A stretch of DNA of 33,979 nucleotides from Acidimicrobiales bacterium (GTDB lineage: Bacteria > Actinomycetota > Acidimicrobiia > Acidimicrobiales > Palsa-688): positions 1-33,979 of the forward strand of contig DATLUM010000059.1 in the NCBI GenBank assembly GCA_035533095.1. The letters run 5' to 3'. A program made the translations under genes and the position numbers. Below, piece by piece: positions 1-33,979 of the stretch. The notes beneath the pieces were generated by a model. That model had not been told where the DNA came from. It ran no database searches and saw only the letters and a list, made by a program, of their open reading frames with translations. The number at the start of each line of letters is the position of its first letter. Within the stretch, counting starts at the first letter, position 1.

Positions 1-218
1 CTGGTGGTGGTCTCCAGCCTCAGTCGTCGCCCTTCGGACCCGGAGGTGATCGGGCCGGGGTTCAGCCGGGCCTTGACGGCCGACACGGCTAGGTCGAACG
101 TGACTCGCCACCCACCTCCGCAGTCAGCCGTCACGGTGGCCAGTTCGTCGCCGTAACGGTCGCGGAAGGGCTCGGGGTAGACAGCCAGGATGAGCCGGTG
201 ACAGCGGGAGGTCTTCAT
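1..218 (-). CDS. N-terminal part of a PadR-linked membrane-associated protein (runs off the left edge)
   Basis: The ATG at 218-216 overlaps the padR stop as ATGA, so the two genes are translationally coupled. The visible 72 residues begin MKTSRCHRLILAVYPEPF and continue RDRYGDEL. The pattern 'R-L-x-L-x-x-Y-P-x-x-F-R-x-R-Y-G-D-E-L' is typical of the short N-terminal segment of actinobacterial proteins encoded directly after PadR regulators, which often continue into hydrophobic or permease-like regions. The rest of the gene lies outside the window, so no function can be assigned. By analogy with other padR pairs it is probably a target of the upstream repressor. The identification rests on context and one short motif. 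Confidence 0.6.
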   Translation of the reverse strand, partial: MKTSRCHRLILAVYPEPFRDRYGDELATVTADCGGGWRVTFDLAVSAVKARLNPGPITSGSEGRRLRLETTT

Positions 219-550
219 GCCAGTCCGAGGGTCGGTGAGGCCGCTAGTCGCTTGCGTCCCAAGGCGGCGAAACGTCGCATGTGCTCCAACCGCTCGGCGA
301 GTACTGCTGAGCCGTGCGAGGTCAGCCGGTAGGGCCTTCGGCGCGGGTCGTCACTGTCGAGCTGTTCGATCAAACCACGCTGCTCGAGCCGGGACAGCGC
401 CCCGTACAAGGTGCCCGGTCCGAGCCTCACGCCGGTGGTCGCCTCTACGTCGCCGATGATGGCATAGCCATGCTTGGAGCCTTCGGCCAGGCTGGCCATC
501 ACCAACAGGCCAGGGTCGGTCCAGTTCGGGTCCTCCACGCGACGCGGCAC
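215..550 (-). CDS. PadR-family transcriptional regulator
   Basis: A small winged-helix repressor of about 111 residues. The PadR N-terminal domain fills nearly the whole protein: 'LLVMASLAEGSKHGYAII' is helix 1-2, 'GPGTLYGALSRLEQRGLI' is the recognition helix and start of the wing, and 'RRRPYRLTSHGSAVLAERL' is the wing and helix 4. The C-terminal dimerisation helix is very short, as in the PadR-s2 (short) subfamily. I place the start at the GTG at 550, because a GGGAGG Shine-Dalgarno lies about 6 nt upstream of it. The in-frame GTG at 556 overlaps that site and is less likely. The gene overlaps the next one by ATGA. PadR proteins usually repress their own operon and respond to a small ligand. 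The ligand is unknown here, and the palindrome at 571-596 is the candidate operator. Confidence 0.9.
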   Translation of the reverse strand: MPRRVEDPNWTDPGLLVMASLAEGSKHGYAIIGDVEATTGVRLGPGTLYGALSRLEQRGLIEQLDSDDPRRRPYRLTSHGSAVLAERLEHMRRFAALGRKRLAASPTLGLA

Positions 551-570
551 CTTCACCTCCCAGTCATACT

Positions 571-605
571 CCGTAGCACGATACTACGTTCTACGGTATA
601 GTCAA
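571..605 (-). promoter_or_regulatory. padR promoter with overlapping palindromic operator
   Basis: On the minus strand there is a TTGACT -35 (605-600), a 16-nt spacer and a TATCGT -10 (583-578). An exact inverted repeat, CCGTAG at 591-596/571-576 with a 14-nt centre, brackets the -10 and spacer. A local AT-rich patch in otherwise GC-rich DNA supports a regulated promoter. Autorepression by PadR is inferred. Confidence 0.6.
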
Positions 606-811
606 GGCGGCCAGAACCGCGGCACTTGCGCCGGAACGACGGTCCGCGCACCATGACGGCCAAGAGCGCTTCGCCCATGATGTTCGCCGAGGTATCCCCG
701 AAGGACGCCGGCCATACGCCCCGTGTAACGCCGGCCCGGAGACGCTAATGGAGCCGTCTCCGCGCGCGGTCTCTCAAGAGAGTCAGCGCGGCCCGACCTG
801 CGCTTTTGTTC
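602..811. other. Intergenic stretch between padR and tRNA-Glu, no gene seen
   Basis: No open frame here has recognisable protein content. The only structure is a GGAGAC/GTCTCC hairpin at 738-761, about 50 nt past the 3' end of tRNA-Glu, and a weak hairpin near 771-780. Neither has a T-rich tail, so a terminator or processing role is uncertain. Confidence 0.4.
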
Positions 812-887
812 TGGCAGCCCCAACGGGGTTCGAACCCGTGTCTCCACCTTGAGAGGGTGGTGTCCTAGGCCTCTAGACGATGGGGCC
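812..887 (-). tRNA. tRNA-Glu (anticodon CTC)
   Basis: A 76-nt cloverleaf on the minus strand. The acceptor stem GGCCCCA pairs with TGGGGCT, with a G-U pair at position 1-72. The anticodon stem CCACC/GGTGG encloses loop CTCTCAA, giving anticodon CTC. The T arm contains GGTTCGAACCC. CCA is encoded at 814-812. It lies downstream of tRNA-Gln and gltX on the same strand, so enzyme and substrate tRNA may be co-transcribed. Confidence 0.95.
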
Positions 888-1011
888 GTGCGGTAGCCAG
901 CGAGGGCGTGCGATACGGCCGGTCGAGCATAGCGGCCGGCCGTACAAACGAGCCATGCGCCCCACGGCAGGACAACAGCCCACCTGGGTATGGTCCCCGA
1001 ACGGTCGACGC

Positions 1012-1152
1012 CGTGTCATCGGGGCTGGCCCCAACGATCTGGTTGCCGCCAACCTTCTCGCAGATGCGGGGTGGGACCTGCTGGTCCTCGAGGCGCAACC
1101 GGAGCCCGGTGGCGGGGTGTCGAGCGCCGGCTACTTGGGCGACGGCTGGACG
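1012..1152 (+). pseudogene. Remnant of a phytoene-desaturase-like FAD/NAD(P) oxidoreductase
   Basis: The plus strand between the two tRNA genes encodes VIGAGPNDLVAANLLADAGW followed by 'LLVLEAQPEPGGGVSSA'. This is the N-terminal FAD-binding Rossmann unit (GxGxxG...E) of the CrtI-like amine-oxidase family. The family usually has GAGPNGLVAA, so the third glycine has become Asp. Just upstream the DNA reads V-D-A-V in another frame (about 1003-1014), which fits the usual 'VDAVVIGAGP' start after loss of one base. Similarity ends near 1150 after 'GDGWT', and no remainder of the roughly 500-residue enzyme is present. It is therefore a short, frameshifted, truncated relic, probably left by insertion and deletion at a tRNA locus. 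It has no function that I can see. Confidence 0.75.
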
Positions 1153-1188
1153 AGACCGAAAACCCTTGGCGCTTCCGCCGGAGAGAAG

Positions 1189-1260
1189 CTCGGGGGGGAG
1201 GACTCGAACCCCCAATAACAGGGCCAGAACCTGTCGTGTTGCCGATTACACCACCCCCGA
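1189..1260 (-). tRNA. tRNA-Gln (anticodon CTG)
   Basis: A 72-nt cloverleaf on the minus strand. The acceptor stem TCGGGGG pairs with CCCCCGA. The anticodon stem ACAGG/CCTGT encloses loop TTCTGGC, giving anticodon CTG. The T arm contains GGGTTCGAGTCC. The bases after the discriminator are CTT rather than CCA, so the CCA end must be added enzymatically, unlike the neighbouring tRNA-Glu. Confidence 0.95.
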
Positions 1261-1276
1261 AGGGTGCCGGAGCACT

Positions 1277-1918
1277 CTAGCCGCTGCCCGACGAACGCTG
1301 CACCCGTTGGCTGACGCCCACGAGGCGCCGGAATCCGACCACCCGTCCGATGGCGACCTCGATCGTCTCCTTCGCGAAGTAAGGGACCACCGACAGCCCG
1401 CGTATGGGCGAGGTGCGCGTGGGCGACACGTAAGGGGTGAGCCCAAGCTCCCCGGCCATGAGCGAGATCCGTTCGTCATGGAACGGATCCGACACGAGGA
1501 TCACCGACGTGTCGCCGCGAGCTCGAAGGAACTCCGCTGCCGACGACAACGACTGCCAGCTGTCGCGCCCCGAGACCTCACGGAGGATGTGCGACTGCGG
1601 CACCCCCTTCGACGCGAGGTAGTTGGCGCTGGCGGACGCCTCGCTGAACGTGTCGCCGGGCTGCTTGCCCCCGGTGACGACGACGATTGGGGCGAGGCGG
1701 GCCTTCCAGAGTGCGAGGGCATGGTCGAGCCGTGCCTTGAGGTCCGGGGAGGGCACACCGTTGTACTGCGCGGAGCCGAGCACGATGATGGCCTGGGCGG
1801 GGCGAGCCTGGTTCTGCCGTGACGCCCACCAGACCTGCACGAACGTCACGATGAGGTACACGACAAGCCCTCCGGCAACGAACGCTGCAACGCGCGCCGG
1901 CCAGCGCAGAGCTCTCAA
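1277..1918 (-). CDS. YdcF/SanA-type DUF218 membrane-anchored protein
   Basis: A 213-residue protein with one N-terminal membrane helix (about residues 10-30, AFVAGGLVVYLIVTFVQVWW) followed by a DUF218 domain. The domain shows 'AIIVLGSAQYNGVPSPDLKAR', 'PIVVVTGGKQ', 'FSEASASANYLASKGVP', the acidic/Ser stretch around 'SGRDSWQSL', and 'VILVSDPFHDER'. The family includes SanA, ElyC and YdcF, which act in or near the envelope; the substrate is not settled. The likely start is a TTG at 1918, 12 nt after the gltX stop, with no strong Shine-Dalgarno next to it, so the start is uncertain. The position suggests co-transcription with gltX, although the functions look unrelated. Confidence 0.8.
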   Translation of the reverse strand: MRALRWPARVAAFVAGGLVVYLIVTFVQVWWASRQNQARPAQAIIVLGSAQYNGVPSPDLKARLDHALALWKARLAPIVVVTGGKQPGDTFSEASASANYLASKGVPQSHILREVSGRDSWQSLSSAAEFLRARGDTSVILVSDPFHDERISLMAGELGLTPYVSPTRTSPIRGLSVVPYFAKETIEVAIGRVVGFRRLVGVSQRVQRSSGSG

Positions 1919-1930
1919 TCGCAGCAGTTC

Positions 1931-3313
1931 TCAGGCCTCCGTCTGCAGGCGGGTCTGCGCCACCTGGAGGCGCGCGACGGTCCGGTCCCGGCCCAGCAGC
2001 TCCAACGACTCCCAGAGGGGCGGGCCGACAGAGCGCCCGGTCACGGCGAGCCTGACGGGCGCCTGTGCCTTGCTCGGTTGCTCCACGCCGGCGTCCTGGC
2101 CGGCTGCGACGGTCGCCTGGTGTATCTCTTCTGCCTCCCACTCGATGGAGGCGTACCGCGCGGCGGCCGCCGAGAGGATCGCGCCGAATGCAGGCTGCCG
2201 GCGCGTCTCCTTCGCCCAGGCCGCCGAGTCGAGCACCGGTTCTGGCAGGTAGAGGAAGTCGGTCATGGCGTACACCTCTGCCAGCGTGCGCGCCCTCTCC
2301 TGCACGAGCCCGGCGATCGGCTCCCACCTCGACCTTTGCCACTCAGCAGCGCGCTCGACCAGGGTCGATACCGGCATCGCGCGCAGATACTCGGCGTTGA
2401 CGTCGCGAAGCTTGCGCTCGTCGAAAATGGCGCCGGCGCTCCTCACGTCCTCGAGGCGGAACTCGGCGATCATCTCGTCGAGCGTGATGATCTCGCGGTC
2501 CCCACCGGGCGACCAACCGAGCAAGGCAAGATAGTTGCGCATCGCCTCGGGTAGATACCCCTCGTCGCGATAGTCCTCGACGGCAACCTTGTCGCGGCGT
2601 TTGGAGAGCTTCTTGCGGGCATCGTTGAGCAGTAGCGGCAGGTGCGCGAATACCGGGTGCGGGCCGTATCCGAGAGCGTCCCAGAGGAGCAGGTACTTGG
2701 GGGTGTTGGATACGTGGTCCTCGCCGCGGACGACATGACTGATCCGCATATCTGCATCGTCGACCACGTTCGCGAGGATGAACAGCGGGTCCCCGTTCGA
2801 CTTGCGGACACCGAAGTCCTCGACCACGGCGTTGTCGACGACGACCTTCCCGCGTACGAGGTCGTCGAAGATCGTGTGCCCTTCGTCAGGCGTGCGGAAG
2901 CGGACCATCCTGGCCGGCCCCGGCTCCAGGCCCCGGTCACGGCAATGGCCGTCGTAGCCGGGTGGCCCTCCCCTCTCCTTTGCACGGGCGGCCACCTGCT
3001 CGGGGGTGCAGTCGCAGGCATACGCCTTGTCCTCGGCCAGCAGCCTCCCGATTGCTGCGGCGTACAACTCGCCGCGCTCGGACTGGAAGTACGGTCCCTC
3101 GTCCCAGTCGAGACCGAGCCACCGCATCGCCCTGAGGATGCCCTCGACGTGCTCCGCCCGGTTGCGTGCGGTGTCGGTGTCCTCGACCCGCAAGACGAAC
3201 GTTCCGCCGGTCCGGCGCGCGAACAGCCAGTTGAACAGCGCCGTCCGCCCCGTGCCGACGTGGAAATAACCGGTCGGCGACGGGGCGATCCGGACGCGGG
3301 GGGACTCTGTCAC
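1931..3313 (-). CDS. gltX: Glutamyl-tRNA synthetase
   Basis: A class I aminoacyl-tRNA synthetase of 460 residues that attaches Glu to tRNA-Glu. In bacteria lacking GlnRS the non-discriminating type also charges tRNA-Gln, for later amidation by GatCAB. The Rossmann fold starts 'RIAPSPTGYFHVGTGRTALF', where HVGT (residues 18-21) is the HIGH motif. 'KKLSKR' (about 234-239) is the KMSKS motif. Cys100, Cys102 and Cys124 resemble a partly retained zinc site. The C-terminal half is the helical anticodon-binding region. Translation starts at GTG 3313, 7 nt after a TAGCCT box, suggesting a leaderless mRNA. ydcF, tRNA-Gln and tRNA-Glu follow on the same strand. No glnS is visible here. Discriminating versus non-discriminating type cannot be decided by eye. 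Confidence 0.97.
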   Translation of the reverse strand: MTESPRVRIAPSPTGYFHVGTGRTALFNWLFARRTGGTFVLRVEDTDTARNRAEHVEGILRAMRWLGLDWDEGPYFQSERGELYAAAIGRLLAEDKAYACDCTPEQVAARAKERGGPPGYDGHCRDRGLEPGPARMVRFRTPDEGHTIFDDLVRGKVVVDNAVVEDFGVRKSNGDPLFILANVVDDADMRISHVVRGEDHVSNTPKYLLLWDALGYGPHPVFAHLPLLLNDARKKLSKRRDKVAVEDYRDEGYLPEAMRNYLALLGWSPGGDREIITLDEMIAEFRLEDVRSAGAIFDERKLRDVNAEYLRAMPVSTLVERAAEWQRSRWEPIAGLVQERARTLAEVYAMTDFLYLPEPVLDSAAWAKETRRQPAFGAILSAAAARYASIEWEAEEIHQATVAAGQDAGVEQPSKAQAPVRLAVTGRSVGPPLWESLELLGRDRTVARLQVAQTRLQTEA

Positions 3314-3320
3314 CCTTGCC

Positions 3321-3326
3321 AGGCTA
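3321..3326 (-). promoter_or_regulatory. -10 box for leaderless gltX transcript
   Basis: TAGCCT on the minus strand, 7 nt before the GTG start. The same hexamer at nearly the same distance precedes greA and metH. No clear -35 is seen. Confidence 0.5.
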
Positions 3327-3355
3327 GGCGAGCACAGACGGCCCGCCGTGCTGCG

Positions 3356-4285
3356 TCAGCTGGCGAGAAGGTCGTGCGCGTCGCCACCGACGAGGTGACG
3401 GCGCAGCTTGCCGATGGCGTCGCGCTCGATGCGGCGCACCCGCTCGGCGGTGAGCTGCATGGCCTGCCCAACCTCACCCTGGGTGCGGGGCTCACCCCGG
3501 TCGAGGCCGTAGCGCAAACGGATGACCTGCCGCTCCTCGTCGGACAGGCGGGTGAGAAAGCTGTTTACCTCCGCGGGCAGCATGGAGGCCGCGACCGCCT
3601 CGAACGGCGACTCTGCGGTCCGGTTGACGACAAGATCCCCGAGGCTCGTGTCGCCGTCTTCGCCGACCGAGGCGTCGAGGCTCATGGGGTCCGTGTCGTA
3701 GCGGAACAGCTCCGCCACGGCCGATTCGGTCGTCTCGAGCGCTTCCGCCAGTTCGACGAGCGTGGGCGGGCGACCCAGGCGGATCTCCAACTCCGACTGG
3801 AGCCGGCGTGCCCGGCGGATCTCGTCGCCGACGTGGGCCGGGATCCGCACGGTGTGCGCGGTGTTCTCGACCGCCCGGCCGATGGCCTGGCGGATCCACC
3901 ACGTGGCGTAGGTGGAGAACTTGAAGCCCTTGCGCCAGTCGAACTTCTCGACGGCGTGGATGAGGCCGAGGTTCCCTTCCTGGATGAGGTCGCTCAGGGG
4001 AAGCCCGGACCACTGGTACTTGCGGGCGACCGAGACCACCAGGCGGAGGTTGGAGTTGATGAACTCGCGAGTTGCGTCGTCTGCCGCCGTCACCTTGGCC
4101 CGCAGCTCGCGCCGCTGCTTGGCCGTGAACTTGACACCGGAGTCGAGCTCGGCCTGAGCGCTCTGGCCATCCTGGATGATCTGGCCGAGACGCATCTCGT
4201 CGGCCTTGGTGAGAAGCGGGAAGCTTCCCGCCTCGTCAAGATAGAGGCCTAGGAGATCGGGGGAATGGGACAGCGTCTGATTCAT
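3356..4285 (-). CDS. Primary-like (group 1/2) RNA polymerase sigma-70 factor
   Basis: A 309-residue sigma factor lacking region 1.1. Region 1.2 is 'LLGLYLDEAGSFPLLTKADE' (about 11-30). Region 2 includes 'NLRLVVSVARKY', 'DLIQEGNLGLIHAVEKFDW' and 'FSTYATWWIRQAI', the core-binding and -10 recognition helices. Region 3 contains 'HVGDEIRRARRLQSELE'. Region 4 ends 'TQGEVGQAMQLTAERVRRIE', the -35 reading helix-turn-helix. The length and lack of 1.1 fit a group 2 factor such as HrdA/SigB-like proteins rather than the larger essential RpoD, but the two cannot be separated by eye. I chose the ATG at 4285 (MNQTL) because upstream extension gives low-complexity, non-homologous sequence. An ATG at 4318 is an alternative. 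It is transcribed away from DUF2630. Confidence 0.92.
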   Translation of the reverse strand: MNQTLSHSPDLLGLYLDEAGSFPLLTKADEMRLGQIIQDGQSAQAELDSGVKFTAKQRRELRAKVTAADDATREFINSNLRLVVSVARKYQWSGLPLSDLIQEGNLGLIHAVEKFDWRKGFKFSTYATWWIRQAIGRAVENTAHTVRIPAHVGDEIRRARRLQSELEIRLGRPPTLVELAEALETTESAVAELFRYDTDPMSLDASVGEDGDTSLGDLVVNRTAESPFEAVAASMLPAEVNSFLTRLSDEERQVIRLRYGLDRGEPRTQGEVGQAMQLTAERVRRIERDAIGKLRRHLVGGDAHDLLAS

Positions 4286-4312
4286 TGCATGGTGAAATAA
4301 CCCCGCCGGGCC

Positions 4313-4325
4313 CGGCATTATGCCG
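4313..4325. repeat. Inverted repeat in the sigma factor leader, with an embedded CATAAT
   Basis: CGGCAT-T-ATGCCG is an exact 6-bp inverted repeat. On the minus strand it holds CATAAT (4322-4317), a good -10 hexamer for the sigma gene, though no -35 is obvious 17 nt upstream. A regulator could bind here. Direct evidence is limited to the symmetry. Confidence 0.35.
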
Positions 4326-4352
4326 AGGCTTCGGGTATTGCGAGTGTGACAA

Positions 4353-4365
4353 GGGGCACAGCCCC
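4353..4365. repeat. Hairpin GGGGC-ACA-GCCCC between divergent genes
   Basis: An exact 5-bp stem with a 3-nt loop lies about 40 nt before the DUF2630 start and upstream of the sigma gene. No T-tract follows, so it is not a standard terminator. It may be part of the 5' leader of DUF2630-gabD. Confidence 0.35.
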
Positions 4366-4390
4366 TAGCCGGTGAAGGTCCGAAACAACG

Positions 4391-4403
4391 ATGGGAGACC
4401 CAT
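4391..4403 (+). promoter_or_regulatory. Hairpin occluding the DUF2630 ribosome-binding site and start
   Basis: ATGGG-AGA-CCCAT is an exact inverted repeat. Its left arm and loop contain the purine-rich GGGAGA Shine-Dalgarno, and its right arm ends in the first two bases of the ATG at 4402. When folded, the stem would hide both signals, so it could be a translation switch or simply a weak local structure. Confidence 0.45.
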
Positions 4404-4644
4404 GAACGACAGCGAGATCGTGGAACAGATCGACCGTCTCGTCGCCCAAGAGCACGAGCTCGAGAGAGCTCACGCCGCGGCGGAGCTTTCCGACGAGGAC
4501 CGAGCCCGCCTCGAGCAGCTCGAGGTGCAGCTGGACCAGTGCTGGGACCTCCTCCGACAGCGCAGGGCCCGCCGGAACGCCGGAAAGGATCCCGCCGAGG
4601 CGCAACTGCGGGACGCCGAAGTCGTCGAGCACTACCAGCAATAG
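4402..4644 (+). CDS. DUF2630 family small protein
   Basis: An 80-residue, highly charged helical protein beginning MNDSEIVEQIDRLVAQEHEL. It carries the family signature 'LEVQLDQCWDLLRQRRARR' (about 42-60), then acidic residues and a short tail. DUF2630 proteins occur almost only in Actinomycetota and have no established function. The run of leucines and charged residues suggests a short coiled coil. The ATG at 4402 agrees with the family N-terminus; an in-frame upstream start at 4372 would only add unrelated residues. gabD begins 12 nt downstream, so the two are probably co-transcribed. The start region is covered by a hairpin. Confidence 0.88.
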   Translation: MNDSEIVEQIDRLVAQEHELERAHAAAELSDEDRARLEQLEVQLDQCWDLLRQRRARRNAGKDPAEAQLRDAEVVEHYQQ

Positions 4645-4656
4645 GCGCATAACGGG

Positions 4657-6132
4657 ATGAAAGCACCTATTGACGCCACACAGGAACAGCGCATACTCGA
4701 AGCCGTCCCGAGCGGGCTGCTGATAGACGGGAAGTGGCGGCCGGCCGCCGGGGGGACGACGTTCGAGGTGGAGGACCCCTCGACCGGGAACCCGATCGCC
4801 GAGGTCGCCAACGCCGACTCCGCCGACGCCTTGCAGGCGCTCGCGGCTGCGCAGGCCGCCCTCCCGGAGTGGGCGGCGACGCCCCCGCGGGAGCGGGGGG
4901 AGATCCTGAGGCGGGCGTTCGAAGCCCTTACCGAGCGCGCGGACGAGCTCGCTGTGCTCATGACCCTGGAGATGGGCAAACCGGTCTCCGAGTCGAAGGC
5001 TGAGATCTCGTACGCGGCCGAGTTCTTCCGGTGGTTCTCGGAGGAGGCGGTGCGCATCGCCGGCGACTACAAGGTGGCGCCGGGTGGCGGCAGCCGGCTG
5101 CTGGTGATGCGCCAGCCGGTCGGCCCGGCGCTTCTCATCACGCCGTGGAACTTCCCCATGGCGATGGGAACCCGCAAGATCGGCCCGGCGATCGCAGCGG
5201 GTTGCACCATGGTGCTGAAGCCGGCGGCCCTCACTCCCCTGTGTTCTCTTGCGATGGCACAGATCCTGATCGACTGCGGACTGCCTGCCGGTGTGCTGAA
5301 CGTGGTGACGACCACCGACGCAAACAGCACCACCGGCCCGCTCATCCGTGACCCAAGACTGCGCAAACTCTCTTTCACCGGCTCCACCGCTGTCGGCAAG
5401 AAGCTGATCGAGGCATCGTCGGAGCAGGTGCTACGCGTCTCGATGGAACTCGGCGGCAACGCACCGTTCCTCGTGTTCGCGGACGCAGACATCGAAGCAG
5501 CGGTCGACGGGGCGATGCTCGCCAAGATGCGCAACGGCGGCGAGGCGTGCACGTCCGCAAACCGCTTCTACGTGCAGCGCGACGTCGCCGACGAGTTCTC
5601 GCACCGGCTGGCCGAGCGGATGGGCGCTCTGAAGGTCGGCCGCGGGACCGACGTGGGCGTCAACGTCGGACCGCTGGTCAGCGAGAAGCAAAGGGCCAAG
5701 GTCGTCGAGCTGGTCGACGACGCACTCGCGAAGGGAGCGGTTCCCTCATGCGGGGCAGAGTTGCCGGAGGGGCCCGGGTACTTCTACCCGCCTACCGTTC
5801 TCTCGTCGGTTCCACGGGGCGCCCGGCTGCTCGACGAGGAGATATTCGGGCCCGTCGCGCCGGTGATCCCGTTCGAGTCGGAAGAGGATGCGGTCGGCGC
5901 CGCCAACTCCACGGAGTACGGCCTGGTCGCCTACGCGTACACCACCAATCTCGACCGGGCGATCCGTGTCGCAGAGGGGATCAAGGCGGGGATGGTCGGC
6001 ATCAACGCCGGCGTGGTGTCCAACCCGGCTGCTCCCTTCGGCGGTGTGAAGCAGTCCGGATTCGGTCGCGAAGGTGGCCGAGAGGGGATCGAAGAGTACC
6101 TGGACGTCAAGTACGTGGCCATCAAGGCCTGA
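4657..6132 (+). CDS. gabD: NAD(P)-dependent succinate-semialdehyde dehydrogenase family protein
   Basis: An aldehyde dehydrogenase of 491 residues. Landmarks are the cofactor-site 'PWNFPMAM' with Asn165, Lys188 in 'VLKPA', 'FTGSTAVGKK' (about 240-249), the general base Glu264 in 'MELGGNAP', and the nucleophile Cys298 in 'GGEACTSANRF'. The C-terminal 'PFGGVKQSGFGREGG' is typical of GabD-like enzymes, which oxidise succinate semialdehyde to succinate in the GABA shunt or 4-hydroxybutyrate use. Substrate specificity inside this superfamily cannot be read with certainty, so related semialdehydes are possible. The gene follows DUF2630 by 12 nt. Its 3' end overlaps the convergent CoA-transferase-like gene by 11 nt. 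Confidence 0.88.
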   Translation: MKAPIDATQEQRILEAVPSGLLIDGKWRPAAGGTTFEVEDPSTGNPIAEVANADSADALQALAAAQAALPEWAATPPRERGEILRRAFEALTERADELAVLMTLEMGKPVSESKAEISYAAEFFRWFSEEAVRIAGDYKVAPGGGSRLLVMRQPVGPALLITPWNFPMAMGTRKIGPAIAAGCTMVLKPAALTPLCSLAMAQILIDCGLPAGVLNVVTTTDANSTTGPLIRDPRLRKLSFTGSTAVGKKLIEASSEQVLRVSMELGGNAPFLVFADADIEAAVDGAMLAKMRNGGEACTSANRFYVQRDVADEFSHRLAERMGALKVGRGTDVGVNVGPLVSEKQRAKVVELVDDALAKGAVPSCGAELPEGPGYFYPPTVLSSVPRGARLLDEEIFGPVAPVIPFESEEDAVGAANSTEYGLVAYAYTTNLDRAIRVAEGIKAGMVGINAGVVSNPAAPFGGVKQSGFGREGGREGIEEYLDVKYVAIKA

Positions 6133-7291
6133 GCCCTCCTCGGAGCTCGTCGCGGAACTCGGGTGCCGCGACGTCGATGATCCGCTGGGCTCGCTCGGCG
6201 GCAGTGAGGCCGCGCAGGTCGGCGATGCCGTGTTCGGTGACGATCAGGTCCACGTCGCTCCGCGGGGTGGTCACGACCTCCGGCGCGGGCACGATCGTGG
6301 ACCTGCCCCCTGCCGTCGACGGGAGGGCCACTATGGACATACCTCCCGGCGACCTCGAGGCGCCTGTGCTGAAGTCGGGGTGACCGCCGGCGCCCGCGAC
6401 GATCCGGCCGCGAGCGACCTCCACGTTGGCCGAGCCGTCGAGCCCGACCTGCAATGCGGTGTTGATCGCCACGAACCGTTCGATACCGGAAATCGCCGTG
6501 AGGTCGTGGGTGTGGTCGACGTCGCGTAGTCGCAGCCCGCCGCCGGCGACCATCGCTTTCAGCGCGTCGCCACCCCAGATGTACGCGGCTTCGGCCGGAT
6601 CGACCAGCCAGCCAGCGCGGTGCAGTGAGACGAGCTCGTCGGTGACGAGCCCGGAGCGAACGCGGACAGGGACCCGCAGTGAGGAGATGACGGAGGCGCC
6701 CACCACGCCGGGTCCCCACTGGATCGTCGCTCCCTCGCTAATGAGAGCCGAGACCAGTTCACCGATCCGCTGGTGCGCGGGTCCCGGATCGTTGATCGGA
6801 GGCGGATCCGGCGGGTCGGACCGATCGATCACCTCGTGCACGTCCACATCGAGCGCCGGGAAGCCCTGCGGATCCCCGCCCTTCCAGCGTTCCACGACCA
6901 CCCTCTTTGCGTTCGCCACTGCGGCTATCGCGAACCCGGGGCTGTGGGCAAGACGCCACCCGCTAGCGGTCTCGTACGCCCCCACGACCGCCACGTCAGG
7001 TCGCAGCCTCCCGGCGACCAGGCCGGGGATCGCTGACAGCCGGGCGGGTACGGCTCGAACCCTGCCCGAGGCCACCGCGGCACGGGTGCCGGGGCCGGTG
7101 AGCAGGGTGGTGACCGGGACCCCGGTTGTCTCCAGCCAAGAGGGCCGGCGCACCACCCATCCGAGCACCACCTCCGCGTCGGCGACGCCCACGACGCCGG
7201 CTACGAGAGCCGGATCAGGTAGCGGCCCGTCGGGGCCGTCCGCCATGACGATGAGCGGGCGGCGCTGCAAGCCGGTCTCGCCGGTCACCAT
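6122..7291 (-). CDS. Acetyl-CoA hydrolase/4-hydroxybutyrate CoA-transferase-like protein, altered active site
   Basis: A 389-residue member of the acetyl-CoA hydrolase/transferase family, recognised by its C-terminal domain: 'ERFVAINTALQVGLDGS', 'GGHPDFSTGASRSPGG', 'ALPSTAGGRSTIVP', 'VVTTPRSDVDLIVTEHGIADLRG'. Family enzymes move CoA between carboxylic acids through a glutamyl-CoA intermediate. The Glu usually sits in 'N-[ST]-A-[IL]-E-V', but here the residue is Gln281. The N-terminal half is also shorter and more divergent than usual (full family about 430 residues). The protein may be non-catalytic or use another chemistry. The ATG directly abuts the stop of the DUF35 gene, so the three genes form one operon. 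It converges on gabD with an 11-nt overlap. Confidence 0.82.
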   Translation of the reverse strand: MVTGETGLQRRPLIVMADGPDGPLPDPALVAGVVGVADAEVVLGWVVRRPSWLETTGVPVTTLLTGPGTRAAVASGRVRAVPARLSAIPGLVAGRLRPDVAVVGAYETASGWRLAHSPGFAIAAVANAKRVVVERWKGGDPQGFPALDVDVHEVIDRSDPPDPPPINDPGPAHQRIGELVSALISEGATIQWGPGVVGASVISSLRVPVRVRSGLVTDELVSLHRAGWLVDPAEAAYIWGGDALKAMVAGGGLRLRDVDHTHDLTAISGIERFVAINTALQVGLDGSANVEVARGRIVAGAGGHPDFSTGASRSPGGMSIVALPSTAGGRSTIVPAPEVVTTPRSDVDLIVTEHGIADLRGLTAAERAQRIIDVAAPEFRDELRGGLRP

Positions 7292-7672
7292 TCAGGCGCC
7301 GGCGGGTACAAGCACGGGGATGGCTTCGCTGCCTGGCGGGCGTTCGAACGCTACGCGCAGCGCCATCCCCTCCTGCAGCACGGCCGGGTCGTCGCAGAGG
7401 AGCGCCGCCCACATCCACGGTCCCTCTTTGAGCTCCGCGACGGCTACCACAGACGACGCCGGCGGTGGCAGCACGGCCCAGCTGACGAGTCTCGCTTCGC
7501 CGCTCGAGGGCTCCCACCGGAGATCCTCACTGGCGCAGAAGGAGCACTGCAGCGCCTGTGGCTTGGACGCGTGGCCGTGGGGCTCGCAGCGCCGGATCAG
7601 GTAGACGCCGGCGGCGGTGCCGTCGAAGAACTCTTCACTTGCCTCGTCGCGTGCTACAGCCGGGATGCTCAC
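7292..7672 (-). CDS. DUF35/OB-fold acyl-CoA-associated zinc-ribbon protein
   Basis: A 126-residue protein beginning 'EASEEFFDGTAAGVYLIRRC', the usual start of DUF35 proteins, followed by a rubredoxin-like zinc ribbon and an OB fold. The second knuckle, 'CSFC' at about 43-46, is intact, whereas the first is 'CEPH' rather than CxxC. DUF35 proteins pair with thiolase-fold enzymes, for instance ChsH2-DUF35 with Ltp2 in steroid side-chain degradation, and are needed for partner activity. Here the start GTG overlaps the thiolase-like gene's stop (GTGA), matching that pairing. It probably forms a complex with the product of 7669-8892. The acyl substrate is unknown. Confidence 0.85.
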   Translation of the reverse strand: MSIPAVARDEASEEFFDGTAAGVYLIRRCEPHGHASKPQALQCSFCASEDLRWEPSSGEARLVSWAVLPPPASSVVAVAELKEGPWMWAALLCDDPAVLQEGMALRVAFERPPGSEAIPVLVPAGA

Positions 7673-8892
7673 GCCGGTCCCGTCCCGAGCACGAGCGTGG
7701 CGTGATGGTCAAGGATCCCGCCGTTGCCGCTGACGAGCGCAACGTCGTGGCGTTCGACCTGGCGTTCGCCGCCCTGCCCGCGGACCTGGATGATCGCTTC
7801 GGTGAGCGGCGTGAATCCCCACATGTAGAACGAGGAGAGCTGTCCGCCGCCGGTGTTCAGCTTGAGGCGACCCCCGGGGCCGATCTGCCCGCCGGTGGAC
7901 ACGAACGCGCCCCCTTCCCCCTTCGCGCAGAACCCGTAGTCCTCGAGCGACACGAGGACGGTGTAGGTGTAGCAGTCGTAGATCTGCGCTACGTCGACGT
8001 CGTCGAGCTTGACGCACGCCATCGACAGTGCCTGCGGCCCGGAGAGCGCGGCGCCTGTCACGAGCCCGAATTCCTCGTCGTGCTCGAACAGCCGGCCCGG
8101 ATGGCACTGTGCCCAACCGTTGACGTGGACGGGTGGTTGGCACAGATCGGCGGCTCGCGCTTCGGTCGTGACGACGACGGCGACGCCCCCGTTGGACACG
8201 AGGCAGCAGTCAAGCAGGCGGAACGGGTCCGCGATCACGCGCGAGCTCTTGTGGTCCTCGAGCGTGATGGGGTCACGCTTCGCGGCGGCGGGGTTCATGG
8301 CGGCCCACGCGCGCTGGGCTACGGCGATCGCTCCGAAATCCTCGCTGGTGGTTCCGAATCGGTTCATGTGCCGGCGCGCGGCGAGCGCGTAAAGCGTGTT
8401 CGCACCGATGGCGCCGGCGGAGATGGTCAGGCCGCTCCATCCATGGAGGGTGGGCTTAGGCGGTTCGGCAGGACGATCGGGTGCAACCGGGTTGGCGTTC
8501 CTGCGCCGCGCGCCATAGACGTCGCCGGCGGAACGCCCCGGCCGCAGCGGCGCGTCCGCAAAAACGCACACCACTACTTCGGCCATCCCCGACTGCACCG
8601 CCATCGATGCGAACTGCACCATGGAGCCCGCGGTCGAACCATAACCCTGCATCTCGGACAAGAGGCGGAGATCGCGCAGGCCGAGTTCGCGTTGAAGACC
8701 GAGACCGACGCCACCGCTGGTCCCGTTGGAGGTGAGCAGACCGTCGACGTCGCCCAGTTGCAGGCCGGCGTCGGCGACCGCGAGGCGGATTGCCTCTCTC
8801 GCGAAGCTCGCTGCGTTGCGGCCGTAGATGGCGCCCATCTCGGTCATGCCGAGGCCCGCTATGACAGGTCTGCGGGACTTCGGGGCGGCCAT
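7669..8892 (-). CDS. Thiolase-fold protein of the SCP-x/Ltp2 type lacking the nucleophilic Cys
   Basis: A 407-residue thiolase superfamily protein ('VIAGLGMTEMG...FAREAIRLAVADAGL'). In true thiolases the acyl-accepting Cys lies in a C-A-S-G stretch. Here the region reads 'MQGYGSTAGSMVQFASMAV' (about 81-99), with Ser86 or a neighbour in that place. The second half has 'IYDCYTYTVLVSLEDYGFC' (304-322) and 'LNTGGGQLSSFYMWGF' (345-360), resembling the Ltp2 aldolases that use tyrosines instead of Cys/His. Tyr305 and Tyr356 are candidates. A retro-aldol reaction on an acyl-CoA is therefore more likely than thiolysis. The next gene encodes its expected DUF35 partner. A TAACGT box lies 6 nt before the ATG, back to back with fabD. 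Confidence 0.85.
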   Translation of the reverse strand: MAAPKSRRPVIAGLGMTEMGAIYGRNAASFAREAIRLAVADAGLQLGDVDGLLTSNGTSGGVGLGLQRELGLRDLRLLSEMQGYGSTAGSMVQFASMAVQSGMAEVVVCVFADAPLRPGRSAGDVYGARRRNANPVAPDRPAEPPKPTLHGWSGLTISAGAIGANTLYALAARRHMNRFGTTSEDFGAIAVAQRAWAAMNPAAAKRDPITLEDHKSSRVIADPFRLLDCCLVSNGGVAVVVTTEARAADLCQPPVHVNGWAQCHPGRLFEHDEEFGLVTGAALSGPQALSMACVKLDDVDVAQIYDCYTYTVLVSLEDYGFCAKGEGGAFVSTGGQIGPGGRLKLNTGGGQLSSFYMWGFTPLTEAIIQVRGQGGERQVERHDVALVSGNGGILDHHATLVLGTGPA

Positions 8893-8898
8893 GGGGTC

Positions 8899-8904
8899 AC
8901 GTTA
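8899..8904 (-). promoter_or_regulatory. -10 box of the thiolase-like/DUF35/CoA-transferase operon
   Basis: TAACGT on the minus strand, 6 nt before the ATG at 8892, consistent with a leaderless transcript. It is divergent from the fabD box about 40 nt away. Confidence 0.4.
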
Positions 8905-8942
8905 GTGAGCACAGCAGCTATGGCGCCTGCCCGCGAGCGCTG

Positions 8943-8948
8943 TAGCTT
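8943..8948 (+). promoter_or_regulatory. -10 box of fabD
   Basis: TAGCTT ends 8 nt before the GTG at 8957. There is no Shine-Dalgarno, so leaderless initiation is likely. No convincing -35 is visible. Confidence 0.4.
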
Positions 8949-8956
8949 CGTTGCCC

Positions 8957-9886
8957 GTGCTCGCGCTCCTGTTCCCCGGCCAAGGCTCGCAACGACCCCA
9001 GATGGGAGTCCCCTGGAAGGACCATCCGGCCTGGTCCGCCGTCGAGCGCATCGCGGAGGCCACCGGCCGCGACGTCGCGGCGTTGCTCCTCGACGCCGAC
9101 GCCGAGACTCTCAAGGCGACCCGCAACTCCCAGCTCGCCGCGTTCGCGCTGAGCCTCGTCACCCTCTACGCGGCGCGCTCCTCCGGTCTGGAGTACGCGC
9201 CCGCGCCCCGGGCGGTGGCAGGTCACAGCCTCGGTGAGTACACGGCGCTCACCGCCGCCGGCGCTCTCGATGCCATTGGGGCGGCGCGCCTCGTGGCGGC
9301 GCGGGGCGAGGCGATGCAAACGGCGGCCGACAAGGAGCCCGGCACCATGGCGGCGGTGCTCGGCCTCGAGCCGGCCCAGGTCGCCGAGGCGTGCGCCGGC
9401 GTCGACGGCGCATGGCCCGCCAACGACAACGCTCCGGGCCAATTCGTTATCTCCGGCACTTCCGCCGGCGTGGCGGCCGCCGGCGAAGCCGCCCGGCAGC
9501 TCGGCGCCAAACGCGTCATGGCACTGCCGGTTGGGGGGGCATTCCACTCCCCTCTCATGGCCTCGGCACAGGGCAGGCTCGAGGAGGCCTTGCGGGAGGC
9601 GCACTTCCACGACTCAGAGATCGACGTGGTCGCGAACGTGGACGCTGCCCCTCACCGCGACGGCTGGCATGAACTCCTCTCTCGCCAGCTCGTGTCGCCG
9701 GTCCGCTGGCGCCAGTCGCTGGTCAAGCTCCGCGAACTCGGCGTAACCCATTACCTCGAGCTAGGGCCTGGCAGCGAGCTGTCCGGAATGGTCAAGCGCA
9801 CGGTCGACGACTCCGAGCGCGCCAATGTCGCGACGCCGGACGACCTCGACTCCTTGCAGGCGTTCCTCGAATCGGCCGTCGGCTAG
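8957..9886 (+). CDS. fabD: Malonyl-CoA:ACP transacylase
   Basis: FabD moves the malonyl group from CoA to acyl carrier protein, supplying extender units for fatty acid (or polyketide) synthesis in the cytoplasm. The 309-residue protein opens 'LALLFPGQGSQ', has the nucleophile elbow 'GHSLGEYTAL' (Ser at about 91), the catalytic His in 'GGAFHSPLM' (about 197), and ends with 'HYLELGPGSELSGMVKR'. An in-frame TTG at 8951 would add two residues. The GTG at 8957 gives the usual family N-terminus and lies 8 nt after a TAGCTT box. Other fab genes are absent, so this is a stand-alone fabD. It converges with the acyl-CoA synthetase gene with only 4 nt between stops. Confidence 0.95.
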   Translation: MLALLFPGQGSQRPQMGVPWKDHPAWSAVERIAEATGRDVAALLLDADAETLKATRNSQLAAFALSLVTLYAARSSGLEYAPAPRAVAGHSLGEYTALTAAGALDAIGAARLVAARGEAMQTAADKEPGTMAAVLGLEPAQVAEACAGVDGAWPANDNAPGQFVISGTSAGVAAAGEAARQLGAKRVMALPVGGAFHSPLMASAQGRLEEALREAHFHDSEIDVVANVDAAPHRDGWHELLSRQLVSPVRWRQSLVKLRELGVTHYLELGPGSELSGMVKRTVDDSERANVATPDDLDSLQAFLESAVG

Positions 9887-9890
9887 AGCG

Positions 9891-11594
9891 CTACGCGCCC
9901 ACCAGCTCATCGCGGAGCTCGCGCTTCAGGATCTTCCCTGCCGGGTTGCGCGGCAGGGGCCCGTCGTAGAACCACACCTTCACCGGGACCTTGAACGACG
10001 CCAGCTTCGTCCGCACAAATTCCTGCAGCTCGCTCTCGGTCACCGAACAACCAGCTCTCACCTGGACGACCGCCGCCGGCTCCTCACCGAGCGTCGGGTG
10101 CGCAACGCCGATCACCGCCGCGTCCGCCACCGCCGGGTGCTCGTAGAGAACAGCCTCGATCTCCACGCAGTAGATGTTCTCCCCGCCGCGGATCAGCATG
10201 TCCTTGGCACGGTCGACGATGTAGACGAAATTCTCCTCGTCCAGCCGCGCGATGTCGCCGGTGTGAAGCCAACCGTCGCTGAACGTCTGCGCCGTCGCCT
10301 CGGGCTTGCCCCAGTAGCCCTTCACGACGTTCGGCCCCTTGATCCAGAGCTCGCCGACCGAGCCGAGCGCCAACTCCCGGCCATCGGCGTCGACGACCTT
10401 CACCGTCACGACGGGAACCGGAGGGCCGACGCTGTCGGGCTTCTTCACGTAGTCCTCGCCGGCGTTCATCGTCGAGAGCGAGGAGGTCTCGGTCAGCCCG
10501 TAGCCGTTCGAGGCGGGCACGGAGCCGAACTGCTCCTGGATCCTGCGGACCAGTTCGGGAGGCGCCGGCGCGCCCCCGTAGCCGACCGCCTTGACGCTCG
10601 AGGTGTCGCGCGAGTCGAAATCAGGGTGGTCCAGCACCTGCATCACCATCGTCGGCACGCCGCCGAACGTGGTGATCCGCTCGCGCTCGATCAGCTCGAG
10701 CGCCCGGCCGGCGTCCCAGCGGTACATGATGACGAGCTTCCCGCCGGCGAGCGCGTTGGCGACCAGGACCGAATGGCAGCCCGTGGCGTGGAAGAACGGC
10801 ACCGACAGCAGGTACGCGTTCTGGGACCCGTCGCCTGCGGCGTCGACCCCTGCGCGCAACGCGTTGCGGACGTTGACGTAGAAAAGGCTGATCGGATTGG
10901 TGCAGATGTTGCGGTGCGTTCCGAGCGCACCCTTGGGCCGCCCCGTGGTACCGGAGGTGTAGAAGATCGTCGCGTCGTCGTCAGTGGCGACGTTGACCGA
11001 CGGCAGCTCGGCGCTCTCGGGTACCTGGCCGACGACGTCCTCCCAGCGCAGCATCCCCTCGGCAGGCACCGACGCGCCGCCGCGAACCACGACCGTGACC
11101 TCGAGCTCCGGCAGATCAGCGAGATGGGGGGCGATACGCGCGGCGCGGTCTTCGTCGGCTATCAGAACCTCGGTCCCCGAGTCGGCGAGCCCGTACTGCA
11201 GCTCCTCCCCCGTCCACCAGGCGTTGAGCGGCACGACGACGGCACCGGCGGCCGACGCCGCCCAGAATGCGACGGACCACTCGGGGAAGTTCCGCATGGC
11301 TATGGCCACCCTGTCGCCCTCGCGGACTCCGAACCGGTCGCGCAGGATCGTGGCGAGATGGGCGCAGGCGCGGAAATGCTCCTCGAAGGTCATGTGCTCG
11401 TCTTCGTAGACGAGGAAGGTCTTGTCGCCGTGCCCTCGGCTCAGGGTCAGGATGTCGGCGAGCGTTGCGGGGCAGTTCTTCCAGACCTTGGTCGGGATGC
11501 CGCGGATCTCGACCTCGTCGACCTCGAACATCTGGCCAGGGGCGGTGAGCTGCGCGTCGGCTTCAGCGATGGACATGGAAAAAGACCCAGTCAT
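9891..11594 (-). CDS. Fatty-acyl-CoA synthetase (AMP-forming, FadD-like)
   Basis: An adenylate-forming ligase of 567 residues that activates a carboxylic acid with ATP and CoA. The phosphate loop is 'YTSGTTGRPKGA' (about 212-223), motif A5 is 'NGYGLTETSS', motif A7 is 'GWLHTGDIARLDEENF', the hinge is 'VDRAKDMLIRGGENIYCVEIE', and the catalytic Lys554 is in 'NPAGKILKREL'. The substrate is probably a fatty or related acid but cannot be fixed. The start ATG at 11594 overlaps the upstream stop as ATGA, which is why I prefer it over the 7-residue-longer start at 11615. It is the last gene of the leuB-ilvE-cimA unit, an unusual partner for branched-chain amino acid synthesis. Confidence 0.9.
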   Translation of the reverse strand: MTGSFSMSIAEADAQLTAPGQMFEVDEVEIRGIPTKVWKNCPATLADILTLSRGHGDKTFLVYEDEHMTFEEHFRACAHLATILRDRFGVREGDRVAIAMRNFPEWSVAFWAASAAGAVVVPLNAWWTGEELQYGLADSGTEVLIADEDRAARIAPHLADLPELEVTVVVRGGASVPAEGMLRWEDVVGQVPESAELPSVNVATDDDATIFYTSGTTGRPKGALGTHRNICTNPISLFYVNVRNALRAGVDAAGDGSQNAYLLSVPFFHATGCHSVLVANALAGGKLVIMYRWDAGRALELIERERITTFGGVPTMVMQVLDHPDFDSRDTSSVKAVGYGGAPAPPELVRRIQEQFGSVPASNGYGLTETSSLSTMNAGEDYVKKPDSVGPPVPVVTVKVVDADGRELALGSVGELWIKGPNVVKGYWGKPEATAQTFSDGWLHTGDIARLDEENFVYIVDRAKDMLIRGGENIYCVEIEAVLYEHPAVADAAVIGVAHPTLGEEPAAVVQVRAGCSVTESELQEFVRTKLASFKVPVKVWFYDGPLPRNPAGKILKRELRDELVGA

Positions 11595-12100
11595 ACGATC
11601 AACAGTTCCTTCCACGAACCGAGCCTCTCGCGTACCTGGGCCGCGGTCAGTGCGAGGGTCTCGAGCCGGACCGCGTCGACGATCTCGCGCTGGTCCCAGT
11701 AGTGCTCAGCGGCGCCGCTGAACATCCTCTTGCGCCACGAGACGAGGTCGTCGGGGGCTCCGCCGAGGAACCCCCACAGGGTGTACGCCCATTCCATGTC
11801 GTAGATGACCGGTGCCCTGCCGAACTGGGCCGAGCGGCGCGTGCCACAGGCGAAGCAGCCGGCGACGGTGGCGTCTTCGTGCTCGCCCTCGGTGAGCTGC
11901 AGCCGCGGGATGAGCCGCCTGGCAAGCTTGAGCCCGTAGCCGAGGTCGGGGCCCGTGGACCCGAAGCGAGGGCCCCTGGGTTGAGCCAGCTCGGTCTGCT
12001 CGGCCGGCCTTTCCTGGTACCACGCAACGGGCGGTGGGAGCAGGGCCGATGGCCTGACCCGGTCGGAGGCCTGTACCGGTACGTGGTTTGGTTGGGTCAC
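11591..12100 (-). CDS. Conserved-looking protein of unknown function between cimA and the acyl-CoA synthetase
   Basis: I do not recognise this 169-residue protein. Its first ~55 residues are Pro/Arg-rich and look disordered. The remainder is more ordered, with 'GLKLARRLIPRLQL', a possible metal- or redox-active 'GCFACGTRR' (about 81-89), and an aromatic patch 'YDMEWAYTLWGFLGGAPDDL' (about 100-119). The C-terminus is helical. There is no signal peptide or membrane segment. It starts with GTG overlapping the cimA stop (GTGA) and ends overlapping the ligase start (ATGA), so it is almost certainly translated. The coupling suggests a role with the acyl-CoA synthetase rather than with citramalate synthesis, but that is inference. 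Confidence 0.65.
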   Translation of the reverse strand: MTQPNHVPVQASDRVRPSALLPPPVAWYQERPAEQTELAQPRGPRFGSTGPDLGYGLKLARRLIPRLQLTEGEHEDATVAGCFACGTRRSAQFGRAPVIYDMEWAYTLWGFLGGAPDDLVSWRKRMFSGAAEHYWDQREIVDAVRLETLALTAAQVRERLGSWKELLIV

Positions 12101-13731
12101 AGAGGCTGATTCTGCTGGCCTGCCGCTCCATGCAGCAACCCGAACACGATCGAGTCCTCAAGGGCGGCCCACGACGCCTCGATCACGTTCTCCGATACCC
12201 CGATGGTGGTCCAGCTGCGCTCCCCGTCCGTCGAGTCGATCAGCACCCGGGTGACCGCCGCGGTCCCCTTGCTGGTGTCGAGCACCCGGACCTTGAAGTC
12301 TGTGAGGTGGACGTGCGCGAGATTCGGGAACACCGGGCCGATCGCCTTGCGCAGGGCGGCGTCGAGCGCGTTCACCGGTCCGTTCCCCTCCGCCGTGGTT
12401 ATGACCCGGTCGTCGCCCACCAGCACCTTGACGGTCGCCTCGGTCACAAATGACCCGTCGTCGCGAAGGTCGGTGATCACCCTGTGCGACTCCAACCTGA
12501 AAAACGACTGCTTCCACCCCGTCGCCGCCCTCATCAACAGCTCGAGCGAGCCGTCAGCGACCTCGAAGTGGTACCCGCGGTGTTCCAGGTCCTTGAGCTG
12601 TTCGACCACGGCGGCGAGGACGCTGTCGTCGAGGGACAGCCCCAGCTGCTCCGCCTTCAAGGCGACGGTGGAGCGGCCCGCCATCTCGCTGACGACGAAC
12701 CGGGTGCCGTTGCCGACCGATTCCGGGTCGACGTGCTCGTAGGCGTCGCGCTGCCTGGCGATGGCGCTCGTGTGCAGGCCGGCTTTGTGCGCGAACGCGG
12801 ACGCGCCGACGAACGGCTGGTGCGGGTGGGGCGCGATGTTCACCACCTCCGCGATGTGGTGCGCCACCGAGGTGAGACGCGGCAGGCGGTCCAGACCGAT
12901 CGTCTCGACACCCATCTTCAAGGTGAGGTCCGGTACAGCCGCGGTCAGGTCGGCATTGCCGGTCCGTTCGCCGTATCCGTTGATGCAGCCTTGAATCTGG
13001 GTGACCCCCATGCGTACCGCCATGAGGGAGTTGGCGACGGCGCAGCCGGAGTCGTTGTGGAAGTGGCAGCCGAGGGCAGTACCGGGGTCGAGGGCGTGTT
13101 GGCGTAGCTCTCCGACCACCCGCTCTACTTCGAACGGAAGGCTGCCGCCGTTGGTGTCACACAGGACGAGGACCTCGGCACCGGCGCCAGCCGCGGCACG
13201 AAGCACGTCGGTGCTGAAGGCCGGGTTCGAGCGGTAACCGTCGAAGAAGTGCTCTGCGTCGAGGAACACCCGCTTGCCCTGCGCCACGAGGTAGCCGACC
13301 GAGTCGGCGACCATGTCGATCGCCTCGGTGAGGCTCGTCCGCAGAGTCTCTGTGACGTGCCACTCCGCGGACTTGGCGACGAGGCACACCACGGAGGTCT
13401 GCGCTGCGAGCATGTCGGCGAGCACGGGGTCCGTCTCCGCCCGCCCGCCGGCTTTGCGCGTCGACCCGAACGCGACGAGCGTCGCAGTCTGAAGGTTGAG
13501 CTCGCCGGCGGCGGCCCTGCGGAAGAACTCGGCGTCCTTGGGGTTCGCCCCCGGCCACCCGCCTTCGATGTACTGGACCCCGAGGTGGTCGAGCTGCTCG
13601 GCGACGCGCAGCTTGTCGTCGACGGTGAGCGACAGTCCCTCTTGCTGCGATCCGTCCCGCAACGTGGTGTCGTAGACGTCTACCGCCTCCGGCAGTTCGG
13701 GGGGGACCAGGTGCGCGTGATCACCCGACAT
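12097..13731 (-). CDS. cimA: (R)-citramalate synthase
   Basis: CimA condenses pyruvate with acetyl-CoA to citramalate, the first step of a threonine-independent route to 2-oxobutyrate and isoleucine. The 544-residue protein belongs to the DRE-TIM family: 'YDTTLRDGSQQEGLSLT' (about 20-36) holds the metal and base residues, 'DAEHFFDGY' and 'HFHNDSGCAVANS' provide further ligands, and 'GYGERTGNADL' follows. The C-terminal ~140 residues are a LeuA-dimer regulatory domain, the site of Ile feedback in this family. The length and the 'DGSQQEG' and 'FFDGY' features favour CimA over LeuA or homocitrate synthase. The ATG at 13731 overlaps ilvE by 11 nt. It belongs to the attenuator-led leuB operon. Confidence 0.92.
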   Translation of the reverse strand: MSGDHAHLVPPELPEAVDVYDTTLRDGSQQEGLSLTVDDKLRVAEQLDHLGVQYIEGGWPGANPKDAEFFRRAAAGELNLQTATLVAFGSTRKAGGRAETDPVLADMLAAQTSVVCLVAKSAEWHVTETLRTSLTEAIDMVADSVGYLVAQGKRVFLDAEHFFDGYRSNPAFSTDVLRAAAGAGAEVLVLCDTNGGSLPFEVERVVGELRQHALDPGTALGCHFHNDSGCAVANSLMAVRMGVTQIQGCINGYGERTGNADLTAAVPDLTLKMGVETIGLDRLPRLTSVAHHIAEVVNIAPHPHQPFVGASAFAHKAGLHTSAIARQRDAYEHVDPESVGNGTRFVVSEMAGRSTVALKAEQLGLSLDDSVLAAVVEQLKDLEHRGYHFEVADGSLELLMRAATGWKQSFFRLESHRVITDLRDDGSFVTEATVKVLVGDDRVITTAEGNGPVNALDAALRKAIGPVFPNLAHVHLTDFKVRVLDTSKGTAAVTRVLIDSTDGERSWTTIGVSENVIEASWAALEDSIVFGLLHGAAGQQNQPL

Positions 13732-14644
13732 GCTCGACCCAGTCCTTGTAGCGGTCTACCTTCCCGCGCACCGCGGCCTGGTAGACCTCCTGGATCTGGC
13801 GGGTCATCAGGCCGGGCTTGCCGTCCCCGACCGGGCGGTCGTCCACCGACGCGATGGGCACCACTTCTGCGGCCGTGCCCGAAAGGAACGCCTCTTCCGC
13901 GATGTAGAGGTCGGACCGGAGGATGTTGCCCACCTCCGTCTCGAAGCCGAGGTCGCGGGCGATGGTCATCACAGAGCTCTGGGTGATTCCCTCGAGCGCG
14001 CCGGCGGACAGCGGCGGGGTGATGATCTTGCCGTGGCGAACGACGAAGATGTTCTCGCCTGTGCACTCGGAAACGTAGCCCTGCGGGGACAGGAGGATCG
14101 CCTCGTCGTAGCCGGCCTTCAACGCCTCTACTTTCGCCATGGACGAGTTGATGTACATGCCGGTTCCCTTCGCTGCCGGCGGCATGGCGTTGGGGTCGTG
14201 GCGCTGCCAGGAACTGATCTTCATGCGGACGCCGTTGGCAACCCCTTCGTCGCCGAGGTAGGCGCCCCACGGCCACACCGCAATCGACACGTTCACGGGG
14301 GCCGGCAGAGGATTGAGGCCCATCTCCCCATAGCCCAGGTACACGAGCGGGCGGATGTAGCACTCGGAGAGACCGTTGACGCGAACCGTCGCCTTGGTCG
14401 CCTCGATGAGCTCCTCGACAGTGAAGGGGACGTCGATCATGAAGATCTTCGCCGAATTGAAGAGCCGGACGATGTGGTCTGTGAGCCGGAACACCGCAGG
14501 CCCGGTCTCGGTCGGGTAGGCGCGGATCCCCTCGAACACACCGCAGCCGTAGTGGAGGGAGTGGGTGAGGATGTGCACGCGGGCTTCGTCCCAGTCGACG
14601 AATTCGCCGTCCATCCAGATCTTCTCGGTCTTGGTGATCGGCAT
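13721..14644 (-). CDS. ilvE: Branched-chain amino acid aminotransferase
   Basis: A PLP fold-type IV aminotransferase of 307 residues catalysing the final step of Ile, Val and Leu synthesis with glutamate as amino donor. Visible signatures: 'HSLHYGCGVFEGIRAYPT' (about 28-45), 'YIRPLVYLGYG', the PLP lysine in 'PAAKGTGMYINSSMAK', 'DEAILLSPQGYVSECTGENIF', and 'EEAFLSGTAAEVVPIASVD'. These match IlvE rather than D-amino acid transaminase or aminodeoxychorismate lyase. It starts at ATG 14644, 4 nt after the leuB stop, and overlaps cimA by 11 nt. Confidence 0.96.
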   Translation of the reverse strand: MPITKTEKIWMDGEFVDWDEARVHILTHSLHYGCGVFEGIRAYPTETGPAVFRLTDHIVRLFNSAKIFMIDVPFTVEELIEATKATVRVNGLSECYIRPLVYLGYGEMGLNPLPAPVNVSIAVWPWGAYLGDEGVANGVRMKISSWQRHDPNAMPPAAKGTGMYINSSMAKVEALKAGYDEAILLSPQGYVSECTGENIFVVRHGKIITPPLSAGALEGITQSSVMTIARDLGFETEVGNILRSDLYIAEEAFLSGTAAEVVPIASVDDRPVGDGKPGLMTRQIQEVYQAAVRGKVDRYKDWVEHVG

Positions 14645-14648
14645 CGGA

Positions 14649-15650
14649 CTACACCCTTTCTGCGATCGCGTCGCCCACCTGGAAGGTGGAGCTGCCGGAA
14701 CCCGGGACGAATCCCGAGACCGCCTTGGTTATGCGGGAGGCGGCGTCGCCGGCCCCGAGGAAGTCGAGCATCATCGCGGTTGACACGATCGCGGCTACCG
14801 GGTTCGCCTTGCCGGTGCCCGCAATGTCGGGCGCGGACCCGTGGACTGGCTCGAACATGGAGGGCCCTGTGCGCTCGGGATTGAGGTTCCCCGAGGCGGC
14901 CCGGCCGATGCCGCCGGCGATCGCCCCCCCGAGGTCGGTGAGGATGTCCCCGAACAGGTTGTCGGTGACGATCACGTCGTAGCGCTGCGGGCTCTCGACG
15001 AAGTAGATGCACGAGGCGTCGATGTGGTTGTAGGCCGTGGTGACGTCGGGGTACTCGAGTGCCACCTGGTCGAAGGTCCGCTGCCAGAGGTCCCCCGAGA
15101 ACGTGAGCACGTTGGTCTTGTGGACCAACGTGAGATGCCGGCGGTCCCGGGACCGTGCCAGGTCGAACGCGTACCTGATGCAACGCTCCACGCCGAAGCG
15201 CGTGTTCACGGACCCCTGCGTCGCGATCTCCTGCTCCGTACCTTTGCGCAAGAAACCACCCTCGCCTGCGTAGGCGCCTTCCGTGTTCTCCCGGACCACC
15301 GAGAAGTCGATCGGCACCCCGGCACCGACGCTGGAGTCCGCTACGAAAGGCCGCAGGTTGATGTACAGGTCGAGCTCGAAACGCATCCTCAACAGCAGAC
15401 CCCGCTCCAGCACGCCCGGCGGCACCTCCGGGGTGCCGATCGCGCCGAGGAGGATGGCGTCGAAACCGCGCAGCTCGTCGAGGACGGCGTCGGGCAGCAC
15501 CTCCCCGGTCGCCAGGTAGCGGCGCCCGCCGAGGTCGTATTCGGTCGTGTCCAGGGAGGCACCGGCCGCCCGCGCGACTTTGAGCCCTTCTGCGATCACC
15601 TCGGTTCCGATCCCGTCTCCGGGGATCACGGCGATCTTGTAGGTGGTCAC
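14649..15650 (-). CDS. leuB: 3-Isopropylmalate (or 3-methylmalate) dehydrogenase
   Basis: An NAD-dependent beta-decarboxylating dehydrogenase of 333 residues. '[20 protein letters not shown]' opens the fold. The substrate helix is in '[18 protein letters not shown]', '[15 protein letters not shown]' follows, the metal site is in '[20 protein letters not shown]', and the NAD loop is '[18 protein letters not shown]'. LeuB enzymes also process 3-methylmalate in the citramalate pathway. Together with the downstream cimA and the Ile/Val-only leader peptide, this suggests a main role in isoleucine synthesis here. I chose the GTG at 15650, preceded by AGGAA and matching the family start. Extending the frame further upstream would translate the terminator hairpin. 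Confidence 0.94.
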
Positions 15651-15680
15651 GTTCCTGCTGGCTCCTGTCTCGGGTCTGGA

Positions 15681-15710
15681 CACAAAACGACCGCCCCCAA
15701 AGGGACGGTC
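15681..15710 (-). terminator. Attenuator terminator in the leuB leader
   Basis: On the minus strand, GACCGTCCC (15710-15702) pairs with GGGGCGGTC (15697-15689) over 9 bp, including one G-T pair, around a TTTG loop. GTTTTGTG (15688-15681) follows directly. It lies between the leader peptide and leuB, 31 nt before the leuB start, so it would end transcription early unless prevented. Confidence 0.75.
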
Positions 15711-15726
15711 CACGAAGCGCACCGGC
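15704..15726 (-). promoter_or_regulatory. Candidate antiterminator stem of the leuB attenuator
   Basis: CGGT and ACCG pair, with an inner CGC/GTG stem around TTC and one G-G mismatch between them. The structure uses the 3' arm of the pause hairpin and the 5' arm of the terminator, so it excludes both. It is weaker than either (about 7-8 bp), as expected of a fold that forms only while a ribosome is stalled. Inferred. Confidence 0.5.
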
Positions 15727-15742
15727 GGGCAGGCCGATGCGC
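15717..15742 (-). promoter_or_regulatory. Pause/protector hairpin (1:2) after the leader peptide
   Basis: GCGCATCGGC pairs with GCCGGTGCGC over 10 bp (one T-G pair) around a CTGCCC loop. The first base of the stem is the last base of the leader stop codon TAG. A ribosome stalled on the Ile/Val codons would cover the 5' arm. Confidence 0.65.
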
Positions 15743-15786
15743 TACACGATGATTACGATGCTGCAAGAGGGGGCGGGTCGCTTCAC
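15742..15786 (-). CDS. Attenuator leader peptide rich in Ile and Val
   Basis: A 14-residue peptide, [14 protein letters not shown], read from GTG 15786 to TAG 15742. Its last five codons are ATC GTA ATC ATC GTG, followed immediately by the stop. GTA is a rare valine codon in GC-rich genomes, which would sharpen the response. There is no leucine codon. A GGTGGG stretch lies just before the start, and the nearby promoter suggests a transcript beginning only a few nucleotides upstream. Such peptides act in cis: low charged tRNA-Ile or tRNA-Val stalls the ribosome, changing downstream folding and letting polymerase read into leuB-ilvE-cimA. The assignment rests on codon content, position and the hairpins that follow. 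Confidence 0.75.
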
Positions 15787-15795
15787 GGTCCCACC

Positions 15796-15824
15796 AGTCT
15801 CGCTGATGGCCGGCCTTCCGTCAA
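15796..15824 (-). promoter_or_regulatory. Promoter of the leuB-ilvE-cimA operon
   Basis: TTGACG (15824-15819), a 17-nt spacer and GAGACT (15801-15796) on the minus strand. Transcription would begin close to 15790, a few bases before the leader peptide GTG. It overlaps the divergent greA promoter region. Confidence 0.5.
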
Positions 15825-15831
15825 CCACCAC

Positions 15832-15837
15832 TAGCCT
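15832..15837 (+). promoter_or_regulatory. -10 box of greA
   Basis: TAGCCT, 8 nt before the greA ATG, the same hexamer as at gltX and metH. No Shine-Dalgarno lies between, so the mRNA is probably leaderless. Confidence 0.45.
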
Positions 15838-15845
15838 GGGCACGT

Positions 15846-16319
15846 ATGGCTGCCCCGCACCAACTGACCCAGGACACTTTCGAACGGCTCAAGGCGGAGC
15901 TGGAAGACCTGCGCACCCGCGGCCGGATAGAGATCGCCCGAGCCATCGAGGCCGCTCGGGCCCTCGGTGACCTCTCGGAGAACGGCGACTACCACGCTGC
16001 CAAGGACACCCAAGGGAAGATGGAGGCCCGGATCCGCCGGCTCGAGGCGATGCTCAAGGACGTCGAGATCGTCGACGGATCCGCCGCCGAGGACGGCGTG
16101 GTCGTCGCCGGTGCGGTCGTCTCGCTGCGCTACGAGGGTGACGACGAGGTGGAGAAGTACCTGATCGGTTCCATCGAGGAGCGGCGGGACGGGGTCGAGG
16201 TGATCTCGCCCAACTCGCCACTCGGGCAGGCGTTGATCGGCAAGAAGAAGGGCGAGACCGTCTCCTACGAGGCGCCTCGAGGCGCCCAGAAGGTCGAGAT
16301 CGTCGACGTAGGCAGCTGA
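15846..16319 (+). CDS. greA: Transcription elongation factor GreA
   Basis: GreA enters the secondary channel of RNA polymerase and triggers cleavage of backtracked RNA. The 157-residue protein has an N-terminal coiled coil whose tip 'GDLSENGDYHAAKD' (about 40-53) carries the acidic residues that hold the catalytic Mg2+. The C-terminal FKBP-like domain includes 'VVSLRYEG' and 'ISPNSPLGQALIGKKKGETV'. Length and motifs are standard for actinobacterial GreA. The ATG at 15846 is 8 nt after a TAGCCT box. The GH15-like gene starts 4 nt after its stop, probably in the same transcript. Confidence 0.95.
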   Translation: MAAPHQLTQDTFERLKAELEDLRTRGRIEIARAIEAARALGDLSENGDYHAAKDTQGKMEARIRRLEAMLKDVEIVDGSAAEDGVVVAGAVVSLRYEGDDEVEKYLIGSIEERRDGVEVISPNSPLGQALIGKKKGETVSYEAPRGAQKVEIVDVGS

Positions 16320-16323
16320 CCCG

Positions 16324-18153
16324 TTGATCACCGACCCCTCTCGCGTCCCACTCGGGGCACGAGCCTGGATCGGAAACGGGAGGTTCGGCGCTCTCGTCTC
16401 GGCGGACGCCACGATCGACTGGTACTGCCCCGGCGGCATCGGGTCCGCTCCGGTCCTTTGGCGGCTGCTTGACCCCGCCGGCGGTGCCATCAGGGTCGGC
16501 CCGGAACGCGACGGGCCCTCCGCGCCCCGCCGGCTGCCCCCGGGGAATCTGCGGTACCGCAGCGGCACGAACGTCGCCGAGAACATCCTCGAAGGGCCGG
16601 GGGGCAGGCGGGTGTCGGTCGTCGACTTCCTCCCGTGGCCCGGCTCCGGGTTGGAGGTGGGCGGGAGGATCGTCAGGGTGGTGAGGGCTCTGTCCGGCCC
16701 CGTCGACGTGGAGGTCGAGGTGTACCCCGCCGGTCCTTTCGCCGGGGCACGCGACGTAATGGGAACGCCGGATGGGGTCGTTGTCGACGACCTGGCCGTG
16801 CAGGTCGGGTTCCCCCTCCTGGCGGAGCCTCTCGGCCGGGACGTCCAGAGGTGGCGGGCGGTGAAGCGGCTGGAGGAAGGGGAAGGTTTCGCCGTGACTG
16901 CCGGGCCCCGCTCCGGTTCGGAGGCTCCTCTCACGCTCGACGCGGCGTTGCGGTTGGCCCACGAGACGGAGACCGCCTGGAGGAGCTGGCTGTCGGTGCT
17001 CGCCTACACAGGCGTGTACCGGGCCGCCGTCGAACGCAGCCTCCTGGCAGTGAGGTGCCTCACCGGCCCAGCCGGAGCACCGGTCGCGGCCGGCACGACC
17101 TCGCTGCCCCGCAGGCCCGGCAGCGAGCGCAACTCCGACGGGCGGTGGGTGCGCTGGCAGGACGCCAGCTCGGCTGTCGCCACCCTGGCAGCGGCGGGGT
17201 TCGCCGAGGACGCGGAGGCGGCGGAGGCCTGGCTTCGGCGTTCCGTGACGGACGCTCCACTGCCGTGGCCGGCGTGGCTCGATGCAGACGGCCAGCCGCC
17301 GCCGGGATCGGAGGAGTTGCCGCTCCAAGGGTGGAGGATGTCGCAGCCGGTGGTGGCCGGGGTCCCGCTCGACCTCGAGGACATCGACTGCTACGGCGCC
17401 GTCGCCGGCGTGATCGGAGCGAGCATGCGCGGCCCGGGAGGGCGGCCGGGCGACCCCGGTCCCCTCTCGGCCTCGTGGCCGGCGCTGTGTGGCGCCACCG
17501 ACTGGCTCGCCGATCACTGGTCGGATCCCGACGCCGGCGTGTGGCTCTCGCAGGGTCCGCCGGCGAGGCTCGTCTCGACCGGCCTGCAGGCGTGGCTCGC
17601 TTTCGATCGCATGGCCCGCCACGCCCGGCAGGCCAACCCGCTGGACCTCTCCGCCGCGGTCTGGCAGCAGGAGGCGAGGGCAGCGATGTCGTGGATCGAG
17701 GATTCGGGCTTCGCAGCCGACGGCGGCCTGCGCCGCGACGGGGCCCAGTCCGCCGGCGACGAACCGGACGCTGCCCTACTACGGGCGGCTTGGACCGGAC
17801 CCTGGCCGCCCCGCCACCACGTCGTGGAGGCGACTGTCGACCGGGTCCTCGAGCGCCTCAGCGCCGGCGGCCTGCTCTACCGCTACCCGGAGAAGGTGGA
17901 CGACGGGCACGCCGGCCCCGACAACCCTGACCTGCTCGCGACCCTGTGGGCCGCCCGCGCGCTCGCTGAAATGGAGCGGTGGGACGAGGCTCACGAGCGG
18001 ATGGAAGCGGTGCTCGGGCTGGCGGGGCCCACAGGGATCCTTTCCGAAGCGGCCGACCCGGTCGCGGCGGAGTTGACGGGAAATCTCCCTTCGACCTCGG
18101 TGCATCTCGCGCTCGTCGACGCCGCGCTCGCTCTCGAGCGCGGCCCGGCGTGA
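16324..18153 (+). CDS. GH15 (glucoamylase/trehalase-like) protein with degenerate active site
   Basis: A 609-residue protein with the layout of bacterial GH15 enzymes: an N-terminal beta domain ('WIGNGRFGALVSADATIDWY', about 15-34) and an (alpha/alpha)6 barrel. Family landmarks are present but changed. 'RNxDYRYxWxRDA' reads RNSDGRWVRWQDA (269-281). The 'GIWE' acid motif reads GVWL (405-408), so Leu408 replaces the catalytic Glu. 'EGAFLLCSFW' reads DNPDLLATLW, so Asp533 stands where the second Glu is expected. 'LSEAADPVAAELTGNLPSTSVHLAL' keeps the family C-terminus. Catalysis looks doubtful; it may bind sugars or be decaying. The probable TTG start lies 4 nt after the greA stop, so the start is uncertain. 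There is no signal peptide, so it is cytoplasmic. Confidence 0.8.
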   Translation: MITDPSRVPLGARAWIGNGRFGALVSADATIDWYCPGGIGSAPVLWRLLDPAGGAIRVGPERDGPSAPRRLPPGNLRYRSGTNVAENILEGPGGRRVSVVDFLPWPGSGLEVGGRIVRVVRALSGPVDVEVEVYPAGPFAGARDVMGTPDGVVVDDLAVQVGFPLLAEPLGRDVQRWRAVKRLEEGEGFAVTAGPRSGSEAPLTLDAALRLAHETETAWRSWLSVLAYTGVYRAAVERSLLAVRCLTGPAGAPVAAGTTSLPRRPGSERNSDGRWVRWQDASSAVATLAAAGFAEDAEAAEAWLRRSVTDAPLPWPAWLDADGQPPPGSEELPLQGWRMSQPVVAGVPLDLEDIDCYGAVAGVIGASMRGPGGRPGDPGPLSASWPALCGATDWLADHWSDPDAGVWLSQGPPARLVSTGLQAWLAFDRMARHARQANPLDLSAAVWQQEARAAMSWIEDSGFAADGGLRRDGAQSAGDEPDAALLRAAWTGPWPPRHHVVEATVDRVLERLSAGGLLYRYPEKVDDGHAGPDNPDLLATLWAARALAEMERWDEAHERMEAVLGLAGPTGILSEAADPVAAELTGNLPSTSVHLALVDAALALERGPA

Positions 18154-18201
18154 CGTGAATGAGACGTGTATGAAGGGACCGAGGTAACGCCACCCCAACC
18201 C

Positions 18202-18240
18202 TGTCCACCTATGGCGCGACCGGGTCGCCGTCCGCGGACA
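18202..18240 (+). repeat. Nested inverted repeats after the GH15 gene
   Basis: GCGACC-G-GGTCGC (18216-18228) lies inside a TGTCC...GGACA pair in the gap before the ABC transporter gene. It could end the greA-GH15 transcript or form a leader, but no T-tract follows. Confidence 0.3.
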
Positions 18241-18292
18241 GCGAATGGACACAGTGACCGGAATTCCTCGGGGTGACAGCAGCCGTGCCGGA

Positions 18293-18298
18293 TAGCGT
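18293..18298 (+). promoter_or_regulatory. -10 box of the ABC exporter-tldDE operon
   Basis: TAGCGT, 7 nt before the ATG at 18306. A GTGACA at 18273-18278 is a possible -35, but the spacer would be only 14 nt. Confidence 0.4.
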
Positions 18299-18305
18299 GC
18301 GACGC

Positions 18306-19328
18306 ATGTCAGATCCTCCTGCAATCCTCGTCGAGGGCCTGCACAAGTCGTTTGGGACCGTGAACGCGTTACGAGGCGTCGACTTCGCGGTGCCTAGGGG
18401 CACCGTCCTCGGCGTCCTCGGCCCCAATGGGGCGGGCAAGACGACAGCGGTACGCATCCTCACCACGCTCCTCAAACCCGACGCCGGGCGCGCCTTGATC
18501 GAAGGGCTCGACGTGGTTGACCAGGAGGAGGCCGTCCGGGAGATCATCGGCCTCGCGGGTCAGTCGGCCGCCATCCAGGAGGAGCTCACCGGGAGGGAGA
18601 ACCTCGAAATCGTCGGCCGTCTCTACCACCTTCCCAAGCGCGAGTGCCGCGAGCGCGCGGCCGAGCTCTTGGAGCGGTTCGACCTCGCCGACGCGGCAGA
18701 CAGGCCGGCCAAGCAATACTCCGGCGGCATGCAGCGCCGGCTCGACCTGGCGGCGAGCCTCGTGGCCCAACCCGCGGTCCTGTTTCTCGACGAGCCGACC
18801 ACCGGATTGGACCCGCGGAGCCGCATCGGGATGTGGTCCATCATCCGTGAGCTGGTGGCTGCTGGCACCACCCTCCTGCTCACCACCCAGTACCTTGACG
18901 AGGCGGACGAACTTGCCGACGAGATCGTCGTCATCGACCGAGGTCTCGTGATCGCGGCGGGCACGTCCGAACAACTCAAGGACCGCGTCGGCGGTGACGT
19001 CATCGAGTTCACGGTCCCGGACAGCACTAAGCGCGACGACGCGATCCGTGCCGTCGCATCCCTTACCGACGGGGAGCCTTCGGTGGACACCGGCACTGGG
19101 ATGGTGTCGCTGCGGATCGGGCACCGCGGGTCGGAGGCTCTCGTGCAGACCGTCAGGGAACTCGACTCCGCCGGCATCGCTGCCCAGGGTTTGAGTCTCC
19201 GCCGCCCCTCTCTCGACGACGTCTTCCTCGCCCTGACGGGCCATGCCGCCGAGACCGAGAACACCAAACCGGTCACGGGACATCGACGCAAGCGTGCGGC
19301 TGTCGGGGGCGGAGAGGAGACCAGGTGA
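18306..19328 (+). CDS. ABC transporter ATP-binding protein, DrrA type
   Basis: A 340-residue ATPase powering an exporter. Walker A is 'GPNGAGKTT' (39-47), the Q-loop region is 'GLAGQSAAIQEELTG', the signature is 'YSGGMQRRLDL' (138-148), Walker B is 'AVLFLDEPTTGLDP' (157-170), and the switch His is replaced by Gln in 'LLTTQYLDEADEL', as is usual in DrrA-like proteins. A C-terminal DUF4162-type region ends 'RRPSLDDVFLALTG'. Relatives export daunorubicin, lipids or small peptides; the substrate is not predictable. The ATG at 18306 is 7 nt after a TAGCGT box; a longer frame from 18273 would include the promoter. The stop overlaps the permease start (GTGA). Confidence 0.93.
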   Translation: MSDPPAILVEGLHKSFGTVNALRGVDFAVPRGTVLGVLGPNGAGKTTAVRILTTLLKPDAGRALIEGLDVVDQEEAVREIIGLAGQSAAIQEELTGRENLEIVGRLYHLPKRECRERAAELLERFDLADAADRPAKQYSGGMQRRLDLAASLVAQPAVLFLDEPTTGLDPRSRIGMWSIIRELVAAGTTLLLTTQYLDEADELADEIVVIDRGLVIAAGTSEQLKDRVGGDVIEFTVPDSTKRDDAIRAVASLTDGEPSVDTGTGMVSLRIGHRGSEALVQTVRELDSAGIAAQGLSLRRPSLDDVFLALTGHAAETENTKPVTGHRRKRAAVGGGEETR

Positions 19329-20149
19329 CGACGGTTACCCTCGCCGGCCCCGAACGAGCAAGGTTGGCGTCGCGGACGCCGTCGCAAAAGCTTCAGCGCG
19401 CGTTGACCGACTCGGCCACGATCATGCGGCGCAACTTGATCCTGTGGACCCGCGTACCGGCGTACATCATGTTCACGGTCATCCAGCCGCTGATGTTCAT
19501 GCTTCTTTTCCGCTACGTCTTCGGTGGCGCGATCCCCGTCAAAGCGCAGGGGGGCTACGTCAACTACCTCCTGCCGGGCGTAATCGGCCAGACGTGCGCG
19601 TTCACCTCGTTCGGAACCGCAATCGCATTGGCGCAGGAGCTCAAGAAAGGGTCGATAGACCGGCTCAGGTCCATGCCCATCGCACGCTCCGCCGTGCTGA
19701 TAGGCCGCCTGGGCGCCGACGTCGTGAGGCTGGCGGTAACCGTCTCAGTCCTCATCGCCGTGGGGTATGCGGTCGGCTTCCGCTTCGAAAACGGTGCGAT
19801 CCCGGCGCTACTGATGTTCGTGCTCGCTCTCGCCGTCGGCGTCGCGCTCGCTTGCATCTCCGCATTCACGGGGTTGTCGATCAAAGACGAGGAGTCCGTG
19901 CAGGCGTTCGGCTTCATCTGGGTGTTCCCCTTCACCTTCGTCAGCTCCGCGTTCGTGCAGATCCACAGCATGCCCGGGTGGATGCAGGCCTTCGCCAAAA
20001 ACCAGCCGATCAGTATCTTCATCGAGGAGATGCGCTCTTTGGCTCTCGGTGGGCCCCTCGCACTACACGCATGGCAGAGCGTCGCCTGGCTGGCGGCAAT
20101 CCTCGTCGTGTTCGGATCCCTTGCTGTCCGGGCCTATAGGCGGGCATGA
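19325..20149 (+). CDS. ABC-2 type transporter permease, DrrB type
   Basis: A 274-residue inner-membrane protein, partner of the preceding ATPase. A cytoplasmic N-terminal helix is followed by about six membrane segments, among them 'YIMFTVIQPLMFMLLFRYVF' (about 47-66), 'VTVSVLIAVGYAVGF', 'LLMFVLALAVGVALACISAF', 'FIWVFPFTFVSSAFV' and 'VAWLAAILVVFGSLAV'. The segment 'NYLLPGVIGQTCAFTSFG' and the coupling helix 'RLRSMPIARSAVLIGR' are typical of ABC-2 permeases. It starts at GTG 19325 after a GGAG Shine-Dalgarno and overlaps the ATPase stop. Its own stop overlaps tldD (ATGA), so exporter and protease genes are translated together. Confidence 0.93.
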   Translation: MTTVTLAGPERARLASRTPSQKLQRALTDSATIMRRNLILWTRVPAYIMFTVIQPLMFMLLFRYVFGGAIPVKAQGGYVNYLLPGVIGQTCAFTSFGTAIALAQELKKGSIDRLRSMPIARSAVLIGRLGADVVRLAVTVSVLIAVGYAVGFRFENGAIPALLMFVLALAVGVALACISAFTGLSIKDEESVQAFGFIWVFPFTFVSSAFVQIHSMPGWMQAFAKNQPISIFIEEMRSLALGGPLALHAWQSVAWLAAILVVFGSLAVRAYRRA

Positions 20150-21660
20150 GCAGGCCGCGCGGCATCGACGAGCGTTTCCTGGCGCTTCCCCTCGCGGATC
20201 TCGCCGGCGCGGCCCTGGAGACGGCGCGGCGCGGTGGCGCCGCGCACGCGGAGTTCCGGCTCGAACGCACCCGCGATCTGATGGTGCGCATCCGCGACTG
20301 GGAGGTGGAGGATTCAGGCGAGTCCGACACGGCCGGTCTTTCGGTGAGAGTGCTTCACGAGGGAACGTGGGGGTTTGCTTCGGCCAGCCGGCTCGACGCG
20401 GACTCCGCCGCGCGAGCTGCCACGGACGCCCTGGAGATCGCGCGCATCTCCTCGGCGATCAACCGTGAGCGCGTGGACCTCGCCCCCGAGCCGGTCTACG
20501 CGGGCGCCACCTGGGTTTCCTCCTACGAACACAACCCGTTCGACGTGCCGGCGGGCGACCGGATCGCCCACCTTCTCGGCTGGACGGAACGGCTGCTGGC
20601 CCACAAGACCGTGAACCACGCAGATGCCTCAGTGCACGCCGTCCAGGAGGACAAGTTCTACGCGGACCTCGCCGGCACCGCCACCACCCAGGAGCGCGTC
20701 CGGGTCCACCCCGTCGCCACCGCCGTGTCGATCGACGCGAATACCGGAGCCTTCGAGACCATGCGGACGCTCGCCCCGCCGACCGGACGCGGCTGGGAGT
20801 ACCTGACCGGCACCGAGTGGGACTGGGATCGAGAACTCGCGGAGATGCCGGAGCTCCTCGCGGAAAGGCTGAAGGCGCCGAGCGCCGAGGCGGGGCTTTA
20901 CGACGTGATCATCGACCCGTCGAACCTGTGGCTGACCATCCACGAATCCATCGGGCATGCCACCGAACTGGACCGCGCCCTTGGTTACGAGGCGGCTTAC
21001 GCGGGCACCTCGTTCGCGACCTTCGACAGGCTCGGCTCCCTGAGGTACGGATCGCCGGTGATGCACGTCGTCGGCGACCGAACGGTCGAGCACGGGCTGG
21101 CCACGGTCGGATACGACGACGAGGGTGTGCGCGCACAGAGTTGGGACCTGGTCAGGGAGGGGATCCTCGCGGGCTACCAGCTCAACCGCGCCATGGCGGC
21201 GAGGCAGGGACTCGGCAGGTCCAACGGCTGCGCCTTCGCCGACTCCCCCGGTCACATCCCGTTGCAGCGCATGGCGAATGTTTCGCTGCGGCCGGTCCCG
21301 GGCGGTCCCTCCACCGAGGAGCTCATCGGATCCGTCGACGACGGCATCTACGTCGTCGGCGACAAGAGCTGGTCGATCGACATGCAGCGCTACAACTTCC
21401 AGTTCACGGGCCAGCGCTTCTACAGGATCCGATCGGGGCAGCTCGCCGGGCAGCTCAAAGACGCCGCATATCAAGGCATGACCACTGACTTCTGGGGTTC
21501 GATGGCGGCGGTTGGCGGGGAGCAGACCTACGTGCTCGGCGGCGCGATGAACTGCGGGAAGGGACAGCCGGGTCAGGTCGCCCCGGTGAGCCACGGATGC
21601 CCGTCCGCGCTGTTTCGCGGCGTCCGCATCCTCAACACCAATGAGGAGTCAGGGCGTTGA
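20146..21660 (+). CDS. tldD: Metalloprotease TldD
   Basis: TldD is the zinc-bearing half of the TldD/TldE heterodimer, which degrades unfolded peptides and trims leader peptides of some ribosomal natural products (microcin B17) and CcdA. The 504-residue protein has the family HExxxH as HESIGH (266-271) in 'LTIHESIGHATELDRALGYE'. The third ligand Cys is expected in the C-terminal 'NCGKGQPGQVAPVSHG' block. The N-terminal domain includes 'AEFRLERTRDLMVRI'. It starts at ATG 20146 overlapping the permease stop and runs into tldE. Coupling to an ABC exporter hints at peptide processing plus export, but no precursor peptide gene is evident nearby. Confidence 0.94.
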   Translation: MSRPRGIDERFLALPLADLAGAALETARRGGAAHAEFRLERTRDLMVRIRDWEVEDSGESDTAGLSVRVLHEGTWGFASASRLDADSAARAATDALEIARISSAINRERVDLAPEPVYAGATWVSSYEHNPFDVPAGDRIAHLLGWTERLLAHKTVNHADASVHAVQEDKFYADLAGTATTQERVRVHPVATAVSIDANTGAFETMRTLAPPTGRGWEYLTGTEWDWDRELAEMPELLAERLKAPSAEAGLYDVIIDPSNLWLTIHESIGHATELDRALGYEAAYAGTSFATFDRLGSLRYGSPVMHVVGDRTVEHGLATVGYDDEGVRAQSWDLVREGILAGYQLNRAMAARQGLGRSNGCAFADSPGHIPLQRMANVSLRPVPGGPSTEELIGSVDDGIYVVGDKSWSIDMQRYNFQFTGQRFYRIRSGQLAGQLKDAAYQGMTTDFWGSMAAVGGEQTYVLGGAMNCGKGQPGQVAPVSHGCPSALFRGVRILNTNEESGR

Positions 21661-23021
21661 CGCCGCAGGAACTCGTCGAGCGGGCGTTGTCGCTGTCGGT
21701 GGCCGACGAGTGCGTCGTGTTGGCGGACGAGTCGACGTCCGCCAACCTTCGCTGGGCGAACAACACCCTGACGAGCAACGGCGTTTCGCGCTCGAGCCAA
21801 CTGACCGTCATCTCAGTAGCCCGCGGCGCGACCGGCATCGTCTCGCGGGAAGGCGTAACCGCGGACAATGTCGAAGATCTGGTGCGTTCGGCCGAGCACG
21901 CCGCGAACGAGGGTGTTCAAGCCGAGGACAGGAACCCCCTCGTCGCCGGCGAATGGGGCGCCTGGGCCGACGCCCCCCAAGAAACGTCGATCGGCGTCTT
22001 CGGCCACTTCACGGGCGAACTGGGTCAGCAGTTCGACCGCGCCGACGGCAGCAATGAGCTGCTGTTCGGCTTCGCCTCGCACGACGTCACCACGACCTAT
22101 GCGGCCTCGTCGTCGGGGTTGCGCGCACGGCACGACCAGTACACGGGTCACGTCGAGATGAACGCCAAGTCGTCGGACCTCTCGCGTTCGGCGTGGGCCG
22201 GCGTCCCGACGGAGGATTTCGCCGATGTCGACGTCGCCGGCCTCGCTTCGGGCCTGTCGCAAAGGTTGGAGTGGTCGAAGCGATCCGTGGACCTGCCCGT
22301 TGGCCGTTACGAGACGATCCTGCCGCCGAGCGCCGTCGCCGACCTGATGATCTACATGTACTGGTCGTCGGGCGCCAGGGACGCTCACGACGGGCGCACG
22401 GTCTTCAGCCGCCCCGGCGGGGGCGCGCGGATCGGGGACCGGTTGACAGACGCGCCGGTGACCCTGCGCAGCAACCCCGGCGAGCAGAGCCTTTCGTGCG
22501 CGCCGTTCGTCGTGGCGCACAACTCGAGTGGGTCGCTGTCGGTGTTCGACAACGGTCTGCCAGCCTCTTCGACCAACTGGGTCGACGGCGGGAGGTTGAG
22601 CGCACTCGTCTCGACGAGGCACTCGGCGTCGCTCCTGGGGGTGCCGGTCACCCCCTACGTGGACAACCTGATCATGGAAACCGGCGGAAGTGGGGACCTC
22701 GACAGGCTCGTCGCTGCGACGTCGGACCGGGCGCTGCTGGTCACCTGCCTCTGGTACATCCGCGAGGTGGACCCGCGGTCGTTGTTGCTCACCGGGCTCA
22801 CGCGCGACGGCGTGTTCCTCGTCGAGCGCGGGGAGGTGGTCGGCGCGGTCAACAACTTCCGGTTCAACGAGAGCCCCGTCGATCTCCTAGCCCGCATCTC
22901 CGACTCGGGCGCCACGCAGCGAACGCTCCCACGCGAGTGGTGCGACTACTTCACCAGGACCGCGATGCCGCCTCTGCGGGTCGACGGGTTCAACATGTCC
23001 ACCGTGAGCCAGGCTTATTAA
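21657..23021 (+). CDS. tldE: TldE/PmbA-like subunit
   Basis: A 454-residue TldD paralogue with no HExxxH, as expected for TldE (PmbA), which supplies the inactive half of the barrel-shaped protease. Recognisable parts include '[21 protein letters not shown]', '[20 protein letters not shown]' (about 221-240), '[20 protein letters not shown]', and the C-terminal '[19 protein letters not shown]'. The start TTG at 21657 overlaps the tldD stop (TTGA) and follows a GAGGAG Shine-Dalgarno. The convergent pepA ends 38 nt downstream. Confidence 0.92.
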
Positions 23022-23055
23022 CAGCTTCACAGAATTGCCTGAGCAGATGGCGCGA

Positions 23056-23067
23056 ACCTCTAGAGGT
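23056..23067. repeat. 12-bp perfect palindrome at the pepA stop
   Basis: ACCTCTAGAGGT is its own reverse complement and includes the pepA stop codon, in the short gap between convergent tldE and pepA. With no loop and no T-tract it is not an obvious terminator. Confidence 0.3.
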
Positions 23068-24532
23068 CACGCCAGCGGGCGACCAACTCGATGAGGGTGC
23101 GGGTTCCCCACCCGGTCCCGCCCTTGCGAGACAGGAGATTCTCGGCGTCCGCCCAGGACGGCGCGGCGATGTCGAGGTGCGCCCAGGGGAGTCCCCCGGT
23201 GAACTCCTCGAGGAAGAGCGCCGCCATGATCGTCGAGGCCGCGGGCTGCCCCGTCACGTTGCGGAGATCGGCGACGTCGGAGTCGAGATCTTTGCGGTAG
23301 TCGGAGAACAGCGGGAGCTCCCAGCATGGTTCCCCCGCCAACTCGCCGGCGGCGATCACCTTCCGCACCACCTCGGGGTCCGTGCCCAGCACGGCGGCGA
23401 CGCGGGTGCCCAGCGCTACGCGCTGCCCGCCTGTCAAGGTGGCGATGTCCACGATCGCATCCGGGCCCTCCTCGACAGCCAGGCTGAGCGCGTCTGCGAG
23501 GACGAGCCGGCCTTCCGCGTCGGTGTTCAGGACTTCGATGCTGGTGCCGTTGCGCGCGACGAGGACGTCGCCGGGATGGATGGCCGTCCCGCTCGGCATG
23601 TTCTCCGTTGCCGCGACCCAGCCGTCGACCTGAATGGGCAACCCGAGCTCCGCCGCGGCGATGGTGGCCGCGATGACCGCCGCGGCACCTCCCATGTCGC
23701 CTTTCATCGTCATCATCGACGCCGGCGGCTTCAGCGAAAGACCGCCCGAGTCGAAGGTGATGCCCTTCCCTACAAGTGCGATCCGTGCGCGCGGGCGGCC
23801 CGGCGGGCGGTGGGTCACGCGGATCAACCGGGGGGGCTCGGCCGCGCCGGCGGACACCCCGAGCAGACCGCCGAGTTTCTCGTCAGCGATGCGGTCCTCG
23901 TCCCAGACTTCGACCTCCGCGCCCGTGCCCGCTGCGGCGTCCTCGGCAAGCCGCGCGAACTCGGTGGGAGTGAGGTCGCGTGGCGGGCGGTTGACCCAGT
24001 CGCGGCACCGCCAGGTCGCCCTCACCGCGGCGGCTCCCCTTTCGAGCCCGCGGCGGGTGCTTCGCCGGCTGACCAGCACCACCCGCTCGAGGGTCGGCGC
24101 GCGATCACCGTCGCGCCTGTTGGCGGCCGCGAAGCGGTACGCGCCCAGTCCGACGCCCTCGACGACAGCCTGGGCGAGGTCGGGCCAAGGAGCCGCAAGG
24201 GTGGTGGCAACTGCAGTCGCGTCGCCTGCAGCACGAGCGAGAGCAGCGCCGGCCTTGCGAAGCGCGGCCGCGTCGACGGCGTCTCTCGCGCCGACACCGA
24301 GCGCGACAACGGTCGTCCCGTCATCGGCCGGTACCGCTAGCACCTGGCCCGGCTTGGCCTCGAACCGGCGCTGCGAGAGGAACCGCACGTCGAGCTCTGC
24401 GCCTGCTTCGGGCGGCGTGGTGAGATCGGAGAAGACCGGCACACCCAGGACGGTCACATCGTCGGGCGGTGTGGACGAGGTCTCGAACCTCGGGCCAGCG
24501 AACGACGACGGAGCGGGCAACGACTCAGGCAT
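23060..24532 (-). CDS. pepA: Leucyl aminopeptidase (M17)
   Basis: A 490-residue cytosolic dimetal aminopeptidase that removes N-terminal Leu and other residues during peptide turnover. The catalytic domain shows 'VGKGITFDSGGLSLKP' with Lys256, Asp261 and Lys268, 'MKGDMGGAAAV' with Asp279, and 'NTDAEGRLVLADAL' (336-349) with Asp338, Glu340 and Arg342. The poorly conserved N-terminal ~170 residues are the usual macro-like domain. Hexameric assembly is expected for the family. The ATG at 24532 directly follows the TAG of the adenosyltransferase gene, so both come from one mRNA although their functions differ. Confidence 0.95.
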   Translation of the reverse strand: MPESLPAPSSFAGPRFETSSTPPDDVTVLGVPVFSDLTTPPEAGAELDVRFLSQRRFEAKPGQVLAVPADDGTTVVALGVGARDAVDAAALRKAGAALARAAGDATAVATTLAAPWPDLAQAVVEGVGLGAYRFAAANRRDGDRAPTLERVVLVSRRSTRRGLERGAAAVRATWRCRDWVNRPPRDLTPTEFARLAEDAAAGTGAEVEVWDEDRIADEKLGGLLGVSAGAAEPPRLIRVTHRPPGRPRARIALVGKGITFDSGGLSLKPPASMMTMKGDMGGAAAVIAATIAAAELGLPIQVDGWVAATENMPSGTAIHPGDVLVARNGTSIEVLNTDAEGRLVLADALSLAVEEGPDAIVDIATLTGGQRVALGTRVAAVLGTDPEVVRKVIAAGELAGEPCWELPLFSDYRKDLDSDVADLRNVTGQPAASTIMAALFLEEFTGGLPWAHLDIAAPSWADAENLLSRKGGTGWGTRTLIELVARWRDL

Positions 24533-25078
24533 CTAATGGGCAACCTTCCTGGAGAGGAGTGAATCACCTTGCTCCTGCCAGCGCGCCATCGTCCAGACCA
24601 GGTCGGACAGGCGGTTCAGGTAGCGGGTGACCAGCGAATCGGGGACGCACGCGTTGAGCGCCTCTCGCTCGGCGCGCCGGACGGTCGTCCGGGCGAGATC
24701 CAAGGCCGCGGATACCGGGTCGTGCCCGGGCACCACGAAGTCCTTGAGCGGCGGGAAGCGCCCGGTGAGCTCGTCGATGCGAAGTTCGAGTTCCGCGACC
24801 ATCTCCTCGGTGACCCGCGACACGCCAGGCTGAAGCTTGTGGCGGTTGCTCTCCGCGGTGGCGACCTCTGCCATGAGCACGTACAGGTCGCGCTCGAGAC
24901 GGACGAGCAGGCTGTCGAGCTCCGACTCCTTTTCGACGAGCGCCCTGGCCATGCCCAGCGCCGCCTGCGCCTCGTCGACCGCGCCGTTGGCGACGATCAC
25001 CGGCGAGTCCTTCGGCACCCGCCCGCCATACAGGAGACCCGTGGTGCCGTCGTCACCGGTCCGGGTGTAGATCTTCAT
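24533..25078 (-). CDS. PduO-type cob(I)alamin adenosyltransferase
   Basis: A 181-residue enzyme that transfers adenosine from ATP to cob(I)alamin, making adenosylcobalamin. The nucleotide loop is 'YTRTGDDGTTGLLYGG' (about 4-19). 'VDEAQAALGMARAL' and the C-terminal 'RYLNRLSDLVWTMARWQEQ' are family signatures, with the Arg and Asp that form the substrate clamp. The ATG at 25078 gives the full family length, and a longer open frame would run into metH on the other strand. A TAGGCT box lies 10 nt upstream. It is divergent from B12-dependent metH, so two cobalamin functions share one 168-bp gap. Confidence 0.93.
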   Translation of the reverse strand: MKIYTRTGDDGTTGLLYGGRVPKDSPVIVANGAVDEAQAALGMARALVEKESELDSLLVRLERDLYVLMAEVATAESNRHKLQPGVSRVTEEMVAELELRIDELTGRFPPLKDFVVPGHDPVSAALDLARTTVRRAEREALNACVPDSLVTRYLNRLSDLVWTMARWQEQGDSLLSRKVAH

Positions 25079-25088
25079 GCGAGGGCCG

Positions 25089-25094
25089 AGCCTA
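25089..25094 (-). promoter_or_regulatory. -10 box of the adenosyltransferase-pepA unit
   Basis: TAGGCT on the minus strand, 10 nt before the ATG. The leader is too short to hold a cobalamin riboswitch. Confidence 0.4.
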
Positions 25095-25233
25095 CCCATC
25101 GCTCGCATCGGAGGATGCTGAGGGGCGCATCGGACACTGCGCGTCGGCGTGATGGATGACGATCCGTCCGGCATCTCCGACCATCTCGGCCTTCCCGGGC
25201 GAAAGTCGATTCGGGGCATTCGGGCGGCACCGG

Positions 25234-25239
25234 TAGCCT
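25234..25239 (+). promoter_or_regulatory. -10 box of metH
   Basis: TAGCCT, 7 nt before the GTG at 25247. A leaderless mRNA would start at or next to that GTG, which also decides the start over the GTG at 25241. Confidence 0.5.
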
Positions 25240-25246
25240 GGTGTGC

Positions 25247-28200
25247 GTGAGCTCGTACGTAGACGCCGTCCGGGGATCTGTGGTCATCTTCGACGGCGCG
25301 ACGGGGACCAACCTGCAGCTGCGACATCTCGGCCCGGACGACTTCGGCGGGGCCGCTCTCGAGGGCTGCAACGAGTTCCTCGTCGAGACCCGCCCCGACG
25401 TGGTAGCGGACCTCCACCGCAGCTTTCTCGACGTCGGATGCGACGTTGTCGAGACGGACAGCTTCGGCAGTCTCCCATGGGTCCTGGCCGAGTACGGGCT
25501 CGAGGACCGCACCAAGGAGCTCGCGAAGAAGGCGGCTTCCATCGCACGCGACGTCGCAGGAGGGGACCGCTGGGTCGCTGGGTCGCTCGGTCCGGGCACC
25601 AAGATCGCCTCGCTGGGGCAGATAACCTTCGCCGAGCAGCGCGACGGGTACCAGCTCGCCGCCGAGGGGCTGATCGAAGGCGGCGCGGACCTCCTCGTCA
25701 TCGAAACGATCCAGGACCTGCTCCAGGCGAAGGCTGCGATAATCGGCTGCCGGCGGGCGATGGCTGAAACCGGCCGACAGGTTCCGCTCCAGGTGCAGGT
25801 TACGATCGAGACCACCGGCCGGATGCTCATGGGGACCGAGATCGGGGCAGCCCTGACGACCATCGAAGCGCTGCACCCGGACGTGATAGGCCTGAACTGC
25901 GCCACCGGCCCCGCCGAGATGAGCGAGCACCTGCGCTACCTGTCGCAGCGATCCCTCACGCCCATCTCGGTGCTTCCCAACGCCGGCCTGCCTTCCGTTG
26001 TCGACGGGCAGATGCACTACGACCTCACCCCGGAGCAGCTGGCGGAATACCACGCCAGGTTCATCAGCGAGTTCGGGGTGAGCGTGGTGGGCGGGTGCTG
26101 TGGCACCACGCCCGCGCACCTCGCCGCGGTGGTGGGGCGGTGCAAAGAGCTGACGCCGGCGAGGCGCGAGCCGGCTCACGAGCCGGGGATCGCTTCCATC
26201 TATAGCCACGTCCCCTATGACCAATCGCCGTCATTTCTCGTCGTCGGGGAGAGGACCAACGCGAACGGGTCGAGGAAGTTCCGTGAAGCGATGCTCTCGG
26301 ACGACTGGGACACCTGCGTCGCGATGGCACGCGAGGCGGTCAAGGACGGAGCCCACGTCCTCGACGTGTGCGTCGATTACACGGGCGAGGACGGTGTGGC
26401 GGACATGCGCGAGGTGGCCAGCCGGTTCGCCACGCAGGCGACGCTGCCGATCATGCTGGACTCCACCGAAGCCGACGTCATCGAGACCGGACTGCAGCTC
26501 ATCGCCGGCAAGCCCATCCTCAACTCGGTGAACCTCGAGGACGGGGATGCGGAGGGGACGAGGCTCGATCGTTTCCTGTCGCTCGCTCGCGATTACGGAG
26601 CGGCGGTCGTGTGCACGTGCATCGACGAGGAGGGGCAGGCGCGCACCGCAGACTGGAAGTCGCGGGCCGCCCAGGCCATCCACCGGCTCGCGGTGGATAG
26701 GTACGGTATCGCGCCCGAGGATCTTCTCTTCGACCCCCTGGTGCTGCCGATAAGCACCGGCATGGAGGAGAGCAGGCGCGACGGCATCGAGACGATCGAG
26801 GGCATCCGGCGCATCAAGGAGGCCCTACCCGGCGTCGGCACGATCGTCGGTCTCTCCAACGTGAGCTTCGGGTTGACCCCTGCGGCCCGGCACGCATTGA
26901 ACTCGGTCTTCTTGCACGAGTGCCAGCAGGCCGGCCTCGATGCCGCCATCGTCCATGCGTCTCGCATCATCCCCCTCAACAAGCTCGACGAGCGGGTGGT
27001 CGAAGTCTGTCTCGATCTGATCTACGACCGGCGCGACCCCGCCGCTGGCTACGACCCCCTCGCCGAGCTGCTGTCCCTGTTCGAGGGGGTGACCTCGGGG
27101 GAGATCGCCCGTGAGGACCGCAGCGGCTGGCCGGTCGAGCGAAGGTTGGAGCAGAGGATCGTCGACGGCGACCGGGACGGGCTCGAATCCGACCTGGACG
27201 AGGCGCTCGACGGCGGTCAGGCGGCGCTGGACGTGATCAACGGGCCGCTGCTCGGTGGGATGAAGACCGTAGGCGACCTTTTCGGCTCGGGTCAGATGCA
27301 GCTGCCGTTCGTCCTGCAGTCGGCTGAGACCATGAAGACGGCGGTGTCGTATCTCGAGCCTCACATGGAGAAGAGCGACGCCGGCGGCAAGGGACGCATC
27401 GTCCTCGCAACCGTCAAAGGCGACGTCCACGACATCGGCAAGAACCTCGTCGACATCATCTTCACCAACAACGGGTACGAGGTGCACAACCTCGGCATCA
27501 AGGTCGCCCTGTCCGACATGGTCGATAAGGCCAGAGAAGTGGGCGCGGATGTGATCGGGATGTCCGGTCTACTCGTCAAGAGCACCCTGATCATGCGCGA
27601 GAACCTGGTCGAGCTCAACGAGCGCGGTCTCTCTGACATCCCGGTGATACTCGGCGGTGCCGCGTTGACGCGCACGTACGTCGAACGTGATCTGCGATCC
27701 GAGTACCAGGGTCGCCTGTTCTACGGCAAGGACGCGTTCGAGGGCCTCCACACGATGGACCGGCTCATGCACCTGAAGCGGTCAGGTGACGACGACGCCG
27801 AGTTCGGCCGCGTGCCCGAAGGACGTGAGGGCGCGCGGCCGCGCGCGGCACGGGCGGCCGAAGCGTCGGCGTCCGGCGCCGGGACGTCGAAGCCCACCGA
27901 TATCCCTCGCAGGGCGCCGTCGGTCGTCGCGGACAACCAGGTGTTCGTCCCGCCGTTCGTCGGGAGCCGGGTCGAACGTGGCCTCCCCCTCGACGACATC
28001 GCCTCCTACCTCAACGAGACGGCGCTTTTCCGCGGCCAGTGGGGCTACCGCCCTGACAAGTCGCTCTCGGAGACCGACGCCGAGTTCAAACAACGCGTAC
28101 GCGCTGTGCTGCGCGACCAATTCGCCGCCGTTCGCGCGTCGGGGGTCCTCCAGCCTGCGGTCGCTTACGGCTGGTTCGCCGTCAACTCCCAGGGCGACGA

Positions 28201-28747
28201 CCTGGTGGTGTGGAAGGACGAGTCGCGCACGGCGGAGTGGCTGCGGTTCCGGTTCCCGCGCCAGCCGACCGACCCGTGGCTGTCGATCGCCGACTTCTTC
28301 CGCTCTGCCGATTCGGGCGAGGAGGACTACGCCGCCTTCCACGTCGTGACCATGGGCCCGAAGGCGTCTGCGGAGACGGCCCGTCTTTTCTCCGAGAACC
28401 ACTACCAGGAGTACCTCCACCTCCACGGGCTGGGTGTGGAGATGACCGAGGCGCTGGCAGAGTACTGGCACCGGCGGATCCGGGAGGACTGGGGTTTCGC
28501 CGGCGAGGACGGGCCGAACCTGGGAGGGTTGTTCAGGCAGCAGTACCGGGGAGGTCGTTATTCGTGGGGGTACCCCGCGTGCCCCGACCTCGAGGACAAC
28601 GCCAAGTGCGCGGAGCTGGTCGGGGCCGAGCGGATCGGCGTGACGGTCAGCGAGGAAACCTCCTGGCAGTTCCATCCCGAACAGACGACAGCAGCGATCA
28701 TCTGCCATCACCCCCAGGCGAAGTACTTCGTGGTCGACCGGGTCTGA
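25247..28747 (+). CDS. metH: Cobalamin-dependent methionine synthase
   Basis: A 1166-residue enzyme transferring methyl from 5-methyl-tetrahydrofolate to homocysteine via methylcobalamin. Modules in order: homocysteine S-methyltransferase barrel (about 5-300), starting 'IFDGATGTNLQ', with zinc Cys in 'GLNCATGP' and 'VVGGCCGTTPAHL'; pterin-binding barrel (about 325-590), 'VVGERTNANGSRKFRE'; four-helix cap (about 630-720); B12 domain with DVHDIGKN, His728 being the cobalt ligand; and AdoMet reactivation domain (about 895-1166), ending 'CPDLEDNAKCAELVGAERIG'. A Gly/Ala/Arg-rich linker (about 845-890) separates the last two. All catalytic modules appear intact. It is divergent from the cobalamin adenosyltransferase; MetH itself uses methyl-, not adenosyl-cobalamin. 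Confidence 0.97.
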   Translation: MSSYVDAVRGSVVIFDGATGTNLQLRHLGPDDFGGAALEGCNEFLVETRPDVVADLHRSFLDVGCDVVETDSFGSLPWVLAEYGLEDRTKELAKKAASIARDVAGGDRWVAGSLGPGTKIASLGQITFAEQRDGYQLAAEGLIEGGADLLVIETIQDLLQAKAAIIGCRRAMAETGRQVPLQVQVTIETTGRMLMGTEIGAALTTIEALHPDVIGLNCATGPAEMSEHLRYLSQRSLTPISVLPNAGLPSVVDGQMHYDLTPEQLAEYHARFISEFGVSVVGGCCGTTPAHLAAVVGRCKELTPARREPAHEPGIASIYSHVPYDQSPSFLVVGERTNANGSRKFREAMLSDDWDTCVAMAREAVKDGAHVLDVCVDYTGEDGVADMREVASRFATQATLPIMLDSTEADVIETGLQLIAGKPILNSVNLEDGDAEGTRLDRFLSLARDYGAAVVCTCIDEEGQARTADWKSRAAQAIHRLAVDRYGIAPEDLLFDPLVLPISTGMEESRRDGIETIEGIRRIKEALPGVGTIVGLSNVSFGLTPAARHALNSVFLHECQQAGLDAAIVHASRIIPLNKLDERVVEVCLDLIYDRRDPAAGYDPLAELLSLFEGVTSGEIAREDRSGWPVERRLEQRIVDGDRDGLESDLDEALDGGQAALDVINGPLLGGMKTVGDLFGSGQMQLPFVLQSAETMKTAVSYLEPHMEKSDAGGKGRIVLATVKGDVHDIGKNLVDIIFTNNGYEVHNLGIKVALSDMVDKAREVGADVIGMSGLLVKSTLIMRENLVELNERGLSDIPVILGGAALTRTYVERDLRSEYQGRLFYGKDAFEGLHTMDRLMHLKRSGDDDAEFGRVPEGREGARPRAARAAEASASGAGTSKPTDIPRRAPSVVADNQVFVPPFVGSRVERGLPLDDIASYLNETALFRGQWGYRPDKSLSETDAEFKQRVRAVLRDQFAAVRASGVLQPAVAYGWFAVNSQGDDLVVWKDESRTAEWLRFRFPRQPTDPWLSIADFFRSADSGEEDYAAFHVVTMGPKASAETARLFSENHYQEYLHLHGLGVEMTEALAEYWHRRIREDWGFAGEDGPNLGGLFRQQYRGGRYSWGYPACPDLEDNAKCAELVGAERIGVTVSEETSWQFHPEQTTAAIICHHPQAKYFVVDRV

Positions 28748-28758
28748 AGCTTCGGGTG

Positions 28759-28771
28759 GCGCCGGGGGCGC
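28759..28771. repeat. Hairpin between convergent metH and SDR genes
   Basis: GCGCC-GGG-GGCGC, an exact 5-bp stem with a 3-nt loop in the 27-nt gap between the two stop codons. It may help end both transcripts, but no T-tract is present on either strand. Confidence 0.35.
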
Positions 28772-28774
28772 TGC

Positions 28775-29503
28775 TCAGAGCAGGCCGGCGCTCGCCGCCC
28801 CGTCGACCATCACCGCTGTTCCGGAGATGTAGGACGCGGAGGTAGAGCACAGGAAGGCCACGATCCTCCCGAAGTCGCCTGGGTCTCCCATCGGGCTGTC
28901 GGACCCGCCGAGCTGGATCATGCGGTCGGTGGCGTGAGGACCGGGACAGACGAGGTTCAACGTCACATCCGGGAACAGGTCCCGGGCTGCCGTCTTCGCC
29001 CACGCCCACAAACCGGTGCGGGCGAGATTGGACAGCGCGAGGTTGGGCACGGGCTGCTTCACCGAATATGAGGTGATGCAGCAGATCCGCCCGGCACCGC
29101 CCGACCTCAGGGCCGGCAGCGCCTCACGAACGAGGCGGACCGAAGTGGTGAGGTTGGCGTTCACTGCGTCCGCTATCTGCTCGTCGGTGACATCGAGAGC
29201 GCGACCGGGAGGAGGACCGCCGGCGTTCGCCACAAGGATGTTCAGGCCCCCGAACCGGTCGAGCGTGTCCCGCACGACCCGCGCCGGGGCATCCGGATCG
29301 GTGATGTCCGCTCGGATGGCGAGAACCTCCCCCTCTCCCGCCTCGGCCTCGATCTCCTCCCGGGCCTTGGACAGGGCCTCTTCGCCGCGCGCCGTGATGA
29401 CGACCTTTGCGCCCTCGCGGGCGAGCGCGAGAGCCGAAGCCTTGCCAAGCCCTTTCGACGAGGCGGTGACCAGGGCCACCTTCCCGGCGATGCCGAGATC
29501 CAT
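28775..29503 (-). CDS. Short-chain dehydrogenase/reductase with non-canonical catalytic residues
   Basis: A 242-residue SDR. The cofactor motif is 'TASSKGLGKASALAL' (TGxxxGxG-like, about 13-27), with 'VANAGG' (91-96), a family NAG motif. Ser145 is present in 'CCITSYSVKQ', but 13 residues on, where Tyr is expected, there is Ser158, and the usual Lys is Arg162 ('LALSNLARTG'). This matches a known beta-ketoacyl-reductase-like SDR subgroup that lacks the Tyr-Lys pair, so the chemistry is uncertain. The C-terminus 'ISGTAVMVDGAA' is typical. The start ATG at 29503 shares one base with the preceding stop (TGATG). It is the last gene of the sucB-lipBA transcript. Confidence 0.88.
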   Translation of the reverse strand: MDLGIAGKVALVTASSKGLGKASALALAREGAKVVITARGEEALSKAREEIEAEAGEGEVLAIRADITDPDAPARVVRDTLDRFGGLNILVANAGGPPPGRALDVTDEQIADAVNANLTTSVRLVREALPALRSGGAGRICCITSYSVKQPVPNLALSNLARTGLWAWAKTAARDLFPDVTLNLVCPGPHATDRMIQLGGSDSPMGDPGDFGRIVAFLCSTSASYISGTAVMVDGAASAGLL

Positions 29504-30624
29504 CAGGCGTCGACCAAGGCCAGCTCGTGGCTCACCTTGTTGAGCGAACGGGGCCCTTCCGTCGTGGCCACCACGATGTCCTCGATGCGAGCACCGAATC
29601 GCCCGCTCAGGTAGATGCCCGGTTCGATGGAGAAGGCGTGGCCTGGCTGGAGGGGGACGTCGTTGCCGGCGGCGATGTATGGATCCTCGTGCTCCTCCAG
29701 GCCTATGCCGTGCCCGGTGCGGTGGATGAACGCCTCGCCGTACCCGCCCGCGGTGATCACGTCCCGGGGCACCCTGTCGACGGCCTCGCACGTCGTGCCG
29801 ACCGTCGCGGCATGCACGCCTCGCGCCTGGGCTTCGCGAAGCAGCTCGTACAGCTCGCGGTACTCGCCGGGCGGTTGCCCGCCACCGGTCCACACCGTCC
29901 TGGTGATGTCCGAGCAATAGCCGTCCATAGTGCCGCCGAAGTCGCACACGACCGGTTCTCCTGCCTCGATGACGCGCCGCCCGGCCTCGTGGTGAGGGCT
30001 GGCGGAGTTGGGGCCGCTGCCGACGATCGCGAAGTTCACTCTCTGGTGACCCTCCAACAAGAGCCTTCGCCCGATGTCCTGGGACACTTCCCCCTCGGTA
30101 CGCCCGACCAAACCGATCTCACCGCCAAGAAGCTGGGCGGCAACTCGGTCCGCTGCTGCCGACGCGGCGGCGAGGGCCTCGACTTCCGCGGGGTCTTTCA
30201 CCGCCCGAAGCGGGGCGGTGATCTTCGACGACGCCGACCACTGCGCCGTGGGCATGGCGGCTTGAAGGGCGAGCACGAAGCTCGCCCAGGTCCGGTCGGA
30301 CACGGCGATCCGGGTGCTTCCCGAACCGCAGCCGAGGGCGACCAGGTCGGCCACGATGCGCACCGGGTCGTCTCCTTCCGCCCACGGGCGCACCTCGAAG
30401 ACGTCGGCGTCGGGCTCCACTCGCGGCGCTTCCAGTCGCGGGACCACGAGCGTCGCGGGCGCGCCCGCCGGCACCACGAGCATCGTAAGGCGCTCGAGCG
30501 GCATCGCCTCGTACCCCGTGAGCCAGGGCAGGTCGGCGCCGAGCGACAGCAGCAGGACGTCCACGCCGGCGCCCGCCATCGCGCCGCGGACCCGTTCGAG
30601 GCGGCGGCCCCTGGCGGCGGTCAT
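29503..30624 (-). CDS. Xaa-Pro peptidase family protein (M24)
   Basis: A 373-residue pita-bread metallopeptidase of the PepQ/PepP type. The N-terminal creatinase-like domain ('DVLLLSLGADLPWLTGYEAM', about 22-41) precedes the catalytic domain with all five metal ligands: Asp228 in 'VVCDFGGTMDGY', Asp239 in 'CSDITRTVW', His305 in 'RTGHGIGLEEHE', Glu334 in 'SIEPGIY', and Glu348 in 'ARIEDIV'. It should cleave X-Pro peptides; dipeptidase versus aminopeptidase cannot be decided. The ATG at 30624 overlaps the lipB-lipA stop (ATGA). No metabolic link to lipoate is obvious. Confidence 0.92.
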   Translation of the reverse strand: MTAARGRRLERVRGAMAGAGVDVLLLSLGADLPWLTGYEAMPLERLTMLVVPAGAPATLVVPRLEAPRVEPDADVFEVRPWAEGDDPVRIVADLVALGCGSGSTRIAVSDRTWASFVLALQAAMPTAQWSASSKITAPLRAVKDPAEVEALAAASAAADRVAAQLLGGEIGLVGRTEGEVSQDIGRRLLLEGHQRVNFAIVGSGPNSASPHHEAGRRVIEAGEPVVCDFGGTMDGYCSDITRTVWTGGGQPPGEYRELYELLREAQARGVHAATVGTTCEAVDRVPRDVITAGGYGEAFIHRTGHGIGLEEHEDPYIAAGNDVPLQPGHAFSIEPGIYLSGRFGARIEDIVVATTEGPRSLNKVSHELALVDA

Positions 30625-32408
30625 ACGAGCACCGCGGCCACGGAGGAGGCGCCGGGAGCTGCGCCGGCGGCGGCTTGACGCGCGTGGTAGCTCGAGCGGG
30701 TGAGCGGCGATGCCTCGACGTGCGGTATGCCAATCACCTCTCCCTCCGCCTTGACATCGTCGAACTCCTCCGGTCGCCACCAGCGCGCGACGGGCAGGTG
30801 GTTCGACGTGGGTCGCAGGTACTGGCCCACGGTGACGATGTCCACCCCTACGCCCCGGAGGTCGGCAAGGGTGGACGACACCTCGGCCCTTGTCTCGCCC
30901 ATACCCACGATGATCCCCGACTTGGTCACCAGGCCCGCAGCCTTCGCTCGTGCCAGTACCGACAGGCTCCGCACGTACGACGCCGAGGGACGAACGGCCC
31001 TCTGCAAGCGGGCGACCGTTTCGATGTTGTGGTTCAGCACGTCGGGCCGCGCCGAGAAGATCATGTCGAGCGAGCCAGGGTCACCCTTGCAGTCGGATAT
31101 CAACAGCTCGACCGCCGTACCGGGGGAACGCCGGCGGATTGCTTCGACCGTCGCGGCGAAACCCGAGGCGCCCCCGTCGGCCAGATCGTCCCTGGCCACG
31201 GTGGTCACCACGGCGTGCGCCAGACCGAGCCGCTCGACCGCCTCGGCGACATGCTCCGGCTCCGCCGGATCCGGGGGCAGGGGCCTGCGGGTGTCCACCA
31301 GGCAGAACCCGCACGCACGCGTGCAACGGTCGCCGTTGATCATGAACGTCGCGGTGCCGTCGGCCCAGCATTCGTAGATGTTGGGGCACCCCGCTTCCTC
31401 GCAGACGGTGACGAGGGAGAGGTCGCGCATGGTGTGGCGCAGCGAGCGGTACTCGTCGCCCATGCGCGCCTTCACCCGCAGCCAGTCCGGCTTGCGTTCC
31501 GACGTCGCCACACCCGCGGTCGGCTCCACGCCGGCCTCGCGCAGCCTGCGGTCGAGCATCCTCACCGGCACATCCGCCCGCGCCGGGTCGGGGCGCGGCT
31601 GTGAGTCCACCGGATCGCCGGCCCCGGCACCTTTGGTGAAGGGAGCCAGGTCGGAGTCCGTGAAGCGCCATGCGACGTCCTGGCGGTCGATGCTCGAATG
31701 GCCCCAGATCCGAGCGGCACGGGCGACGATCGCGTCCACGACTCGGATCATCGCGACGTCGACTCCTTCGGCCGCCATCGATGTCACCGGCTTGTCGGCT
31801 ATGCCGCAGGGCACGATGTAGCCGAAGTAGTCCATGTCGGGGTCCACGTTCAGGGCGAACCCGTGCATCGACCTGCCGCGCGAGACCCTCACGCCGACCG
31901 CGCAGATCTTGCGCGGGTTGGGCCCCTCCGTGTCCATCCAGACGCCGGGGTATCCGTCGAGCCTCGCTGCGCCGGGAAGGCCGAGGTCGGAGAGAGCGTC
32001 GACGACCAGTTGCTCGATTCGGTGGACGTGGCAGGGCGACGAGTTCGGCCCCGTGGGAACGTCGAAGATCGGGTACCCGACGAGCTGTCCCGGGCCGTGG
32101 TAGGTGACGTCTCCTCCCCGGTCGGAGCGCACGACTTCCGCTCCGACCGTCCCGGGGTCCACGAGCACGTGCTCGTCCTTCGCTCGTACGCCGAGCGTGA
32201 ACACGTGACGGTGCTCGAGGAGAAGAAGCCAGTCACCGCAGCCCTGCGACCAGATCCCTCTCTGCAACGCCAGGGCGTCGCCGTAGGCCACCTTGCCCAG
32301 CCACCTGGCGCGCAGCCCGCCGCGACGAGGATCGTCGCCGGCGGCGGTGCCGCAGATGCCGGCGTCGCCGGCACCTGTGGACGCGCCGCTACCGGCGTCA
32401 CAGGTCAC
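30621..32408 (-). CDS. LipB-LipA fusion: octanoyltransferase joined to lipoyl synthase
   Basis: One uninterrupted 595-residue frame carries both steps of lipoate synthesis. Residues about 31-245 are LipB, which moves octanoyl from ACP to a lipoyl domain: 'RGGDVTYHGPGQLVGYPIFD' (97-116), Lys167 in 'RKICAVGV', and the acyl-accepting Cys201 in 'VPCGIADKPVTS'. A Pro/Asp-rich linker (about 250-280) leads to LipA (about 284-595), the radical-SAM enzyme that inserts two sulfurs: auxiliary cluster Cys336, Cys341, Cys347; SAM cluster Cys362, Cys366, Cys369 (CTRACGFC); and RSSYH near the end. The GTG start overlaps the sucB stop (GTGA), so the product is made beside its substrate. An internal ATG at 31559 (Met284) could also yield free LipA. 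Confidence 0.9.
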   Translation of the reverse strand: MTCDAGSGASTGAGDAGICGTAAGDDPRRGGLRARWLGKVAYGDALALQRGIWSQGCGDWLLLLEHRHVFTLGVRAKDEHVLVDPGTVGAEVVRSDRGGDVTYHGPGQLVGYPIFDVPTGPNSSPCHVHRIEQLVVDALSDLGLPGAARLDGYPGVWMDTEGPNPRKICAVGVRVSRGRSMHGFALNVDPDMDYFGYIVPCGIADKPVTSMAAEGVDVAMIRVVDAIVARAARIWGHSSIDRQDVAWRFTDSDLAPFTKGAGAGDPVDSQPRPDPARADVPVRMLDRRLREAGVEPTAGVATSERKPDWLRVKARMGDEYRSLRHTMRDLSLVTVCEEAGCPNIYECWADGTATFMINGDRCTRACGFCLVDTRRPLPPDPAEPEHVAEAVERLGLAHAVVTTVARDDLADGGASGFAATVEAIRRRSPGTAVELLISDCKGDPGSLDMIFSARPDVLNHNIETVARLQRAVRPSASYVRSLSVLARAKAAGLVTKSGIIVGMGETRAEVSSTLADLRGVGVDIVTVGQYLRPTSNHLPVARWWRPEEFDDVKAEGEVIGIPHVEASPLTRSSYHARQAAAGAAPGASSVAAVLV

Positions 32409-33844
32409 AGCTCGGTAGCCCAATCCCGGGTCTCGATCACGTCCTTGATGGCGGCGAGGAACGCGGCCGCGTAAGCGCCGTCGAATGCCCTGTGGTCCCA
32501 CGACAGCACCACGTTGCCCACGGGATGGACCGCGATCCCGTCGGATCCGTCCGGAAGCTCGATCACGACCGGGCGCTTTTTCACCCCGTCGGTCGAGAGG
32601 ATCGCCACCTGGGGCTGGTAGATCACCGGCACGGTGATGAAGGTCCCGAACGGGCCGGCGTTGGTGATTGTGAACGTGCCCCCGGAGATGTCGTCCATCG
32701 TCAACCGCTTCGCCCTCGTCTTCGCGGCCAAGCCCGAGATCTCGCGGGCGAGCGCCCGCAGCCGCTTGGTGTCGGCGTTGTGGATCACGGGGACGAGCAG
32801 GCCCTCGAAGTCGAGGTCGACGGCGATCCCCAGGTTGACGTCGTGGTGCACGATGAGGGCGTCGTCACCAACGGAGCTGTTGACATTCGGGAACTCCTCG
32901 AGCGCGTCGATGGCGGCGCGGCTCACGAACGGCAGGTAGGTGAGCGAGAAGCCCTCCGCCTCCTTGAACGCCGCCTTCTGCGCCTGCCGGACCTTCTCGA
33001 CACCGGAGTAGTCCACTTCGACGGCCACCATCGTGTGCGCCGAAGTGTGCTTCGACCTCACCATGTGCTCCGCCGTCCGCCGGCGGATGTTGGTGAACGG
33101 GATGACCGTGTCGTGCTCGCCCGGCGCCGGGACCGCGACTGCCGCCGCTGGCTCGGGGGGCGCTGCGGAAGCGGGCGTGCCTCCAGCCCTGGGGGGCGTC
33201 ACGCGCGCCGTCGTCGGTGTCCCGCCGTTGCGCTGGTCGATCAACGACAGTACGTCCGAACGCGTGATCCTCCCGCCTGCGCCCGTCCCGTGTATCTCGG
33301 CCGGATCCAGGTTGTACTCCGCGACGAGCCGCCGCACGACGGGCGAGAGCATGCGGCCCGGATCCCCGTCCCCCGAGGCGGCCGGCGGAGCGGCCGGAAC
33401 CGGTGGGGGTGCGGGCTGGGCGGCCGCGGCCGGAGGTGGCTCGGGCTGGGGCGCGGGTTGGGCAGCCTGGGGTGCAGGCTGGGCGGCCTGGGGCGGCGGT
33501 TCGGGCGGAGGGGTCTCGGCGACGGAGATCTCCGGTTCCGCCTGCAAGTCCGTGTCCTCTTGGCCGGCGGGGGCAGCCGCCCCGGCACCCGCCGGGGCTG
33601 GCGCGGCTCCGTCGGCGGAGATCACCGCGAGCTTGGTGCCGACGTCGACGGTCTCGCCTTCGCCGACGAGGATCTCGGTCACGACGCCCGATGCCGGCGA
33701 GGGCACCTCCGAGTCGACCTTGTCGGTGGAGACCTCGAAGAGGACCTCGTCTTCGGCGATGGTGTCGCCGACTTTCTTCATCCATTTGGTGATGGTTCCC
33801 TCGGTGACCGTCTCACCGAGCTGGGGCATTGTGATGTCAGCCAA
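32405..33844 (-). CDS. sucB: 2-Oxoglutarate (or related) dehydrogenase E2, dihydrolipoamide acyltransferase
   Basis: A 479-residue E2 core of a 2-oxoacid dehydrogenase complex. It has one lipoyl domain with Lys42 in 'EVSTDKVDSEVPSP', a long Pro/Ala/Gln linker (about 80-165), a peripheral-subunit-binding domain 'RMLSPVVRRLVAEYNL' (about 164-200), and a catalytic domain with 'IPFTNIRRRTAEHM' and 'LSWDHRAFDG', the DHRxxDG active site. The sequence resembles SucB, but pyruvate or branched-chain E2 is possible. TTG 33844 follows AGAGG at a proper distance, gives the usual MAD-I-T start and overlaps the lpd stop by 8 nt; ATG 33829 is an alternative. The lipoate enzymes follow directly. Confidence 0.92.
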   Translation of the reverse strand: MADITMPQLGETVTEGTITKWMKKVGDTIAEDEVLFEVSTDKVDSEVPSPASGVVTEILVGEGETVDVGTKLAVISADGAAPAPAGAGAAAPAGQEDTDLQAEPEISVAETPPPEPPPQAAQPAPQAAQPAPQPEPPPAAAAQPAPPPVPAAPPAASGDGDPGRMLSPVVRRLVAEYNLDPAEIHGTGAGGRITRSDVLSLIDQRNGGTPTTARVTPPRAGGTPASAAPPEPAAAVAVPAPGEHDTVIPFTNIRRRTAEHMVRSKHTSAHTMVAVEVDYSGVEKVRQAQKAAFKEAEGFSLTYLPFVSRAAIDALEEFPNVNSSVGDDALIVHHDVNLGIAVDLDFEGLLVPVIHNADTKRLRALAREISGLAAKTRAKRLTMDDISGGTFTITNAGPFGTFITVPVIYQPQVAILSTDGVKKRPVVIELPDGSDGIAVHPVGNVVLSWDHRAFDGAYAAAFLAAIKDVIETRDWATEL

Positions 33845-33979
33845 CGTGCAGACCTCTTCCGGTGAGGGCGAGCACCGTCTCGCCGAACGTCTCCGACAGG
33901 GTGGGGTGCGGCTGGATGAAGTGCCCCGCCTCCTCCGGTGTCGCTTCCCAGTTCACCGAGAGGTACGCCTGGCCCAGCT
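33837..33979 (-). CDS. lpd: Dihydrolipoamide dehydrogenase E3, C-terminal end only
   Basis: Only the last ~47 residues lie in the window. They read L-G-Q-A-Y-L-S-V-N-W-E-A, then 'FIQPHPTLSETFGE' and a short tail. The 'HPTLSE' block is the interface motif whose His and Glu form the E3 acid-base dyad. E3 re-oxidises dihydrolipoyl groups with FAD and NAD+. The stop overlaps the sucB start, so E3, E2 and the lipoate-making fusion are encoded in a row. Confidence 0.85.
   Translation of the reverse strand, partial: LGQAYLSVNWEATPEEAGHFIQPHPTLSETFGETVLALTGRGLHVG

Follow-up and report, generated by a model that had tools for sequence, protein, structure and literature searches.

The classical four-segment attenuator of the Escherichia coli trp/ilv type combines a leader with control codons, a terminator and a shared antiterminator arm. 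Canestrari is said to have described, in 2020, leaderless polycysteine attenuators in mycobacteria, in which a leaderless short ORF carries the control codons. In Corynebacterium glutamicum, the leader of ilvBNC holds branched-chain codons, and the authors treat the mRNA as leaderless in the accessible part of their text (PMC11857589). There, an antiterminator hairpin of ilvB is set against a terminator with which it shares GCC, and the terminator is backed by mutations (PMC11857589; ilvB-II motif, PMC10272879). For ilvB1NC of Mycobacterium tuberculosis, the available text gives a 166-nt leader that contains both an intrinsic terminator and an ORF with LVVI as control codons, expression that rises on IlvB1 inhibition, and mutually exclusive folds as a proposal (PMC13236596). 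Upstream of actinobacterial ilvB, terminators and short ORFs containing Ile/Val/Leu runs were also described, with the mode of regulation called not clear; in the accessible sections of that article, Acidimicrobiia are missing from the genomes listed, neither leuB nor cimA appears among the reported operons, and the LEU element of leuA combines a pseudoknot with a stem located at the Shine-Dalgarno box (PMC1262725).

The window analysed here is the whole 33,979-nt stretch of contig DATLUM010000059.1 from an Acidimicrobiales bacterium (assembly GCA_035533095.1). Its minus strand carries, ahead of leuB-ilvE-cimA, an element that is very probably a ribosome-mediated transcription attenuator sensing charged Ile-tRNA and Val-tRNA. 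The first-pass annotation had proposed an Ile/Val leader-peptide attenuator at this place, and the control codons, stems and terminator on which it was based proved to be conserved; the probable leaderlessness of the leader and a wider set of elements covering cimA, ilvB and leuA had been missed.

Leader, hairpins and downstream genes in the window

The element was read directly on the minus strand from 15824 to 15681. A -35-like TTGACG (15819-15824) and a -10-like GAGACT (15796-15801) are separated by a spacer of 17 nt, as first annotated, and the positions of the -10 and the -35 recur in relatives; a strict consensus promoter scan of this region found 0 promoters. The -10-like box lies 9 nt ahead of the leader ORF (15745-15786), which has 14 codons, begins with GTG (15786-15784) and closes, again as first read, with ATC GTA ATC ATC GTG (Ile Val Ile Ile Val, 15745-15759), assigned as control codons from the gene-matched codon identity over four downstream genes. 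The stop codon TAG (15742-15744) falls inside the 5' edge of P1 (15716-15743), the proposed antiterminator-side hairpin, with a loop of CTGCCC. P1 had been placed at the stop codon with 10 bp; the position holds, and the stem has 11 pairs (15743-15733 with 15726-15716) that include two stop-codon bases, from the second base on.

After a gap of 5 nt, with zero overlap, P1 is followed by the T hairpin (15689-15710), a 9-bp intrinsic terminator stem whose arms pair 15710-15702 with 15697-15689. The terminator scan agreed with this hairpin and its tail ahead of leuB, and T was the sole terminator-like site found in 15300-16000 (mean of shuffles, 0.3). The U-tract GTTTTGTG on the 3' side of T (15681-15688) is interrupted.

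The comparison with Rfam suggested at first pass yielded no family at its gathering threshold over the element, and the only matches above threshold in the window were two tRNA genes on the minus strand at 815-887 and 1189-1260 (60 and 57.6 bits). The best sub-threshold match at the element was Atu_C8, with 22.5 bits where 50 are needed. A riboswitch or other known RNA family was rejected, as Atu_C8 on the window and Phe_leader on the related locus L143 (28.4 bits vs 55) both stayed below threshold.

The first controlled gene, leuB (14649-15650, minus strand, GTG start at 15650), encodes 3-isopropylmalate dehydrogenase (NCBIfam NF002898, 510.6 bits, cut-off 393). It is followed on the same strand by ilvE (13721-14644), a branched-chain amino acid transaminase gene scoring over the cut-offs of NF005146 (428.2 bits) and TIGR01122 (416.7 bits), and by the citramalate synthase gene cimA (12097-13731; TIGR00977, 653.2 bits, cut-off 450). 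The genome also carries a threonine deaminase-type gene scoring over its cut-off, so cimA need not be the sole route to isoleucine. Divergent from leuB, greA begins at 15846, and the two genes are 195 nt apart in the window (region 14649-16319). Further along, acyl-CoA synthetase-, lipid-transfer thiolase- and CoA-transferase-like genes at 6122-11615, with scores under the curated cut-offs, suggest a putative fatty-acid or steroid breakdown cluster.

Recurrence of the element and its leader codons

For comparison, leuB regions were gathered from the family (32 genomes, 25 of which gave a match) and from 80 loci of GTDB genomes, nearly all of which are metagenome assemblies. A MAFFT alignment (A1) misaligned P1 and its fold showed T only, and the model R1 was set aside. 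Fifteen relatives, without the window, served to build the covariance model R2, which the window matched with 42.5 bits (E = 3.5e-10). Over 100 sources, from which the duplicates L001, L002 and L030-L034 as well as L107-L109 were left out, R2 found a match in 69 at E < 0.001, a figure that includes the 15 model members and L086, which is cut by a contig end; some matches mirror one at the same place on the opposite strand as palindrome echoes, and one such echo is uncounted. Whole-genome searches matched 256 of the 397 genomes searched in the order (E <= 0.01; 161 of 203 genera) and 51 of 396 across the phylum, own order included (E <= 0.001); these counts are lower bounds, since the whole-genome search missed an ilvB element of the window's own genome that a locus search found. 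Among 20 phylum matches examined, a downstream gene could be assigned by similarity in 12, and three (L193, L196, L201) had a leader-like peptide with no gene found. The other five (L203, L207-L210) were taken as false, being without such a leader.

In 82 distinct sequences, two-sided changes were seen in 10/10 model pairs of P1 and 9/10 of T. The resulting 19 of 20 pairs compare with a shuffled mean of 9.9, and 96.8% of the cells pair, although fitting the alignment to the structure favours both figures. Neither value was attained in any of 500 shuffles, and with slid partners 33-62% of the cells paired. In all 63 elements whose stop was chosen by frame, the start of P1 and the first base of the stop codon lie 0-4 bases apart. 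In the comparison of related leaders that had been proposed, the stems covary and Ile/Val-rich ends recur. A chance origin, earlier judged unlikely, was ruled out by the R2 match, the order-wide recurrence, the covariation and the agreement of codons with genes described below. As a separate observation, the T position 15705/15694 is a U-G wobble in 34 of 39 leuB-class sequences, and in the wider set UG occurs in 40 and CG in 37 of the 82.

The composition of the leader end follows the gene behind it. The last six codons hold on average 3.84 Ile, 0.16 Val and 0.06 Leu in cimA leaders (n = 32), 1.90, 1.52 and 0.14 in leuB leaders (n = 50), 0, 0 and 3.50 in leuA leaders (n = 4), and 0.64, 2.04 and 1.64 in ilvB leaders (n = 28). 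At least three Ile, Leu or Val codons occur there in 32/32 cimA, 43/50 leuB, 4/4 leuA and 27/28 ilvB leaders, and in only 2 of 228 readings of the other two frames together (114 elements). The Ile/Val richness of the leuB class is partly circular, as 39 of its 50 elements were picked by eye from Ile/Val-rich ends. The other 75 elements came from R2 or, in two cases, from the window's own genome. Ile/Val codons are favoured by R2 through its 18 leuB-type leader columns; the Leu codons seen in leuA and ilvB leaders are not its product. For these 75 the stop was picked such that the hairpin starts there, so that the position of P1 is built in, and L195 was read in the wrong frame through this choice. 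Two cimA-class assignments, L083 and L037, were kept in the count despite loci ending 80 and 125 nt past the element. Dropped before the codon count were L141, L161 and L156 (without a stop-anchored P1), L171, L172, L174, L177, L193, L196 and L201 (gene then unresolved or contig end; L171 and L172 were later found to be followed by ilvB), L203 and L207-L210, the duplicates L030-L034 and L064, L085 with its odd fold, and leuB loci without an element ahead of leuB.

Seven of the 50 leuB-class leaders have fewer than three Ile, Leu or Val codons in the last six. The leaders of L162 and L165, ahead of leuB in genomes G143 and G059, look degenerate (AVVSVPH and TALSPRR), perhaps through loss of control or a misplaced frame. 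Upstream of another leuB, the leader of L085 ends in RIVIII beside a differing hairpin arrangement.

The same correspondence is found inside a single genome. The window's own genome has three elements, with leaders ending in IVIIV (leuB), LVLVLIT (ilvB; L211, G000:C106) and GLLLLM (leuA; L212, G000:C11), the last of which was found by reading the upstream region and gave no R2 match at 1e-6. Other genomes likewise carry a second copy ahead of ilvB or leuA; family matches above cut-off cover two acetolactate synthase, three isopropylmalate synthase and one citramalate synthase proteins, the remaining downstream genes being assigned by similarity. In 28 loci no element precedes leuB and one stands further down instead, with cimA starting at most 57 nt after it in 26 of the 28; the other two loci end earlier. 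The spacing of greA and leuB in these 28 loci is only 29-154 nt, compared with 195 nt in the window, and the leader ahead of leuB is absent.

Such gene-matched codons would be hard to explain otherwise than by sensing of aminoacyl-tRNA. Arrest by the nascent peptide, as in macrolide-inducible leader peptides, would make the C-terminal IVII-x stall the ribosome in response to something other than tRNA charging, and this hydrophobic stretch does directly precede the stop codon. We regard it as highly improbable, because the codons track the amino acid to which the downstream gene leads (runs of Ile for cimA and of Leu for leuA), which one arrest motif would not give.

The position of the putative promoter recurs as well. 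In 73 of the 114 elements, NANACT or TANNNT lies 5-10 nt ahead of an in-frame ATG or GTG (shuffled mean, 2.8), namely in 45/50 leuB-, 13/32 cimA-, 13/28 ilvB- and 2/4 leuA-class elements; it is thus a clear signal for leuB and a weaker one for the other three genes. NANACT peaks 6-10 nt ahead of the in-frame start with 66 counts, in a tally where one element may count several times, against 0.1-0.2 expected per offset. TTGA stands 15-19 nt ahead of the -10 in 21/50 leuB-class elements and 30/114 overall (shuffled mean, 0.0). Transcription starts about 7 nt past a -10 box, which would put the 5' end of the RNA at the start codon or at most a few bases from it. Hence, on the strength of the 73 boxes, the leader ORF is probably leaderless.

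Proposed switching step and pairing tests

We propose that the probably leaderless mRNA start, with its 14 codons, would be translated at once. When Ile and Val are ample, the ribosome would reach the stop codon and cover the 5' arm of P1, upon which T could close fully and RNA polymerase would stop at about 15681-15688. When Ile or Val is short, the ribosome would halt on the ATC and GTA codons and P1 would fold; lying next to T, the folded P1 would keep T from closing at its base, and transcription would read into leuB. The base of a terminator stem must enter the exit channel of the polymerase. That P1 antagonises T by closeness, without sharing of arms, is a step to which we give an even chance. 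Comparison between genomes shows the leader, its gene-matched codons, both hairpins, their closeness and the promoter position to be conserved.

We modelled the ribosome on 63 elements by masking 14 nt on each side of its position. The mean probability of P1 was 0.94 when the A site held codon -5, 0.79 at -3, 0.38 at -2 and 0.01 at the stop codon, which in this model makes P1 the ribosome-gated part that forms on an early stall. The drop already seen at -3 and -2 counts against the proposed scheme. Swap, shuffle and folding tests across the elements turned up no conserved alternative structure that would disrupt T, and whatever the ribosome state, T was predicted to form in almost every element (probability < 0.5 in 0-3 of 63). 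The switching step is thus left to closeness. In plain folding the gap between P1 and T was 0-5 nt in 112/112 elements parsed (two of 114, L165 among them, were unparsed); the model behind 75 of the 114 itself partly favours such closeness.

The first-pass annotation had added a third fold sharing arms with both hairpins, in the 1:2, 2:3, 3:4 layout. This is the textbook design, in which the 3' arm of P1 would pair with the 5' arm of T as antiterminator, and when overlap is permitted P1 can be extended into the base of T by at least 2 nt in 39 of 113 elements and by at least 1 nt in 49. Yet the third fold was not conserved: the pairing of the P1 3' arm with the T 5' arm was no better within (-4.77) than when swapped between species (-5.13) and was weaker than in shuffles (z +2.6 for leuB, +5.9 for ilvB), the extension of P1 into T was weaker than swapped, and the window has its 5-nt gap with no overlap possible. 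The ilvB set in these swap and shuffle tests comprised 17 elements, L171 and L172 included. Own pairing clearly beat swapped pairing only for P1 and T themselves, with no such signal for P1 3' arm with T 5' arm, P1 5' arm with T 3' arm, P1 loop with T, or upstream leader with T. We consider a trp-type switch quite unlikely here.

A different role for P1 would be that of a mere pause hairpin coupling polymerase to ribosome, with the real antitermination being long-range or protein-assisted. By the usual geometry, a hairpin starting at the stop codon would put the paused polymerase within the 5' arm of T, and pairing alone does not explain the U-G wobble in T. Two weak signals over all classes, of control codons with the T 3' arm (0.0035 of permutations) and with the P1 3' arm (0.037), would also fit a long-range contact, but they vanish within the leuB class (0.32 and 0.15, respectively) and are read as a class difference; moreover, control codons and upstream leader complement T no better than shuffles. 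This makes the pause hairpin a minor possibility, rather doubtful on present evidence.

In the window itself, leader codons 2-6 (within GCGACCCGCCCCC) could pair with the 3' arm of T as an antiterminator of its own. This pairing dominates the full-length fold, with a T probability of 0.00 without ribosome; in the model T is lost without ribosome and with the ribosome at -3, -2 or the stop codon, and kept at -5. Taken at face value, the model would give the wrong direction for starvation control. The pairing is absent from the relatives L003, L008 and L004 (T, 0.98-0.99) and is therefore treated as incidental, and T falls below 0.5 without ribosome in only 3 of 63 elements. As the actual switch, it is very unlikely.

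For antagonism by closeness, the class of genome G561, which is not that of the window's genome, offers a further comparison. Of its 30 ilvB loci, 27 have T and a run of at least three Ile, Leu or Val codons, the leaders having been chosen by the longest such run. The hairpin at the leader end finishes anywhere from 8 nt inside T to 1 nt short of it in 27/30, overlapping T by at least 2 nt in 14/27. Tentatively, and with some doubt on our part, these features may belong to a phylum-wide design in which an antiterminating hairpin occupies the space beside the terminator with no shared base needed and a ribosome at the stop codon removes it. One module would then serve with swapped codons for cimA (Ile), leuB-ilvE-cimA (Ile/Val), leuA (Leu) and ilvB (Leu/Val/Ile).

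Comparison with described attenuators

No attenuator for leuB or cimA was named in the titles and abstract openings among the matches listed, a set with most of the subscription literature outside it. The suggestion that the element may be new therefore stands, within these matches, for leuB and cimA. As far as the literature matches go, the genes (leuB and cimA), the lineages and the lack of a conserved shared arm are new, and the known relatives are ilvB attenuators.

The Acidimicrobiia-type bacteria compared here are known mostly from metagenome assemblies, and the elements would give them a readable scheme of branched-chain control, in which each leader spells out the amino acid that is sensed. 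Besides its place in the leucine pathway, leuB has a second role in the citramalate route, and its proposed control by Ile and Val beside cimA fits that role.

With the E. coli trp/ilv type the element has control codons, leader and terminator in common, whereas a shared antiterminator arm was not found here. The mycobacterial polycysteine attenuators reportedly use cysteine codons where the present leaders use Ile, Val and Leu, and a leaderless short ORF would be common to both. The closest likeness in layout is to the ilvB attenuator of C. glutamicum as its accessible text presents it, with a branched-chain leader and P1 directly against T; however, its hairpins overlap in GCC, while in the window 5 nt separate the two hairpins, without overlap of a boundary trinucleotide, and its gene is ilvB, where here leuB-ilvE-cimA, cimA and leuA are found in addition to ilvB. 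Like ilvB1NC of M. tuberculosis, the element joins a leader ORF with branched-chain codons to an intrinsic terminator; in the available description that system concerns ilvB1 only and mutually exclusive folds are proposed for it, in contrast to the closeness of P1 and T proposed here. Unlike the LEU element, as far as the accessible sections describe it, leuA here combines a leader carrying a Leu run with a P1-T pair. If closeness alone antagonises the terminator, this would bear on the regulation of actinobacterial ilvB, which the same accessible text leaves unclear (PMC1262725).
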